A stretch of 64,000 nt of DNA. Source: Acidaminococcus sp. Its GTDB lineage: Bacteria; Bacillota; Negativicutes; Acidaminococcales; Acidaminococcaceae. The notes beneath the pieces are model-generated. The model ran no database searches. It saw nothing but the letters and a program-made list of their open reading frames with translations, and was not told the origin of the DNA. Shown here piece by piece: positions 1-64,000 of this stretch. Both the position numbers and the translations under genes were made by a program. The DNA lies in assembly GCA_022482815.1 (NCBI GenBank), contig JAKVOM010000001.1, positions 1,054,001 to 1,118,000 on the forward strand. The letters are read 5' to 3'. Numbering within the stretch: position 1 is the first letter of the stretch; every line of letters starts with the position of its first letter.

Positions 1-58
1 CACGTTCCCATGGTTTCGGCAAAAGGGATACATCATTAATTGAAAAGAGGCCTTTATC

Positions 59-949
59 ATGAAAATAGGTTTTTTGGGAATGGGTGTCATGGGCGGTCCG
101 ATGTCCATGAATGTGGTGAAGAAATGTGGCTGCGAAGTTTTGGGGTATGATGTGGTACCCGATCATATGAAAGGGTTTATCAGTGCTGGTGGTAAGGCTG
201 TCAAAGATCCCGTTGAAATCTACAAAAACTGCGATATCATCATGCAGATTTTGCCGACTCATCCTATAATTATTAATTCTATTGAGCAGGCAGTCACCTA
301 CGGGAAACCCGGTAATATCATCATCGACCTTTCTTCTACGGCACCTCATATTATCCAGGAGTTATATGAGAAGGTTAAAGCAGCGAAGATGTTTCTCCTG
401 GATTCGCCTGTCAGCGGTGGAAATCCGGCAGCTATTGCCGGTACACTGGCCATCATGACAGGCGGTGATAAGGAAGCGTATGATAAGGTCGAGAAATATC
501 TGGCCTGCATGGGAAATCCGGTCTATGTAGGCAAGAGCGGCAGCGGGGACGTTACGAAACTCGTAAATAACATGATTGCCGGGGCTTACATGGTAGCCAT
601 TGCCGAAGGGTATGCCTTTGCAGCAAAAGCCGGCATCGATCTTCAGACAACCTTTGAAGCGACACGCTGTGGATTTGCCGGCGGGCCTGTCTACGATAAT
701 AAGGTTCCTAAAATCATCCATCGCGACTATACGCCGGGAGCACGCATTGCCGTACACCGGAAGGATATCATCAATGCTAAGCATTATGCCCATAAGCTTG
801 ATATTGATACGCCAATGACCGACGTTGTGCTTCTGGTCATGGACTGGATGAACGATAACGGTCATATTGATGAAGATCAGGCCGCTATGGTCAAGTATTT
901 TGAAGACAAGATGGATGTGAAAGTGGGATCCGGTCCTGAAAAGAAATAA
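59..949 (+). CDS. garR: 2-hydroxy-3-oxopropionate reductase / 3-hydroxyisobutyrate dehydrogenase family
   Basis: NAD(P)-dependent beta-hydroxyacid dehydrogenase of 296 residues, the usual family length. The N-terminus carries the Rossmann motif GFLGMGVMGGPM (residues 4-15). The substrate-binding stretch DSPVSGGNPAA lies near residue 116, and the catalytic lysine is in TKLVNNM near residue 170. Family members interconvert tartronate semialdehyde and glycerate or act on 3-hydroxyisobutyrate, and sequence alone does not settle which. A glycerate 2-kinase at 35.8 kb would fit tartronate semialdehyde reductase, but the two genes are not linked. The gene stands alone, with an AGGCC-type ribosome site before ATG 59 and a strong terminator at 1004-1042. 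The symbol is tentative. Confidence 0.85.
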   Translation: MKIGFLGMGVMGGPMSMNVVKKCGCEVLGYDVVPDHMKGFISAGGKAVKDPVEIYKNCDIIMQILPTHPIIINSIEQAVTYGKPGNIIIDLSSTAPHIIQELYEKVKAAKMFLLDSPVSGGNPAAIAGTLAIMTGGDKEAYDKVEKYLACMGNPVYVGKSGSGDVTKLVNNMIAGAYMVAIAEGYAFAAKAGIDLQTTFEATRCGFAGGPVYDNKVPKIIHRDYTPGARIAVHRKDIINAKHYAHKLDIDTPMTDVVLLVMDWMNDNGHIDEDQAAMVKYFEDKMDVKVGSGPEKK

Positions 950-1003
950 TCCGTTATGCGGTTACGCATTTTTCATCTCTCTTCTCTCATCTCCTACTTT
1001 GGC

Positions 1004-1042
1004 AAAAAGGATCGCCGCTAATAGTTTGCGGCGGTCCTTTTT
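1004..1042 (+). terminator. Intrinsic terminator after the dehydrogenase gene
   Basis: A near-perfect hairpin pairs AAAAAGGATCGCCGC (1004-1018) with GCGGCGGTCCTTTTT (1028-1042) and ends in a T run. It lies 55 bases after the stop codon of the dehydrogenase gene. Confidence 0.85.
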
Positions 1043-1304
1043 GTATATGTACCAGTGAAAATATAAAAAATTAGAGACAAGTGTCTCTACTGGAAAGAAA
1101 CTTATCCACTATAAATTGCCTATATTATTGCAGAATATGAATAAAAGTGAAATATTGTTTACAATAATGTAAATATAGAAAAATTGAGAAAAAAGATTTT
1201 TTAAAAGAAAATTGCTAGGATTCATGCGGGTTTGAGCCATATTTACCGAAAAAATAGAAAAATAAACACTGGTATTTATTTTTGAGATACGCTACAATGC
1301 AGGT

Positions 1305-1955
1305 AAAGAAAGACGAAATCGCAAAAGGTTCTGCTCCTTCAGTTATTGGGGAGCAAAAAGAACGAGATGGGAGCGAGTCCAATGGGCAGCGATAGCAAGT
1401 AACCACAGGAAGTTTAAACCGATAGGAGGTTTTCTTATGGTTATGTTCAATGGGATTCCAAGGTACATGTTGGAAGAACATTAAGAAGGGAGATAGTCCA
1501 ATGGGCCAGGAAATGGGTGGTCGCGAATTGTGATCACAAAGGATACGAAGAATCCGAACGAGACGAGTTTTCAGAAGTAAACCTCTAAAGAGAGGAACGT
1601 GACGGGGTTTAGTCCCGATGTGGAAATAATTTCAAGTGGTTCTTCTTACAACTGAATAGCGAACGAATGTCTATGGTTGGTAAGCAGGCGAGGAGATGAT
1701 CCAGCGTCTTTCATCCCGAGCGGATGAATGCAGTTCTGATGATTTATCGACCGATATCTCAGCTAAGGCGGATATCGACGTGGAAGATAGATCGGTTGTC
1801 CTGGAAGCTTGCGGGCAGCCAGAGATTAAAAGAAGGGAATGAGTCCGAAATACAATGCAGGATAGTGAAATCGAGTCAATAAATTTGCGATTGGGTTTTT
1901 CGAGTGAAGAAATCTGATCGGCCGATGAGTCAGTCGGCCGGTCAGATTTTTTATT
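1305..1955 (+). ncRNA. Candidate large structured non-coding RNA (about 650 nt)
   Basis: No plausible protein is encoded here, yet the sequence is rich in local stems and ends in a strong terminator. Hairpins seen by eye include TGCTCC 1332-1337 with GGAGCA 1350-1355; CCTCT 1582-1586 with AGAGG 1591-1595; CGGG 1603-1606 with CCCG 1614-1617; TTCATCC 1710-1716 with GGATGAA 1722-1728; and CGATATC 1752-1758 with GATATCG 1771-1777. A motif of the form GGGA-N3/4-AGTCC recurs three times (1369-1380, 1488-1499, 1835-1846). A possible -10 box TACAAT lies at 1293-1298 with a poor -35. Size and complexity recall the OLE, ROOL and GOLLD classes of giant bacterial RNAs. I cannot assign it to any of them by eye. 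The 5' end is approximate. Confidence 0.6.
1911..1950 (+). terminator. Intrinsic terminator of the large RNA
   Basis: A fifteen-base stem, AATCTGATCGGCCGA (1911-1925) with TCGGCCGGTCAGATT (1934-1948), has only G-U irregularities and runs into TTTTTTATT. No protein-coding gene precedes it within 900 bases, so it most likely ends the untranslated transcript upstream. Confidence 0.85.
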
Positions 1956-1965
1956 AGTTAAGTCA

Positions 1966-2143
1966 AACCTTTAGGTTTGACTATCCTCTGCCACCTCCTT
2001 CCACGAAGTCGGAAGGAGGAGAATCACGAAGTGATGGAGGATAGCCTCTGGCTCAAACCTTTAGGTTTGACCATCTCCTGCCACCTTCTTCCACGAAGTC
2101 GGAAGGAGAATCACGAAGTGATGGAGGATAGCCTCTGATCCAA
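1966..2143. repeat. Two tandem CACGAAGT-type hairpin repeats
   Basis: Two imperfect direct copies (about 1966-2053 and 2054-2138). Each begins with the palindrome CAAACCTTTAGGTTTG, then carries a hairpin of CCTCCTTCC and GGAAGGAGG around ACGAAGT, then a smaller hairpin ATCACGAAGTGAT, and ends GGAGGATAG. The second copy is slightly shortened. The same hairpin core occurs twice next to the insertion sequence at 47.37-47.58 kb. This looks like a REP- or MITE-like intergenic family; it codes for nothing. Confidence 0.8.
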
Positions 2144-2212
2144 ACCAAAAGAAGCGGGAAAGAAAACCATCCTCTCTTTCCCACTATTTTTGCTTGGGGT
2201 TAAAAATTTGCT

Positions 2213-2330
2213 ATTTATAAGTTCAAAGAAAAATGCCTTAGTCATTTTTCTTCCACGGGCGGACGGCGGAATGCGGAAAGCGAGAAGAAGGGGCTGTGAA
2301 ATAATGCGCATACATTATTTCACAGCCCCT
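2213..2330. repeat. Composite intergenic repeat with GGGGCTGTGAAATA terminator hairpin
   Basis: The segment TTTATAAGTTCAAAGAAAAA (2213 onward), followed by a GGGCGGACGGCGGAA-type stretch, leads into a hairpin GGGGCTGTGAAATAATG (2290-2306) with CATTATTTCACAGCCCC (2313-2329). The same arrangement recurs at 34386-34504 and 39990-40097. The hairpin alone recurs at 20836-20875 and 32808-32846. It sits at the 3' end of the BASS transporter gene and can terminate transcripts in either direction. Confidence 0.8.
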
Positions 2331-2346
2331 TCTTAAGTTCTTGTTA

Positions 2347-3360
2347 TTATGCTTGCTGAGTCTGAGCTTCTTCTACTTCAGTGTCCTTCCCATAGTCTGG
2401 ATCAAAGCGCGGGTTCAGATAGTTCTGGTACAGCCATGCAAGCAGTGCACCGGAAATATTATGCCAAGCGGAGAAAATAGCGCCCGGAACCGTTGCGGTC
2501 GGCATAGAAGCAAAGTGGGCTTTGGCAAGACCAACGGCAAGGCCGGAGTTCTGCATACCGACTTCGATGGAAAGAGCCACTGCTTTTTTCCACGGCATGC
2601 CCACAAAATGAGCTACGGCAAAACCAAGGGCATATCCCAGGCAGTTATGCAGGATAACAACGAGGAAGATGATGCCGACGTTGGCAAGAATAGCTGCCTT
2701 GCTGCCGCCGATAACACCGGCAATGATCAGGGAAATAGCCAGTGCGGAAACAGCCGGCGTATAATCCGTGGCGACCGCCGCCAGTTTTGGCAGGAAGGTT
2801 CTCAGAGCAACACCGAGGCAAATCGGCAGGATAACGATTTGGATGATACTGATGAACATGCCTACAGGGTCAAAGCTGATGCGCTGACCAATCAGCAGAT
2901 AAGTAATGGCCGGGGTCAGAATCGGAGAGAGCAGCGTGGAAACACTCGTCATCGTCACGGACAGGGCCAGGTCACCATTACTCATGTAGGTGATGACGTT
3001 GGAGGACGTACCGCCGGGGCAGGTTCCGACAAGGACAACGCCTACGGTCAGAGCGGGCGGCAGCTGGAACAGCGTAGCCAGGACATAGGCCAGGAACGGC
3101 ATAATGAAGAACTGGGCAACGGCTCCAAGAAAGACGTCTTTAGGGCGCTTCAATACAAGCACGAAGTCTTGAAGAGAAAGCGTGGTACCCATACCAAACA
3201 TAACGATGCCAAGCAGCAGGCTCAGCACGGAGACACCGCCGACTTTTCCAAGTACCCAACGAAAGCTTGCCGGAGAGACAAAGCCGAGGATGAGGAATAT
3301 CACGGCCATAACACCAAAATACTTACTGATCATTGCACATAGCTTTTTCATATCCATCAA
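2347..3360 (-). CDS. BASS-family sodium symporter (bile acid:Na+ / keto acid type)
   Basis: Inner-membrane transporter of 337 residues with about ten hydrophobic segments. It carries the family signatures GVVLVGTCPGGTSSNVIT (near residue 106) and EVGMQNSGLAVGLA (near residue 266), which form the sodium and substrate site. It lies 17 bases downstream of ilvD on the same strand with no terminator between, so it is very likely cotranscribed under the ilvD T-box. Known BASS proteins move bile acids, ketopantoate (PanS), pyruvate and other organic acids. From the operon I infer a branched-chain keto acid or related acid as substrate, without direct evidence. Charged residues cluster at the C-terminus. 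ATG 3360 or 3354 could start the protein. Confidence 0.85.
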   Translation of the reverse strand: MMDMKKLCAMISKYFGVMAVIFLILGFVSPASFRWVLGKVGGVSVLSLLLGIVMFGMGTTLSLQDFVLVLKRPKDVFLGAVAQFFIMPFLAYVLATLFQLPPALTVGVVLVGTCPGGTSSNVITYMSNGDLALSVTMTSVSTLLSPILTPAITYLLIGQRISFDPVGMFISIIQIVILPICLGVALRTFLPKLAAVATDYTPAVSALAISLIIAGVIGGSKAAILANVGIIFLVVILHNCLGYALGFAVAHFVGMPWKKAVALSIEVGMQNSGLAVGLAKAHFASMPTATVPGAIFSAWHNISGALLAWLYQNYLNPRFDPDYGKDTEVEEAQTQQA

Positions 3361-3377
3361 ATCTTCTTTCTAAAATC

Positions 3378-5030
3378 TTATTTCAGCACAGCACCCGTAT
3401 TGGCTGAAGTAACGAGGCGTGCGTAGCGGGAAAGATATCCCGTTTTTACTTTAGGTTCAGGCTGCTTCCAGGCAGCTTTTCTTCTGGCCAGTTCTGCATC
3501 GTCTACGAGCAGTTCCAGCTTGCGGTTCGGTACATCGACGAGGATGCGGTCACCGTCTTTAATGAGGGCAATCGGGCCGCCTTCCATGGCTTCCGGGGAA
3601 ATATGGCCGACGCAGGCACCACGGCTGGCACCGGAGAAACGTCCATCTGTAAGGAGGGCGACTTTAAGGCCCATACCGGTAATTACGGCAGTCGGGTTCA
3701 GCATTTCTCTCATGCCAGGACCGCCTTTAGGACCTTCGTAGCGGATGACGACTACGTTGCCTTCCTTGATTTCACCGCCCGTAATAGCCTTGATGGCAGC
3801 TTCTTCGGAATCATAGCACTTAGCAGTGCCTTCATAGGTCAGGAGATCCGGTTCAACAGCACTTTCCTTGATGACAGCACCGTCCGGAGCCAGGTTGCCT
3901 TTCAGGATGGCGATACCGCCCTTCTTCATGTACGGATTTTCGACGGAGTGAATCACTTCAGGATTTTCAATCTTGGCATTGGCAATACGGTCGGCTACCG
4001 TGCCCGTTACCGTCTTGCAGTCGGTGTGGATGAGGCCCAGCTTGGTCAGTTCCTTCATGATTGCGGGGATACCGCCTGCTTCGTCCAGATCCTGCATGTG
4101 ATAGGTGCCGCCGGGGCTCATTTTCGTGAGGTAAACGGCACGACGGCTGATTTCATCAAAGAGGGAGAGCGGCAGATCTACACCTGCTTCGTGAGCAATG
4201 GCCGGCAGGTGCAGCACCGTGTTGGTGGAACCGCCGATAGCCATATCTACGGCAATGGCATTCTTGAAAGCGTCCAGTGTCATGATATCGCGCGGACGGA
4301 TATCGTTTTTCACGAGGTCCATAATGACATGACCTGCTTGTTTTGCCAGAATGCGGCGGCGTCCGGAGTAAGCGGCAGGAATAGTGCCGTTGCCGGGAAG
4401 GCCCATACCCAGGACTTCAGTCAGGCAGTTCATGGTGTTAGCCGTGAAAAGTCCGGCGCAGGAACCGCAGCCAGGGCAGGCGCGGAATTCCATGGCTTCC
4501 ATTTCCTCCGCGGAAAGCTGGCCGGATTCGTATTTACCGGCGGCTTCAAACATTGTGCTGACACTGATGTTTTTACCCTTCCAGCGTCCTGCCAGCATAG
4601 GACCGCCGCTGACGACTACGGCAGGAATGTTAAGACGGCCGGCTGCCATCAGCATGCCCGGAACGATTTTATCGCAGTTCGGAATCAGTACGAGACCATC
4701 AAAGGCATGACCATTTGCCATCGCTTCAATAGAGTCGCAAATCAGTTCGCGGCTGGCCAGGGGATATTTCATTCCGTCGTGGCCCATGGCAATACCATCG
4801 CAAATGGCAATGGCCGGGAACTCAACCGGCATACCGCCGGCAGCAGCAACTCCCAGCTTGACAGCTTCGGCAATTTCACGCAGATGACCATGACCAGGAA
4901 CAATTTCATTGAAGGCATCTACAATACCAATCATTGGCTTTGCGAGTTCCTCATTGGAATATCCCATAGCATGGAACAGGCTGCGGTGAGCAGAACGGGT
5001 ACTTCCTTTTTTAGCAATGTCGCTTCTCAT
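3378..5030 (-). CDS. ilvD: Dihydroxy-acid dehydratase
   Basis: Converts 2,3-dihydroxy-isovalerate and 2,3-dihydroxy-3-methylvalerate to the keto acid precursors of valine and isoleucine, using an iron-sulfur cluster. The full-length protein has 550 residues. Visible hallmarks are [13 protein letters not shown] near residue 117, the cysteine-rich [19 protein letters not shown] near residue 185, and [15 protein letters not shown] near residue 462. A T-box leader lies directly upstream on the same strand, which makes expression depend on tRNA charging, probably tRNA-Ile. The BASS transporter follows after 17 bases. No other ilv gene is in the window, so this copy is separate from the rest of the pathway. 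Confidence 0.97.
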
Positions 5031-5065
5031 ATAAATCCTCCTTCAGATTTTTATAGATCAGGCTA

Positions 5066-5345
5066 TAAAAAAAGTCCCTCACATGATTGTGAGGGACGAA
5101 TTAACCGCGGTACCACCCTGATTCCTGACTGCGTAAGCGGTCAGGCACTTGCTGCGTACTAACATACGCGTTTCTGATAACGGGGAACAGCCGGCGGTGC
5201 TTACTGGGTTCAGCACCGATCCTCCAGGATGATTTTCGTTTACTTTCGAAGACCGATTTCCACCTTACATCGGCTCTCTGCGCTTCGTTTCGAGTAAATT
5301 ACTTTTCCCTTCACGGGATCTTGCTTCTTAAGTTAACGATAACTA
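5066..5345 (-). promoter_or_regulatory. T-box leader of ilvD
   Basis: On the minus strand the 15-base T-box core AGGGTGGTACCGCGG (5119-5105) is followed by a terminator hairpin, GTCCCTCACA with TGTGAGGGAC and seven T (5097-5066). Upstream lies a stem I region with the GA motif AGAGA and the distal element GGTGGAAATCGG. The likely specifier region reads GAAAATCATCC (about 5237-5227). Both overlapping candidate codons are ATC, matching isoleucine tRNA. Uncharged tRNA binding would stabilise the antiterminator and allow ilvD and the downstream transporter to be transcribed. Confidence 0.93.
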
Positions 5346-5459
5346 TTTTATAGAGTCTCCTATTTTTTGTCAACTAAAAAATTATTAAAAAAATATTTTT
5401 GGGCAGATTGTAATAATGGAAACAGAAAATGTATGCAATATTCATAATGACTTTTTTAA

Positions 5460-5690
5460 ACAGGTGTAAAAAGCTAGAAAGTCTATCACCGGTAGAATAC
5501 GTCCACTGCAGTTATACGTACTAAAACCATAAGCTATTTCCCATCGGCAGGAAATGCCGAGGCAGCATTTTTTTGAGGAACGGTCAAATTATACGCTGCC
5601 GGCAGATGATTTTTACTTTCTTCAGCTAGGACTCATACAGTCCCTGTCAGGAGTTGCTCAATCTGCATTGACCTCTCTACCAATATAAAG
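5460..5690 (+). promoter_or_regulatory. Structured region upstream of dapF, unassigned leader
   Basis: The 400 bases between the ilvD T-box and dapF hold several pairable segments: TCGGCA-GGAAA-TGCCGA (about 5543-5559), GAGGCAGC with a later GCTGCCGGC (about 5558-5606), GACT-CATAC-AGTC, and CCAATATAAAGTAGAATTGG just before dapF. A T run follows GCAGCA at 5570, as in a conditional terminator. The mutually exclusive pairings suggest a regulatory leader. Some blocks (GCCGAGGC, and a later GCTGCCGGC) recall the lysine riboswitch core, but the other lysine motifs are not recognisable, so no class is assigned. Confidence 0.35.
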
Positions 5691-5746
5691 TAGAATTGGA
5701 AGATAACCAGTTATTTTCTACTAAATAATGAGGAGACATTCTGATT

Positions 5747-6622
5747 ATGAAATTACATTTTACAAAAATGCACGGCTGCGGCAACGACTATGTCTATGTG
5801 AACTGCATGGATAAGATGCTGCCGAATCCGGGTAAAATTTCCGAATATGTAAGCCCGCGGCACCTTTCAGTGGGATCAGACGGACTTATCTGCATCTGCC
5901 CGTCTGATAAGGCTGATTTTCGTATGCGCATGTTTAACGCCGATGCCTCCGAAGGCAAGATGTGCGGCAATGGTTCCCGCTGCGTGGCAAAGTATGTCTA
6001 TGATAAAGGCCTGACGGACAAAACGACGATTACCCTGGAAACGCTGAGCGGCATCAAGACGATTGCCATGAATGTGGAGGAAGGTAAGGTTACCGAGGCT
6101 ATGGTGGATATGGGTGAACCGATTACGGATACGCCCTCTATTCCGATGCGGTGGGACAAGCCGCAATGCCTCAATGAAGAGATTGAAGTCGAATTTGAAG
6201 GTAAAAAACTAAAAATTCGCGGCACGGCCGTATCTATGGGAAATCCGCATTTCGTCACGGTTGTGGATGACGTGGACAAGGCCCCTGTTACGACGCTCGG
6301 ACCGATCATTGAGCACTCTTCCTGGTTCCCGGAACGAGTCAACGTGGAGTTTGTACAGATCATTGATAAGAATCACGTGAAGTTCCGCGTCTGGGAACGC
6401 GGCAGCGGTGAAACCTATGCCTGCGGAACCGGTGCCTGTGCGGTGGCATATACCATGGTTACACTGGGACTTGCCGGTAAAAGGGATAAATTTTTGGAAG
6501 TCGGTGTTCTCGGCGGTACTTTGAAGCTGAAATATGGCAGCGATGGGCATATGATGATGCGGGGTCCTGCCACTACCGTCTATGAGGGTGAAATGGAAAT
6601 TCCTGACGAACTGCTTAAGTAG
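5747..6622 (+). CDS. dapF: Diaminopimelate epimerase
   Basis: Interconverts LL- and meso-diaminopimelate, the last step before meso-DAP enters peptidoglycan or is decarboxylated to lysine. The 291 residues match the family length. The two catalytic cysteines are visible in MCGNGSRC (near residue 75) and YACGTGAC (near residue 228), and the N-terminal F-x-K-M-H-G-C-G-N-D-Y signature is intact. Ribosome site AATGAGGAG precedes ATG 5747. The next gene on the same strand is dapL, which makes the substrate LL-DAP, so the two consecutive steps are neighbours with a 219-base gap. Confidence 0.97.
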   Translation: MKLHFTKMHGCGNDYVYVNCMDKMLPNPGKISEYVSPRHLSVGSDGLICICPSDKADFRMRMFNADASEGKMCGNGSRCVAKYVYDKGLTDKTTITLETLSGIKTIAMNVEEGKVTEAMVDMGEPITDTPSIPMRWDKPQCLNEEIEVEFEGKKLKIRGTAVSMGNPHFVTVVDDVDKAPVTTLGPIIEHSSWFPERVNVEFVQIIDKNHVKFRVWERGSGETYACGTGACAVAYTMVTLGLAGKRDKFLEVGVLGGTLKLKYGSDGHMMMRGPATTVYEGEMEIPDELLK

Positions 6623-6841
6623 GGGCAAGTTCGCGGCAGGATAGGGAAAAAAGTCTTGTCAGGTTCCTCTGAAAGACACAAAGTAAGAAAATCCTGCAAC
6701 CTTTTTGTGATTTTTTGTTTAATTGATTTGAAATCACGTTCTTCTTCTTATATAATGTAAAAAGCTGTAAAGCGATAACGTTAGTTAATCGAAACGATGT
6801 GTTTCCGTACAGCCAGTGAAAATGTGAGGGGGATTTGTTTT

Positions 6842-8041
6842 ATGGCATTAGTGAATGGTAACTATGCAAATTTGAAGGAAAGCTATCTTTTTTCTGATAT
6901 TGCAAAACGCGTTGCCGAATTTTCGGCAGCTCATCCCGATAAAAAAATCATTAAAATGGGGATTGGCGACGTAACGCTGCCGCTGGCCCCGACGGTCATC
7001 AAAGCCATGCAAAAAGCCGTTGAGGAAATGGGCCATAAAGAGACCTTCCGCGGATATGGTCCTGAGCAGGGCTATGATTTTCTGCACGAAGCTATCCAGG
7101 CATATTATGCCCGCCATGGTGTTGAAATCGGCACAAAGGAAATCTTCATCAGTGATGGTGCCAAAAGTGACTGCGGCAACTTGACCGACCTTTTCGATGA
7201 CAGCAATGTGATTTTGCTTCCGGATCCTGTGTATCCTGTATATGCAGATACGAACATCATGCGCGGCCGCAAAATCCTGTACATGAACGGCACTCCGGAA
7301 AACAATTTCCTGCCCATGCCGGATCCCAGCGTAAAAGCTGACATTATTTATCTGTGCTCCCCGAATAACCCGACCGGTGCTGCTTACAACCTGGAACAGC
7401 TCACTGAATGGGTAAAGTACGCCAAGGCTAATGACGCCATCATTCTGTTTGATGCAGCTTATGAAGCCTTTATCACGGATAAAGACATGCCGCACAGCAT
7501 TTTTGCCGTTCCTGGCGCGAAGGACTGCGCTATTGAAACTTGTTCTTTCTCCAAGACGGCCGGCTTTACTGGCGTGCGCTGCGGCTACACCATCGTTCCG
7601 GAAAATCTGACACGTAAGTCTCCGGAAGGCAAGGAACTGAATCTTAACAAAATGTGGCTCCGTCGCCAGACTACGAAGTTCAACGGTGTAAACTACATTG
7701 TGCAGCGCGGCGGTGAAGCGGCTATGCAGCCGGAAGGCGAAAAGGAATGCCAGGAGATGCTGGCCTATTATCGTGAAAATGCCAGAATCATGATGCAGAC
7801 CTTTGATAAGAAGGGTTACACGTACTACGGCGGTAAGTATTCTCCGTACGTCTGGCTGAAGTGCCCGAACAACATGAAGAGCTGGGAATATTTTGATTAT
7901 CTGCTGAATAAACTGGCTATCGTTGGCACGCCCGGAGCCGGATTTGGTAAGATGGGCGAAGGCTATCTGCGTCTGACGGCTTTCGGAAGCCGGGAAGGCA
8001 CAATTGAAGCTATGCAAAGAATTGAAAAAGATAGCTTATAA
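6842..8041 (+). CDS. dapL: LL-diaminopimelate aminotransferase
   Basis: PLP-dependent fold-type I aminotransferase that converts tetrahydrodipicolinate directly to LL-diaminopimelate, bypassing the succinylase and acetylase routes. It has 399 residues. The start is set at ATG 6842 because GAGGGGGA lies just upstream; the longer reading frame from 6797 adds an unconserved extension. Visible features are GIGDVTLPLAP near residue 40, YLCSPNNPTGAAY near residue 172, and the PLP lysine in CSFSKTAGFTGVRCGY near residue 237. It follows dapF, and a small exported protein gene starts 40 bases later. Confidence 0.96.
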   Translation: MALVNGNYANLKESYLFSDIAKRVAEFSAAHPDKKIIKMGIGDVTLPLAPTVIKAMQKAVEEMGHKETFRGYGPEQGYDFLHEAIQAYYARHGVEIGTKEIFISDGAKSDCGNLTDLFDDSNVILLPDPVYPVYADTNIMRGRKILYMNGTPENNFLPMPDPSVKADIIYLCSPNNPTGAAYNLEQLTEWVKYAKANDAIILFDAAYEAFITDKDMPHSIFAVPGAKDCAIETCSFSKTAGFTGVRCGYTIVPENLTRKSPEGKELNLNKMWLRRQTTKFNGVNYIVQRGGEAAMQPEGEKECQEMLAYYRENARIMMQTFDKKGYTYYGGKYSPYVWLKCPNNMKSWEYFDYLLNKLAIVGTPGAGFGKMGEGYLRLTAFGSREGTIEAMQRIEKDSL

Positions 8042-8081
8042 GACTATAATTAAGAAAGATTAGTCAGAAAGGATGAGTTCC

Positions 8082-8531
8082 ATGAAAAAAATCGTAGCTT
8101 TATTGATGATGGTTCTGTCTCTGGGCTTCTCCAGTCTTGGTTTTGCCAGCCCTGCCAGCGACACCCTGGCAAAAGAGGAAGAAGCTGTTAATGCTGTAAT
8201 GAAAGTCCTGACGACGAATGCTCCGCTTAGCTCTGCTCAGCCGTATTTTTCCGATGACCTCAAGAAAAAATTTGATGAAAAGACCCTGGCTAATATGAAG
8301 AAGAGCATTGATGAACAAATCGGTGATATTTCCGATCTGCACCTGGTTGTTCTCGAAAAGGCTCCTGAAGCTGACCGCCTGATCTATGCCGGCAAGGCTA
8401 AGAAAGCTCCGGCTGTCCGCACGGTTGTCGTTTTCCAGACCAAAGGTAAGAAACCTCTGATGGAAGGCGTTAGCGTAATGACGGCTGATGTCAAGAAGCA
8501 AGCTAACCAAAATCAAAAGACGACTAAATAA
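8082..8531 (+). CDS. Small exported protein, DUF3887-like
   Basis: A protein of 149 residues with a clear signal peptide: MKKIVALLMMVLSLGF, then a hydrophobic stretch and a cleavage-like FASPAS near residue 22. The mature part is a short alpha-beta domain rich in lysine and alanine that resembles the DUF3887 type of small periplasmic domain. The function is unknown. ATG 8082 is preferred to ATG 8073 because AAAGG ends at 8072 and gives normal spacing. The gene lies 40 bases after dapL and before a strong terminator, so it is probably the last gene of that transcript. Confidence 0.75.
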   Translation: MKKIVALLMMVLSLGFSSLGFASPASDTLAKEEEAVNAVMKVLTTNAPLSSAQPYFSDDLKKKFDEKTLANMKKSIDEQIGDISDLHLVVLEKAPEADRLIYAGKAKKAPAVRTVVVFQTKGKKPLMEGVSVMTADVKKQANQNQKTTK

Positions 8532-8545
8532 TTTTGGTAAATTAC

Positions 8546-8580
8546 AAAGAGGCTGACGCAAAGCTGTGTCAGCCTCTTTT
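8546..8580 (+). terminator. Intrinsic terminator after dapL and the exported protein gene
   Basis: AAGAGGCTGAC (8547-8557) pairs with GTCAGCCTCTT (8568-8578) and is followed by a T run. Confidence 0.85.
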
Positions 8581-8593
8581 GTGGTTCTATAGT

Positions 8594-8640
8594 AAAAAGT
8601 GGAGTGAGGAAAGAGACAGGCTTTCCTCACTCCACTTTTT
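8594..8640 (-). terminator. Bidirectional hairpin terminator
   Basis: AAAAAGTGGAGTGAGGAAAG (8594-8613) is perfectly complementary to 8621-8640, giving a 20-base stem with A and T tracts on both sides. It lies between converging genes and can end the minus-strand DUF6485 transcript as well as plus-strand read-through. Confidence 0.85.
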
Positions 8641-8693
8641 GTAAAAATCACATCAAATCCCTGCCATGGTAAAAATTTAAATCTCCGTTCTAT

Positions 8694-8924
8694 TTACCTG
8701 TTGGAAGGAGTCTGCTGCGACTGTTTTAATACTGCTTCTGCGGAATCTTTAAAACTATCGCCGGTTCTTTTTTCCGGGGCACCGATTTTATTGAAAAAGC
8801 AATTCGGTATTTCGTTTAATTTTAAGTTTTTACTGATACAGGGAGCACATCCTTTGTCATGCTTTGTCGGATGCAATGGACATTCTAAATTGCTGCATGT
8901 GCAAAATTTTGCGATATTACTCAA
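8694..8924 (-). CDS. Small cysteine-rich protein, DUF6485-like
   Basis: A protein of 76 residues with the cysteine pattern FCTCSNLECPLHPTKHDKGC followed by PCISKNLKLNEIPNCFFNKI, which I recognise as a short family of unknown function (DUF6485) found in anaerobes. The arrangement suggests metal binding. The only start consistent with the full domain is TTG 8924, placed directly after the TAA stop of the broken gene upstream. No good ribosome site is visible, so translation may depend on coupling. It ends before a bidirectional terminator. Confidence 0.6.
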   Translation of the reverse strand: MSNIAKFCTCSNLECPLHPTKHDKGCAPCISKNLKLNEIPNCFFNKIGAPEKRTGDSFKDSAEAVLKQSQQTPSNR

Positions 8925-9309
8925 TTATTTATTCACCAGCTCATTAAATACGGAAACAACGTACTCTGCAACCGTACAATCCTGTGCCTCGGTTCCGCCT
9001 CCAACGCCGATTCCTCCAGCGATTTTTCCATTGACAAATATTGGATAACCGCCCGATACAAGCGTAATACGAGGATCGTTAGTCTGGATTGCCATAAGGG
9101 CCCCCCTCTGCTGCCGCAGCGGCTACATCGTTTGTCTTACATTGCGTAACTGCTGCTGTGTATGCTTTACCGGGCACCAAAGTGATGCTGAGTACAAGTG
9201 CTTCACCATACCTGCGATATACTACTCTCGGAAGCCCATTTTCATCACTGATGGCGAAGCTGATATCGACGCCTAATTCTCTGCTTTTTTCTTTTGCGGC
9301 TTCACACAA
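8925..9309 (-). pseudogene. Broken GlcG/HbpS-like (DUF336) gene: 5' truncation plus frameshift
   Basis: Reading the minus strand from 9309 gives an N-terminal part (CEAAKEKSRELGVDISFAIS...AAAAAEGGP) typical of DUF336 heme- or cofactor-binding proteins. It stops soon after a run of six G (9106-9101). Skipping one G restores the family C-terminus: LMAIQTNDPRITLVSGGYPI, then GGIGVGGGTEAQD and a stop at 8925. The frame before 9309 meets a TAG within the terminator of the upstream amidohydrolase gene, and the usual first 15-20 residues and start codon are missing. Family members often sit beside glycolate, propanediol or TRAP genes. Two independent lesions favour a true pseudogene over a sequencing error. 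Confidence 0.8.
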
Positions 9310-9315
9310 AAAATA

Positions 9316-9352
9316 AAAGCACTATGGAAAGAGGGGGATTCCACAGTGCTTT
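9316..9352 (-). terminator. Intrinsic terminator after the amidohydrolase gene
   Basis: AAAGCACTATGGA (9316-9328) pairs with TCCACAGTGCTTT (9340-9352) with one mismatch. On the minus strand a T-rich tract follows. It overlaps the truncated 5' end of the DUF336 pseudogene. Confidence 0.75.
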
Positions 9353-9373
9353 ATTTAATCCTGCTGGTGTGAT

Positions 9374-10513
9374 TTACTGGAAGTCTGCCTGACAGTACAC
9401 GCAGCGGCCATCTTTAAAGGTCATTTGTGGTACGAGAACCTGATGACCGGTAAAGGAATGACCATTGCAGTCCTCATAGGGAACGTCTTTTGTCTTGTGT
9501 TTCAAAATTACGATGTCGGCAGGCGTTCCCCTTTTCAGCGTTCCCAGTTCTTCGTGGTGGATAAGTCGTGCCGGTGTCAGGGTTGCTGCCTTTAGGACGT
9601 CTTCGAGCTTCATGCCGAAATCAACATATTTGGATAAAATACGGGGCAGGGAGTGGAGCGGCTGGAGAAACCAGCTGGATACGTTATTGTCAGAGCTGAT
9701 GATATCGGGATAGAAACCCTGTTTTATGGCCTTTTGGGCGACTTCTAAATCAAAGTTGCTCCTGCCATTGCAGGCATCAAAGAGTACGCCGCGCTTACGA
9801 GCTTTCCAGAGACCTTCCAGGACAGCTCCTTCTTTCGTCAGACAGGTGTGTTCTCCTTTGCCATGGAAGATATGACAAATGACATCGCCCGGGCGCAGAT
9901 AAGAGGCTAATTCATCAAGCGGAATCGGACAGTCTGTTACGTGTACAACCACGCGGGTTCCGACTTTTTCTGCAATTTCTACTGTTTTTTTGATAGACTT
10001 TCTGGCTAGTTCCGGAGATAAGATGTTGTTTGAAAGTCTTGTCTTGATCCCTACCAGATTATCGGGATAGCGGCGGAACAGCATAGCAATCTTTTCTTCG
10101 TCAAAATACCGGGGATCGAGATTTTCCGGGTAACGATCATTGGATTGACCGCCGGAAGCGATAAGGAGGCAATTAAGAATCCTTACGTCCGACATAGAAA
10201 GGATAGAACGGCGGTAAAGCTCGTAATTCCCGGCACCCGTTGTTCCGGCGTCGACGGCTGTCGTGATGCCTGTACAAAATGAGGTCGCATCGGGATTGAC
10301 TCCGTTTTCGCTTCCTCCCTCGAAGTAGTGGGTGTGATAATCAATGAATCCCGGACTGATGAGGCAATCGGCTGCATCAATGATTCTAAAATTTTTTAAA
10401 AGGGAAGCTGTCGGAAAATCAGAAATCATTCCGTTTACGACAGCCAGATCCCTTTTTACCCAACAATTTTGTTCAGTATCGTAAAGAGTTCCGTTCTTTA
10501 TAAGAAAATCCAT
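9374..10513 (-). CDS. Metal-dependent amidohydrolase/deacetylase (EF_0837/AHA_3915-like)
   Basis: A TIM-barrel amidohydrolase of 379 residues, probably cytoplasmic. The metal-site motifs appear in order: GFIDYHTHYFEGG near residue 56, a probable bridging lysine in GIKTRLS near residue 155, VVVHVTD near residue 192, ICHIFHGKG near residue 210, and ISSDNN near residue 273. The C-terminal LGTLKRGTPADIVILK is typical of dihydroorotase-like and N-acyl deacetylases. The substrate is not known. It follows the TRAP transporter genes on the same strand after a hairpin, so it probably hydrolyses an amide or cyclic compound imported by that system. Confidence 0.85.
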   Translation of the reverse strand: MDFLIKNGTLYDTEQNCWVKRDLAVVNGMISDFPTASLLKNFRIIDAADCLISPGFIDYHTHYFEGGSENGVNPDATSFCTGITTAVDAGTTGAGNYELYRRSILSMSDVRILNCLLIASGGQSNDRYPENLDPRYFDEEKIAMLFRRYPDNLVGIKTRLSNNILSPELARKSIKKTVEIAEKVGTRVVVHVTDCPIPLDELASYLRPGDVICHIFHGKGEHTCLTKEGAVLEGLWKARKRGVLFDACNGRSNFDLEVAQKAIKQGFYPDIISSDNNVSSWFLQPLHSLPRILSKYVDFGMKLEDVLKAATLTPARLIHHEELGTLKRGTPADIVILKHKTKDVPYEDCNGHSFTGHQVLVPQMTFKDGRCVYCQADFQ

Positions 10514-10532
10514 GGGTAGTTATATCCTTTCT

Positions 10533-10563
10533 AAAAGCCTTGATGACGAGCATCAAGGCTTTT
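10533..10563 (-). terminator. Hairpin between the TRAP fusion gene and the amidohydrolase
   Basis: AAAAGCCTTGATG (10533-10545) pairs perfectly with CATCAAGGCTTTT (10551-10563). On the minus strand it ends in TTTTAG. It lies between the stop of the TRAP gene and the start of the amidohydrolase, so it may lower read-through into the enzyme gene or mark a separate transcription unit. Confidence 0.75.
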
Positions 10564-10598
10564 AATTTTTATTGTATTTCTTATTTTACTATCTTTTT

Positions 10599-12932
10599 CT
10601 ATTTTGCCGCTTTTGTTTTTTGAATCGCTTCCATGAGCTGGTCGACAATTTCATCGCCTATATCACGGCGGACCATATCTTGTACAACTTTACCCTTCTC
10701 ACGAATTTCTTGTACGACGGAGGGTTCAAGCGTAATGATTTGATCACCTGCATCCATGCAAATCTGCTTATATTGTTTAATGCTGGCATCTGCCTTGGCA
10801 TTACCGTAAGCAGTGGCAGCAGCTGCGCATTCGTCGACCAATTGCCGGACGTTTTCAGGTAAGGAACTGTAGACATCCTTGTTCATGAAGAAGGTAATGA
10901 TATGGCCGATGTGATTCGTCTCAATAATGTATTTCTGAACTTCCTGGACATTATTCCCTACGATGTTCATGTAAGGATTTTCCTGTCCGTCAATCGTACC
11001 TTGCTGCAGTCCCATAAAGACTTCCGTGAACTGCATCGGTGTTGCGGCGGCACCGAGGGCGTCCCAATAAGCCAGGTGGTAGGGGTTCGTCATAACGCGG
11101 ATTTTCTGTCCTTTGAGGTCATCCAGTTTTCTTACAATCTTGTTGGTTGTGAGCTGACGGAAGCCTGCATCGGAATAGCCAAGCATCTGAATGCCGCCCG
11201 CATTGCAGTACTGGTTCATGACTTTCGGAAAATCCCCATTAAGGACGGCTCTCATTTGCGTTACATTATCAAAGAGGTTCGGAATATCAAAGACAGCATA
11301 CTGCGGAATGAAGTCAACCAAGTCTGTGGTCATGCCTGTCCCGATGTCGATGGAACCGCTGACTACGGCTTCCGTAAATTCGGTCGTGTTGCCAAGCTGT
11401 CCGCTCGGGTAAATATCTACCGTGATTTTACCGCCGGATTTTTGATTGATGAGATGAGCAAATTCGGCCACCATCTTGTAGTTGATGGAAGAATCCGCTA
11501 CCGTCATGGCGGCTCTCCAGTGATATTCGGCAGGAATGGAGCTCGGATCCATAGGTTTAATATCTTTACCATACGTGTCTGCATCCGCATCAAGAGCCGG
11601 TGTAGTGGCGGCAACGGCCTTGGTCGTATCTTTCGAAATGGCACTGACAAGGCCCATGGAAATGCCGGGAATATTGGTAATGAGCCCCAGGGAAATCAGG
11701 AAAGTGACGAGGAAGGGGACTACCGCGCGTGCCAGCTTGAGCATAGGAATCTTCGTCATGCCGGAAGCTACAAACAGGTTGATGCCCATAGGCGGTGTGA
11801 CCATACCGATGGCAAGGTTGCAGGTCATGATAATGCCGAAGTGAATCGGATCAACGCCCAGAGCTGTTGCTACAGGAACCATGATAGGCGTAAGAATCAT
11901 GATATTTGGAATATTGTCGATAAACATGCCGCAGACCAGCATGACAAGGTTCATAATCAGGAGAACGACGTATTTATTATCAGAGAGGGCAAGTACGCCT
12001 TCGCTGATGGTCTGCGGATAGCGGAGTAATGTCAGGACTTTGGCAAAAGCCGCCGCGGCAGCAATGACAAAGAGAATATTGACGTATGTCTTGGCGCCTT
12101 CCATGAATACGCGTCCCAAATCTTTGAGGGAAAGGGTATGATACACACAGATGCAGACAAACAGACCATAGAACACGCTGATAACGGCAGCCTCCGTAGG
12201 ACTGCAGACACCTGTATAGATGGTCCCCAGAATGATGACTGGGGTCATCAGGGCAAAGAAGCTGTCTTTAAAAAGGTTCCAGAGTCCATCTTTGTGGAGT
12301 TCTTCATAGCTTTCCTGCAGTTTTTCTTTGTCTTCGCCGTGTTTCCTGCAATAAATATAGCAATAGACCATGAGGGCCACGCCAATCAGGAGTCCCGGGA
12401 AAATGCCTGCGATGAACAGTTTTGACGGGGAGCAATTGGCAATAGAAGCGTAGACAATGTAGGAAATGGAAGGCGGGATAATAACTCCCAGACCTCCTGC
12501 TACTGTCACAATGGAGGTCGCAAAAATTTTATCGTAACCTTTCGAGACCAGGAAAGGAATGGTCATAGAACCAACTGCCGATACCGTTGCCGGGGATGAC
12601 CCGGAAATGGCCGCATAGAACATACAGGTTACAACAACAGCACAAGGGAAACCGGCTGTTTTGTTCCCGATAAAGTAGCCAAAGAAATTAAAGAGCTTCT
12701 TGGATATGCCGCCTCTTGCCATGATCATGCCGGAGACCATGAACATAGGAACGGCCAACAGGGTGAAACTATTAAGGCCGGAGAACATGGCTCTCGCCAC
12801 GTCGCTCACGCCAAAGGAAAAAGAACTGCTGGCAAGGTGAGGAACCATCGAGAGGAAGGAAAAGACGCCTCCGATAGGAAGGGCTGCGATGATCAGTGCA
12901 AATAAGATGAAGAAGAAAACCCCAATATTCAT
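10599..12932 (-). CDS. TRAP transporter fusion: DctM permease joined to DctP binding protein
   Basis: One uninterrupted reading frame of 777 residues. Residues 1 to about 435 are a DctM-type large permease with multiple membrane segments and motifs such as GGLGVIIPPSISYIVYA and GMFIDNIPNIMILTPIMVP. After a short linker (about 440-460) comes a complete DctP-type solute-binding domain (about 463-777), including SGQLGNTTEFTEAV, the conserved arginine in KIRVMTNPYH, and EVFMGLQQGTIDGQENP. The binding domain has no signal peptide of its own; the last permease helix would export it and anchor it on the outer face. DctP is normally a free periplasmic protein. The small subunit DctQ starts the operon, 17 bases upstream. 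A carboxylate-type substrate is inferred from the family. Confidence 0.92.
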   Translation of the reverse strand: MNIGVFFFILFALIIAALPIGGVFSFLSMVPHLASSSFSFGVSDVARAMFSGLNSFTLLAVPMFMVSGMIMARGGISKKLFNFFGYFIGNKTAGFPCAVVVTCMFYAAISGSSPATVSAVGSMTIPFLVSKGYDKIFATSIVTVAGGLGVIIPPSISYIVYASIANCSPSKLFIAGIFPGLLIGVALMVYCYIYCRKHGEDKEKLQESYEELHKDGLWNLFKDSFFALMTPVIILGTIYTGVCSPTEAAVISVFYGLFVCICVYHTLSLKDLGRVFMEGAKTYVNILFVIAAAAAFAKVLTLLRYPQTISEGVLALSDNKYVVLLIMNLVMLVCGMFIDNIPNIMILTPIMVPVATALGVDPIHFGIIMTCNLAIGMVTPPMGINLFVASGMTKIPMLKLARAVVPFLVTFLISLGLITNIPGISMGLVSAISKDTTKAVAATTPALDADADTYGKDIKPMDPSSIPAEYHWRAAMTVADSSINYKMVAEFAHLINQKSGGKITVDIYPSGQLGNTTEFTEAVVSGSIDIGTGMTTDLVDFIPQYAVFDIPNLFDNVTQMRAVLNGDFPKVMNQYCNAGGIQMLGYSDAGFRQLTTNKIVRKLDDLKGQKIRVMTNPYHLAYWDALGAAATPMQFTEVFMGLQQGTIDGQENPYMNIVGNNVQEVQKYIIETNHIGHIITFFMNKDVYSSLPENVRQLVDECAAAATAYGNAKADASIKQYKQICMDAGDQIITLEPSVVQEIREKGKVVQDMVRRDIGDEIVDQLMEAIQKTKAAK

Positions 12933-12949
12933 TTGTTCATTCCCTCCTT

Positions 12950-13459
12950 TTATTGGTCAATATCCCGGCCATTGTCTGCTTCTGTTTTTGCCTTGCCGGC
13001 GAAAAGGCGGTACAGAAGCTGTACGTAACGGATGATTCCAAGTGCAATTCCAAGAGCCATGAGACGGTAAAGGAATGCGACAGGGATGCGCAGTGCAGGG
13101 CTTGCCTGGTGAATCAGGGCGGCCTTCCCAATCAGTTCCCATGTTCCCTGGAGCAGGAATCCCAAGATGATAACCATAATGATGGAAATGGCAATTTCCA
13201 GGTACTTTTGCAGAGAGTCAGGAAGCATTCTGGTAAAGGTATCAACTTTCAGGCTGACGCCTCTTCTGATGGCACAGGGAAGACAGAAGAAAGCGGATAG
13301 TGCCAGCAGATAGCAGCATACCTCATCGGACCATGTCAGGGCGTGATGGAATCCGTAACGCATGACTACGTTCGTAAACGACAGGACGCACATGATGGCC
13401 AGCATTATGGCGAGCACCAATAGTTCAAAATTTTTTTCAAGCCAGTGCAGTACTTTCAC
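12950..13459 (-). CDS. TRAP transporter small permease (DctQ family)
   Basis: A membrane protein of 169 residues with four hydrophobic segments and the family motif VVMRYGFHHALTWSDEVC near residue 31. It is the small membrane subunit that pairs with the DctM domain of the next gene, which follows after 17 bases. A LysR regulator is divergently transcribed upstream, with a palindrome between the two that could serve as operator. Confidence 0.92.
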   Translation of the reverse strand: MKVLHWLEKNFELLVLAIMLAIMCVLSFTNVVMRYGFHHALTWSDEVCCYLLALSAFFCLPCAIRRGVSLKVDTFTRMLPDSLQKYLEIAISIIMVIILGFLLQGTWELIGKAALIHQASPALRIPVAFLYRLMALGIALGIIRYVQLLYRLFAGKAKTEADNGRDIDQ

Positions 13460-13524
13460 GGTAAAACGCCTCTCTTTCTTTTCTTACCATGACAAGGAAA
13501 ATAAATAAAAATTCCGATAACTCT

Positions 13525-13537
13525 TACAATAATTGTA
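13525..13537. promoter_or_regulatory. Candidate LysR operator between dctQ and the regulator
   Basis: TACAATAATTGTA is a perfect 13-base inverted repeat that fits the T-N11-A rule for LysR-type operators. It lies in the 154-base divergent intergenic region between the TRAP operon and its LysR gene. Assignment to this regulator is inference from position. Confidence 0.45.
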
Positions 13538-13613
13538 CTGACTTGATTAAAAGAAATAAACGTGATATTAATTTATCTTGAAAGTAATAAAACTACTAAT
13601 AAGGAGGACAGCT

Positions 13614-14588
13614 ATGGACATAAAGATGCTCGATTATGTGGTCATGATTGCCCAGTGCGGGAGTATATCCAAGGCTGCATCAAAACTTTACCTGACCCAG
13701 TCCGGCTTGAATCAGCAGCTGCTGAAACTTGAAAAACAATTAGGCATTAAATTGTTCGAACGGGATCACCATCATTTCAGAATTACGGAAGCGGGAAAGA
13801 TCTACGTGCGCAATGCCATGGAAATCCTGAGAATCCAGCGCAACACGCTTACGCAGCTGAGCGATATCAAAAATAATATGCACGCGGAGATTTCCATCGG
13901 CCTGACACATGAGCATGGAATCGACCTTTTTACGGCTGTCTATCCGACTTTTCATGAGCGGTATCCTCACCTCCGGTGTAAATTAGCAGAGCACATCGTG
14001 GCCGACCAATACGAACTTATTGAAGCAGGAGATTTGGATATTGGCATCGTGCTCACACAGGCTGATACGTACAAGAAAAATAAGGATCTGCGCTTTCACG
14101 AAGTCTACAGGGAGGATCTTTTACTGGGCGTTCCATTGAACCATCCCCTTGCCAAAAAGGCCGTTCCCATAGGAACGGGGCGTCCCCTTCGTGCCATTGA
14201 TATCCGTCTGTTCAAGGATGATCCGTTTTCCCTGATTTTTGAAGATTCAACCATGCGCAGGGAAGTCATTGACCCCATGTTTGAAGCAAATCATATGCAG
14301 CCGATCATCATGCTTGAGACGGCCATCAACACGGCGTTATCACAAATCGTAAGCAAGGGATTATCCTGTACAATTCTGCCGCATTCCCGCGTACTTGCCA
14401 GTCGCTATCGTGACGATTGCGCCTGGTTCCGGCTCTTGTCGAATCCAACCTGGAGTGTAGCTGTCGTCTATCGCAAAGATTATGTAGTAAGCCATTCCAT
14501 TTCTTACCTTATAGGGCTGATGGATGAGTATGGACAGGAAATGGAACAGAAATTCCTGGTCGAAAGCCCCGGGTATTTTCATGCATGA
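13614..14588 (+). CDS. LysR-family transcriptional regulator (TRAP locus)
   Basis: A regulator of 324 residues with an N-terminal winged helix-turn-helix (about residues 1-60, SISKAASKLYLTQSGLNQQL) and a C-terminal periplasmic-binding-like effector domain. ATG 13614 is chosen because AAGGAGGA ends seven bases upstream; the longer frame from 13578 has no such site. It is divergent from the TRAP-amidohydrolase operon and is most simply its regulator, sensing the imported acid or a breakdown product. Confidence 0.9.
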   Translation: MDIKMLDYVVMIAQCGSISKAASKLYLTQSGLNQQLLKLEKQLGIKLFERDHHHFRITEAGKIYVRNAMEILRIQRNTLTQLSDIKNNMHAEISIGLTHEHGIDLFTAVYPTFHERYPHLRCKLAEHIVADQYELIEAGDLDIGIVLTQADTYKKNKDLRFHEVYREDLLLGVPLNHPLAKKAVPIGTGRPLRAIDIRLFKDDPFSLIFEDSTMRREVIDPMFEANHMQPIIMLETAINTALSQIVSKGLSCTILPHSRVLASRYRDDCAWFRLLSNPTWSVAVVYRKDYVVSHSISYLIGLMDEYGQEMEQKFLVESPGYFHA

Positions 14589-14869
14589 AAAGAATACCTT
14601 TCGAGAAACGTTAAATCAGTTCCGAAAGGTAATTTTCAAATTCAAATATTCTCTTTAAGAGGGAACTAGAGAAATAATTTAATTAAAGGAATCAGAAAGG
14701 TGATTATTGATACTGCGCAAAAAAGTAAACTTTAGCTTGGTTAATTTTCAGGCTCTTGCATAGATACTGTTGTATGCAAGATAAACAGTAAAAATTAGCT
14801 TGAATTTTCTATAAAATATTAAAGACATGGTAACTATCGCTGCTAAATCATTGATATAGCATTTTTTAC

Positions 14870-16006
14870 TTAATCAAGGCTGTAAATGGAATCCTCTTTA
14901 GAGAAAAGATTGAGATTCTTTTCATTGAATGAAAAACCATTACCGATTCTTTTGGGAACCTTCATGGAACCATCTGCAATTTCTACTTGTTCATTGAATA
15001 AATCTTTGAGCCAGTCAATATGTTCTACCCAGATAGAACCAGCATATGTAGCTGCAAGAGGGAGATGCATTTCCATGACGAAATGAGGAGCAACTGCCAG
15101 TCGTTTTTCTCTTGCTCTATCAAGTACTTTGAGAAAAGGTGTAATTCCACCAATTCTTGGTGCGTCAGGCATAATCAGATTAACAGCATTATGATCGATA
15201 TAGCGAAGCAGGTCAGCAGCACTAGACAACATTTCTCCCGTACCGATGGGAACTTGTAACCTGTGAGTCAATTCATAGTGCCCTTCCAAATCGTAAGCAT
15301 TCAAAGGTTCTTCCAACCACGTTAGATTACAATCTTCGGTTGCTTTTCCAAAACGTAAAGCGGTCTCAAGATTCCACTGTTGATTTGCATCAACCATGAT
15401 GGGAACGTTGGGCCCCAACTTATCGCGCAATGTTCTTACACGAAAAATGTCTGCATCTAAATCTGGCTGTCCAACTTTAAGCTTAATACCCCCAATTCCA
15501 TTGGCCAAAAGTTCCTTTGCCTTATTTATTACTTCATCGATCTTAAAACTCAAGTACCCTGCGGTTGTATTATAGCAACTAATGCTGCTTTTGTAGCTTC
15601 CTATAAGTTGAGAAATCGGAAGTCCTGCTTTTTTTGTTTTTATATCCCACAATGCGGTGTCAAAGGCCGCAATAACTTGGTTAATAATGCCGTTTTCGCT
15701 CAGCGTATTTCCGCACCAATGCAACTTATCCCATAAATAAGAAATATTAAAAGGGTTTTCACCGAGCAGAGCGGGTGCGAGTTCTTTTGCCAATTCGTAC
15801 TGGGATTTTCCTCCCGCACGGAGTGCATAGGTATATCCTTCACCTTTGATGTGTGAGGAGGTTTCCATTCTAACGCAAGTTAAATATACGCTGGACAATG
15901 GTTTTTGTTTTCCTTGAAAAACTTTGGCATCACTTAAGCTCTTCTGTAACGGTACATTAATATAGTTTAAATGAATGGATTGGATGATTTCTGATTCTAT
16001 CATCAT
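14870..16006 (-). CDS. Mandelate racemase / muconate lactonizing enzyme family protein
   Basis: An enolase-superfamily enzyme of 378 residues with an N-terminal capping domain and a C-terminal barrel. Catalytic features: the K-x-K pair in GGIKLKVG near residue 175, metal ligands in MVDANQQW, WLEEP and GTGEM, and the C-terminal acid/base pair in PDAPRIGG and the histidine of VAPHFVME near residue 309. This puts it in the mandelate racemase subgroup, which includes many sugar-acid dehydratases; the substrate is not determined. A ribosome site GGGAGG precedes ATG 16006. The divergent LysR gene and the more AT-rich codon use of both suggest a transferred catabolic pair. Confidence 0.88.
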   Translation of the reverse strand: MMIESEIIQSIHLNYINVPLQKSLSDAKVFQGKQKPLSSVYLTCVRMETSSHIKGEGYTYALRAGGKSQYELAKELAPALLGENPFNISYLWDKLHWCGNTLSENGIINQVIAAFDTALWDIKTKKAGLPISQLIGSYKSSISCYNTTAGYLSFKIDEVINKAKELLANGIGGIKLKVGQPDLDADIFRVRTLRDKLGPNVPIMVDANQQWNLETALRFGKATEDCNLTWLEEPLNAYDLEGHYELTHRLQVPIGTGEMLSSAADLLRYIDHNAVNLIMPDAPRIGGITPFLKVLDRAREKRLAVAPHFVMEMHLPLAATYAGSIWVEHIDWLKDLFNEQVEIADGSMKVPKRIGNGFSFNEKNLNLFSKEDSIYSLD

Positions 16007-16148
16007 AATAGATTTTCCTCCCTTGGAAGTTTAATTCATCGATTTGTATTGTAAATTTGCGGAGGGCAAAAGTACACTTAATTATCTTATGATGAGGATA
16101 AAAATTATTTTAGGTCAATATTTTTGAGAAAAGGAGGTGTACTATGCA

Positions 16149-17069
16149 ATGGATATTCATATTATGGAAAATATGTTAAAAATAGCGGAAGAAAAGAGCA
16201 TTACGAAAGCCGCTAAGAAACTTTACCTGACACAATCGGCCCTAAATCAACAGTTATTACGAGAAGAAAAAGATCTTGGGATGGAACTTTTTACTCGGGG
16301 AAAATATTTTTGTGAACCAACCAGAGCGGGTCTTATTTATCTGGAAGGCGTAAAAAAAATAATTCAAGTTAAAAAAGAAACTTATCGGAAAATTAGTGAT
16401 CTGACTAAAAATTTTAAGGATACAATTCATATCGGAGTTACTCCTGTTCGCGGGCCTGATATGTTTGTTCACGTATATCCTATTTTTCGAGATTGTTATC
16501 CGAACATTTCTGTTCACCCTCATATCATGAGTGTAGGTGAACAAATAAATGCGTTGGAAAAAGGAACTATAGATATGGGATTTATGGCATTATTCAAGAG
16601 TCAAAGAAAGCATAACCAGTATTTGGAATTGATGAAAGAAGAAATTGTGATGGCGTTTCCAAGTAAATGGCAAATAGATTCTTATCGGATCGCGTCTCCG
16701 AAAGGAAATGTTAGTATTTCTTATAAAATTTTTGAGGACAAGCCTGTTGTTTTATTAAAAAAGGGGACAACAATGCGCCCAATCATTGATCTGATACTTA
16801 AATCCCAAGGTGTTCGTCCAAACGTATTATTTGAGGCAATAAATCCCACAACTATTCTCGAAATGATCCAAGCAAACATATGTTGCGGATTTGTATCGCG
16901 TTTATCTTCTGTTGGTTACAGTAAGAATATCGACTATTATTCCTTCCCAATGCCATTACGATGGGATGTAGCTGTTTCTTATCCTAGTGGTGTAAAACTT
17001 AGTAAAGCAGAATTAGATTTTGTTGATATGGCTAAAAATTATTGGATGGGCAAAATAGGAGAAGCATGA
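16149..17069 (+). CDS. LysR-family transcriptional regulator (divergent from the MR-family enzyme)
   Basis: A regulator of 306 residues, clearly related to the LysR protein at 13.6 kb: both share the helix-turn-helix stretch KAAKKLYLTQSALNQQLL / KAASKLYLTQSGLNQQLL. ATG 16149 is taken as the start because AAGGAGG (16131-16137) overlaps the alternative GTG 16137 and is well placed for the ATG. It is divergent from the enolase-superfamily gene and probably controls it. Codon use is more AT-rich than in neighbouring biosynthetic genes, supporting separate acquisition. Confidence 0.88.
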   Translation: MDIHIMENMLKIAEEKSITKAAKKLYLTQSALNQQLLREEKDLGMELFTRGKYFCEPTRAGLIYLEGVKKIIQVKKETYRKISDLTKNFKDTIHIGVTPVRGPDMFVHVYPIFRDCYPNISVHPHIMSVGEQINALEKGTIDMGFMALFKSQRKHNQYLELMKEEIVMAFPSKWQIDSYRIASPKGNVSISYKIFEDKPVVLLKKGTTMRPIIDLILKSQGVRPNVLFEAINPTTILEMIQANICCGFVSRLSSVGYSKNIDYYSFPMPLRWDVAVSYPSGVKLSKAELDFVDMAKNYWMGKIGEA

Positions 17070-17351
17070 AAAAAATTTATTTATACTAGACTAGTAATTT
17101 GAGAAAATTCTGCGGTCAAGCTATAGAAAATAATCTACGGCATTAAGCAAGAACAGAAGGAAATACAAAATTAGAAAGTACCATGGACATTAGAAAAAGA
17201 AAAGATATGAACTTTTCCTTATCTCATTTTCGTGAAAAACTGGAATAGATAGCATCCATTCTCACAATTAAACCATTAGATACAGATGAAAATTTTATGT
17301 CTACTATTGATTTGCCGTAGGAAACTGATCTTAAGATAAAAAGAACGAATA

Positions 17352-17392
17352 AAATGAAAAGCCCCGCTTCATAGAGTGGAGAGGGGCTTTTT
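17352..17392. terminator. Terminator between the LysR gene and the thiamine operon
   Basis: AAAAGCCCC (17357-17365) pairs with GGGGCTTTT (17383-17391). It lies between converging transcripts. The rest of 17070-17507 is AT-rich, and I see no intact gene in it. Confidence 0.7.
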
Positions 17393-17507
17393 GGAAGATT
17401 AATTTAGTATACACAGACGGAGAGAGTAATCAGAATTACCGGCTGAATCCGGCGTTGATATGGTACTACTCTCCTTCGGGCGATAAAAGAGATGAGAAAA
17501 GAGCTTT

Positions 17508-18719
17508 TCAAATGAAAATGGCGTTTGCCATGACGGGCTGCATGCCTTCTTTTAAGAGATCACTGTATACGGCAGCGACGGAGCGGTGGTCTGCAATTTC
17601 GAACTGGTCGTCTCCTTCGTCCTTTTGATGGCTGTGGGCGCCGATACCCGTACTGACACCGGCTGAAATCTTGGTCGTGGCAATCTGCATGAGGGCGTCG
17701 CGGACGCGGGCCACTTCGCGCGTGGAGACCGTAATGGGCGCACTTGGCATGAAGAGGCGGTAAGCGCAGCAAATCTGGAGAAGTTCTTTTTCTCCGACGC
17801 CCATGGGATAGATGGTGTCGTTGTTTTTGATGGGACGGAGACGAGGGCAGGAAAAGGCAATTTCAGCCTGAGGATACTTGCGCTGCAGCAGGTATCCGTG
17901 AAGCCCTGTGGCAAAGGCATCGCGTCGAAAATCCGAAAGCCCCAGAAGCGCACCGAGACCGACACCGCGCATTCCGCCTAAAATGGCCCGTTCCTGCGTA
18001 TAGAAACGGTAAGGGAAGACGCGTTTATTGCCGGCCAGGTGCAGTTTTCCGTACAGGTTATGGTCGTAGGTTTCCTGAAAGACGGTTACGAAATCACAGC
18101 CGCATTCATGGAGATAGCGGTAGTCTTTGACGTTGACCGGGTAAATCTCAAGACCGACAATGCGAAAATAGCGGCGTGCCATCTTGCAGGCTTCTCCAAT
18201 GTAGGATACAGGAGACATGTGACTGCTTTCACCGGTAAGGATGAGGATCTCTTCGAGGCCGGTATCGGCGATGGTCTTCATTTCTTCTTCCAGCTGGTGA
18301 TGGTCGAGACGGGCGCGGTGAATCCTGTTATGGCAGTTGAAGCCGCAGTAGATGCAGTAATTCTCGCAGTAATTCGCAATGTAGAGCGGCGTAAAAAGAC
18401 ATACGCTGTTGCCAAAATACCGATTCCGGACAGTCTTGGCCTTTTGTGCGATAGCTTCGAGGTGAGGAAGGGCGGCCGGAGAGAGGAGTGCCCCGAAATC
18501 GTGAGGTGACAGGTGTTCGTGAGAGAGCGCGGTGAGTACGTCGCGGTCCGTGTAGGTGGTCTCTTCAAAAACAGTCATGAGGTGTTCTACGTCTGTAAGC
18601 ATAGTGGAAGGCAGGACATCCATGCCGGGTTCGTAGACCATAGGGTCATGGTGCTCCGCTTTATAGGTCTTCCGCGCTTCGTCCGTGATAATCGTAGGAT
18701 TAATCTTTTCTTGTTCCAT
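17508..18719 (-). CDS. thiH: 2-iminoacetate synthase (tyrosine lyase)
   Basis: A radical SAM enzyme that cleaves tyrosine to dehydroglycine (2-iminoacetate) and p-cresol, supplying the glycine unit of the thiazole ring under anaerobic conditions. The 403 residues match the anaerobic ThiH length. The cluster motif CENYCIYCGF begins near residue 118, and GLGALLGLSDFRRDAF plus the C-terminal QFEIADHRSV are family-typical. It is the last gene of thiSFGH, with 11 bases separating it from thiG. Using ThiH rather than the oxidase ThiO fits an anaerobe. Confidence 0.95.
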   Translation of the reverse strand: MEQEKINPTIITDEARKTYKAEHHDPMVYEPGMDVLPSTMLTDVEHLMTVFEETTYTDRDVLTALSHEHLSPHDFGALLSPAALPHLEAIAQKAKTVRNRYFGNSVCLFTPLYIANYCENYCIYCGFNCHNRIHRARLDHHQLEEEMKTIADTGLEEILILTGESSHMSPVSYIGEACKMARRYFRIVGLEIYPVNVKDYRYLHECGCDFVTVFQETYDHNLYGKLHLAGNKRVFPYRFYTQERAILGGMRGVGLGALLGLSDFRRDAFATGLHGYLLQRKYPQAEIAFSCPRLRPIKNNDTIYPMGVGEKELLQICCAYRLFMPSAPITVSTREVARVRDALMQIATTKISAGVSTGIGAHSHQKDEGDDQFEIADHRSVAAVYSDLLKEGMQPVMANAIFI

Positions 18720-18730
18720 GGCAGCCTCCT

Positions 18731-19510
18731 TTATGCTTCATCCCGTAAAAAGCCGGTAAGAGGAGAAGATGGATCGGCACCCTTAGATAAGACGCGGCCG
18801 AGCCCCGACCGGTAAGCGAGGCGACCCGACTCGATAGCAAGGCGGAAGGCCGTTGCCATCCCTACGAGGTCGCCGCTTGTGGCAATAGCTGTGTTGGCCA
18901 TGATAGCTGTTACGCCCATTTCCATGGCGGCGCAGGCTTCCGACGGCTTCCCGATGCCGGCGTCGACAATGATGGGAAGGTCGATTTCATCCAGAAGGAT
19001 TTGAATCCACTCCTTATTGACGAGACCCTTATTGGAACCGATTGGGGCGGCGAGGGGCATAATGGTGGCCGCTCCTGCGTCCTTCAGGGCACGGGCTGCC
19101 GTGAGGTCAGGGAACATGTAGGGCATGACGACGAATCCTTCTTTGGCGAGGACTTCCGTAGCCTTGATGGTTTCTGTATTATCAGGGAGCAGATAGCGGG
19201 AATCCTTCATGATTTCTATTTTGATGAAGGGCGTCTTGCAGATTTCTCTTGACAGGCGGGCAATGCGTACCGCTTCCTCCGCATTGCGGGCACCGGACGT
19301 GTTGGGAAGAACCGTAACGTCTTTTGGAATATAATCCATAATATTTGCCATGCCGCCGGGATTTACGCGGCGCAGGGCGAGGGTGACCATTTCGGCACCG
19401 GCCCCTTGTACAGCGGCTTCGATAAGGTCCAGGGAAAATTTTCCGGAGCCCAGGATGAAACGGGACGTAAAGGTATGTCCCCCAAGATTCCAGGTATCAG
19501 ATTGTGTCAT
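18731..19510 (-). CDS. thiG: Thiazole synthase
   Basis: Forms the thiazole phosphate ring from deoxyxylulose phosphate, 2-iminoacetate and ThiS thiocarboxylate. The TIM-barrel protein has 259 residues. [13 protein letters not shown] near residue 13, the Schiff-base lysine in [16 protein letters not shown] near residue 95, and [13 protein letters not shown] near residue 177 are all visible. It lies between thiF and thiH in the riboswitch-controlled operon. Confidence 0.96.
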
Positions 19511-19580
19511 GATAAACTCCTTTCAGTGTACCGATAAGGGAAGGAACAAGCTGAGAACAGTCCCTGCCCAGAATGAGGCA

Positions 19581-20261
19581 TTATTTTTCATCTAAGAGAA
19601 GCTGGGTGACGGTATTAGCCATCATCCCTGCACAGATTGCGACTCGCGGGGCCATAAGCCCGGCATTTTTCCGCGGCGCTGTTTTTTCGTCGCCGCACAG
19701 GTAAAAGTGTTCACTTACCTTCCGTACCTTCATGAGATTGCTGTGACCGCAGCCCGCCATGCCGCTGCCGCTTACAAGAATTGCTTCGGGCAGCCTGCGG
19801 CGCACTTCCGTGACGAGCATGGCTTTTTGATCGGCCCGGTCAAAGGCCTCACAAATGATGGGCGAGGTTCCGACGCATTCCAGAACATTTTCCGGTGTAA
19901 TGCGGGCCGTCACAGTTTCATAGGAAAGGTACGGATTGATTTTTTTGAGAAAAGAAAGTAGTGCTTCCGTTTTGAGCATCCCTACGTGTTCGATGAAATA
20001 GGACTGGCGGTTGAGATTTGTCCAGTCGACTGTGTCAAAATCCACGAGGCGGAGATGACCCACGCCGATGCGGCAAAGATTCACGGCAATGTTGGAACCC
20101 AGACCTCCGAGTCCGCAGATGGTGACGGCACCGCGAGTCAGCTTATCCTGTACAACCTTGCCATGGCGTGCGCACAAGGCTTCATAAAGGGAAATCGCCA
20201 GGGAATCGCTATTTTTCTGCGGCGGCCATGTTGTAATACGCTTATCAGCCTCCTCCGACAA
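19581..20261 (-). CDS. thiF: Sulfur carrier adenylyltransferase, ThiF family
   Basis: An E1-like enzyme that adenylates the C-terminus of ThiS. It has 226 residues, with the nucleotide-binding stretch ICGLGGLGSNIAVNL near residue 48 and DFDTVDWTNLNRQ near residue 74; it is the short family-2 type without a rhodanese domain. The start is the TTG at 20261: GGAGG lies nine bases upstream, within the end of thiS, and no ATG fits. The gene overlaps thiS by 17 bases, implying translational coupling. No zinc CxxC pairs are visible. Confidence 0.9.
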   Translation of the reverse strand: MSEEADKRITTWPPQKNSDSLAISLYEALCARHGKVVQDKLTRGAVTICGLGGLGSNIAVNLCRIGVGHLRLVDFDTVDWTNLNRQSYFIEHVGMLKTEALLSFLKKINPYLSYETVTARITPENVLECVGTSPIICEAFDRADQKAMLVTEVRRRLPEAILVSGSGMAGCGHSNLMKVRKVSEHFYLCGDEKTAPRKNAGLMAPRVAICAGMMANTVTQLLLDEK

Positions 20262-20448
20262 AGCTCACCACCTCCAATCGCATGCCATCTTGAAGGGCTG
20301 TTTCTGCCCATTCTTCCCGGCAGAGCATGGAACCGTTCTGCTCCACCGCGGTCAGGTCTTTCCTTACACCCATCGCTTCCACGACTTGTGCTACTGTCGT
20401 TTCAGGGGGATAAGACTGCTTTTTACCATTGACGATGACCGTAATCAT
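20245..20448 (-). CDS. thiS: Sulfur carrier protein ThiS
   Basis: A ubiquitin-like sulfur carrier of 67 residues that ends in FVGGG, the Gly-Gly tail that is adenylated and thiocarboxylated. ATG 20448 follows GGAGGC in the leader; the longer frame from 20598 runs through the riboswitch expression platform and is not a protein. It is the first gene of thiSFGH, downstream of the TPP riboswitch. Confidence 0.93.
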   Translation of the reverse strand: MITVIVNGKKQSYPPETTVAQVVEAMGVRKDLTAVEQNGSMLCREEWAETALQDGMRLEVVSFVGGG

Positions 20449-20477
20449 CTTATAAGCCTCCTTTTCCCGGAAAGGTA

Positions 20478-20528
20478 AAAAAGGCCCACGAAAGTTGGCA
20501 CCCGAGGTGGTGCCCCCCTTCGTGGACC
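20478..20528 (-). terminator. Expression-platform terminator of the thiS leader
   Basis: On the minus strand AAAGGTCCACGAA pairs with TTCGTGGGCCTTT across an inner stem of GGCACC and GGTGCC, and ends in a T run before the thiS ribosome site. Located between the TPP aptamer and thiS, it is the probable ligand-controlled terminator. Confidence 0.8.
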
Positions 20529-20602
20529 TTTTGTGTCCCCTCACAAGATTATGCAGTTTTTTAAACAAAAAAGCGGGAATCGATTCCGATCCCCGCATGT
20601 GT

Positions 20603-20684
20603 ACGCGTCATCCCTACGTTGGCATTATCCAAATCAGGTTATGGGTCGAAGTCGTTACTTCCTCTCAGCCGAAGCTCCCCGTCT
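20603..20684 (-). promoter_or_regulatory. TPP riboswitch (THI element) of the thiSFGH operon
   Basis: On the minus strand the aptamer shows GGGGAGC, CTGAGAGG, GACCC, ACCTGAT, TGGATAATGCCA and CGTAGGGA in canonical order. Binding of thiamine pyrophosphate would favour the terminator at 20528-20478 and shut off thiS, thiF, thiG and thiH. Confidence 0.95.
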
Positions 20685-20835
20685 ATTCTGTTTACCTTTT
20701 TAGCATATCCACTAAACAATTTTTTGTCAAGTCCCGCTGCAAGGGCGTTACAGACTAGAAATTAATTGGCAGAGATTCTGTCCGCACTTTATCTACAGTA
20801 AAAACGACGGCCAGCGACCTGCGACCAGCGTAAAA

Positions 20836-20875
20836 GGGGCTGTGAAATATGCGTATGCATTATTTTCACAGCTCC
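20836..20875. terminator. GGGGCTGTGAAATA-type hairpin after the mrp gene
   Basis: GGGGCTGTGAAATA with TATTTTCACAGCTCC around a short loop; A and T tracts flank both sides. It lies ten bases after the stop of the minus-strand mrp gene. It belongs to the hairpin repeat family also seen at 2290, 32808, 34465 and 40059. Confidence 0.8.
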
Positions 20876-20884
20876 TTTTTTCAT

Positions 20885-21730
20885 TCAGGCATTCTTGATA
20901 ACATTGTCGACAATCGTATCCAGAGCGTCACGGCAGCCTTTACTCAGGTTGTCCAGCGGTTTGCCGTTATCTTCCGCAGCAACGACCATTGGATCGATAG
21001 GAATGCGGCCGAGGAACGGCAGGTTCTTTTCCTTGGCCAGGGCTTCGCCGCCGCCGACCTTAAAGATATCGACTTCTTTGCCGCAGTGCGGGCAGATGAA
21101 ACCACTCATATTTTCAACAACACCGCAGATGGGTACGTTGCCCATGCGGCAGAAGTTGACAGATTTTCTGACGTCTGCCAGGGAAACGCGCTGCGGAGTC
21201 GTTACGATGATTGCCTTGGCATCGCGAATGGTTTGAATGACCGTCAGCGGTTCATCACCTGTTCCGGGAGGGCAGTCGACAATCAAATAATCGAGGGCCG
21301 GCCATTCCGTGTCGGACATGAATTGACGAATGGCACCGATTTTCAGCGGGCCTCTCCAGACCAGCGGATCATCCTCATTGGCAAGCAGCCCCTGTGCGGA
21401 CAGGAAATACAGGTTATCGCTGTACTTAAAAGGCAGGAGTTTGTCACCTTCAGCGCGCAGATGGGCATCCTCATAACCAAGCATGCCGGCGACACTCGGA
21501 CCGTGCAGATCGACATCCATGATGCCGACACGATAGCCGCGTTCACTCAGGATGAGCGCTAAGTCAACGGCTACAGTGCTTTTGCCGACGCCGCCCTTGC
21601 CGCTCATGACAATCAGCTTATGCTTGACCTGGCTCAGAAAATTGGAAATGGCAATATCCTGAGGGTCTCTTGTATTTTTTTTGCTGCATCCATCACAGCT
21701 GGAAGCAGAACAATTTTCACAATCGCTCAT
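20885..21730 (-). CDS. mrp: Mrp/NBP35-family ATP-binding iron-sulfur carrier
   Basis: A cytoplasmic P-loop ATPase of 281 residues that carries and transfers Fe-S clusters. A cysteine-rich N-terminus (CENCSASSCDGCSKK) precedes the deviant Walker A MSGKGGVGKSTVA near residue 42. DCPPGTGDEPL is near residue 145 and the cluster-binding CPHC near residue 208. The N-terminal cysteine cluster resembles NBP35-type proteins. It stands alone between the thiamine leader and an exported protein gene; radical SAM and Fe-S enzymes nearby (ThiH, IlvD) are possible clients, by inference only. Confidence 0.93.
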   Translation of the reverse strand: MSDCENCSASSCDGCSKKNTRDPQDIAISNFLSQVKHKLIVMSGKGGVGKSTVAVDLALILSERGYRVGIMDVDLHGPSVAGMLGYEDAHLRAEGDKLLPFKYSDNLYFLSAQGLLANEDDPLVWRGPLKIGAIRQFMSDTEWPALDYLIVDCPPGTGDEPLTVIQTIRDAKAIIVTTPQRVSLADVRKSVNFCRMGNVPICGVVENMSGFICPHCGKEVDIFKVGGGEALAKEKNLPFLGRIPIDPMVVAAEDNGKPLDNLSKGCRDALDTIVDNVIKNA

Positions 21731-21968
21731 GTGTTTCAGATCCTCCTCTTCTTAAAACATACTTCTACAATTATAGGAAATATACGGCAGAATTGCAATT
21801 AGTCAAAAAAACAAGATTTACTCATTATAAACAGAGTGTGAGCACAATGGCAGCCGGATTCTTTTTTTCAAAAACTAAATTTCAGTAAAAAAGACACATT
21901 TCCTTCATGATTTACTCATTGATTTCATGTATAATAAATAAGATAAAATTGATTGAGGAGGCTTTGCC

Positions 21969-22589
21969 ATGAAACTGCAATGGAAAAAATTAGCGGCCGG
22001 TGCCATGCTGCTTTCTATGTGTGCGGTTCCCGCTGCTTTTGCGGCAGAAAGGGGGCCTTTGGCTGATGGTGAGATTTTTGCAACAAATCAGGTAGCGAAA
22101 AGTGGTCACGTACTTTATAAAGATAAAACGGACCGCAGCAAGTGGACCCATAACGGCGATGTGAAACCGGATGGATTTGTAGGAACTGCTTTTGTGCCTG
22201 ATATTTTGGGTGCAACAGACTCCTCCGAGCCGGCTATCGATGCCATTAAGAAAAGCACTCATACGACAGAAAAAATCAAAGCAGCTGAAAAGAAATACAG
22301 CGGAAAAGATTACGCTAAATCCCTGGTCGTTTATGCAGCTATGAACACTAACGGCAATGACGGCGATCTGGCTATTCAGAAGGTAGAACTTCTGGGACGT
22401 CTGCTTAACGTTACGGTTGCTATTAAGGACAGCGCTGCTCCTGCAGCTGACGGCTCTGAAGCATTGTACAAAGATCAGGCCGTTGTGATTCCTCTGAAGA
22501 AACTGCCGAAATACGGCAGCCTTCGCGTTCGTTTCGTAGATACGACAGGACATGGCCTGGAAGACGTGGATGTTTCTCTCGGGTTATAA
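21969..22589 (+). CDS. Exported protein of unknown function
   Basis: A protein of 206 residues with a strong signal peptide (MKLQWKKLAAGAMLLSMC, cleavage likely after AFA near residue 25). The mature part is lysine- and alanine-rich with no membrane segment and no motif that I recognise. GGAGG precedes ATG 21969, with a TATAAT box at 21930-21935. It is presumably periplasmic. It lies directly before the aro leader but is separated from it by an independent promoter. Confidence 0.7.
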   Translation: MKLQWKKLAAGAMLLSMCAVPAAFAAERGPLADGEIFATNQVAKSGHVLYKDKTDRSKWTHNGDVKPDGFVGTAFVPDILGATDSSEPAIDAIKKSTHTTEKIKAAEKKYSGKDYAKSLVVYAAMNTNGNDGDLAIQKVELLGRLLNVTVAIKDSAAPAADGSEALYKDQAVVIPLKKLPKYGSLRVRFVDTTGHGLEDVDVSLGL

Positions 22590-22645
22590 AATTTGTAACA
22601 ATTTTTCCATAAAAATGTTAAATTGAATTAAATTGTATCAAAAGT

Positions 22646-22675
22646 TTGACGGGGAATGGCTGGCGGTGTTAGAAT
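22646..22675 (+). promoter_or_regulatory. Promoter of the aro attenuator and operon
   Basis: TTGACG (22646-22651), an 18-base spacer and TAGAAT (22670-22675) preceded by TG at the extended -10 position. It lies 30-60 bases upstream of the leader peptide start and is the best promoter match in the region. Confidence 0.75.
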
Positions 22676-22706
22676 GTCCCCATCAATCATTATTAAAGGC
22701 GGTTTC

Positions 22707-22838
22707 ATGATGACAAATGCAATGCTTTCCTGGGCAACTGAACAGTTTGGTTATGCCTACCAGAGCTACTTTTATGGCTTTGGCTATTTTGCATGCGTAA
22801 AACTGAATGGTGTGCCGGTCGTAAAGCGAGATTGCTAA
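22707..22838 (+). CDS. Tyr/Phe-rich attenuator leader peptide of the aromatic operon
   Basis: A short frame of 43 codons beginning ATG ATG, with AAAGGCGG as ribosome site. Residues 9-28 contain ten aromatic residues (Trp 9; Phe 14, 22, 25, 28; Tyr 16, 18, 21, 23, 27), a density that suggests control by charged tRNA-Tyr and tRNA-Phe. The last codons and the stop (22826-22838) carry GCGAGATTGCT, which nearly copies the 3' arm of the terminator at 22894-22904 and could pair with its 5' arm instead. A ribosome reaching the stop would mask this segment and allow termination; a ribosome stalled on Tyr or Phe codons would leave it free as antiterminator. DAHP synthase follows. Confidence 0.8.
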   Translation: MMTNAMLSWATEQFGYAYQSYFYGFGYFACVKLNGVPVVKRDC

Positions 22839-22881
22839 GATTTCCGGGCTTCAGTATCCGGAATGGTGAGAACCGTAAATG

Positions 22882-22910
22882 AGCAGACTCCTTGCGAGTC
22901 TGCTTTTTTT
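22882..22910 (+). terminator. Attenuator terminator before aroF
   Basis: AGCAGACTC (22882-22890) pairs with GAGTCTGCT (22896-22904) and is followed by a run of seven T. A separate hairpin TTCCGG/CCGGAA lies at about 22842-22863. The terminator sits between the leader peptide stop and the aroF ribosome site, so it would block the whole aro operon unless it is disrupted. Confidence 0.88.
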
Positions 22911-22933
22911 ATTAGAAAGGGAGGAAAGTAGAA

Positions 22934-23947
22934 ATGATTATTGTAATGAAGAAAGATGCCCCTGTAGCAGCAGTAGAGGAGATTAAGGAAGGGCTTATTA
23001 AGAGGGGCTTCAAAATTCATGAAAGTATTGGTGCCACACAGACAATCCTGGGCGTTATCGGTGATACGAGTGTCCTGGATCCGGAAGAATTTATGGTGAA
23101 TCCCAATGTGGAAAACGCGATGCGGGTGCAGCAGCCCTTTAAGCGCGCTAACCGAATGTTCCATCCGGAGGACAGTATCATCGATGTCAGCGGCGTGAAA
23201 GTGGGCGGCCCCAATTTTACCGTGATTGCCGGACCGTGTTCCGTAGAAAGCCAGCCCCAGATGGATACGATTGCCGCGTCTGTTCAAAAAAGCGGTGCTG
23301 TCATGCTCAGGGGCGGTGCTTTTAAGCCCCGGACCTCTCCGTACTCTTTCCAGGGACTGGGCGACAAGGGCCTCGATATGATTGAAAGAGCAGGCAAAGC
23401 CAATCATCTGCCCATCGTCACGGAAATCATGTCCGCCGACAAACTGGATCTCTTTGTAGATAAAGTAGATCTTATCCAAGTCGGTGCCCGCAACATGCAG
23501 AACTTTACCCTGCTTAAAGAGCTGGGCAAAGTCAATAAACCGATTCTGCTGAAGCGCGGCCTTGCCGCTACCATTGAAGAGTGGCTGATGAGTGCCGAAT
23601 ACATCATGTCGGAAGGCAATGAAAACGTCATTCTCTGTGAACGGGGTATCCGTACGTTTGAAACCTATACCCGGAATACTCTGGATCTCAGCGCGATTTG
23701 TGCTGTAAAACGCCTGAGCCATCTGCCGGTTATCGTAGACCCGAGCCATGCCACCGGTAAATCCTGGATGGTAGCCTCCATGGCACGTGCTGCCCTGGCC
23801 GCTGGCGCTGATGGCCTGATTATTGAGGTTCATAATGATCCGCAGCATGCACTTTGTGATGGAGCTCAAAGTTTGAAACTGGATGAATTTGCGTCACTGA
23901 TGGATGACCTGCGCAAGATTGCTCCGGTCGTTGGCAGAAAGTTATAA
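22934..23947 (+). CDS. aroF: 3-deoxy-7-phosphoheptulonate (DAHP) synthase, type I-beta
   Basis: Condenses phosphoenolpyruvate and erythrose 4-phosphate, the entry step of the shikimate pathway. The 337 residues comprise an N-terminal ferredoxin-like regulatory domain (about 1-70) and a TIM barrel with AGPCSVES near residue 95, GGAFKPRTSPYSFQG near residue 117, and IVDPSHATGK near residue 270. The N-terminal domain suggests feedback control by an aromatic amino acid. No chorismate mutase domain is attached. First structural gene after the attenuator; GGGAGG precedes ATG 22934. Confidence 0.96.
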   Translation: MIIVMKKDAPVAAVEEIKEGLIKRGFKIHESIGATQTILGVIGDTSVLDPEEFMVNPNVENAMRVQQPFKRANRMFHPEDSIIDVSGVKVGGPNFTVIAGPCSVESQPQMDTIAASVQKSGAVMLRGGAFKPRTSPYSFQGLGDKGLDMIERAGKANHLPIVTEIMSADKLDLFVDKVDLIQVGARNMQNFTLLKELGKVNKPILLKRGLAATIEEWLMSAEYIMSEGNENVILCERGIRTFETYTRNTLDLSAICAVKRLSHLPVIVDPSHATGKSWMVASMARAALAAGADGLIIEVHNDPQHALCDGAQSLKLDEFASLMDDLRKIAPVVGRKL

Positions 23948-24030
23948 GTATCAGGGATACCGTTGAAACAATAAGGTAACTTGAAACAAGCTGCCGAACA
24001 AAATCTTGTTTTCCTGAGGAGGAAAATGGC

Positions 24031-24897
24031 ATGAAAAAACTGGAAGATACCGTTTTTGCCATTGTGGGTCTGGGACTGATCGGCGGCTCCTATGCAAAGG
24101 CACTGCGGAATCGCAAAGCAAAGCGTATTATCGGGATGAACCGTAATCATATCGTATCGCTCATGGCAAAAGATGAAGGCTATATCACGGATATAGCCGA
24201 TGACAATCCGGAACTTCTGCGGGAAGCGGACATCATTATCTGTGCCCAGTATCCGGGAGTGTTTGTTTCCTTTGTGCGGGATCACGTGAAATATTTCAAA
24301 AAAGATGTAGTGTTGACGGATGCCATGGGTATAAAGGGAGATATGCCCGATCAGATAGATGCGCTTCTGGGGCCTGATATGGATTTTGTCCCGGCTCATC
24401 CGATGGCAGGGCGCGAAGGCCGCGGGTATGGCCAAAGTTCTTCCCGAATTTTTGAAGGCGCAAATTTCATTATCATTAAACGCCCCCATAATAAAAGGGA
24501 AAATGTGGAATGGATTCGCGATATCGCTCTTGAAATCGGGTGTGGCCGTGTTGTGGAATTGACTGCCCAGGAACATGACGGTATCATTGCCTATACGAGT
24601 GATTTGCCGCATATCATGGCTGTATCGCTGATTAACAGTGAGTCTATGACGCCGAAGACAAAATATTTTGTAGCCGGCAGTTTTCGCGATGCAACGCGTG
24701 TAGCCGATATCAATGCGGATCTCTGGACGGATTTGTTCCTGCTGAATAAAAAACCGGTACTTTCTGAAATCGAGCGGTTGGAAGCGCAGCTGCAGAAATG
24801 GAAAAGGGCACTGCAGATGGAGGACAGGAAGACACTGCATGAGATGATGGATAGTGCCAAGATGAGGAGAAGGGATATGTTTTATGGAAAACATTAA
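24031..24897 (+). CDS. tyrA: Prephenate dehydrogenase
   Basis: NAD-dependent oxidative decarboxylation of prephenate to 4-hydroxyphenylpyruvate for tyrosine synthesis. It has 288 residues; the Rossmann motif GLGLIGGSYAKAL starts near residue 12, and DAMGIKG and HPMAGREGRGY near residues 97 and 121 are family hallmarks. There is no chorismate mutase or ACT domain. It overlaps aroB by 14 bases. Confidence 0.94.
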   Translation: MKKLEDTVFAIVGLGLIGGSYAKALRNRKAKRIIGMNRNHIVSLMAKDEGYITDIADDNPELLREADIIICAQYPGVFVSFVRDHVKYFKKDVVLTDAMGIKGDMPDQIDALLGPDMDFVPAHPMAGREGRGYGQSSSRIFEGANFIIIKRPHNKRENVEWIRDIALEIGCGRVVELTAQEHDGIIAYTSDLPHIMAVSLINSESMTPKTKYFVAGSFRDATRVADINADLWTDLFLLNKKPVLSEIERLEAQLQKWKRALQMEDRKTLHEMMDSAKMRRRDMFYGKH

Positions 24898-25954
24898 TGT
24901 CGAACTCGGCAAAGATTCCTATACAATTGAGATTGAGCGTGGCTTGTGGGCAGAGATGGGAAAGAAAATTCGCGGTCTTTCTAAGGCTGATAAGGTGGCC
25001 GTCATTACCGACGAGACTGTGAATGCTCTCTATGGCGAAAGTCTGGATGAGCAGCTTGTCAAAGAAGGTTTTGAAGTGAAACGCCTTGTGATGCCGGCAG
25101 GAGAGGACCATAAAAATCTGGAAACCTTTACCCGTATGGTACGTGCCTGCGCCGACTTTGGCATGACGCGGAAGGATCTTGTGATTTCTCTGGGCGGCGG
25201 TGTGCCCGGGGACCTGGGCGGTTTTGTGGCCGCAAGCTTTTTGCGCGGCGTTGCTTTTATTCAGATTCCGACGACGCTTCTGTCTCAGATCGACAGCAGC
25301 GTCGGAGGCAAGGTCGCTGTTGATCTGCCGGAAGGAAAAAATCTGGTAGGAGCTTTTTACCAGCCGAAAGCTGTCTTTATCGACCCCAATCTTCTGCGTT
25401 CCCTGCCGGAACGGTATCTGCACGATGGTTTTGCCGAAGTCATTAAATGTGCTTCCTTCGGGGATAAGGATCTTTTCGAAAAGCTTGAAAAATTGCAGAG
25501 CGATAAGGAAATCCTGGACATGGCACCCCTCATGATCAGCCGCTGCATCAAGATCAAAGTCAAAGTGGTGGAGGAGGATGTCCGCGATACAGGTGCTCGT
25601 ATGGTGCTGAATTTCGGCCATACCATCGGTCATGCTGTAGAACGGTTTTATCATTATGAAAAATATACCCATGGCGAAGGCGTTGCCATCGGCATGGTCC
25701 GTCTGACACGCCAGACCGAACGCATGGGGATTACGGAAAAGGGTACGGCTGCCCGCATTGAGCGTTTGCTGGCACGGCATCATATTCCGGTAGATGATCC
25801 CATTTCGACTCAAGATGTGCTGAAGGGAATCGCCATGGATAAAAAGAAACGCGGCAATCGGATTACGCTGGTCATTGTACCGGCGCTGGGCAGCAGCCTG
25901 CTCAAAAATGTGGCAATGACTGAACTGGGACCTTATGTGGAGCGTATATCATGA
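24884..25954 (+). CDS. aroB: 3-dehydroquinate synthase
   Basis: Second shikimate step, NAD- and metal-dependent. It has 356 residues. GGGVPGDLGGFVAA near residue 104, the metal ligands in EVIKCA and NFGHTIGHAVE near residues 184 and 244, and the lysines of DSSVGGKVAVD are visible. It overlaps tyrA by 14 bases and aroA by four bases, indicating tight translational coupling. Confidence 0.97.
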   Translation: MENINVELGKDSYTIEIERGLWAEMGKKIRGLSKADKVAVITDETVNALYGESLDEQLVKEGFEVKRLVMPAGEDHKNLETFTRMVRACADFGMTRKDLVISLGGGVPGDLGGFVAASFLRGVAFIQIPTTLLSQIDSSVGGKVAVDLPEGKNLVGAFYQPKAVFIDPNLLRSLPERYLHDGFAEVIKCASFGDKDLFEKLEKLQSDKEILDMAPLMISRCIKIKVKVVEEDVRDTGARMVLNFGHTIGHAVERFYHYEKYTHGEGVAIGMVRLTRQTERMGITEKGTAARIERLLARHHIPVDDPISTQDVLKGIAMDKKKRGNRITLVIVPALGSSLLKNVAMTELGPYVERIS

Positions 25955-27225
25955 CAACCATTACCATTAGCCCTTCTGCCCTGACAGGCAGTGTGACTGT
26001 TCCTTCTTCCAAAAGTATGGGGCATCGTGCGCTTATTTGCGCAGCGCTTGCTGAAGGGGAAAGCCGTGTCGAAAGGGTCAGTGTTTCCAAGGATATTGAA
26101 GCGACCAAGCGCTGCCTGGAAGCGCTCGGCGCCGTAATCAGGGAAGAACCGGACACGGATGGCCGCATGGCTTTTACTGTGAAAGGGCAGCGTCCCTCAC
26201 AGCATTCTCCGCTCATGGACTGCGGAGAATCCGGTTCGACACTGCGCTTTTTGATTCCTCTTGCTGCCGTGGACGGCAATACGTATTTCTTTAATGGCGG
26301 AGGAAAACTGGGAAGTCGCCCTCTGACACCGTATGAGACGATTTTTAAGCAGCAGGGACTGGTATTTCGTTATGGGTCGGAAAATCATTTCCCTTTGACG
26401 GTTCGCGGCCCACTTCAAAGCGGGAAGTTTTCTGTGCCCGGCAATGTGAGCAGCCAGTTTATCAGCGGACTGCTTTTCACGCTGCCGCTGCTTGCAGGTG
26501 ATTCTACACTGGAAATTACGGGGACGCTGGAATCCCAGAGCTATATTGCACTGACGCTTTCTGCCTTAAAAGCGTATGGAATTACCATAAACCAGGAGGA
26601 CAGAATGCATTACCGGATTCCGGGAGACCAGCACTATCGGCCCCGCCAAGGTCCGGTAGAAGGTGACTTCTCACAGGCTGCTTTCTGGCTGGTAGCAGGG
26701 GCCTTGGGAAGAGCACTTACCGTCAAGGGAACCGACGCTGAATCTCTCCAGGGGGACCGCGCGATTCTTCCCATCCTCAAAAAGATGGGAGCTTCTCTGA
26801 CGCAGGGAGAAGACGGGATTACAAGCCGCGAGGCGGTGCTTACAGGCACGACAATTGATGTATCTGACTGTCCGGATCTGGTACCGGTGTTATCCGTAGC
26901 GGCAGCTCTTGCCAAAGGACATACCGATATCATCCATGCCGAGCGGCTGCGTCTCAAAGAGTGCGACCGGCTGAAGGCAATGGCGACGGAGCTCAATAAA
27001 ATCGGAGCCCATATTACGGAGCGTCCGGATGGACTTTCTATCGACGGAGTAGACCACTTCACCGGCGGCACGGTGGATAGCTGGAATGACCACCGTGTGG
27101 CCATGAGTCTTGCTGTGGCAAGTATTGGCTGCAGCGCACCTCTTGTGATTACAGGGGCTGAGAGCGTATCAAAATCGTATCCTGCTTTTTGGCAGGACTT
27201 TGCCGCAGTAGGAGGAAAAATATGA
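25951..27225 (+). CDS. aroA: 3-phosphoshikimate 1-carboxyvinyltransferase (EPSP synthase)
   Basis: Transfers enolpyruvyl from PEP to shikimate 3-phosphate. The protein has 424 residues in two inverse alpha/beta domains. Substrate loops: PSSKSMGHRALI near residue 20, DCGESGSTLRFLIPLA near residue 90 and the C-terminal RLKECDRL and DHRVAMSLA. The PEP loop reads GESGSTLR, with a serine-threonine pair as in type II-like enzymes from Gram-positives. Start and stop overlap neighbouring genes by four bases. Confidence 0.97.
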   Translation: MTTITISPSALTGSVTVPSSKSMGHRALICAALAEGESRVERVSVSKDIEATKRCLEALGAVIREEPDTDGRMAFTVKGQRPSQHSPLMDCGESGSTLRFLIPLAAVDGNTYFFNGGGKLGSRPLTPYETIFKQQGLVFRYGSENHFPLTVRGPLQSGKFSVPGNVSSQFISGLLFTLPLLAGDSTLEITGTLESQSYIALTLSALKAYGITINQEDRMHYRIPGDQHYRPRQGPVEGDFSQAAFWLVAGALGRALTVKGTDAESLQGDRAILPILKKMGASLTQGEDGITSREAVLTGTTIDVSDCPDLVPVLSVAAALAKGHTDIIHAERLRLKECDRLKAMATELNKIGAHITERPDGLSIDGVDHFTGGTVDSWNDHRVAMSLAVASIGCSAPLVITGAESVSKSYPAFWQDFAAVGGKI

Positions 27226-28310
27226 GCAGTACTATCGGTGATCGAATTAAAATGACTATTTATGGGGAATCTCACGGTCCGTCCATCGGTGTTGTTCTGG
27301 ATGGCCTGCCGGCGGGCGTTCCTCTGGATCTTGAAGCCATCGAAAAAGAAATGAAGCGGCGCGCTCCCGGTCAAAATAAGCTGGCAACACCGCGCAAGGA
27401 AACTGATAGTTTTACCATTGAAAGCGGTTTCTTCGAAGGCAAAACGACGGGTATGGCCCTTTGCATTCGCATCCAGAACCATAATGCCCATTCCAAGGAT
27501 TATTCCCTGTTAAAGGATGTTATGCGCCCCGGACACGGGGATTATCCGGGCTTTGTAAAATTTCACGGTGCTAATGATTACCGCGGGGGCGGTTCGTTTT
27601 CCGGCCGCCTGACGGCGCCGCTTGTGTTTGCAGGTGCCGTGGCAAAACAACTGCTTGCGCAGGAAGGAATCACCATCGGGGCCCATGTGGCGGAAATCGC
27701 CGGCATCAAGGATCGGCCCTTCGATCCCTGCGGAGAGTCTGCAGAAACGCTGCAAAACCTGGGCCGGGATTATATTCCGCTTCTCGATGGTTCCGTACGT
27801 GAAAAGATGCAGGAAGCAATCACGGCGGCACGGGCTGACAAAGATTCTGTCGGCGGTATGATTGAATGTATGGCGGTGGGTATTCCGGCTGGCATGGGAG
27901 AACCTTATTTTGATTCCGTCGAGAGTAAACTGTCCCATGCTCTCTTTTCCGTGCCGGCTGTCAAGGGCATTGCCTTCGGTGATGGCTTCGGACTTGCCGC
28001 TATGCGCGGCTCTCAGGCCAATGACCCGATGATGCTGCGTCAGGACAAAGTCGTCTGCACGACTAACCACAACGGCGGCATTCTGGGCGGTATTACTAAC
28101 GGAATGCCTATCGTTTTCCATGTGGTTATCAAACCGACGCCATCCATCGGTAAACTGCAGCATACGGTGAACGTCAGAACTCATGAAGAAACGACGCTCG
28201 AAGTTACGGGCCGTCATGATCCCTGCATCGTGCCCCGTGCCGTGCCGGTGATTGAAGCCGTGACCGCCTGGACGCTGCTGGATTTGTTCTATCTGATGAA
28301 GAGAGGGTGA
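27222..28310 (+). CDS. aroC: Chorismate synthase
   Basis: FMN-dependent elimination of phosphate from EPSP to give chorismate. It has 362 residues, starting at ATG 27222, which overlaps the aroA stop by four bases and follows GGAGGAAAAAT. YGESHGPSIGVVLDGLPAG near residue 11, RPGHGDYPG near residue 106, and the C-terminal RHDPCIVPRAVPV are all typical. The enzyme needs reduced FMN, available in an anaerobe. Confidence 0.97.
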   Translation: MSSTIGDRIKMTIYGESHGPSIGVVLDGLPAGVPLDLEAIEKEMKRRAPGQNKLATPRKETDSFTIESGFFEGKTTGMALCIRIQNHNAHSKDYSLLKDVMRPGHGDYPGFVKFHGANDYRGGGSFSGRLTAPLVFAGAVAKQLLAQEGITIGAHVAEIAGIKDRPFDPCGESAETLQNLGRDYIPLLDGSVREKMQEAITAARADKDSVGGMIECMAVGIPAGMGEPYFDSVESKLSHALFSVPAVKGIAFGDGFGLAAMRGSQANDPMMLRQDKVVCTTNHNGGILGGITNGMPIVFHVVIKPTPSIGKLQHTVNVRTHEETTLEVTGRHDPCIVPRAVPVIEAVTAWTLLDLFYLMKRG

Positions 28311-28315
28311 AGCGT

Positions 28316-29161
28316 GTGTTGAAGGGAAACTTTCATGTAGGGTACCAGGGCGTCCCGGGCGCCTACAGCTATCTGGCCATGAATCAATATTTCAAGGGAT
28401 GCACGATTACTTCCGAAGCTTACTCTTCTTTCGACGATGTGGTGGAAGCTGTGAAAGCAGGTACGGTTCAGTACGGAATCCTGCCTATTGAAAATTCTTC
28501 TACCGGCGGTATTACGAATGTGTACGATTTGATTCGGCACAATCATGTCAATATTGTCGGTGAAAAAATTGTAAAGGTGGAGCATTGCCTTCTTGCGTGT
28601 CCCGGTACGCATCTTGAAGAAATCAAAAAAGTGTATTCTCACCCTCAGGGACTGGCCCAGTGTCATGAGTTCTTTAAGGCTCATCCCGCTATGCAGGAAT
28701 GTCCCTATACAAATACGGCAAAGGCAGCTCAGCTTGTCTCAGAAAAGAAAGACCACACGCTGGCGGCCATTGCAGGTGCACAGGCTGCGGAACCCTATGG
28801 CCTTGAGGTGCTTTTGCGCGGTATCCAGAGCAACAAGAGCAATTACACCCGTTTTGTAATTATCAGCCGTCAGGCGGAAATTCCACCGGAAGCCAACAAG
28901 ATTACGCTGGTTGTCAGCCTGCCTCATAAGCCGGGTTCTTTGTATCATGTGCTGGGACACTTCGAGCAGAATGGCATCAATATGACGAATATTGAATCCC
29001 GTCCGATTGAAGGCCGTCCGTGGGAATATTTCTTCCATATGGATATTACGGGACACCTGAATGACGAAGCAGTGCAAAATGCCCTTGCCGGGCTGAGCCT
29101 TGAGGATGCGCGCTATAAACTGCTCGGGAACTACGTGGCTGATGAGCCGGATAAAGGCTGA
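28316..29161 (+). CDS. pheA: Prephenate dehydratase
   Basis: Converts prephenate to phenylpyruvate for phenylalanine synthesis. It has 281 residues: a periplasmic-binding-like catalytic domain (about 5-185) containing GYQGVPGAYSY, ENSSTGGI and the C-terminal TRF signature in NYTRFVIISR, then an ACT regulatory domain (about 195-275) with the ESRPIEGRPWEYFF motif that binds phenylalanine. GTG 28316 gives better spacing to GAGAGGG than GTG 28307, which overlaps the aroC stop; either is possible. No chorismate mutase domain is present. Confidence 0.94.
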   Translation: MLKGNFHVGYQGVPGAYSYLAMNQYFKGCTITSEAYSSFDDVVEAVKAGTVQYGILPIENSSTGGITNVYDLIRHNHVNIVGEKIVKVEHCLLACPGTHLEEIKKVYSHPQGLAQCHEFFKAHPAMQECPYTNTAKAAQLVSEKKDHTLAAIAGAQAAEPYGLEVLLRGIQSNKSNYTRFVIISRQAEIPPEANKITLVVSLPHKPGSLYHVLGHFEQNGINMTNIESRPIEGRPWEYFFHMDITGHLNDEAVQNALAGLSLEDARYKLLGNYVADEPDKG

Positions 29162-29186
29162 AAGCTAAACTAAAGGGGTAAGAATC

Positions 29187-30023
29187 ATGATGAGATTAGG
29201 ATTGTTGGGTGAAGTACTGGGGCACAGCTGGTCTCCGGAAATTCATCAGTTATTTTTTCAGGAAACCGGAATAGAAGGCACTTATAAATTAGTTGAAGTA
29301 CCGGAAGACCGTGTGGATCAGTTCCTGAAAGAGGCAGGAGAGCAGTTTGACGGCTTGAATGTGACTATTCCTTATAAAGTGAAAGCTTCTGAGGAAGCCT
29401 CCTACGTGAGCCCTGAGGCAAAGGCTATTGGTGCTGTAAATACGTTAAAATTTGACGGTGGCACGATGGAAGGGCACAATACGGATTATTTCGGTTTTGG
29501 TCGTCTTCTGGCGCATAACAATATTGTGGTAGAAGGCAAAGATGTGGTTGTCCTTGGAAGCGGCGGCGCAGCCCGTGCCGTACTGCAGAACCTGTTGAAT
29601 CAGAAACCGGCCAGTCTTACCGTCATGGCACGTAATCTGGCAAAAGGGCATCGGGATCTGGAGCGTTTTTTCAGTAAGTATCCGGCGCTTCGGATGATTG
29701 ACTATGCCCATGCGGACGAAGTTCCTGCGCACGACCTGATTGTCAATACGACACCTGTCGGTATGTATCCGCGTGTCGGAGTTTCGGCAGTTGGCATGGA
29801 AGTCCTCGGCAAGACGCGGGAGGCTGCTGTAGATATTGTGTATAATCCGGCGGAGACAGAATTTTTGCGGCTCGCCGGGCAAAGGGGGCTGGTGACCTGC
29901 AATGGACTTTATATGCTCGTAGCGCAGGCCATGGCCTCGGAAGAAATATGGCTCGGACGCAAAATTGAGCCGGAGCTGACGGCGCGCATTGCCGCTCAGA
30001 TGGAGGAAAAAATCCATGCGTAA
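29187..30023 (+). CDS. aroE: Shikimate dehydrogenase
   Basis: NADP-dependent reduction of 3-dehydroshikimate. It has 278 residues with GHSWSPEIHQLFF near residue 12, the catalytic lysine in NVTIPYK near residue 60, the nucleotide motif VLGSGGAARAVL near residue 117, and NTTPVGMYP near residue 189. It overlaps aroK by eight bases. Confidence 0.96.
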   Translation: MMRLGLLGEVLGHSWSPEIHQLFFQETGIEGTYKLVEVPEDRVDQFLKEAGEQFDGLNVTIPYKVKASEEASYVSPEAKAIGAVNTLKFDGGTMEGHNTDYFGFGRLLAHNNIVVEGKDVVVLGSGGAARAVLQNLLNQKPASLTVMARNLAKGHRDLERFFSKYPALRMIDYAHADEVPAHDLIVNTTPVGMYPRVGVSAVGMEVLGKTREAAVDIVYNPAETEFLRLAGQRGLVTCNGLYMLVAQAMASEEIWLGRKIEPELTARIAAQMEEKIHA

Positions 30024-30513
30024 TATTGTACTTATCGGGCTGCCGGGCTGTGGGAAGAGTACCATAGGAAAAAAACTGGCCCAGGCGCTGCATCGGCCTT
30101 TTTATGATGCTGATATTACCGTCGTGGAGATGGCAGGGGAGACTATTGCGGATATGTTTGCTAAAAGTGAAGACTACTTCCGCAGCCGCGAAAGTGAAGC
30201 AATCCGGGCCCTTGCACAAAAACAGGGCATTGTCATAGCCTGCGGAGGAGGCGTGGTCACGCGCGAATGTAATATGGAAGCACTCAGGAAAACGGGTACG
30301 GTAGTCTTTCTTGACCGCTCCGTAGATGATATCGTGGCAAGTGTCGACACTTCCATGCGTCCATTGCTCAAAGACGGCGCGGAAAGAGTGCGGCGCCTTG
30401 ACAAACAGCGCCGCCCGCTTTATCAGAAATACAGCGATCTGGTGGTGCCGGTGGAAGAACCTTTTACTAAGACCGTCAACAAACTGGCGATTCGTTTTTT
30501 ACATAAACAATAA
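30016..30513 (+). CDS. aroK: Shikimate kinase (first copy)
   Basis: Phosphorylates shikimate at the 3-hydroxyl. The P-loop kinase has 165 residues: Walker A GLPGCGKSTIGKKLA near residue 7, the shikimate-binding DAD and YFRSRESEAIR, and ACGGGVV near residue 75. ATG 30016 is preceded by GAGGAAAAA, and the gene overlaps aroE by eight bases. It ends the eight-gene aro operon. A second, distinct shikimate kinase lies at 32.9 kb. Confidence 0.96.
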   Translation: MRNIVLIGLPGCGKSTIGKKLAQALHRPFYDADITVVEMAGETIADMFAKSEDYFRSRESEAIRALAQKQGIVIACGGGVVTRECNMEALRKTGTVVFLDRSVDDIVASVDTSMRPLLKDGAERVRRLDKQRRPLYQKYSDLVVPVEEPFTKTVNKLAIRFLHKQ

Positions 30514-30526
30514 GAAAATCCAAAGC

Positions 30527-30558
30527 CTGCAGTAGGGTGTTGTTTTCCTGCTGCAGCT
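30527..30558 (+). terminator. Terminator after the aro operon
   Basis: CTGCAGTAGG pairs with CCTGCTGCAG with a small bulge, and a T run follows. It lies a few bases after the aroK stop. Confidence 0.65.
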
Positions 30559-30694
30559 TTTTAGTATTGCTTTTAAACTTTCGAACCGTAGAGATAAATA
30601 AGGTTCACATGAGGTTCCGTTTACAGGTGGAGCTTTACAGAGAGTGGGGAAAAAGGTATGATTAATCCAAATTCTTTATTACAAGGAGAGTCAC

Positions 30695-31492
30695 ATGGAA
30701 AAGTTTCAAGGTAGTTCTGATTATATTGCATCCGAGGAATTAATCCGGACCGTCAATATTGCCGCCGCACTGCAGAAACCGCTGCTTATCAAAGGGGAAC
30801 CGGGTACCGGTAAGACGATGCTGGCGCGGTCTATTGCAGACGGCTTGAATATGAAGTTATATATTTGGAACATTAAATCGACGACAAAGGCACAGGATGG
30901 CCTCTATGTGTACGATACGGTTCAGCGCCTTTATGACAGCCAGTTCGGGACTGCCGGCGTCGATGATATCAAAAAATACATTCATCTCGGCAAACTCGGC
31001 GAGGCGTTTAGTGATCCGGAAAGAAGCGTGTTGCTTATCGATGAAATCGATAAGGCAGATTTGGAATTCCCGAATGACCTTTTGTGGGAACTGGATCAGA
31101 TGGAATTCTATATTCCTGAAACCGGAGAGACGATTCGGGCTCAGAATCGTCCGATTGTGATTATTACGTCAAATGCTGAAAAGGAGTTGCCGGATGCTTT
31201 TCTGCGCCGCTGCATTTTCCATTACATTGCGTTCCCGGATCCGGACATGATGCGCCGTATTGTCAAGGCTCATTACCCCAATTTGGAAGAGGAACTCGTA
31301 GCGGCAGCTGTCAAAGCTTTTTATCGTCTGCGTGACCTGGATCTTTCAAAGAAACCGGGCACATCGGAACTTCTTGATTGGCTGCAGGCACTTGTCATCG
31401 GAGGTGTCCCGGCAGAGACACTGGAGCATGAACTGCCTTTCATCGGGGTACTTCTTAAAAAGACAGAGGATTTGCAGCGAGTGGGGCATTGA
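30695..31492 (+). CDS. MoxR-family AAA+ ATPase
   Basis: A compact AAA+ ATPase of 265 residues with Walker A GEPGTGKT (34-41), Walker B LLIDEID (113-119) and FLRRCIFHY near residue 168 as arginine finger region. MoxR proteins act as chaperone-like remodelers with a von Willebrand factor A partner, often in metal-centre assembly or stress responses. The partner follows after one base. The client of this pair is not evident. It lies between the aro operon and the second shikimate kinase; a functional link to them is not shown. Confidence 0.9.
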   Translation: MEKFQGSSDYIASEELIRTVNIAAALQKPLLIKGEPGTGKTMLARSIADGLNMKLYIWNIKSTTKAQDGLYVYDTVQRLYDSQFGTAGVDDIKKYIHLGKLGEAFSDPERSVLLIDEIDKADLEFPNDLLWELDQMEFYIPETGETIRAQNRPIVIITSNAEKELPDAFLRRCIFHYIAFPDPDMMRRIVKAHYPNLEEELVAAAVKAFYRLRDLDLSKKPGTSELLDWLQALVIGGVPAETLEHELPFIGVLLKKTEDLQRVGH

Positions 31493-31493
31493 T

Positions 31494-32696
31494 ATGTTTA
31501 CGGATTTTCTGTATATGCTCCGTTCCTACGGACTTAAAGTCAGTCTTGTAGAGTGGTCAGCACTCCTGGACGCCCTTTCCATGGGGCTTGAAGGAGAAAG
31601 CCTTCTGGAGTTTTACCATATGGCGCGGGCTATTTTGGTAAAACGAGAGACGGATTATGACCGCTTCGATCAGGCCTTTGCGGCTTATTTTAAAGGAATT
31701 GCCGAGCATAGCGAGCTTTCTGATGCCATGGAAGAATGGCTGACCCACGTCTTGGAACGGAAAGAATTTAATGAAGAACTCGCCAACGCAATGTGGAAGA
31801 ACATGACGCTTGAAGAAATCGAGGCGCTCATGAGGCAGCGTCTGGCGGAACAAAAATCAGAACATCACGGCGGGACCAAGTGGATTGGAACGGGGGGTCT
31901 CACGCCGTTCGGTCACTCGGGATATGCTCCGAAAGGTATCCGCATTCGTGGTAAGGGTCGGAATCATCGGGCTCTTAAAGTGGCAGAAGAACGTAATTAT
32001 CGTGACTTCCGTGACGACCACGTACTGGAAATTCGTCAGTTTCAGATGGCCCTGCGCAAACTGCGTCGTTTATCCAATAAGGATGAAGCGGCCGCGACGG
32101 AACTCGATGTAGAGGGAACCATCGAAGAGACGGGAAAACATGCGGGAATGCTGCAGATTGTCATGAAAAAGCCGCGTAAGAACCAGACCAAGCTGCTGCT
32201 CCTCATGGACAGCGGCGGTTCCATGGACGCCTATATTACGCTTTGCAGCCGCTTATTTCAGGCTGTGCATGATTCTAATCACTTCAAGGATTTGAAGACC
32301 TATTATTTCCATAACTGCTGGTATGAGTATTTCTTTACAGAACCGAGCTGCCGCTGGTCGACGCGGATTTCGACAGAACAGATCCTGAACAACATCAAAA
32401 GTGAGTACAAGGTCATCGTCATCGGAGACGCCTATATGGGACCGGCAGAGCTGCTCTATGAAGACGGCAATATTGATTACTATCATGGCAATGAGAAGCC
32501 CGGACTGTACTGGATTGAGCGGACACACCATCATTTTCCGGGAATGGTCTGGCTGAACCCGCTGCATGAAAGACTGTGGAATTATGATTACGGGATGCGG
32601 ACAGTGGGACTTGTTGCACAGAGAGTCCCCATGTTTCCGCTTACTCTGAACGGTCTCGAACGAGCTATCGACTGCTTGCAGAAGACATCGGTGTAA
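31494..32696 (+). CDS. VWA-domain (CoxE-like) partner of the MoxR ATPase
   Basis: A protein of 400 residues with a helical N-terminal part, a basic middle region around HGGTKWIGTGGLTPFGHSG (near residue 126), and a C-terminal von Willebrand A domain whose metal site reads LMDSGGSM near residue 238. ATG 31494 follows GTGGGG and comes one base after the moxR stop; the longer frame is internal to moxR. CoxE-type proteins work with MoxR ATPases in maturation of large metalloenzymes, but no such enzyme is adjacent. Confidence 0.88.
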   Translation: MFTDFLYMLRSYGLKVSLVEWSALLDALSMGLEGESLLEFYHMARAILVKRETDYDRFDQAFAAYFKGIAEHSELSDAMEEWLTHVLERKEFNEELANAMWKNMTLEEIEALMRQRLAEQKSEHHGGTKWIGTGGLTPFGHSGYAPKGIRIRGKGRNHRALKVAEERNYRDFRDDHVLEIRQFQMALRKLRRLSNKDEAAATELDVEGTIEETGKHAGMLQIVMKKPRKNQTKLLLLMDSGGSMDAYITLCSRLFQAVHDSNHFKDLKTYYFHNCWYEYFFTEPSCRWSTRISTEQILNNIKSEYKVIVIGDAYMGPAELLYEDGNIDYYHGNEKPGLYWIERTHHHFPGMVWLNPLHERLWNYDYGMRTVGLVAQRVPMFPLTLNGLERAIDCLQKTSV

Positions 32697-32846
32697 AAGT
32701 AAAAAAGCGCTTTTGCCTTTTAGCATCTGGCATTTAGCCCTGTCTGCTGCAGTGGTTAGTACACCCGGGCGGGCTGCGGACGGTGGGGTGTAGAAAGCGT
32801 GTAAAAAGGGGCTGTGAAATATGCGCGTGCATTATTTCACAGCCCC
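32697..32846. repeat. Intergenic repeat with GGGGCTGTGAAATA hairpin between VWA gene and aroK2
   Basis: Starts with AAAAAGCGCTTTTGCC and TGGCATTTAGCC, a block also seen at 34.26 kb, 39.87 kb and at the window end, and finishes with the hairpin GGGGCTGTGAAATA / TATTTCACAGCCCC (32808-32846). It lies between converging genes and probably terminates both. Confidence 0.75.
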
Positions 32847-32858
32847 TTTTCGGGTCTA

Positions 32859-33362
32859 TTAACGAGATTCTATTTCCTGAATTTTAGTAAGCACAATCTG
32901 TGCTGTTTTCTGAGGTCCTTCTACGACTGGTATTGTATAATGGCTGTATTTTCGGTAGAGGTCGATACGCTCGTTATAGAGCTGCTGCAGGCGGTTTGCC
33001 GAGCTGTTCAGCAGCGGACGGCCTTTTGTATCGACACTGCGGGCAATTTCCTGGAGATTACGGTCGAGAAAAAAGACTGTACCTGTTTTGCGGAGCAAAT
33101 CCATATTTTCGGCACGTTTAACGACTCCGCCGCCACAGGCGATGATGGTTCCCTCTTTGGCAGCAAGTTCACGGATAGCTTTGGTTTCAGCATCCCGGAA
33201 CTTTTCTTCACTTTCCCGAAACAACGCTTTGATATCGCGTCCGATCATCTGGTGCAGATAGTCATCAGAATCTGTAAACGGGCGGTGCAGAGCTTTACTG
33301 ACAAGGCGTCCAATGGTGCTCTTTCCGGATCCCGGCATGCCGATAAATACGATGTTTTTCAT
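32859..33362 (-). CDS. aroK: Second shikimate kinase
   Basis: A P-loop kinase of 167 residues with Walker A GMPGSGKSTIGRLVS, DSDDYLHQMIGRDI, EKFRDAETKAIREL and ACGGGVV, all diagnostic of shikimate kinase. It is clearly paralogous to the aro operon copy but diverged. It is divergent from aroD with 101 bases between them, so the two may share a regulatory region. Why two kinases are kept is unknown; different regulation, or a related substrate for this copy, is possible. Confidence 0.9.
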   Translation of the reverse strand: MKNIVFIGMPGSGKSTIGRLVSKALHRPFTDSDDYLHQMIGRDIKALFRESEEKFRDAETKAIRELAAKEGTIIACGGGVVKRAENMDLLRKTGTVFFLDRNLQEIARSVDTKGRPLLNSSANRLQQLYNERIDLYRKYSHYTIPVVEGPQKTAQIVLTKIQEIESR

Positions 33363-33463
33363 AGATGATGCCCCTTTTGACTTTTGTTTTGCTTAGATAT
33401 AGAATACAATCATTATAAAATTTTTAGCTCGGGATAACAATAGTAGTGATGGGAGAAAATTGA

Positions 33464-34216
33464 ATGAATAAAGCTGTAAAGGTAAAGCAGATTGTTTTGG
33501 GTGAAGGTAAACCTAAAATTTGTGTTCCTCTGACAGAACCGGACATTGCTTCTTTGCGTGTAAAACTAAAAGAGGTCCGCGCTGCTGCGCATGATCTGGT
33601 GGAGTTCCGGGCAGACCGGCTGCGGCTTCTGAATGATCCGGAGATTATGAATCAGGCGCTGCAGACCCTGCATGAAGAACTTCCGGATGATCCGATTCTT
33701 TTTACCATCCGAACCAGCGTAGAAATGGATGAAATTGAACTGACATCAGAAGTTTATGAAACATTGTGCCGGAGGGCAGTGGAGTCTGGTCTGATTGACC
33801 TGATCGATATCGAACTTTCCCGCGGTTTGCCCCTTGTAGAAAAATTGGTCGGAGCTGCCCATGCTGCAGGTGTCAAGGCTGTCGTATCCTGCCATCTGCG
33901 GGATGTAACACCAGAGACGGATGTGATGGTAAATTGTCTGCGAACGATGCAGTCAGCAGGCGCTGACATTGCAAAACTGGCAGTCATGCCGCGGTGTGAG
34001 CGGGATGTCCTGCGCCTTTTGGATGCTACGCTGACCATGAAGGAAGATCCCGATGCCTGTCCTGTTATTACGATGGCTATGGGTCCCCTTGGGGCTTTGA
34101 GCCGTATCAGCGGGGCTCTTACGGGGAGCGTGCTGACCTTTGGCGCTGTGGGCAATACATCAGCACCCGGTCAGCTGCCGGCTGCGGCACTCAAAAAGAT
34201 CATTGATCTACTGTAG
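33464..34216 (+). CDS. aroD: 3-dehydroquinate dehydratase, type I
   Basis: Class I (Schiff-base) enzyme of 250 residues forming 3-dehydroshikimate. The catalytic histidine is in VVSCHLRDVTPE near residue 144 and the Schiff-base lysine in IAKLAVMPRCERDV near residue 171; EFRADRL near residue 47 and GNTSAPGQLP at the C-terminus are conserved. It supplies the one shikimate step missing from the main operon. GGGAGAAAA precedes ATG 33464. Confidence 0.95.
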   Translation: MNKAVKVKQIVLGEGKPKICVPLTEPDIASLRVKLKEVRAAAHDLVEFRADRLRLLNDPEIMNQALQTLHEELPDDPILFTIRTSVEMDEIELTSEVYETLCRRAVESGLIDLIDIELSRGLPLVEKLVGAAHAAGVKAVVSCHLRDVTPETDVMVNCLRTMQSAGADIAKLAVMPRCERDVLRLLDATLTMKEDPDACPVITMAMGPLGALSRISGALTGSVLTFGAVGNTSAPGQLPAAALKKIIDLL

Positions 34217-34249
34217 CGGAAGTGAGGGCTGCCAAATGCGAAAAAAGGG

Positions 34250-34504
34250 CTGTAAAAAATAAAAGAGCGCTTTTGGCCTATGGCATATAGCCTTTTCTGC
34301 GACAGTGTGTTAAAGCTTTTGGTTTAAGTGAAATATGATATAAAACCTGAAATTTAGCAGTTAGTCTAAATTTCAGGTTTTATTTTTATAAGCTCAAAGA
34401 AAAATGCCTTGGTCATTCTTCCACGGGTGGGATGTGAACGGCGTGCTGCGAGAAGCGCGAAATAGGGGCTGTGAAATCATGCACACGCATTATTTCACAG
34501 CCCC
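34250..34504. repeat. Composite intergenic repeat, full copy 1
   Basis: Three blocks in order: GAGCGCTTTTGGCC with GGCATATAGCC (from 34265), the hairpin AAAACCTGAAATTTAG / CTAAATTTCAGGTTTT (34342-34381), and a TATAAGCTCAAAGAAAAATG stretch (34387 onward) ending in the hairpin GGGGCTGTGAAAT / TATTTCACAGCCCC (34465-34504). Nearly the same order occurs at 39865-40097. No gene is present. It separates the converging aroD and mscS genes and likely terminates both. Confidence 0.8.
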
Positions 34505-34509
34505 TGTTT

Positions 34510-35574
34510 TTACTTTTCAGGTGCTTTTTCGGGCATTTTTTCTACATATACGCTTTGGCTGGGGAAGGCTGCACTGACGCCGACTTCTTCCATAGCCCTC
34601 ATGAGTGCCAGATTCACTTCTTCTTTGACTTCGTAGTATTCCGTAAAGGAAATAATATGTGTGTAACAAATGATTGTAATGTTGAGACTGCTGTCAGCGA
34701 GCGCGGTAAAAGCGACTGTCATATCTTCATTAAGTATGTGAGGGAGCGACTTCAGCGCGGATTTGATTTTGCTGACGAGTTCTTCCATTTGTTCCGGTGT
34801 TGTGTCATAAGTAACCCCGAGCGTGAGCTCAATGCGGCGGCGGTCACGTTTGGTATAGTTCGTAATCGGAGTACTGATGATCATTGAGTTCGGGATATTA
34901 ACGAGGCCCTGGACCGGGGTACGGACATTCGTACTGCGGAAGGAAATGGACTCTACCACTCCCTCGATGTTATTGCAGACAATCCAGTCTCCGACCCGGA
35001 AGGGGTGATCCAGCATGATAATGCAGCAGGCAAAAATATTGGATAACGAATCCTTGGCAGCCAGGGAAACAGCGAGGCCGCCGATGGATAAGCCGGCAAT
35101 CAGACCGCTGATATCGATATTCCAGAAACTGAGCACCGAAGCTACGGCCAGAATAATGATAAGCAGCCGCACTATCATGGAAATAAAGTTGCTGATGGTG
35201 GCATCAAGTTTCCATTTCCCTTTAGCTGTCAGATACTGGAAAACATAGTTCGTGGAACTGAAGAGATTGTAAAAAATCCAGTAGAACGCGATGATAATGA
35301 GGGTCTTGAAAAAGACGATGGCCGCGTCACCCCAGATTCCGAGTGACAGGGGAGCGGACGTCAGCAAACCGACCATACCTCCGGAAGCAATAGCCATGCG
35401 CCCCGGACGATAAATGGCAGTGGCAATATTCTGGTCAGCATCAATGGGCAGCTTATCCAGAATGAAATGAATGACCTTTATAGAAATTATACGGAAAAGG
35501 ATATAGACAATGACCGTACTGACAAGTACTGTCAGCGCCGGCAGCCAGTCGTGAAGAGCGTAAGAAGTAATCAT
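34510..35574 (-). CDS. MscS-type mechanosensitive ion channel
   Basis: Inner-membrane channel of 354 residues. Three to five hydrophobic segments span residues 1-165, followed by the pore helix region ISGLIAGLSIGGLAVSLAAKDSLSN near residue 185, the beta domain FRVGDWIVCNNIEGVVESI, and a cytoplasmic domain. It releases solutes on hypo-osmotic shock. ATG 35574 is set by AAAGGAGG upstream; a longer frame from 35661 is not supported. It is monocistronic. Confidence 0.93.
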   Translation of the reverse strand: MITSYALHDWLPALTVLVSTVIVYILFRIISIKVIHFILDKLPIDADQNIATAIYRPGRMAIASGGMVGLLTSAPLSLGIWGDAAIVFFKTLIIIAFYWIFYNLFSSTNYVFQYLTAKGKWKLDATISNFISMIVRLLIIILAVASVLSFWNIDISGLIAGLSIGGLAVSLAAKDSLSNIFACCIIMLDHPFRVGDWIVCNNIEGVVESISFRSTNVRTPVQGLVNIPNSMIISTPITNYTKRDRRRIELTLGVTYDTTPEQMEELVSKIKSALKSLPHILNEDMTVAFTALADSSLNITIICYTHIISFTEYYEVKEEVNLALMRAMEEVGVSAAFPSQSVYVEKMPEKAPEK

Positions 35575-35722
35575 GGTACCTCCTTTGGAAGTGCATGGAA
35601 AATAGCAGAAGCGCAGCCGGCATCTCTCAGCCGGATGTGGTGAACAGACAAATTGTAGCATGGGAGGTGCGCACTTGCAAGAAAGTATCGTCGTTGGCGA
35701 AGGTCATTTTTGAGGATACCTA

Positions 35723-35752
35723 TTGACAAAATAGTAAGTTTTGTCTGACAAT
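35723..35752 (+). promoter_or_regulatory. Probable promoter of the glycerate kinase gene
   Basis: A consensus TTGACA (35723-35728) and an 18-base spacer to GACAAT (35747-35752), ending 42 bases before the ATG at 35795. Confidence 0.55.
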
Positions 35753-35794
35753 GAAATAAAATTAGTAACTTTATACGGTATTGGAGGGACCTAC

Positions 35795-37024
35795 ATGACG
35801 TTACGGGATGATGCTCAGTTCATTATGGATGCGGCACTGAAGGCAGCTCTGCCGGACGCTGCCGTGGCAAAGGCTTTGAAGAATAAAGATTTTGGCAAAG
35901 GCAAGGTAGTCGTGGTGGCTATTGGCAAAGCTTCCTGGCAAATGGCCAAGACAGCAGTAGAACTCCTGGGAAACCGTGTTTCTTCCGGAATTGTGATTAC
36001 GAAGTATCATCACTCAAAGGGAGCGCTGCCTCCGCTTGAAATTTATGAGGCAGGGCATCCGGTGCTGGATGAAAATTCGGTCAAGGCAACTGCCAGGGCC
36101 ATTGAAATGGTCAAGAACTTAAAAGCCGAGGACACTGTTCTCTTTTTGATCAGCGGCGGTGGATCCGCTTTGTTTGAAAAACCGCTGCTGCCGCTTTCTG
36201 AATTGCAGCAGATCACTTCGCAGCTGCTGGCAAGCGGCGCCGACATTGTTTCCATGAATACGGTTCGGAAACGTCTCAGTGCGGTAAAGGGAGGTAAGTT
36301 TGCGCTCCTTTGCGCGCCGGCCAAAGTTTACGCCATCGTACTTTCTGACATCATTGGCGACCCGCTTGATATGATTGCTTCCGGACCTGCTTATCCGGAT
36401 TCGACAACTTGCAAAGATGCCCAGAATGTGATTGAACGGTTCCATATTACGCTTTCTCCGGAAGCCAAAGCATGCCTTGCTCAGGAAACTCCGAAAGCTC
36501 TCGATAATGTGGAAACGGTCGTTACGGGAAGCGTCACAGAACTTGCCGCGGCCGGGAAGGCTGCGGCGGAAGCACGCGGCTATAAGGCCGTGGTTCTCAC
36601 TTCGAGCCTCAACTGCCAGGCTAAGGAAGCCGGCAGCTTCCTTGCTGCCATTGCCCGGGAATATCAGCATAAAGGAGAAAAAATTGCCTTTCTTGCCGGT
36701 GGTGAAACTATCGTTCATCTGCACGGCAAAGGGAAGGGCGGCCGTAACCAGGAGATTGCGCTTGCTGCGGCGGACGGTATCCGGGGGATAAAAAATGCCG
36801 CTGTCTTCTCTTTTGGCAGTGATGGAACAGATGGTCCTACTGACGCAGCCGGCGGCTACGCGGATGGAACGACGGCTGACACTCTTGCAAAAGCGGGTAT
36901 TTCTATTCCCAAAGTCCTTGATGAAAATGACGCTTATCACGCGCTTGAAAAGGCAAATGGGCTGATTATTACGGGTCCGACCGGAACGAACGTAAATGAT
37001 TTGTCCGTATTGCTTATTGATTAG
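35795..37024 (+). CDS. Glycerate 2-kinase (GckA/TtuD, MOFRL family)
   Basis: Phosphorylates D-glycerate to 2-phosphoglycerate. It has 409 residues: an N-terminal DUF4147-type domain with FLISGGGSALFEKPLLPL near residue 113 and VRKRLSAVKGGKFA near residue 155, and a C-terminal MOFRL domain with GGETIVHLHGKGKGGRNQEIALA near residue 300 and FSFGSDGTDGPTDAAGGYAD. ATG 35795 follows GGAGGGACCTAC; a longer frame from 35741 begins at the promoter. It could work after the dehydrogenase at 59-949 in glycerate or tartronate use, but the genes are 35 kb apart. Confidence 0.93.
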   Translation: MTLRDDAQFIMDAALKAALPDAAVAKALKNKDFGKGKVVVVAIGKASWQMAKTAVELLGNRVSSGIVITKYHHSKGALPPLEIYEAGHPVLDENSVKATARAIEMVKNLKAEDTVLFLISGGGSALFEKPLLPLSELQQITSQLLASGADIVSMNTVRKRLSAVKGGKFALLCAPAKVYAIVLSDIIGDPLDMIASGPAYPDSTTCKDAQNVIERFHITLSPEAKACLAQETPKALDNVETVVTGSVTELAAAGKAAAEARGYKAVVLTSSLNCQAKEAGSFLAAIAREYQHKGEKIAFLAGGETIVHLHGKGKGGRNQEIALAAADGIRGIKNAAVFSFGSDGTDGPTDAAGGYADGTTADTLAKAGISIPKVLDENDAYHALEKANGLIITGPTGTNVNDLSVLLID

Positions 37025-37209
37025 CAGCAGCGCAGCAAGAAGCTGCTGTGGGCAAGTATTAAAGCCTGCCGGGCCTTTGTTTTTACAGACAGAGTTATAC
37101 TTTTACAAATACGATGCAAAAGCATACATATAAAAAATTCATATCATATATTTGAAAAATTGAACGAATAAGAGTATGATAGGTGCATAAATATTTTGCA
37201 GATGGGAGC

Positions 37210-38532
37210 GTGGGGATTACGAATAAAGAAGCAATGAAGCAGAAAGTATTTGAGGAAATTGACCAGGCTGCTGAAGAATTGAAAGCCTATGCAGCCAGTG
37301 TGGCTGCAGAACCGGAATTTGGGTTCAAGGAATTTAAAACTTCAGAAAAAGTCCAGGCACAATTTGATAAATTGGGAATCCCGTATCGCTCTGGTCTTGC
37401 TATAACCGGTGTCAAGGGTATCCTGAAGGGCAGCAAACCGGGCCCGACGATTGCCATTTTGGGCGAATTGGACGCTATCGGCTGTCCGGAACATCCCATG
37501 GCAAACCCGGATACCGGCGCGGCCCACGCGTGCGGCCATCATATGCAGCAGTCAGCCATGCTTGCCGCCGCTTATGGACTTGTCCGCTCCGGCGTAATGA
37601 AGGACCTGGCCGGCAACGTGGTTTTCTTTGCTGTTCCGGCAGAAGAATATGTGCAGCTTGCTTATCGTAAGAAACTCGTTAAAGAGGGGAAACTTCATTA
37701 TATCCATGGCAAAGGCGAACTGATTTATGAGGGCGAGTTTGATGATATCGACATGGCAATGCAGATTCATTCCCGCAAGAATACGCCGGAACCGACCGTT
37801 GCTATCGGTTCAAGCAGCAACGGATTTATTGGCAAGACGATTCAGTATATCGGAAAAGCGGCTCACGCGGCGGATGCTCCGGATCAAGGCATCAATGCAT
37901 TGAACGCGGCTATGCTCGGAATCATGGGAATCAACTCCCTGCGTGAAACCTTCCGTGATGATGATCATATCCGGGTACATCCCATCATTACCAAGGGTGG
38001 GGACCTCGTCAACAATGTACCGGATGACGTACGGATTGAAACGTACGTCAGAGGTGCTACGATGGAAGCCATCGACAGAACACACAAAAAGGTTGATGCT
38101 GCACTTAGAGCCGGCGGCATGGCTATCGGGGCGCAGGTTAAAATTGATACACTGCCTGGTCAGCTGCCGCTGATCTGCAACCCTACATTGAATGACCTTT
38201 TTGCAGAAAACGCTAAAACAGCGATGCCGGATGTGAAAATTATCGATGCCGGCCATTTCAGTGCTTCTACGGATATGGGAGATGTTTCCCATCTGATGCC
38301 GGCCATCCATCCTTTTATCGGCGGTACGGACGGTCTGCTTCACGGGGCCGATTTTAAAGTGGTAAACTTCAAGGCAGCGGCACTGCTTCCGGGGAAAGCT
38401 TTTGCCGGTATGATCATCGACCTGCTCAGTGATAACGCGGCTAAAGCAAAAGCGCTGCTGAAGGATTACAAACCAGCTTTGACAAAGGAAGAATATATCG
38501 CGAAATTAGATAGCTACTTTAGTGACAAGTGA
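37210..38532 (+). CDS. M20-family amidohydrolase (AbgB-like peptidase)
   Basis: A metallo-amidohydrolase of about 440 residues. Metal-site motifs: GELDAIG near residue 92, HACGHHMQ near residue 112, VPAEEY near residue 143, MQIHSRK near residue 185 and a C-terminal THE-like region in GGTDGLLHGADF. A dimerisation insert lies in the middle. Similar proteins cleave p-aminobenzoyl-glutamate or other N-acyl amino acids; the substrate here is unknown. The start is uncertain: a -10-like TATGAT at 37175-37180 argues against GTG 37183; GTG 37210 is used, and ATG 37234 also fits. Two membrane protein genes follow with 13 bases and then an overlap, forming an operon. Confidence 0.87.
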   Translation: MGITNKEAMKQKVFEEIDQAAEELKAYAASVAAEPEFGFKEFKTSEKVQAQFDKLGIPYRSGLAITGVKGILKGSKPGPTIAILGELDAIGCPEHPMANPDTGAAHACGHHMQQSAMLAAAYGLVRSGVMKDLAGNVVFFAVPAEEYVQLAYRKKLVKEGKLHYIHGKGELIYEGEFDDIDMAMQIHSRKNTPEPTVAIGSSSNGFIGKTIQYIGKAAHAADAPDQGINALNAAMLGIMGINSLRETFRDDDHIRVHPIITKGGDLVNNVPDDVRIETYVRGATMEAIDRTHKKVDAALRAGGMAIGAQVKIDTLPGQLPLICNPTLNDLFAENAKTAMPDVKIIDAGHFSASTDMGDVSHLMPAIHPFIGGTDGLLHGADFKVVNFKAAALLPGKAFAGMIIDLLSDNAAKAKALLKDYKPALTKEEYIAKLDSYFSDK

Positions 38533-38545
38533 GGGGGAAGAAAAA

Positions 38546-39346
38546 ATGAAAAACATCAAACTGCATGTGATTGTAGCCATTATGATTGCCATTGCAGAAC
38601 TGATCGGGGTCAAGTCCTTCCAGGTCGGACCGGGCAAAGTCGTACTGCTGCCGATGCTGTACGCATTAATCCTGGGTGTCCTGACTACTCCGAGCTTCCT
38701 GAAAATTACGAAGCAGAAAGACATGGAAGACGCCGGTTCCCTGATTGGGCTTACGCTGATGCTGCTGATGGCGCGTTATGGTACTCTGGTCGGGCCGACG
38801 CTGCCGAAAATCATCAGTTCCAGCCCTGCTCTGATTCTGCAGGAATTTGGTAACCTTGGTACCTGCCTTTTGGGCGTGCCGCTGGCCGTGGCTCTTGGCC
38901 TGAAACGCGAGACCATCGGCGCGGCTCACTCAGTGGCCCGTGAACCGAACGTTGCACTTATTGGTGAACGCTATGGGCTTGATAGCCCTGAAGGCCGCGG
39001 CGTTATGGGCGTTTATATTTCCGGTACTGTATTCGGTACCATCTTTGTCGGACTGATGGCAAGCTTCCTTGCAGGCCTTGGTATTTTTCATCCGTACGCA
39101 CTGGCTATGGCTGCCGGCGTCGGCAGTGCCAGTATGATGACGGCTGCTGTCGGGTCTCTTTCCGTAATTTATCCTGAAATGACGGATCAACTGGCTGCTT
39201 TTGGTGCTGCAAGTAACATGCTCTCCGGACTGGACGGGATATACATGTCCATCTGGCTGGCTTTGCCGCTGACGGAATTCCTGTATAAGAAATGCTGCAT
39301 CCTGAAATATGGTCATGTACTGACGAAGGAGGAGGAACAAGAATGA
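38546..39346 (+). CDS. DUF3100-family membrane protein
   Basis: A polytopic membrane protein of 266 residues with about seven or eight hydrophobic segments. AELIGVKSFQVGPGKVVLLPMLYALILG near residue 13 and VAREPNVALIGERYGLDSPEGRGVM near residue 132 match what I know of DUF3100, a family of unknown function. ATG 38546 is preceded by GAGGGGGAA. It overlaps the next small membrane gene by four bases and follows the M20 hydrolase by 13, so the pair may form a two-part transporter for that enzyme's substrate or product. Confidence 0.75.
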   Translation: MKNIKLHVIVAIMIAIAELIGVKSFQVGPGKVVLLPMLYALILGVLTTPSFLKITKQKDMEDAGSLIGLTLMLLMARYGTLVGPTLPKIISSSPALILQEFGNLGTCLLGVPLAVALGLKRETIGAAHSVAREPNVALIGERYGLDSPEGRGVMGVYISGTVFGTIFVGLMASFLAGLGIFHPYALAMAAGVGSASMMTAAVGSLSVIYPEMTDQLAAFGAASNMLSGLDGIYMSIWLALPLTEFLYKKCCILKYGHVLTKEEEQE

Positions 39347-39798
39347 AAGAATATAACTTAGCTGAGACTTTTGTAATCCTTCTTTTGATGGGCGCGCTGT
39401 CCATGATCAGTAATACCATGTCTTCCCATGTGGGAATCCTGGAAGCCATTCCCGGGATGCTGATTCTGATTGCAATCTGCATGGCAGGAATTGCCCTCGG
39501 TAAATATATGCCGGGTCATATTCCTGGTGTAGCCTACGTAGTAACGCTGGGCTGCATTTTGACGTGCCCCGGATTCCCCGGTGCTGATATCATTAACTTC
39601 TATATGAAGAAAGTCGGGTTCGTTGCTCTTTGCACGGTCATCCTGGCTTATGCCGGTGTTTCCATCGGTAAAGATATGGATGCTTTCAGACACACGGGCT
39701 GGAGAATCATGATTTTGAGCTGCGTCATTTTCATGGGTACTTATCTTGGTTCTGCTATTATTGCTCAGGTCATCCTGAAGGCAATCGGACAAATTTAA
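39343..39798 (+). CDS. Small polytopic membrane protein, partner of the DUF3100 protein
   Basis: A protein of 151 residues with four or five hydrophobic segments (about 8-25, 33-50, 60-80, 88-108, 125-148). It is translationally coupled to the DUF3100 gene (ATGA overlap, preceded by GAGGAGGAA). I do not recognise a characterised family; the length and arrangement suggest the small half of a bipartite membrane carrier. Neither half has an ATPase or binding-protein gene beside it, so a secondary transporter is the simplest guess. Confidence 0.7.
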   Translation: MKEYNLAETFVILLLMGALSMISNTMSSHVGILEAIPGMLILIAICMAGIALGKYMPGHIPGVAYVVTLGCILTCPGFPGADIINFYMKKVGFVALCTVILAYAGVSIGKDMDAFRHTGWRIMILSCVIFMGTYLGSAIIAQVILKAIGQI

Positions 39799-39807
39799 TG
39801 TAGTAAT

Positions 39808-39851
39808 AAGAAAGAGGCCGTGAAACATGAAAATTCGTGTTTCACGGCCTC
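39808..39851 (+). terminator. Terminator after the M20/DUF3100 operon
   Basis: GAGGCCGTGAAACA pairs with TGTTTCACGGCCTC around a short loop, followed by a T run. Confidence 0.85.
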
Positions 39852-39864
39852 TTTTAGTATAGAT

Positions 39865-40097
39865 AGTGAAAAATAAAAGCGCCTTTATACAGCATTTAGT
39901 TTCGTCAGCAGCGGTGTGGCAGGGCTTTTGATCCAAATGAAATAATAAAAACCTGAAATTTAGAGATAACCTAAACTTCAGGTTTTATTTTTATAAGTTC
40001 GTTGAAAAATGCTTTAGTCATTTTTCTTCTATGGGCGGACTGCGGAAAGCGTGAAAAAGGGGCTGCGAAATAATGCATACGCATTATTCACAGCCCC
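39865..40097. repeat. Composite intergenic repeat, full copy 2
   Basis: The same block order as 34250-34504: AAAAGCGCC and GCATTTAG blocks, hairpin AAAACCTGAAATTTAG / CTAAACTTCAGGTTTT (39947-39986), then TATAAGTTCGTTGAAAAATG and the hairpin GGGGCTGCGAAATAATG / CATTATTCACAGCCCC (40059-40097). It fills the space between converging transcripts and holds no gene. Confidence 0.8.
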
Positions 40098-40126
40098 TTT
40101 TTCAGGGTGAGTGACCAGGATGGTGA

Positions 40127-41440
40127 TTATTTTTGTTTTTTCTTTTCTTCCTTGACTTTATCAAGGTATTCACTGATGATGCGGACTGCGCAGTAGTCAC
40201 CGCACATAGAGCAATATTCATCAGTACTCTTATTTTTGGCTTTGCGGAATTCCGTTGCTTTAACCGGGTCGATAGCAAGTTTCAGCTGTGCATCCCAATC
40301 CAGCTTCTTGCGGGCGCGGGCCATAGCGAGATCCTGGGCAACGGCGGAAGGCAGTCCCTTTGCCACATCGGCAGCGTGGCCTGCGATGCGGGCAGCAATA
40401 ACACCTTCGCGGACATCGTTGATGTCAGGCAGTCCCAGGTGTTCGGCCGGCGTTACATAGCAGAGGAAGTCAGCACCGTTTACGGCAGCGAGCGTACCGC
40501 CGATAGCGGAGGTAATGTGGTCATAGCCCGGAGCAATATCCGTCACAAGAGGCCCGAGGACATAGAACGGAGCACCGTGGCAGAGACGCTTTTCAAGCTG
40601 CATATTAGTTGCGATTTGGTTGTAAGGTACGTGCCCCGGACCTTCTACCATGACCTGTACGCCTCTCTTCCAGGCACGCTGGGTGAGGGAACCGAGGTTA
40701 ATCAGTTCTGTAATCTGGGTACGGTCCGTAGCATCGGCGAGGCAGCCCGGACGGCAGCCGTCACCCAGACTGATGGTTACATCGTAGCGGGCGCAAATAT
40801 CAAGAATTTCATCGAAATATTCGTAGAAGGGGTTTTCCTTGCCGTTTGCCAGCATCCAGCCGGAGAGGAAGGAGCCGCCGCGGCTGACGATATCCATTTC
40901 ACGGCCTTCATCAATCAAGGTCTTCAGGGCCTGACGTGTAATGCCGCAGTGCATGGTCATGAAGTCAGCACCATCTTTAGCCTGTTCTTCGATGACTTGG
41001 AAAATATCATCCTTGGTCATGTCCGTAACTTTGCCATGAGCCTTGATGGCAGCTACGGTTGCCTGATAAATAGGAACAGTGCCGACCATAACGGTGGAGT
41101 TCTTAATGATGGCGCGGCGGGAAGCATCGATGTTGTTCCCCGTGGAAAGATCCATAACCGCGTCTGCTCCGGCGTCGATGGCCGCCTTTAATTTTTTCAA
41201 TTCAGGTTCCGGATCAGGGAAGGCAGAAGAAGTACCAATGTTGGCGTTGACCTTCGTGGACAGGCCTTCACCGACACCGCGCGGTACCAGATTCGTGTGA
41301 TTGATGTTTGCGCAAATGGCAACAGTGCCTTTGGCAACTCTCTCACGGATGACTTCAGGATCCAGATTTTCCTGACGGGCTACTTCAGCCATGGCGTCAG
41401 TAATCTTGCCGTCGAGGGCGGCTTGACGTTGTGTTTGCAT
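40127..41440 (-). CDS. thiC: Phosphomethylpyrimidine synthase
   Basis: A radical SAM enzyme that rearranges aminoimidazole ribotide into the hydroxymethylpyrimidine phosphate of thiamine. It has 437 residues, the short form common in Clostridia and relatives. GTVAICANINHTNLVPRG near residue 42, the DLSTGNNIDASRR stretch near residue 101, MVEGPGHVPYN near residue 266, and the unusual C-terminal cluster motif CSMCGDYC near residue 411 are present. ATG 41440 follows AAGGAGGAAAAG. It has its own TPP riboswitch, separate from the thiSFGH locus. Confidence 0.97.
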   Translation of the reverse strand: MQTQRQAALDGKITDAMAEVARQENLDPEVIRERVAKGTVAICANINHTNLVPRGVGEGLSTKVNANIGTSSAFPDPEPELKKLKAAIDAGADAVMDLSTGNNIDASRRAIIKNSTVMVGTVPIYQATVAAIKAHGKVTDMTKDDIFQVIEEQAKDGADFMTMHCGITRQALKTLIDEGREMDIVSRGGSFLSGWMLANGKENPFYEYFDEILDICARYDVTISLGDGCRPGCLADATDRTQITELINLGSLTQRAWKRGVQVMVEGPGHVPYNQIATNMQLEKRLCHGAPFYVLGPLVTDIAPGYDHITSAIGGTLAAVNGADFLCYVTPAEHLGLPDINDVREGVIAARIAGHAADVAKGLPSAVAQDLAMARARKKLDWDAQLKLAIDPVKATEFRKAKNKSTDEYCSMCGDYCAVRIISEYLDKVKEEKKKQK

Positions 41441-41457
41441 ATTGCTTTTCCTCCTTA

Positions 41458-41498
41458 ATAAAAAGGAGCTGCTTTTCATTGTAGAAAAGCAGCTCCCA
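41458..41498 (-). terminator. Expression-platform terminator of thiC
   Basis: GGGAGCTGCTTTTC pairs with GAAAAGCAGCTCC and ends in TTTTTATT on the minus strand, between the TPP aptamer and the thiC ribosome site. Confidence 0.85.
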
Positions 41499-41521
41499 AG
41501 CATAAACACACCTGTGAAACA

Positions 41522-41607
41522 CTTTCCTACGTCGGTATTACCCGCGTCAGGTACAAAGGGTCGGCCTCTCGGGCCTCTCAGCAAAAGCACCCCCAGTGCT
41601 CGTTTCC
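41522..41607 (-). promoter_or_regulatory. TPP riboswitch of thiC
   Basis: On the minus strand: GGGGGTGC, GCTGAGAGG, GACCC, TACCTGAC, GGGTAATACCGACGTAGGAAA in canonical THI-element order. TPP binding would favour the terminator at 41498-41458. Confidence 0.95.
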
Positions 41608-41811
41608 TATTCTAGCAGGCATGGCGTGAATTTGCAACACTATATAGCAGCGTAAAGTCGTGTATATTCAGGAGAAAATATCTCGTTTCTAATAATAAAA
41701 ACAATTTAATGCAGGTGTAAAACGTTTTGTAAAAAAATATATAGAAATTAAGAAGATTATGTGACATTTTCTGGAATTCGGTAAATTGTCGTGAAATAGG
41801 AAAAAATTCAT

Positions 41812-41891
41812 TTGTTATTATGATAAATTTGTTATATACTATAGGAGATTAGGGAGACTGTAGATGACGAAATCGTTCGTCATTCATAGTC
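41812..41891 (+). promoter_or_regulatory. Promoter and 5' UTR hairpin of the pyruvate oxidoreductase gene
   Basis: TTGTTA (41812-41817), a 16-base spacer and TATACT (41834-41839). The predicted transcript begins near 41846 and soon forms a hairpin: ATGACGAA pairs with TTCGTCAT around ATCG, extended by GACT (41856-41859) with AGTC (41888-41891). The ribosome site AAGAGGGGC follows. Such 5' stems often stabilise abundant mRNAs; that role is inferred. The other bases from 41610 to 41811 are AT-rich with no gene seen. Confidence 0.6.
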
Positions 41892-41920
41892 ATTTATCTA
41901 AGAAAGAGGGGCTTTGAACA

Positions 41921-45430
<3,510 letters not shown>

Positions 45431-45461
45431 GCTTCTTTGAATCGGTAATTCGGTTCTCAAA

Positions 45462-47352
45462 GGGGCTGTCGCAAGTGACCGATTTTTAATCCCTGAAATA
45501 ACTTGCTAAAGGCCCCAATTTGCCTTACTTTTTAGTTGAATATGTTTTGAGATGAAAAAAGGGCGCACGAAATTAAGCAACCCTAAGTTGCTTTTTTCGA
45601 GCGCTCTTTTTGTAGGTTCTTTTAGGCCTCTTTTTTCAGCGGATATAAGTGCAAATCCTCTTTGCCGTCTTGAACTTTGTGATGAACCTTCAGGACATTC
45701 CGTGCCATGGCACATATTCCCACTGTTACCAGGGCATTTCCTTTGCCTCGGGTTTCTAGTCTTCTGACGTTTAATGAATCCTTGAGATCCGCAAAGGCTC
45801 CTTCTGCCTGTATACTGCGGTTCATCCTCAGTTCCTTACCATATTCGGAAGTAATGTTCTTCAGGGATTCTGCCCTCAATGCAGCAAAATTCTTCGAGAC
45901 CACTAATTTCTTGTTTCTTTTCTCCATGGGTGTCCTGCAATTGTTCCCATGGATGCACTGTTCCTTGTAGGGACAACCGCTGCAGTCCTTACATTCGTAA
46001 TATGTTTTCTCTGACACATATCCTGACCGGTTCTTTACCTGGGTTACTTTGCTGACTTTCAGCAGTCTCCTACCTTTACAGATATACATGTCTTGCTCAG
46101 GCAAATATGTCATGTTTTCTGCTTTGCCGATGTCGTTCTTATACTTTTTCCTCTTGCTTCTTTCATAATTGTTAGGCTTGATATATGAAGTATACTGATT
46201 CTTCTTCAGCCAGACCAAGTTCTCTTCGCTTTCATAGCCTGCATCGGCTACAATGTTTGCAAATTTCTGACCGAAGTGGGCTTCAAATCCTTCAAGAAAA
46301 GGAATGAGTGTCCGCATATCTGTGGGATGCGCACTCACATCTGCAAACAAGGTAAAACCGGAATTGTTTGCATATTGGACATTGTATCCCGGCTTTAAGG
46401 TGCCATTAAGCATGGCGTCTTCTTTCATCCTCATAAAGGTAGCATCCGGGTCTGTTTTGGCAAAGCTGTTCCGTTCCCCACAGATATGAAGCTGCTTCGT
46501 ATACACCTTAAGGCGTTTGAGATAGTTAGCTAAAATCTCATAGTACTTCTGTAGGATGGTCTTTCTTTTCCCACATCCGTGAACAAACTCGATTCCCTCA
46601 GCCCGCTTTATGACAAGCAGTTTTTTTAGGAGCTTCTTTAAATGACGGATGTGGAAAGTGTTTCCGTAACAGACCTTGATCCCGAAACGTTCCTCGATTT
46701 CGGGAACCAGTTGCTCCAGTTTCTCTATGAGTTTGTTCTGGCTGCCTAAGATTCTGTTTTTCCAAACAAATTTGTATTTGTTTGCCACAGATTCAATTTT
46801 TGTCCCATCGATGAACAGGCTATCCAGCGTGATGAACCCGCGAGCCAGCAGCCATTTATCCATCTGAATCATGAGCTCCTTGATACATGGTTTTAGATGG
46901 AGGGAACAAAATCTTGCAATGGTTGCATTATCCGGAGCTTTTTTCCCATCTAAGAGGAACATGAAATGAGTGTCTCTTTTACAGGATTGCTCTATCTTAC
47001 GCGAACCACGAATTCCTTCCATACATGCATAAATGACGATTTCCAGCAGCTGAATTGGTGACGTTAATTTATTCTCGACATGAGAATACGTGTCATACAA
47101 TGCCTTTACATCCATCCCTTCTACCATGGCACGCACCAAGCGAACAGGATCGTCATTAGGGATTTGTACTTCAAAATTTAGAGGAAGAAAAAGTTGATAA
47201 GAACTGCCAATTTTTGTATAATCCTTTTGTGTAGGTTTGTTTTTTTGCATATTTAAATTCTACACCAAGGCGCGGTCTCATTCAATGAGGCCGCGCCTTG
47301 CTTTTACCTTGTTTTTGATACAAAAGGGGCCGTCGCAAAATGCGACAGCCCC
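45462..47352. mobile_element. Insertion sequence of the IS1182 type, apparently intact
   Basis: A 1.89-kb element bounded by the inverted repeats GGGGCTGTCGCA (45462-45473) and TGCGACAGCCCC (47341-47352). It carries one transposase gene on the minus strand. Just inside each end is a terminator-like hairpin (45555-45612 and 47259-47299), which would insulate the transposase from outside transcription. No clear target duplication is visible: flanks are A-rich on the left and T-rich on the right, as if inserted at a terminator-like site. It lies 32 bases after the nifJ stop and may have replaced that gene's terminator. Confidence 0.88.
45622..47250 (-). CDS. IS1182-family transposase
   Basis: A transposase of 542 residues with the N-terminal DUF772-type domain (about 60-130, including KAPDNATIARFCSLHL) and a DDE catalytic domain. 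DGTKIESVANKYKFVWK near residue 168, DAGYESEENLVWL near residue 340 and a cysteine cluster CKDCSGCPYKEQCIHG near residue 420 are typical. The C-terminus has NRSIQAEGAFADLKDSLNVRRLETRG, containing the last catalytic glutamate. The frame is uninterrupted, so the element may be active. Confidence 0.95.
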   Translation of the reverse strand: MQKNKPTQKDYTKIGSSYQLFLPLNFEVQIPNDDPVRLVRAMVEGMDVKALYDTYSHVENKLTSPIQLLEIVIYACMEGIRGSRKIEQSCKRDTHFMFLLDGKKAPDNATIARFCSLHLKPCIKELMIQMDKWLLARGFITLDSLFIDGTKIESVANKYKFVWKNRILGSQNKLIEKLEQLVPEIEERFGIKVCYGNTFHIRHLKKLLKKLLVIKRAEGIEFVHGCGKRKTILQKYYEILANYLKRLKVYTKQLHICGERNSFAKTDPDATFMRMKEDAMLNGTLKPGYNVQYANNSGFTLFADVSAHPTDMRTLIPFLEGFEAHFGQKFANIVADAGYESEENLVWLKKNQYTSYIKPNNYERSKRKKYKNDIGKAENMTYLPEQDMYICKGRRLLKVSKVTQVKNRSGYVSEKTYYECKDCSGCPYKEQCIHGNNCRTPMEKRNKKLVVSKNFAALRAESLKNITSEYGKELRMNRSIQAEGAFADLKDSLNVRRLETRGKGNALVTVGICAMARNVLKVHHKVQDGKEDLHLYPLKKEA

Positions 47353-47367
47353 TTTTTTAATTAAGGC

Positions 47368-47577
47368 AAACCGACGAAGGAGGTTTGCGATTCCACTGCC
47401 ACCTCCTTCCACGAAGTCGGAAGGAGGATGGACCACGAAGTGGTGGAGGAAAGTTATTTGGTAAGCCAAGCGGAGTGCTTGGCTATCCTAGAAACCGACG
47501 AAGGAGGTTTGCGATTCCACTGTCACCTCCTTCCACGAAGTCGGAAGGAGGATGGACCACGAAGTGGTGGAGGAAAG
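47368..47577. repeat. Two direct 86-base CACGAAGT hairpin repeats beside the IS
   Basis: Nearly identical copies at 47368-47453 and 47492-47577, each with AAACCGACGAAGGAGGTTTG, then the hairpin CCTCCTTCC-ACGAAGT-CGGAAGGAGG, then CCACGAAGTGG and GGAGGAAAG. They differ at only one or two positions. A related but more diverged pair lies at 1966-2143. The 38-base spacer contains its own inverted repeat AAGCCAAGC / GCTTGGCT. Confidence 0.85.
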
Positions 47578-47770
47578 CTTCTTTTTTCTTTTAAAACCAC
47601 TTTGCGGCTTCGAAGAGGGGAACCCCATGCTGTGAAAGTAATGTATCTTATTTTCTTCTTAGATTTGGCTTCGTAGCTGCGTATTTGCCCCTTAGAATGC
47701 AGATACACGTTCTTATGAAGTTTGTCTTGTCTGCCGTTGAAAATCCATTGTAAAAAAGAATATGCGGATT

Positions 47771-47810
47771 AAAAAAGAGCTCTCCGTCCTGAGTCGGAGA
47801 GCTCTTTTTC
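47771..47810 (+). terminator. Intrinsic terminator in the gap before the YrbL-like gene
   Basis: AAAAAAGAGCTCTCCG (47771-47786) pairs with CGGAGAGCTCTTTTT (47795-47809). No gene precedes it closely; the rest of the 47580-48027 gap is AT-rich with no gene visible. Confidence 0.8.
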
Positions 47811-48027
47811 GTTTCAATAAAACATAATAATACAGAAAATCCTGATTCTTAACTTCACTAAACACCAAATTGTGAAATTATTTTTAAAAGGCTTGAATCT
47901 TCAACCCTTTAGATTTACAATGAATTTATAAATTTTACGAAATTTTTACATTTAATTTATCTTTTGTTTAAATTAATAAACGTAGCTAAATTGGAATTGC
48001 CAATATGAGAAAGGGCGGGGAAGAATC

Positions 48028-48660
48028 ATGAATAAAACTCAGAATGCAATTCCTTACGTCACTCTTTCTGAGGCAGATGTCTATGGAAAGGGAAGTCATA
48101 AGAAATGCTACTTGATGCCTGACAGGAGCGAGCTTTGCGTCAAGCTTCCTTACAACGATGGCGGCGTCAAGGATCTTGGCAGGGAAATCCGTTATATTCA
48201 TGTAATGCAGCACCAGCACAAGGAATCATCGCTGCTGCCTAAGTACTATGGCGCTATTCAGACAAATTATGGGGAAGGCCATGTGTACGAAAGGATTACC
48301 AACGCTGATGGAAGCGAATGCCGTACGCTGGCTGAAGTGCTGACGGACTTGAAATTACTTGAAAAGTATTTTAAAGGTATCGTAGTACTGCTGCGCAAGA
48401 TGCATGATGAACTGCTGCAGAAGAGAATCATCACGATGGGATTGTACCCGGAAAATGTTCTTTTTCAGGAAATGGGGGATGGTTCGTATCGCATCCGTCT
48501 TGTGAATGATATGGGCAGCAAGACGCTGATTCCTCTCGAGTATTTCTCAGAACATTTTGCTCATCGCCGTGTGGTAGAACGCTGGAAGGAATTCTTACAT
48601 ACCATTGTGAGAAAATACCCTTCTGCCATGGCAGAAAAACTTGTCAAAGAGATTGCATAA
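48028..48660 (+). CDS. YrbL-family protein (PhoP regulatory network protein, kinase-like fold)
   Basis: A protein of 210 residues. GKGSHKKCYLMPDRSELCVKL near residue 20 corresponds to the glycine-rich loop and lysine of a protein-kinase-like fold. MHDELLQKRIITMGLYPENVLF near residue 130 corresponds to the catalytic loop, and RLVNDMG resembles the metal-binding DFG-like motif. The YrbL family was named from a PhoP-regulated gene in enterobacteria; its biochemical role is not known. GGGCGGGGAAG precedes ATG 48028. No operon partner is present. Confidence 0.8.
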   Translation: MNKTQNAIPYVTLSEADVYGKGSHKKCYLMPDRSELCVKLPYNDGGVKDLGREIRYIHVMQHQHKESSLLPKYYGAIQTNYGEGHVYERITNADGSECRTLAEVLTDLKLLEKYFKGIVVLLRKMHDELLQKRIITMGLYPENVLFQEMGDGSYRIRLVNDMGSKTLIPLEYFSEHFAHRRVVERWKEFLHTIVRKYPSAMAEKLVKEIA

Positions 48661-48926
48661 TCAAATACTTTTAGCGTTAGATAGATGCTCCTTTGCATTC
48701 AGCAGGAAGCATCTATTTTGTATTTATAAAATTATCAGAATGAAGAACGTTTTTATTGCGATGCTCTCTATTCTGATAGTTTTTTTATTATGCTCTTTAT
48801 TATAACAGTTTTCTTTTCCTTTGAATGATATTGAGTCGCTTTTTATCTTTCAATTTTTCTATCATTTGTCTGGAACACTTTTGGATTTTTTAGATTTCAC
48901 CTGCATTTGCTTATGTGAACAATGCA

Positions 48927-48970
48927 AAATACCCTCTTCACCGGTTTGCCCAGTGAGGAGGGTATCTTTT
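48927..48970 (-). terminator. Terminator of the TAXI-TRAP operon
   Basis: ATACCCTC(T)TCAC pairs with GTGA(G)GAGGGTAT across a short loop and T tracts flank it. The surrounding 48661-48926 is AT-rich and holds no gene that I can see. Confidence 0.75.
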
Positions 48971-48994
48971 GTATTCTTTTATTCCTTAACGATG

Positions 48995-50947
48995 TCAGTC
49001 TCCAACATTAGGAAGCGGACCACCCTGATTCTTTCTCTGCCACAGATAGCAGATAACCAGAATCACAACACCAGCGATATCGGTAACGGTACCAGGAATA
49101 ATCAGGCACAGGCCGCCAATGAAGAATACAATTCTTTGAATGGCATTCAGCGGATGTTCACAGAACCCGATCATAGCAAGGGACAAGCCCCACATACCGA
49201 TGATAGCGGTCACCATGGCAAGGATAATGGTCGGCGCCGTAGCGTTGATCATAAGCAGCTGAGGTGCCAGTACGAAAATGTATGGTACGACGAAAGCTGC
49301 AATAGCAAGCTTGGCAGCCGTGACACCGGTCTTCATCGGGTCGGAACCTGCGATACCGGAACCAGCATACGCAGCCAGCGCAACTGGCGGGGTTACGTCG
49401 GCAACGATGCCGAAGTAGAAAGCAAACATGTGGGCGGCAAGTACCGGCACATGCATCTGAATCAGAGCAGGCGCTGCAATAGTGGACGTAATGACGTAGT
49501 TAGCCGTTGTAGGAACGCCCATACCGAGAATCAGGGAAGTGATCATCGTAAAGAACATCGCCGGAATCAACTGGCCATGTGCCAGGTCAAGCAGAGCCGT
49601 GGCAAGCTTCAGACCAACACCGGTCTTGGTCACAACACCGATAATGATGCCGGCAGAAGCGCAGGCAATCAGAACGCCCAGTACGGACTGGGAACCATTG
49701 ATCAAGCCGTCAACAAACTGACGGAAGGTGATGCGCGTATTTTTTCTCAGGCAGGCGCAGACAATCGTAAGGCCGATAGCATAGAGAGCAGCACGCATTG
49801 GCGTATAACCGGTAACAAGCAGATATACGATAACGATAAGAGGAATAGCCAGATGGCCTTTTTCCTTCAGCAGAGGACCAATTTTCGGTAATTCTTCACG
49901 CGGAGTTCCTTTCAGGCCATATTTTTTGGCCTCATAGTGAACGCTCAGCCAGATGCCGGTGTAGTAGAGGATAGCCGGAATAACAGCTGCTTTAACTACA
50001 TCAATGTAAGGTACACCCACAAATTCTGCCATCAGGAAAGCTGCAGCACCCATGACAGGAGGCATCAGCTGACCGCCGGTAGAAGCGGCAGCTTCTACAG
50101 CTCCGGCAAAGGAAGGACGGTAACCTAACTTCTTCATCATAGGAATGGTGAAGGAACCGGTACCGGCAACGTTTGCTACAGAAGAACCGGAAACCGTGCC
50201 CATCAGGCCGGAAGAAAGTACGGCAACTTTTGCAGGACCGCCGACTGCCCAGCCCGCAATGGCGTTTGCCAGGTCAATAAAGAATTTGCCGAGGCCCGTT
50301 GCGTCAAGGTATGCACCAAACAGGATGAAGAGGTAAATGAAGGTGGACGATACGCCCATCGGTACCCCGAAGATTCCTTCGGTTGTGAAATACAGGTGAC
50401 CGACAAGTTCATCGAACCCAACGCCTCTGTGCGCCAGTACGCCCGGCATATATGGCCCCAGAAAGGCGTAGGCCAAAAAGACCAGTGCGACAGTCAGCAT
50501 CGGCCAGCCAACGGTGCGGCGGGTAGCTTCAAAGACGAGCAGGATACCAATAATACCCACAATAATATCCGTCTGTGTGTTCATACCGGCACGCGTAACA
50601 AGTTCCTTATAGTTAACGACCAGGTACATTGTCGCTCCGACAGAGAGTATTGCCAGGATTACATCCAGGGGATTCATCTTCTTGCGGGACCAGGATTTTC
50701 TGGCAGGGTACAATAAATAAATTAATGCAAGGCCGAAGCAAAGGTGGATGGCACGCTGCAAATGAGCGTCCAATACACCAAAGATGGCCGTATAAAGCTG
50801 GAAGACAGCGAAGAGGATACTTATGGCAGCAATAATATAATGCCACATCCCGCCAGGATTACGCTTATCCGATTCTTTATCGAACTTCTGCATGACCTCT
50901 TCCGCGGTCATTTCTGCTGGTTTTGTTTGTTTTTTTTCTTCAGTCAT
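48995..50947 (-). CDS. TAXI-type TRAP transporter fused permease
   Basis: An inner-membrane protein of 650 residues combining the DctQ-like small domain (about four segments, residues 30-150) and the DctM-like large domain. GVPMGVSSTFIYLFILFGAYLDATGLG near residue 190, GSSVANVAGTGSFTIPMMKKLGYRPSFAGAVEAAASTGGQLMPPVMGAAAF (about 252-305) and ILGMGVPTTANYVITST near residue 480 are signatures. ATG 50947 follows GGGAGG; the upstream ATG 50965 overlaps that site. It works with the TAXI binding protein two genes upstream; the DUF1850 gene lies between. TAXI systems import organic acids such as glutamate or oxoglutarate; the substrate here is not known. Confidence 0.94.
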   Translation of the reverse strand: MTEEKKQTKPAEMTAEEVMQKFDKESDKRNPGGMWHYIIAAISILFAVFQLYTAIFGVLDAHLQRAIHLCFGLALIYLLYPARKSWSRKKMNPLDVILAILSVGATMYLVVNYKELVTRAGMNTQTDIIVGIIGILLVFEATRRTVGWPMLTVALVFLAYAFLGPYMPGVLAHRGVGFDELVGHLYFTTEGIFGVPMGVSSTFIYLFILFGAYLDATGLGKFFIDLANAIAGWAVGGPAKVAVLSSGLMGTVSGSSVANVAGTGSFTIPMMKKLGYRPSFAGAVEAAASTGGQLMPPVMGAAAFLMAEFVGVPYIDVVKAAVIPAILYYTGIWLSVHYEAKKYGLKGTPREELPKIGPLLKEKGHLAIPLIVIVYLLVTGYTPMRAALYAIGLTIVCACLRKNTRITFRQFVDGLINGSQSVLGVLIACASAGIIIGVVTKTGVGLKLATALLDLAHGQLIPAMFFTMITSLILGMGVPTTANYVITSTIAAPALIQMHVPVLAAHMFAFYFGIVADVTPPVALAAYAGSGIAGSDPMKTGVTAAKLAIAAFVVPYIFVLAPQLLMINATAPTIILAMVTAIIGMWGLSLAMIGFCEHPLNAIQRIVFFIGGLCLIIPGTVTDIAGVVILVICYLWQRKNQGGPLPNVGD

Positions 50948-50976
50948 AAAATCACATCCTCCCATATCGTAAAACT

Positions 50977-51504
50977 TTACAGCATCCAGAATTCATATCG
51001 TTTCATGACTGTGACTTCAACCTTTGTGCCCTGTCCGTAGAGGCTGCACAAATCGTACGTCCGCCCATGATATGTGATGTTCGGCATGGCTTGTACAGCA
51101 GTCCGAAAAGTAACAGACTGATAAGGACGATTCATAATCATTTTGAACTTTCCTTCTTCCTTCAGACTGATAAACTCTCCTTCTGAAGCATCGTAGGGAA
51201 GCCCCACACCGAAAGATTCATAGATTGTATGAGTCATGGTCATATCGTGCGGACCATTGATACGAAAATATTCGTCGCAGGGAGTTTGTTGTACGGAATG
51301 CTTGTAATGATAGCGCCACTCCTCCCCAGGGTGGGTCTGCAGGACAATCGGTTCGCCCTTTTCAGGCAGGATCGTCAGGACATCCTGCGTTCCGTACCAG
51401 ACCGCTCCGCAAAGCACAAAAATCAATAAGATAATGAGGACAGGTTTCTGAAAAAAAGACCGAACCCCACTGGAGGGTGGCGTTCGGTCTATCTGATTCA
51501 ACAT
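50977..51504 (-). CDS. DUF1850-family protein of the TAXI-TRAP operon
   Basis: A protein of 175 residues with one N-terminal membrane segment (about 24-42) and a periplasmic beta-rich domain containing HPGEEWRYHYKHSVQQTPCDEYF near residue 78, typical of DUF1850. The family regularly lies between or beside TAXI-TRAP binding protein and permease genes, as here (20- and 29-base gaps), and is presumed to help the transporter. The exact role is unknown. Confidence 0.88.
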   Translation of the reverse strand: MLNQIDRTPPSSGVRSFFQKPVLIILLIFVLCGAVWYGTQDVLTILPEKGEPIVLQTHPGEEWRYHYKHSVQQTPCDEYFRINGPHDMTMTHTIYESFGVGLPYDASEGEFISLKEEGKFKMIMNRPYQSVTFRTAVQAMPNITYHGRTYDLCSLYGQGTKVEVTVMKRYEFWML

Positions 51505-51524
51505 GGGTATATCACTCAGGATTC

Positions 51525-52511
51525 TTATTTCTCGTTGAAGAACTTTTCAGCGCCGCCGTTCAGAGGAATGGACATACCTTCCTTACCGGTTTCCTTCGAG
51601 ATATACTTAGCGACGTTATGAGCTGCCTTCATGCGGTCGAGGTTGCTGTACAGGGCCTTAACCACCTGATAGCCCAGGTCATCGCTCATCTTGTCGGTGG
51701 TAACGAGCATGCATTTAACTGCTACAGTATCTACATCAGCATCTACCTTGTTGTAGGTCTTTGCCGGGATCTTGAACTTGGTATAATACGGATACTTCTT
51801 GATCAGCTTGTCAGCCATCGCTGCGTCTACCGGAACCAGGACTACGTCATGCTGAGTAGCCAGATCCTGAATGGCTGCGGTCGGTGCACCAGCCGTTAAG
51901 AAGGCAACATCTACGTTACCGTCTTTCAGAGCGGAAGACGCTTCGCCGAAGGACAGGTACTGCGGTTTGATATCATCGTACGTAATGCCTGCTTCTGCCA
52001 AAATCTGACGAGCGTTGGCTTCAGCACCGGAACCGGCAGCACCTACAGCGACGCGTTTGCCTTTGATATCGGCCAGCGTCTTAACACCGGTATTCTTCGT
52101 CGTTACAATCTGAACTGTCTCCGGATACAAGGTAGCCAGACCTTTCAGATTCTTGACGTCCTTGCCTTTGAACATTTCCATGCCCTTAACGGCATAGTAG
52201 GAAATATCGTTCTGGATAAAGGCAATATCTACTTTACCCTCTTTCAGGAGGTTGACGTTTGCAACGGAAGCACCAGTAGATTGTGCCGAAGCATTGGCAC
52301 CTTTGACATTCTTGTTGAGAATATCAGCCAGCGCACCGCCCAGCGGATAATAAGCACCTGATGTACCGCCGGTTGCGATGTTGATGAACTTCTGTCCACC
52401 GCCGCTGCCGCTGCCACTGCCGGAAGAACTACCGCTTCCGCCGCATCCTGCCGCCAGGGAAGCTGCTGTAGCCATGGCCATCATTGCAAACAACAATTTT
52501 TTTGCTTTCAT
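51525..52511 (-). CDS. TAXI-family TRAP solute-binding lipoprotein
   Basis: A binding protein of 328 residues. The N-terminus has a lipoprotein signal with lipobox LAAGC (Cys 23), followed by a serine-glycine linker (GSGSSSGSGSGSGGG), then the TAXI domain: INIATGGTSGAYYPLGGALADILN, SVANVNLLKEGKVDIAFIQND, GAAGSGAEANARQIL and AFLTAGAPTAA. ATG 52511 is used because GGAGAGTTC-type sequence lies upstream; ATG 52526 is less likely. It is the first gene of the operon with DUF1850 and the fused permease, so it probably delivers the substrate at the outer face. Confidence 0.95.
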   Translation of the reverse strand: MKAKKLLFAMMAMATAASLAAGCGGSGSSSGSGSGSGGGQKFINIATGGTSGAYYPLGGALADILNKNVKGANASAQSTGASVANVNLLKEGKVDIAFIQNDISYYAVKGMEMFKGKDVKNLKGLATLYPETVQIVTTKNTGVKTLADIKGKRVAVGAAGSGAEANARQILAEAGITYDDIKPQYLSFGEASSALKDGNVDVAFLTAGAPTAAIQDLATQHDVVLVPVDAAMADKLIKKYPYYTKFKIPAKTYNKVDADVDTVAVKCMLVTTDKMSDDLGYQVVKALYSNLDRMKAAHNVAKYISKETGKEGMSIPLNGGAEKFFNEK

Positions 52512-52559
52512 AGAACTCTCCTCCATCTGTAAAAAATTTAGGACATGATCAGAAGACCA

Positions 52560-53310
52560 AAAACATTAGCCGAACAATAGATTACGAGGAATTCTGATTC
52601 GTTCGATAAGAAAAGTATATCCTGTGCGTAACATTTTGTCAAGGAAATGACACATTCTCTGTAATGTAAAATTCATATCACAATTTGAAAATTAAATACG
52701 GTATACTGTATCCAATTAGCACTAAATTAGGATAAGAAAGAAGAACAAACTGAAAATTTTAAAGCTAAATGTGCTGAAAAATCAAATACTTACGAAAAGA
52801 ATAGCCTTTGTAAAATGCGATTGTATAAGGGAAAACACGGGAAAAAGCGTGAAATTACGGACAGACAGAAATGATTTCTGAAAATTCGTTCGGAATGAAC
52901 AACTATAATAGCGAACAATTAAACAAAAAATAGTAAGATAACTCAGAAAACGGACAACTTAGGGAAAAACGTAAAAAAGTACTGAAAAATAGATACAAAT
53001 GTCCTTTATATAAAAACATAAAATTTTCTTTTGTTTTAAAAATTTCTCTTTTTCTTTTTTAATTTGATACGAAGAAATACACAAATAAGGCACTTATTGT
53101 TCGGTATAATTTCGAATAATCTACGTCGTAGTGACGATTTAGTGTAATAATAAGGTGATTTATTGCGCATTGTAAAAATTAGGTAAAATATTTCCGTGAA
53201 AAACGCATTGATTATGGATAGTACGTGTATTTTATGTTAAAATTTACACAAACGATACAAATGCGGATACATACAAATATATATTATCTTTCTGGCACGT
53301 GCGTCATAAA
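52560..53310. other. AT-rich 0.75-kb gap without a recognisable gene
   Basis: Strongly AT-rich sequence between divergent genes (TAXI operon and Na/Pi transporter). Promoter-like boxes include TATAAT near 52911 and GTATAAT near 53105. GCGAACAAT (about 52911) and CTTATTGTTCGG (about 53093) are partly complementary. No frame with a ribosome site codes for a credible protein, and no RNA class is recognised. Confidence 0.5.
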
Positions 53311-53324
53311 CGGAGGAAATCGAA

Positions 53325-54929
53325 TTGCTTCATTTATTTCTGTTTTTAGGCGGTATTTCTCTTTTCTTGTATGGCATGCAGCTCATGGGGAACGGGCTGC
53401 AGCAAGCCGCGGGAAGTAAACTGCAGCGGATTCTCGGCAAATTGACCAAAAAAACAATCTATGGTGTGGCTTTAGGAGCTGGTGTGACGGCCATACTGCA
53501 GTCTTCCAGTGCTACTACAGTCATGACGGTTGGTTTGGTCAACGCGGGTCTGATGAATCTTCAGCAGGCCTTTGGCATTGTCATGGGTGCCAATATCGGG
53601 ACGACGATAACGGCTCAGCTCATTGCTTTCAAATTAACTGATTATATTACTTTAATACTTGCTATTGGTTTCCTGATCCAAACCGTTGCCAGAAAACGCA
53701 ATATCCGTGATTTAGGGCAAGTTTTGATGGGCTTCGGCATTTTGATGCTCGGTATGGCAATGATGAGTGATTCGGTGGTGCCGCTCCGTCACAATAAAGC
53801 AATTGTAGGTTTTATATCCCGTTTTTCCTCACAACCCATCCTGGGGCTTCTGGTGGGTCTCTGCATGACAGTTGTCATTCAGTCTTCCAGTGCAACAGTC
53901 GGTATTCTGATGGCTATGGCCAGCCAGGGCGTGATCCCGCTGGAAGGCGCCGTTCCGGTGCTTCTGGGTGATAACATCGGTACTTGTATCACGGCTGTAC
54001 TGGCTACGCTGCAGGCGAACATCGTGGCTAAGCGGGTTGCTCTTTCCCACGTGATGTTTAACCTTATCGGAAGTATTATTGCCCTTATCTTTATGCAGCA
54101 GTTCCTGCAGGTTGTTCTGGCGGTTTCGCCGGCTCATAATATTGCCCGTCAGATAGCCAATGCTCATACTACATTTAATGTAGTGAACACACTGCTTTTC
54201 CTCCCGTTTGCAACTAAGTTTACGCATTTTATTGAACGTCTTGTTCCTAAAAAGGGAGGAGAAATTTCTTATCAGCCTAAATTCCTTAATGAGAATATGC
54301 TGGGGACACCGGCTCTTGCACTCAGCCTTGCCAAAAAGGAAGTTATCCGTATGGGCAGTCTGGCTTTGGGAAATATCCGTCGTTCCTTTGCTTGTGTAAA
54401 TAAGTATGAATCCAAAAAAGCCAAGTATATAACGGAACATGAACCTGTGATTGATAATCTTGAAGAAGCGATTACGGTGTATCTGACCAAGCTCTCCGAA
54501 AAGAAAATGAGCCCTGAGCTGACAGCTATGCACACGGGACTGCTGCATTGCTGCAGCGATATCGAACGTATCGGGGACCACGCAGAAACGATTGTTAAGC
54601 GTGTCAGATCAATGAATGAAGAAGGTATGAGCTTTTCTCCTCAGGCACAGAAGGAAATGAAAGAATTGGAAGACCTCGTCCTCGAAACGGCAGAAGGGGC
54701 CCTCCAGGCACTGGAAGACAATGACTTGATCCTGGCGCAGGAGGCTCTTGATAATTCGCATAAGGTGAGAAAAATGGAAAAAGCCATGCGCAAGAGCCAT
54801 GTGGACCGTCTGAACAAAGGAATTTGTACGCCGGAGACCGGGTTTGTCATGCTTGAACTTTTGATCAACATGAAGCGTGTTTCCGACCATGCCCAAAACC
54901 TCTGCGAAGTAGTATTGGGAGAATTCTAA
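53325..54929 (+). CDS. Na+/phosphate cotransporter family protein with PhoU-like domain
   Basis: A protein of 534 residues with two NptA-type repeats carrying the signatures ILQSSSATTVMTVGLVNAG near residue 58 and VIQSSSATVGILMAMASQG near residue 185, each followed by a GxNIGT motif (GANIGTTIT, GDNIGTCIT). The C-terminal third (about 345-530) is helical and PhoU-like (CCSDIERIGDHAETI). It is an inner-membrane phosphate carrier. The start is TTG 53325, eight bases after GGAGG; no ATG fits. Confidence 0.93.
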   Translation: MLHLFLFLGGISLFLYGMQLMGNGLQQAAGSKLQRILGKLTKKTIYGVALGAGVTAILQSSSATTVMTVGLVNAGLMNLQQAFGIVMGANIGTTITAQLIAFKLTDYITLILAIGFLIQTVARKRNIRDLGQVLMGFGILMLGMAMMSDSVVPLRHNKAIVGFISRFSSQPILGLLVGLCMTVVIQSSSATVGILMAMASQGVIPLEGAVPVLLGDNIGTCITAVLATLQANIVAKRVALSHVMFNLIGSIIALIFMQQFLQVVLAVSPAHNIARQIANAHTTFNVVNTLLFLPFATKFTHFIERLVPKKGGEISYQPKFLNENMLGTPALALSLAKKEVIRMGSLALGNIRRSFACVNKYESKKAKYITEHEPVIDNLEEAITVYLTKLSEKKMSPELTAMHTGLLHCCSDIERIGDHAETIVKRVRSMNEEGMSFSPQAQKEMKELEDLVLETAEGALQALEDNDLILAQEALDNSHKVRKMEKAMRKSHVDRLNKGICTPETGFVMLELLINMKRVSDHAQNLCEVVLGEF

Positions 54930-54945
54930 GTTTACAATATGATTC

Positions 54946-54980
54946 ATTCCGGAAGCGTAAAAAAATTCCGGAATTTTTTT
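54946..54980 (+). terminator. Terminator after the Na/Pi cotransporter gene
   Basis: ATTCCGG (54946-54952) pairs with CCGGAAT (54968-54974), followed by a run of seven T. Confidence 0.75.
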
Positions 54981-55154
54981 TATGTCTTTTTTCGCGTTAT
55001 TTAATGCGCCTTCTGCCTTTTTTATGGAGGTTTACACGGTCTTGACGGAAGGAAAATATCCTGCTACCATAAAACACGAGACTTATACTAAATCTAGTGT
55101 CTTGTATGTAAGACTTATACAACATATTGAAAAAAGAGGAAAGGACGGGGTACG

Positions 55155-57434
55155 ATGGACGAAATGGACTGGCTCGGCAAGGATAACCAACTGGGCCTTG
55201 ATATCTGGCATAACAAGTACAAATATGACGGGGAGACATTTGATGAATGGCTTGATCGTGTCAGCGGTCATGATGGGGACGTGGCCGAACTCCTGAAAAG
55301 CAAAAAGTTTCTTTTCGGCGGACGTATTCTGGCAAACCGCGGTTTGGAAAACAAGGGAAAGAAAATTACACTGTCCAACTGCTACGTGGTAGAACCACCC
55401 GAAGATAATATCGAAAGTATTTTTGACCGCGCCGGGAAACTGGCCCGTACGTACAGTTATGGCGGCGGCTGTGGCATTGATATCTCCGGTCTCAGCCCGA
55501 AGGGGGCCCGCATTAACAATGCGGCAAAGGAAACGAGCGGATCTATTTCCTTTATGACGCTGTATTCTCTGGTTACCGAATTGATCGGGCAGAACGGACG
55601 CCGCGGTGCCCTGATGATTTCCCTCGACTGCACGCATCCGGATCTGATTGATTTCATTAAACTGAAGACCGACCTGGAAAAGGTGACGAAAGCCAATATT
55701 TCCATCCGCATCAATGATGAATTTATGAAGGCTGTGAAGGAACATAAAAAATTCCGTCTCCATTTTACGAGAAAGGAAACCGGTCAGGTTATTGAAAATC
55801 TGGTTGATGCGGCTGATGTATTCCATTTGATTGCTGAAACCAACTGGGATTATGCCGAACCGGGTGCTTTGTTCTGGGACCGCATCTGTTCATGGAACCT
55901 CTTGTCCAACACGAAGGAATTCCATTTTGCCGGCGTCAATCCCTGTGCGGAAGAACCGCTGCCGGCCGGCGGGTCCTGCCTCCTCGGCAGTATGAACCTG
56001 TCTGAGTTTGTAAAGAATCCGTTTACGCCCGAAGCGGCCTTCGATATGGATGAGTTTAAACGCTGCGTCCGGATTGCCGTGCGCGCACTGAATGATGTGT
56101 TGGAAGAAGGGCTGCCCCTGCATCCTCTGGAAGAACAGCGTGAAAGCGTTTCTAAGTGGCGTCAAATCGGGCTTGGAATTATGGGCCTCGGTGATATGCT
56201 CCTTAAAATGGGCATGACTTACGGCAGTGATGATGCTGTGGCGTTCTGTCACGAAATCGGCTTTACGATGGCTGATACCGCAATCGCCTCGTCTGCACTG
56301 CTTGCAAAGGAACGCGGGGCATATGAGATGTGCCATACGGAAGAAATCATGGAAACGCCGTTCTTTAAAGCCAATACGACTGATGAAACAGCGGCTCTCG
56401 TCAAGCAGTATGGCCTGCGTAATTCTCAGCTCCTGACTATTGCTCCGACAGGTACGCTTTCCACGATGCTCGGTATTTCCGGCGGCATTGAACCGATTTA
56501 TGCAAACTACTATGAACGCAAGACCGAATCCCTTCATGCGGCAGACGTATACTACAAAGTTTATACGCCGATTGTAGCGCAGTACATGAAGCAGCATAAT
56601 ATTAAAGATGACTCCAAACTGCCGCCTTATTTTGTGACGGCTATGACGCTGAATTATCGTTCCCGTATCGCCATGCAGGCTGCCTGGCAGCAGCACATCG
56701 ATGCTTCCATCAGTTCCACGGTCAACGTGCCGAACAGCTTTACGGTGGAAGATACGGAGAAACTTTATATGCTCGCCTATGACAGCGGCTGCAAGGGCGT
56801 CACGATTTTCCGTGACGGCTGCAAGCGTGCCGGAATTCTGTCCACTCATGTTGACGAGAAGGATTCTGTGCCTATCGCGGGAGAAGGACTGGCCCGCGGT
56901 GAAATTGTAGCGATTGACGATGATGTTATCGGAAAGAAGAGAAAGCTTGTCACGGGCTGCGGCAGCCTGCACTGCATGGCCTTCTTTGACCCGGTGACCG
57001 GTGCTCTCTTGGAAACGTACTTGAGCAAGGGCTCTACAGGCGGCTGCAATAACTTCATGATCGGTCTGTCCAGAATGATTTCCATCAGTGCGCGTGCCGG
57101 GATTGATATCTACACGATTTATGATCAGCTGAATTCCTGCGGCAACTGCCCGAGCTATGCTGTTCGCCGCACAACCCGCGGTGATACGAGCAAAGGTTCC
57201 TGCTGCCCGATGGCTGTCGGCAATGCGTTGATTGATATGTATAACGAGGTTCAAAAGGAACTTCACGCCGATGAGGAAGAACTTGCAAAAGAACCGAAGA
57301 CCAAACCCGTAAAGCCAAAAGCAACGGACAAGGTTACGGCCGAAAATATTTTCTGCCCGCAGTGCGGGGAACCGCTTGTTTTTGAAGGCGGCTGCAACAT
57401 CTGCAAGAACTGCGGCTGGAGTAAGTGCTATTGA
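55155..57434 (+). CDS. nrdJ: Adenosylcobalamin-dependent (class II) ribonucleoside-diphosphate reductase
   Basis: Reduces ribonucleotides using a B12-derived radical, independent of oxygen. It has 759 residues. Catalytic features: LSNCYV near residue 76, the radical-site NPCAEEPLPAGGSCLLGSMNL near residue 260, APTGTLSTMLGISGGIEPIY near residue 435, and STVNVPNSFTVED near residue 520. The C-terminus has CGNCPSYAVRR and GSCC, then a charged linker and a zinc ribbon CPQCGEPL...CNICKNCGWSKC (about 733-757), which hosts the redox cysteines. No cobalamin riboswitch is visible in the 220 bases upstream. The tRNA-Gly gene follows after 55 bases. Confidence 0.95.
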   Translation: MDEMDWLGKDNQLGLDIWHNKYKYDGETFDEWLDRVSGHDGDVAELLKSKKFLFGGRILANRGLENKGKKITLSNCYVVEPPEDNIESIFDRAGKLARTYSYGGGCGIDISGLSPKGARINNAAKETSGSISFMTLYSLVTELIGQNGRRGALMISLDCTHPDLIDFIKLKTDLEKVTKANISIRINDEFMKAVKEHKKFRLHFTRKETGQVIENLVDAADVFHLIAETNWDYAEPGALFWDRICSWNLLSNTKEFHFAGVNPCAEEPLPAGGSCLLGSMNLSEFVKNPFTPEAAFDMDEFKRCVRIAVRALNDVLEEGLPLHPLEEQRESVSKWRQIGLGIMGLGDMLLKMGMTYGSDDAVAFCHEIGFTMADTAIASSALLAKERGAYEMCHTEEIMETPFFKANTTDETAALVKQYGLRNSQLLTIAPTGTLSTMLGISGGIEPIYANYYERKTESLHAADVYYKVYTPIVAQYMKQHNIKDDSKLPPYFVTAMTLNYRSRIAMQAAWQQHIDASISSTVNVPNSFTVEDTEKLYMLAYDSGCKGVTIFRDGCKRAGILSTHVDEKDSVPIAGEGLARGEIVAIDDDVIGKKRKLVTGCGSLHCMAFFDPVTGALLETYLSKGSTGGCNNFMIGLSRMISISARAGIDIYTIYDQLNSCGNCPSYAVRRTTRGDTSKGSCCPMAVGNALIDMYNEVQKELHADEEELAKEPKTKPVKPKATDKVTAENIFCPQCGEPLVFEGGCNICKNCGWSKCY

Positions 57435-57489
57435 TTTTTTGTAAAATCCTTGACAGATATTCAAAAAATGAGTATACTGTCTGAGTGCT

Positions 57490-57564
57490 GCGGAAGTAGC
57501 TCAGTGGTAGAGCATCACCTTGCCAAGGTGGGGGTCGCGAGTTCGAATCTCGTTTTCCGCTCCA
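57490..57564 (+). tRNA. tRNA-Gly (GCC)
   Basis: A complete cloverleaf: acceptor GCGGAAG with TTTCCGC, D-arm GCTCAGTGGTAGAGC, anticodon stem TCACC with GGTGG and loop TTGCCAA (anticodon GCC), T-arm with GTTCGAATC, and an encoded CCA at 57562-57564. Confidence 0.97.
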
Positions 57565-57570
57565 ATTGAA

Positions 57571-57612
57571 TATAAGGACTGTGAAAAGAAATTTTTCACA
57601 GTCCTTTTTTGT
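57571..57612 (+). terminator. Terminator after tRNA-Gly
   Basis: AAGGACTGTGAAAA pairs with TTTTCACAGTCCTT, followed by a T run. The stem shares CTGTGAAA with the repetitive terminator hairpins. Confidence 0.85.
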
Positions 57613-57819
57613 AGCTATGTTTATGATACGGGTCGTTAAGGAATTAGCTGCTTAATGGCCTATAAACTCTGCAGGCGGCTTGGATTAATTTCACCTTAAT
57701 TATACAAGTGACTTTCTGTTAAGGCCTGTTTATTGAACTCTCATTTTTCTTTTTTGCTTGTAGAAAATACACTTTCATTGTATGATAAAATGATAGAAAA
57801 AATCCTGGGGGATACGGCT

Positions 57820-58755
57820 ATGGACGAAATCACAATCGTATTGGCATCTGATGACAATTATGCGCAGCATACGGCCGTAGCAGCTGTTTCTATGCTAACC
57901 AACCATAAAGATGAACGGCCGCTTCATTTTTATATCCTGGATGATGGTATTTCCGAAGTCAAAGAGTCCGCCATTGCGGCGACAATTACTGCAAAAAAGG
58001 GAATTGTAACTTTTCTTCCGGTGAAACAAGTGGAAGTAAAAGCTTATACGAGCGGACATATTCACCGGGCAGCTTACCTGCGTCTCCTGATTCCGTCGCT
58101 GCTGCCGGAATCGATACATAAGGCACTGTATTTTGACACAGATCTCGTCGTGAATGACGATGTGAAGGAACTTTGGGAGTATCCTTTGGAAGGTCATCCT
58201 ATCGGCGCTGTGAGGGATTTTGGTATTATGGCCTCAGCCCGGATGCGCCGTCAGAAAGCTGAAACGATCGGACTGCAGCCAGGGATGCCATACTTTAATT
58301 CCGGCGTTATGGTGATGGACCTGGATGCCTGGAGGGAAAAAGATTATACCGGGCAGGTCCAGGATTGTGTAACGAAAAATGATTACAGGCATCATGATCA
58401 GGATGGGCTGAACCATGTCTTCTTGGGAAACTGGGCTTCACTTCCTCTGCGTTGGAATGTAATCCCGCCGGTATTCGGCATGCCTCTGAAGGTACTTAAG
58501 GACGCGGCTATGCGCATTGATGCGATAGAAGCTCTGAAGCGTCCGGCGGTAATCCATTGGGCCGGGCGGTATAAACCCTGGGAATTCAAGCGGTCGGAGC
58601 ACTTTAATAAATCTTATTATAAATATCTGGCGGAAACTGCCTTTCGGGATGCACCTATGCCGCAGCCGGGCAATATGCAGGGAAAGTCCCTGTTTCGTCA
58701 GGAAGTGCGGCTGAAACTTGCTAAATTTTGGCAAAAAATCTACGCTAAAAAATAA
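57820..58755 (+). CDS. Glycosyltransferase family 8 (LPS type), first copy
   Basis: A cytoplasmic nucleotide-sugar transferase of 311 residues with a GT-A fold. ITIVLASDDNYAQHTAVAAVSML at the N-terminus, the metal-binding DTD in ALYFDTDLVVNDD near residue 105, FNSGVMVMDLDAWR near residue 165, and HHDQDGLN...HWAGRYKPWE are all GT8 features, as in LPS glucosyl- or galactosyltransferases. ATG 57820 follows GGGGATA. It opens the lipopolysaccharide-type cluster with the ligase 30 bases downstream. Confidence 0.9.
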   Translation: MDEITIVLASDDNYAQHTAVAAVSMLTNHKDERPLHFYILDDGISEVKESAIAATITAKKGIVTFLPVKQVEVKAYTSGHIHRAAYLRLLIPSLLPESIHKALYFDTDLVVNDDVKELWEYPLEGHPIGAVRDFGIMASARMRRQKAETIGLQPGMPYFNSGVMVMDLDAWREKDYTGQVQDCVTKNDYRHHDQDGLNHVFLGNWASLPLRWNVIPPVFGMPLKVLKDAAMRIDAIEALKRPAVIHWAGRYKPWEFKRSEHFNKSYYKYLAETAFRDAPMPQPGNMQGKSLFRQEVRLKLAKFWQKIYAKK

Positions 58756-58785
58756 GTTTTGACACAGGCTGTAAGAAGGTTTTCA

Positions 58786-60012
58786 ATGGGGAATAAATTA
58801 GATTCATTTATACTTTTTGTCAGTAATGTATTCTTTTTCTTTTTATGCAGTACCAAGTGGATGGCTGGCTATAATATCAGCGCAGGTCTTGCCGTTCTCA
58901 CGATTTTGTGGATAAGATTCAAAATGAAGAGGAAGCTTTCATTTTTTCCTGCTCTTTTTTTCGTAGGATATGTTCTCTTCATGGGTGGTCTGCTGCTGGC
59001 TTCCTACTTGTCAGGAGATGAAGCCTCCATGCGCGTCGCATCCAAGTTCGTGAAGTATTCTATTTCCCTGTGGATTTGTTTCTTTTTGCTGCAGCAGGAC
59101 ATTTCGCTTGTGCCGGCTGCGCAGTGGGGGATGATAGCTGGAACCAATGTACTGAATATAACAGCAGTCCATGAAGTGTGGAAAGCTCAGAGACTGCAGA
59201 GGGTTTATGGATCTTTTGGTTCTCCTAACCATCTTGCCATGGTGATGGAAATTATTTTGCCGTTTTTATTGTTAAATACTTTTTTGACTGTCAAAAAAGT
59301 AAACCGTGAATCTCCCCGGCATCAAAAACTTCTTGCGGTTTTATCGGTAATTACCAGCATTCTGGCCATTGGCAGTATTGTATTATCTCAGTCTCGCGGT
59401 GGGATTGCAGGTTTTCTCTTGGGGGCTATTGTTGCTCTTAGCGCCGTGTTTCTGAGTCGTTACGGATTAACTATTACGAAAAAAATTTCCGCACTGTTCC
59501 TGGTTTTCATTTTATCCGGGGCCGTGGTTTTTGGATTTACGACGAACTATTTGAAACGCAGCTATGATTCGGAACGCATTCTTTTGCTGACTTCTGCTTA
59601 CCGTATGTGGCAGGATCATAAATTATACGGCGTGGGCATTAGCCGGTGGAATGATATTTACCGGAAAAAGTATATTTTACCGGGAGCCAAGGAACCCACA
59701 CTGACTCTGCCTCATAATAATATAGCAAACTTCTTTTCAGGTTCAGGTATCCTGGGAGGCGGTGGTTTTGTCATTTTCATGCTGAGTTCCCTCGTGTACT
59801 TAATTTTGACGATTCAGAAACGGAAGGAAAACAGATATTCTTACGCTATGCTCTGGGTCTGGATTGCCATTTCAGTGCATGGTATGGTTGATAACAGTAT
59901 GTTTGGCCGTTATAATGACCGTTTATTCTTTGCCATGTGGGGACTTACGTTGGCTGCTATCCAGCAGGAGAAGCTTCGCCTTGCTGCAAAAAATCATCTG
60001 AATCAGCTTTAG
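58786..60012 (+). CDS. O-antigen ligase / polymerase family membrane protein
   Basis: A protein of 408 residues with about ten to twelve membrane segments. It has the Wzy/WaaL C-terminal region: IVLSQSRGGIAGFLLGAIVAL near residue 200, a large periplasmic loop with LYGVGISRWNDIYRKKYILPGAKEPTLTLPHNNIANFF (about 282-325) and a histidine in it. WaaL attaches O-antigen to lipid A-core; Wzy polymerises it. The position among GT8, GT25 and GT9 genes favours LPS core or O-antigen ligation. ATG 58786 follows AAGAAGG. Confidence 0.85.
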   Translation: MGNKLDSFILFVSNVFFFFLCSTKWMAGYNISAGLAVLTILWIRFKMKRKLSFFPALFFVGYVLFMGGLLLASYLSGDEASMRVASKFVKYSISLWICFFLLQQDISLVPAAQWGMIAGTNVLNITAVHEVWKAQRLQRVYGSFGSPNHLAMVMEIILPFLLLNTFLTVKKVNRESPRHQKLLAVLSVITSILAIGSIVLSQSRGGIAGFLLGAIVALSAVFLSRYGLTITKKISALFLVFILSGAVVFGFTTNYLKRSYDSERILLLTSAYRMWQDHKLYGVGISRWNDIYRKKYILPGAKEPTLTLPHNNIANFFSGSGILGGGGFVIFMLSSLVYLILTIQKRKENRYSYAMLWVWIAISVHGMVDNSMFGRYNDRLFFAMWGLTLAAIQQEKLRLAAKNHLNQL

Positions 60013-60142
60013 AGGAGAAGGCATAGGTTTAGAATTAAGACGTAATCATAATGAGATCTTTTAAAAGTTAAAAATAGCTGCAGCATTGTATGATATACTC
60101 GTGTGTTGTACAGTCTGGACAGTGAATGTGGAGAGGGAGTTA

Positions 60143-60925
60143 ATGGCGACAATGTACCATTTTGTAATCAGTTCTGCCAAAGCACCTGAACGGCGTAAGT
60201 CCGTTGAGGCTAACTTTGCCGCCCTGGGACTGGAGCCCTGTTTTTTTGAAGCAATTATGGGGGATGAGCTTTCAAAAAGTGAACTGAATAAAGCATCTAA
60301 AGCTGAGGGACTGCTGACTCTGGGGGAGATTGGCTGTGCATTGTCCCATCTGGGGATTTATAAGGAACTGCTGAAAAGTGAAGAACCCTATGTATTTGTA
60401 TTTGAAGATGATGCCCGCCTGACACCGGAATTTGTTACGGCTGTGCCTAAAATCCAGGCTTTTATGGCGAGGCAGAACGCACCGACTGTGCTGAGTCTGC
60501 ATCGAATTAGGGGCCGTGCACATTGTGTTTATCAGATTGCTGGGAATCAGTGGATTATGCACGCACTGGGCGGCTCTACCGGTCATGGATATGTCCTCAA
60601 CCGCCGAGCGGCAGAGAATATACTGAAGGCCCAGACACCGGTCCGGTTTGAAATCGATGCGTGGGAAATTTACCAAAAGTTGTGCTATATTTCATTTTAT
60701 ACAACGAATTTCGATTTTATCCTCGTTGATCATGCACTCGCTTCTCAATCCCTCATAGATGGTATTTCTCCCAAACGTCACAATCTGGATGCAAAGATTG
60801 TGAAGCGCATCAAGGGCAGTATGGTGAGTGAGTTATATAATCAGAAAAGTTTGGGCGAAAAATTGCAGTGCCAGATGCATAGGCTGGGCCGGCACGTGAA
60901 AGAATTATATTATAAAGAACTATGA
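60143..60925 (+). CDS. Glycosyltransferase family 25 (LPS biosynthesis)
   Basis: A protein of 260 residues with the GT25 pattern: FVISSAKAPERRKSVEANFAALGL at the N-terminus, GEIGCALSHLGIYKELLKS near residue 62, and the metal-binding FVFEDDARL near residue 87. GT25 enzymes transfer galactose in LPS or lipooligosaccharide. ATG 60143 follows GAGAGGGAG; a longer frame from 60086 lacks support. Codon use and GC are like the neighbouring LPS genes. Confidence 0.9.
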   Translation: MATMYHFVISSAKAPERRKSVEANFAALGLEPCFFEAIMGDELSKSELNKASKAEGLLTLGEIGCALSHLGIYKELLKSEEPYVFVFEDDARLTPEFVTAVPKIQAFMARQNAPTVLSLHRIRGRAHCVYQIAGNQWIMHALGGSTGHGYVLNRRAAENILKAQTPVRFEIDAWEIYQKLCYISFYTTNFDFILVDHALASQSLIDGISPKRHNLDAKIVKRIKGSMVSELYNQKSLGEKLQCQMHRLGRHVKELYYKEL

Positions 60926-61050
60926 ATCATACTATTTTAAAATAGTACCTTAAATCAAAAAGACGGCAGAAGGGATGAACAGTCCAATCTGCCGCCTTAT
61001 GCGATACGATTGCAGTACGTATTGCATTGCAAAGGAAAGAGTGAACAACA

Positions 61051-62115
61051 ATGAACGGGCACTATAAAATTTTTCTTGACGGAATTATGCACTTGGGCGA
61101 TATTTTTATGTCTGCCTCCGTCATTCCCATTTTAAGACAGCAGTATCCCCAGGCAGAAATCCATTATCTGGTGAAAGACAATCTTGCCGGTGCAGCCGGG
61201 CTCTTGAGCGGTATCGACCGCATCATTCCCTACACCTATCAAAGCGGCGGTGGATATATGGATGTGTACCGGATGGGAAGAGAACTGGCAAAAGAACATT
61301 ATGATTTGGGTATTTCCCTGGATCCGCGGGAACGAGTCACTTTAATGAAATGGTTTGCTCGGATTCCTGTACGGCTCAGCATGGAACGGGCTCTTGGCTG
61401 GGAGCTTGGATGGGAAAAATATTTCTACACGAATGATTTGCGTTTCAGGAAGCCATGGGATTATCGGGAACATCGCATGAGTGAAAGTTTCCAGCGCCTT
61501 ATCCGCGATTATTTCGGAGACGATTCAGAGGAGTTCATTCCGCCTTCGGTACGACCCTCGACAGAGGCAGAACTCCGTGAGGCAGACGCCCTGCTGGCTC
61601 CGCTTCGTGACCGTGCTGTCAAAGTCGCTTTCAGTGTGGAGACTACGACGAAGACAAAAGACTGGCCGACCCGGAAATTTGCTGAAGCGGCAGACTGGCT
61701 TGTGGAAAACTATGGAGCCGGAATTGTCATGACGGGCATTGCTTCCCAAAAACCGCGGATAGCCGAAATTATGCAGCAGATGAAATATCCGGAAGCAGCA
61801 ATCGATGTCGCCGGTAAGACGTCCCTCACCGTGCTCATTGCTTTGTTCCGGCGCATGAAGCTGCTGCTCACGCTCGATACGGGGTCAGCTCATATTGCAG
61901 CTGTGGCCGGCTGCCCGGTCATTACTATTTTTACACATAATTCGCCTGAGATTTACCGGGCTGCCAGTGCGGTCAGCCGGGCTGTCAGCGGCCATGTGCC
62001 CTGTTCGGGGAAACATACCTGCATCGGACCTTCCCGCTGCCAGAAAATGGACTGTGTGGACTGCATCAGCACCGATATGGTGAAGAAAGAACTTAAAGAG
62101 GTTATGGAGCTGTAA
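61051..62115 (+). CDS. Glycosyltransferase family 9 (heptosyltransferase-like)
   Basis: A GT-B enzyme of 354 residues. The N-terminal HLGDIFMSASVIPILRQQYPQAEIHYLV is the typical acceptor-side motif, and the C-terminal TLDTGSAHIAAVAGCPVITIFTHNSPEIY near residue 277 is the donor-site signature. It probably adds heptose or a similar sugar to the LPS inner core. The C-terminus has several cysteines (CSGKHTCIGPSRCQKMDCVDC) beyond the core motif. It is followed after one base by a second GT8 gene. Confidence 0.9.
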   Translation: MNGHYKIFLDGIMHLGDIFMSASVIPILRQQYPQAEIHYLVKDNLAGAAGLLSGIDRIIPYTYQSGGGYMDVYRMGRELAKEHYDLGISLDPRERVTLMKWFARIPVRLSMERALGWELGWEKYFYTNDLRFRKPWDYREHRMSESFQRLIRDYFGDDSEEFIPPSVRPSTEAELREADALLAPLRDRAVKVAFSVETTTKTKDWPTRKFAEAADWLVENYGAGIVMTGIASQKPRIAEIMQQMKYPEAAIDVAGKTSLTVLIALFRRMKLLLTLDTGSAHIAAVAGCPVITIFTHNSPEIYRAASAVSRAVSGHVPCSGKHTCIGPSRCQKMDCVDCISTDMVKKELKEVMEL

Positions 62116-62116
62116 C

Positions 62117-63121
62117 ATGAAAACTTTTGAAAAGGGTTATTTTGTACCCGGACGTTTTCTGAAGGACTGCCGGGATTATGATTTTCGGCAGGATGGTGAC
62201 AAACGTTCTGTCCGTCATGTAGCCTATAATATCAACGACGCGTATTTTCAGATTATGGGGGCGTCTCTCGTTTCTGTATTGGAAAACAATAAAGACATGA
62301 GTCTCATTTTCCATATTTTTACAGATGGATATTCTGAAGATAATGCCCAAAAGGTATCCGAACTGGCGAAGCGGTATCACTGCTGGTGCCGGCTCTACAC
62401 GCTCGATATGGAACCTTTCCAGGATTTTCATGTCAAAGTGGAGCGCTTTTCCCGCATCACTTATGGCCGGACTGTAATGCCGCTTTTGCTGGAAGCTATG
62501 ACAGATCGCTTTCTCTATCTGGATGCCGATACCATGGTGGTGCGTTCCCTTGAACCGCTGTGGCAGATGGACCTTGATGGATTCGCCATGGGTGCCGTTT
62601 CGGAACGGATGCCGGATGCCAAACGGCGGGGAGACTATCTGAAGCTGAAAAATGGCCGCTACTTTAATGATGGCATTATGATTGTCAATATTCCGGAATG
62701 GCAGAGACAGCATATCACGGAAAAAGCTTTTTCCCTTCAGAGAGAACCAAAGACTCGTTTTCTGGGACAAAGTCAGGATGTGCTGAATATTGTTTTTGAC
62801 GGTACGAATTATTTTCTGCCTTCCATTTATAACGAATTCGGTGGCGGGGAAGACGACACGGGAGAGGGCGTCATTATTCACTGGACCGGGCGCCGGAAAC
62901 CATGGCAGATGGTTCTGGCCGATTTCGATGCCCAGTGGCGTACCTATAACAAATTGTCCCCCTGGGAAACGATTACAAATATCAAGCCGATTGCCAAACC
63001 GGAAAACTATCATGATTTCAAGCAATGGGCTAAATTCCGCAAAAAGGACAGTACTGCGGATTATGTAAAAGGGATGGCCATGTATGCATGGCTGAAAATG
63101 CGATACAAACTTTTCCATTAA
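62117..63121 (+). CDS. Glycosyltransferase family 8, second copy
   Basis: A protein of 334 residues with the GT8 features INDAYFQIMGASLVSVLENN near residue 36, the DAD metal site in RFLYLDADTMVVRSLEP near residue 135, YFNDGIMIVNIPEWQ, and LGQSQDVLN plus HWTGRRKPWQ near the C-terminus. It has only limited resemblance to the GT8 protein at 57.8 kb, so the two likely add different sugars. It follows the GT9 gene by one base and is probably cotranslated. Confidence 0.9.
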   Translation: MKTFEKGYFVPGRFLKDCRDYDFRQDGDKRSVRHVAYNINDAYFQIMGASLVSVLENNKDMSLIFHIFTDGYSEDNAQKVSELAKRYHCWCRLYTLDMEPFQDFHVKVERFSRITYGRTVMPLLLEAMTDRFLYLDADTMVVRSLEPLWQMDLDGFAMGAVSERMPDAKRRGDYLKLKNGRYFNDGIMIVNIPEWQRQHITEKAFSLQREPKTRFLGQSQDVLNIVFDGTNYFLPSIYNEFGGGEDDTGEGVIIHWTGRRKPWQMVLADFDAQWRTYNKLSPWETITNIKPIAKPENYHDFKQWAKFRKKDSTADYVKGMAMYAWLKMRYKLFH

Positions 63122-63138
63122 GGAGAAAGGACACCCCA

Positions 63139-63978
63139 ATGACCAATTACCTTGCAGCAGCTATCCAAATGGATACCCAGTCGGACGTTACGATGAACCT
63201 CAAGGCAGCCGCTTCTCTTATCGGGGAAGCAGCCGCTCACGGTGCTAAGCTTGCCGTACTGCCGGAAACAATGAACTATCTCGGCCGGGATTTTGTCATG
63301 AATGCAGAGCCCGTGCCGGGTGGGACCACTTTTAATACACTGGCAGAACTTGCTGAAAGACATCATATGTGGCTGGTGGGAGGCAGTATTTACGAATGGA
63401 ACCCGGAAGATACGGCCCGCCCTCTGAATACAGCTTTTTTGATTAACCCGGAAGGTCAGTTTGTGGCTAAATACAGTAAACTGCATCCTTTTGATGTAGT
63501 GCTGCCATCCGGAGTGACAAGCCGGGAATCCGATCAGGTACAGCCCGGAAAAAGAATTGTGACGGCTCAGGCAGGCGATAAGGGAACGCTGGGGCTTGCT
63601 GTCTGTTATGATATCCGTTTCGGCGAGATGTTTCGTCTGATGGCACTTCAGGGAGCACAGCTCTTTACGGTTCCTGCCAATTTTACCGAGGGAACCGGAA
63701 GAATGCACTGGGAAGTCCTTTTGCGGGCGCGGGCCATCGAAAACGAGTGCTATGTGATTGCTGCCAACCAGGTGGGAGAGAAGCCCCGTTTTACGGCTTA
63801 CGGACATTCGATGATTATCGACCCCAGAGGGAAGGTTCTTGCAGAAGCTGACGGAAAAACGCCTGGCGTAATTTATGCGCCTATTGATCTTGACTTAGTG
63901 ACCAAGGTACGGCAGGAAACATTTACACTGGACAATCGGCGGGAAGATGTTTATCGTCTGGAAGTTGTAAAATCTTAA
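63139..63978 (+). CDS. Carbon-nitrogen hydrolase (nitrilase / omega-amidase-like)
   Basis: An enzyme of 279 residues with the catalytic triad of the nitrilase superfamily: Glu in LPETMNYLG near residue 42, Lys in AKYSKLHPFDV near residue 112, and Cys in LAVCYDIRFGE near residue 156. It resembles Nit/omega-amidase proteins that hydrolyse alpha-ketoglutaramate or deaminated glutathione. ATG 63139 follows AAGGAGAAAGG; a frame from 63088 lies inside the GT8 gene. It follows the glycosyltransferases by 17 bases; a role in LPS is not expected. Confidence 0.93.
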   Translation: MTNYLAAAIQMDTQSDVTMNLKAAASLIGEAAAHGAKLAVLPETMNYLGRDFVMNAEPVPGGTTFNTLAELAERHHMWLVGGSIYEWNPEDTARPLNTAFLINPEGQFVAKYSKLHPFDVVLPSGVTSRESDQVQPGKRIVTAQAGDKGTLGLAVCYDIRFGEMFRLMALQGAQLFTVPANFTEGTGRMHWEVLLRARAIENECYVIAANQVGEKPRFTAYGHSMIIDPRGKVLAEADGKTPGVIYAPIDLDLVTKVRQETFTLDNRREDVYRLEVVKS

Positions 63979-64000
63979 ATATGGCATTTAGCCTCATCTG
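63979..64000 (+). repeat. Start of an intergenic repeat at the window edge
   Basis: TATGGCATTTAGCC matches the block found in the repeats at 32.7 kb and, less closely, at 34.28 and 39.89 kb. Only the first bases are in the window. Confidence 0.45.

Follow-up and report, generated by a model that had tools for sequence, protein, structure and literature searches.

A single reading frame in the genome analysed here joins a TRAP-type permease to a complete binding protein. This locus raises the question of whether the two parts form a genuine fused protein and, if so, whether the binding domain stays attached to the permease it serves. In the usual description of TRAP transport a mobile binding protein is required, which loads, docks and leaves. 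The window, that is the whole 64,000-nucleotide stretch of DNA that was analysed, derives from a 3.06 Mb genome of the genus Acidaminococcus (class Negativicutes).

An earlier note on this DNA had claimed that permease (DctM, M) and binding protein (DctP, P) lie in one polypeptide, and this was borne out. The 777-aa product of one ORF matches the Pfam profiles DctM (residues 7-423, E 3.3e-103, 346 bits) and DctP (residues 475-751, E 1.2e-75, 255 bits), both near full profile length, and the NCBIfam models TIGR00786, NF037995 and TIGR00787 each score over their own cut-offs (for coordinates see Table 1). Inspection of the joint sequence revealed neither a stop nor a long single-base run, in agreement with the note, which had seen no frameshift-like tract there. 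No hydrophobic segment was found in the 51-residue interval that separates the Pfam matches, the last such segment being the last DctM helix (400-418); the DctP domain thus lacks a signal peptide of its own, as had been stated. DctQ (Q) was correctly described as separate, its ORF lying 17 bases upstream of the fused gene. The window holds DctM, DctQ and a DctP-family binder with the conserved arginine, as required of a DctP-type TRAP transporter (TC 2.A.56; PMC5812351), and the fused protein is of the kind known from Acidaminococcus intestini, with a whole DctP that lacks its own signal peptide joined in frame to DctM. Transporters of this type are characterised by Na+-coupled uptake that depends on a binding protein, which would be expected here as well. 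A second DctM-like ORF of 665 aa in the window (48998-50992, minus strand) probably encodes a fused-permease TRAP protein.

Table 1. Coordinates of the fused gene, its cassette and the tandem forms found in other genomes. The first seven rows give window positions; the last four give positions within the named locus.
Feature	Position	Strand	Remarks
Fused dctMP gene (DctM-linker-DctP), 777 aa, ATG start	10599..12932	-	single ORF
DctM permease part, residues 1-430	11643..12932	-	Pfam DctM; Foldseek 9pym_A, 7qha_B
Linker, about residues 431-468, variable	11529..11642	-	residues 436-446 below pLDDT 50 (AlphaFold2)
DctP binding domain, residues 469-777	10602..11528	-	without own signal peptide; Arg612 invariant
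DctQ small permease subunit, separate gene	12950..13459	-	Pfam DctQ, E 4.4e-23, 82 bits
Amidohydrolase, cassette member	9374..10513	-	NCBIfam PRK12394 metallo-dependent hydrolase
LysR-type regulator, divergent, cassette member	13578..14588	+	
M-P-P-P fusion, 1475 aa	L071:298-4722	-	genome G394
M-P-P fusion, 1126 aa	L070:1318-4695	-	
M-P-P fusion, 1134 aa	L072:1489-4890	-	
M-P-P fusion, 1095 aa	L035:4001-7285	+	Eubacteriales MAG

Fusions between TRAP components have been described before: Q-M fusions and rarer Q-P fusions are mentioned in PMC8276074, and a fused Q-M is given for about 25% of sequences in PMC10942642. A natural M-P fusion has been named for A. intestini (UniProt G4Q5D7; PMC9352664, 2022) and modelled there with AlphaFold, P being placed on the periplasmic face. 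It is like the window protein in genus and architecture, and the species alone differs. The A. intestini genome contains one such fusion, from which we infer that G4Q5D7 corresponds to locus L002/L036 of our set. The M-P fusion itself is thus already known from A. intestini, and the window protein is an ordinary congener.

Domain search and structure prediction, both proposed in the earlier note, recovered two domains and modelled both confidently. An AlphaFold2 model of the window protein, made from 42 related rows, reached a mean pLDDT of 86.9 and a pTM of 0.78 with both domains well formed. Among solved structures, Foldseek matched the first part best to the TRAP permeases IseQM (9pym_A) and SiaQM (7qha_B); the best matches of the second part were DctPAm (7bbr), a binder of sugar acids, and SiaP. 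TRAP M-subunits are described with 12 transmembrane helices in an N-out, C-out topology (PMC9971032). Since the C-terminus of DctM is, by homology, expected outside, the fused P domain should hang in the periplasm on a leash. Arg612 is an arginine in all 89 aligned P domains, including all 19 fused copies; it aligns with the arginine of the LRV motif of a SiaP, and PDB titles among the Foldseek matches mention R147 mutants. We take the LRV arginine to be Arg147 of SiaP, the carboxylate clamp. On this residue the substrate is expected, with low confidence, to be an organic acid, and the conserved amidohydrolase suggests, at an equally low level of confidence, that this acid contains an amide or ester bond open to hydrolysis. 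The nearest solved chain to this amidohydrolase is 8je0_A ('Amidase'), for which a literature search on the structure code 8je0 returned no paper; the amidohydrolase group cog3964 is presumably linked to deacetylation of acetyl-carboxylates.

A search of the source genome and 60 relatives yielded an uninterrupted fusion ORF in the source genome and in four other Acidaminococcus genomes (G003, G005, G006 and G007, with 92, 87, 83 and 83% identity), among them assemblies of A. intestini, whose orthologue is the 92% identical one, and A. fermentans. The fusion is therefore kept in five out of nine same-genus genomes examined, a full-length form being absent from G001, G002, G004 and G008 in this 61-genome search. 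Between the Acidaminococcus fusions the linker differs in sequence and by an in-frame indel of two residues, with the frame kept. The same open ORF in five genomes, together with this indel, excludes chance and assembly error. Nei-Gojobori estimates of dS were saturated or not computable for most pairs, and only the unsaturated pair L004/L005 is quoted, with dN/dS of 0.039 in M and 0.017 in P; in this one measurable pair the fused DctP appears to be under purifying selection. In three pairs with the window protein, dN of the linker was 0.18-0.39 versus 0.04-0.11 for M and P, and it was 0.000 in L004/L005. According to the earlier note, separate genes in close relatives, with a stop and signal peptide where the two parts meet, would reveal an assembly artefact. 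Both are indeed present in more distant orthologues (63-77% identity), but the five Acidaminococcus genomes keep the fusion; this combination shows a derived fusion and not an artefact.

The unfused orthologues came from one scan of a contig collection covering 84,980 species genomes, which returned 26 loci; L056 (25% identity) was set aside as a distant hit. The other 25 comprise four fused loci (L031, L032 and L036 of Acidaminococcus, and L035), one cut by the contig end (L047) and 20 unfused ones from clostridial, Synergistaceae and two Planctomycetota records, in all of which M ends at a stop and P follows as a gene of its own. The cassette is remarkably constant: a divergent LysR-type gene lies upstream in 22 of the 25 loci and an amidohydrolase like that of the window downstream in 21; of the remaining four, L047 and L054 stop short of this position, L055 runs on for 445 bases past P without it, and L052 carries a different ORF. 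Unfused cassettes such as L039 (Clostridia UC5.1-1D2), L040 (Enterocloster) and L045 (Synergistaceae) share orthologous genes, gene order and the divergent regulator with the window, but differ in the stop after DctM and in a DctP with its own lipoprotein-like or Sec-like signal. The P proteins of the unfused orthologues carry their own signal peptide, with a lipobox in 10 out of 20, all 10 being Bacillota records; this count is a reading of a short pattern match, and a chance match before the start codon in L052 was set aside. Three side observations were made at these loci. The cassette of L048 (Synergistaceae) includes two dctP genes side by side and unjoined (5488-6516 and 6551-7576), giving the order Q-M-P-P-amidohydrolase; dctM of Clostridium clostridioforme AGR2157 contains an in-frame stop (L033:4676-4678), reflecting either a pseudogene or a sequencing error; and the genome of L052 (G961, a Planctomycetota MAG) is unusually TRAP-rich, with 71 matches to the query M or P parts in 2.7 Mb.

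Since half of the unfused P proteins carry the lipobox, a membrane-attached P is not unusual in this group, and the fusion is another, derived form of tethering. The statement of the earlier note that TRAP binding proteins are normally free thus holds in general but not, judged by the short pattern, for these 10 orthologues. Its conclusion that a tether implies a different delivery mechanism does not follow from tethering alone, as a lipobox P would be membrane-anchored anyway. What the fusion implies is that each permease has at least one dedicated binding domain covalently joined to it, provided that the attachment lasts.

To count fusions in other bacteria, ORFs were re-derived from stop to stop and scanned with our own M and P profiles, and duplicate loci were removed. 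This gave 14 fused proteins in 14 genomes, two of which (L058 and L059) are 98% identical: the five of Acidaminococcus, all M-P; L035; and eight of a group referred to as clade II. Clade II contains the M-P proteins L058, L059 and L060, which belong to family f15 of the same class as the window (Negativicutes), the M-P proteins L075 and L094, and the tandem forms L070, L071 and L072. L070-L072, L075 and L094 come from relatives of the L035 genome. In a maximum-likelihood tree of 89 M domains the five Acidaminococcus proteins (100/100) and clade II (100/100) form separate groups and L035 stands alone, so that three changes of fused state are needed, all three forced by well-supported branches. 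In the simplest reading, the fusion would have been gained three times; fewer gains combined with losses are possible in principle. Clade II's nearest unfused kin (L086-L090, L096-L099 and L120) carry P upstream, in the order P-Q-M, against Q-MP in the fused members. Simple stop loss therefore does not explain the clade II fusion, which probably needed a rearrangement.

M-P fusions are rare across the surveyed genomes. The sets surveyed overlap, with few candidates scored per genome and E-value cut-offs that hide distant cases. The survey of Negativicutes suggested by the earlier note found eight fused proteins in 380 genomes of the class at E <= 1e-60. Further sets gave five fused among 99 relatives of G380 (E <= 1e-80), six fused among 10 matching in 195 relatives of G394 (E <= 1e-120), three among four matching in 120 relatives of G219 (E <= 1e-130), and G395 itself as the sole fused one among six matching in 391 genomes of its class (E <= 1e-110). 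For 185 Synergistota genomes no fusion occurred among the rows listed, each row spanning M and P holding at least one stop (E <= 1e-100). At the Synergistota loci L125-L132, M and P are separate ORFs in all eight cases and the stop-to-stop ORF of P begins 3-12 bases past the end of M; the cut of E <= 1e-100 favours in-frame neighbours, and no conclusion on readthrough is drawn from this spacing.

Several candidates that appeared fused were rejected. Five Synergistota frames longer than 800 without a stop in the match (866, 913, 913, 815 and 802) proved unfused. Separate M and P ORFs were found at L123 and at the four Synergistota loci L133-L136. The long frames of G004 (799) and G037 (787) run through a single stop and likewise consist of separate M and P ORFs, and the same arrangement was found at 13 loci (L102-L114) from G961, G319, G311, G317, G296, G282, G314, G280, G151 and G439. 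Two more frames whose match is interrupted by a stop, G297:C183 (700) and G475:C18 (689), were left out of the fusion count, and L116, a 1.3-kb flank, gave no domain match. A different combination was observed in a Negativicutes genome (G057), where a 757-aa ORF (L115:475-2745, plus strand) encodes a chemoreceptor signalling domain (MCPsignal, with a weak HAMP match) followed by a whole DctP; no DctM match was obtained for it, and its DctP sits C-terminally, on the side expected to be cytoplasmic.

Four of the 14 fused proteins carry tandem binding domains, three as M-P-P and one as M-P-P-P, and Pfam finds the corresponding two DctP stretches in L035, L070 and L072 and three in L071. An AlphaFold2 model of L072 made with 15 rows was poor (pLDDT 66.6, pTM 0.42), and the tandem domains are assigned from sequence profiles. 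Copy identity inside a single protein amounts to 89-91% in L071, 89% in L072, 86% in L070 and 97% in L035. The first copy of L071 is nearest to the first copy of L070 (94%), which suggests that P was duplicated before L070 and L071 split, whereas the copies of L072 group together. The branches in question are not well supported, and repeated duplication or conversion among the copies is likely, though not proven. Over about 730 nt the DNA of the two L035 copies is the same, and their ends have diverged, which might reflect gene conversion or a short-read assembly effect, and its copy number is less sure than that of L071. In the non-subscription literature searched, we found no report of tandem DctP domains on a DctM.

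We regard it as quite probable that the window encodes a DctP-type TRAP transporter in which the binding protein is now permanently part of DctM, as a domain on its periplasmic C-terminus. By parsimony, the cassette probably began as LysR / dctQ-dctM-dctP-amidohydrolase, in which dctM was immediately followed by dctP. The Acidaminococcus lineage would have lost the stop of dctM and the signal sequence of dctP, and the last DctM helix would now anchor and export the binding domain. P would then work on a leash of about 40 residues at the mouth of its own permease, where it may catch an organic acid with Arg612 as carboxylate clamp, dock on this permease when loaded, and pass on the substrate for transport by elevator motion, as is usual, together with DctQ. 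The steps of loading, docking and transfer would be those of the standard TRAP cycle; release would become local, and the effective concentration of P would no longer be set by the periplasmic pool. The next best P match in the same genome, among the matches listed, is 31% identical, so the fused domain is probably the sole donor to its permease. The same change would have taken place at least twice more elsewhere, the leashed domain then being multiplied to two or three in some members.

Alternatively, the chain might be a precursor, cleaved by signal peptidase I at Val-Ser-Ala (429-431), just past the last DctM helix, that helix doubling as signal sequence and P being freed as in an ordinary TRAP system. 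Val-Ser-Ala is present in all five Acidaminococcus fusions though the linker behind it varies, and Leu-Pro occurs in 19 of 22 unfused tails where these fusions read Leu-Val. A-x-A or V-x-A is found within about 20 residues behind the M match in 11 of 14 fused proteins versus 2 of 22 unfused cassette tails, and three clade II members (L070, L071 and L075) have A-[LM]-A at that place. However, such motifs are expected by chance in linkers rich in alanine, the unfused tails compared are shorter and end at a stop, and L072, L058 and L059 have no such site. The usual signal peptidase cleavage region is shorter than 11-13 residues past the hydrophobic stretch, but the window site lies about that far past the end of the stretch or helix (418-420), inside a predicted helix (422-432); moreover, the joints between tandem P domains lack a helix that could act as signal. 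The motif check slightly lowered our confidence in permanent tethering, to the level given above, and slightly raised that in cleavage, which stays unlikely.

It is improbable that the fused DctP is vestigial or purely regulatory and that a free DctP from elsewhere feeds the DctQM part. Other DctP genes exist in the same genome (C1:1048591, 1053045, 1170721 and 291939), but their products are just 26-31% identical, and Arg612 and other conserved positions are retained in the fused domain, which also shows the signature of purifying selection in L004/L005. An artefact of assembly or sequencing that masks a stop codon, such as that found at the joint in the 20 unfused orthologues of other lineages, can be dismissed, the stop being absent from five independent genomes with 8-17% protein divergence, including A. 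intestini, whose fusion is already in print (PMC9352664), and A. fermentans.

A permanently tethered binding domain has counterparts in other transporter families. In the ABC importers GlnPQ (PMC8025302) and OpuA (PMC11065425) binding domains are covalently joined to the membrane domain, in GlnPQ in tandem, which invites comparison in terms of how they work. Those importers belong to an ATP-driven family with an unrelated membrane fold, whereas the window protein is a secondary TRAP transporter; an ABC-type membrane domain and an ATPase were not found in it, its Pfam matches being just DctM, DctP and a weak Na_H_antiporter. The TAXI-GltS fusions (PMC12344293) likewise join a binding protein covalently to a secondary transporter, but there the TAXI domain stands at the N-terminus of GltS, whereas in the window DctP follows at the C-terminus of DctM.

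Taken together, we consider it fairly probable that the covalent TRAP transporter is a recurrent design. The M-P fusion would have arisen at least three times, in Acidaminococcus, in the L035 lineage and in the clade joining the f15 genomes with relatives of the Eubacteriales MAG; the L035 lineage and this clade would then have multiplied the leashed P to M-P-P and M-P-P-P, giving up to three dedicated binders per chain. The near-identical copies argue for capture rate and not for wider specificity, and such chains may be the TRAP counterpart of GlnPQ, raising the local capture rate with specificity not widened. A permanently leashed P, if true, would test the need for the binding protein to leave, would fix its stoichiometry and would offer structural studies a complex that is single-chain by nature. 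With the two- and three-domain chains, which would be of interest to transport specialists, GlnPQ-type ABC importers could be compared directly with a transporter that an ion gradient drives; the recurrent and multi-domain forms outside the window are the part that merits following up.
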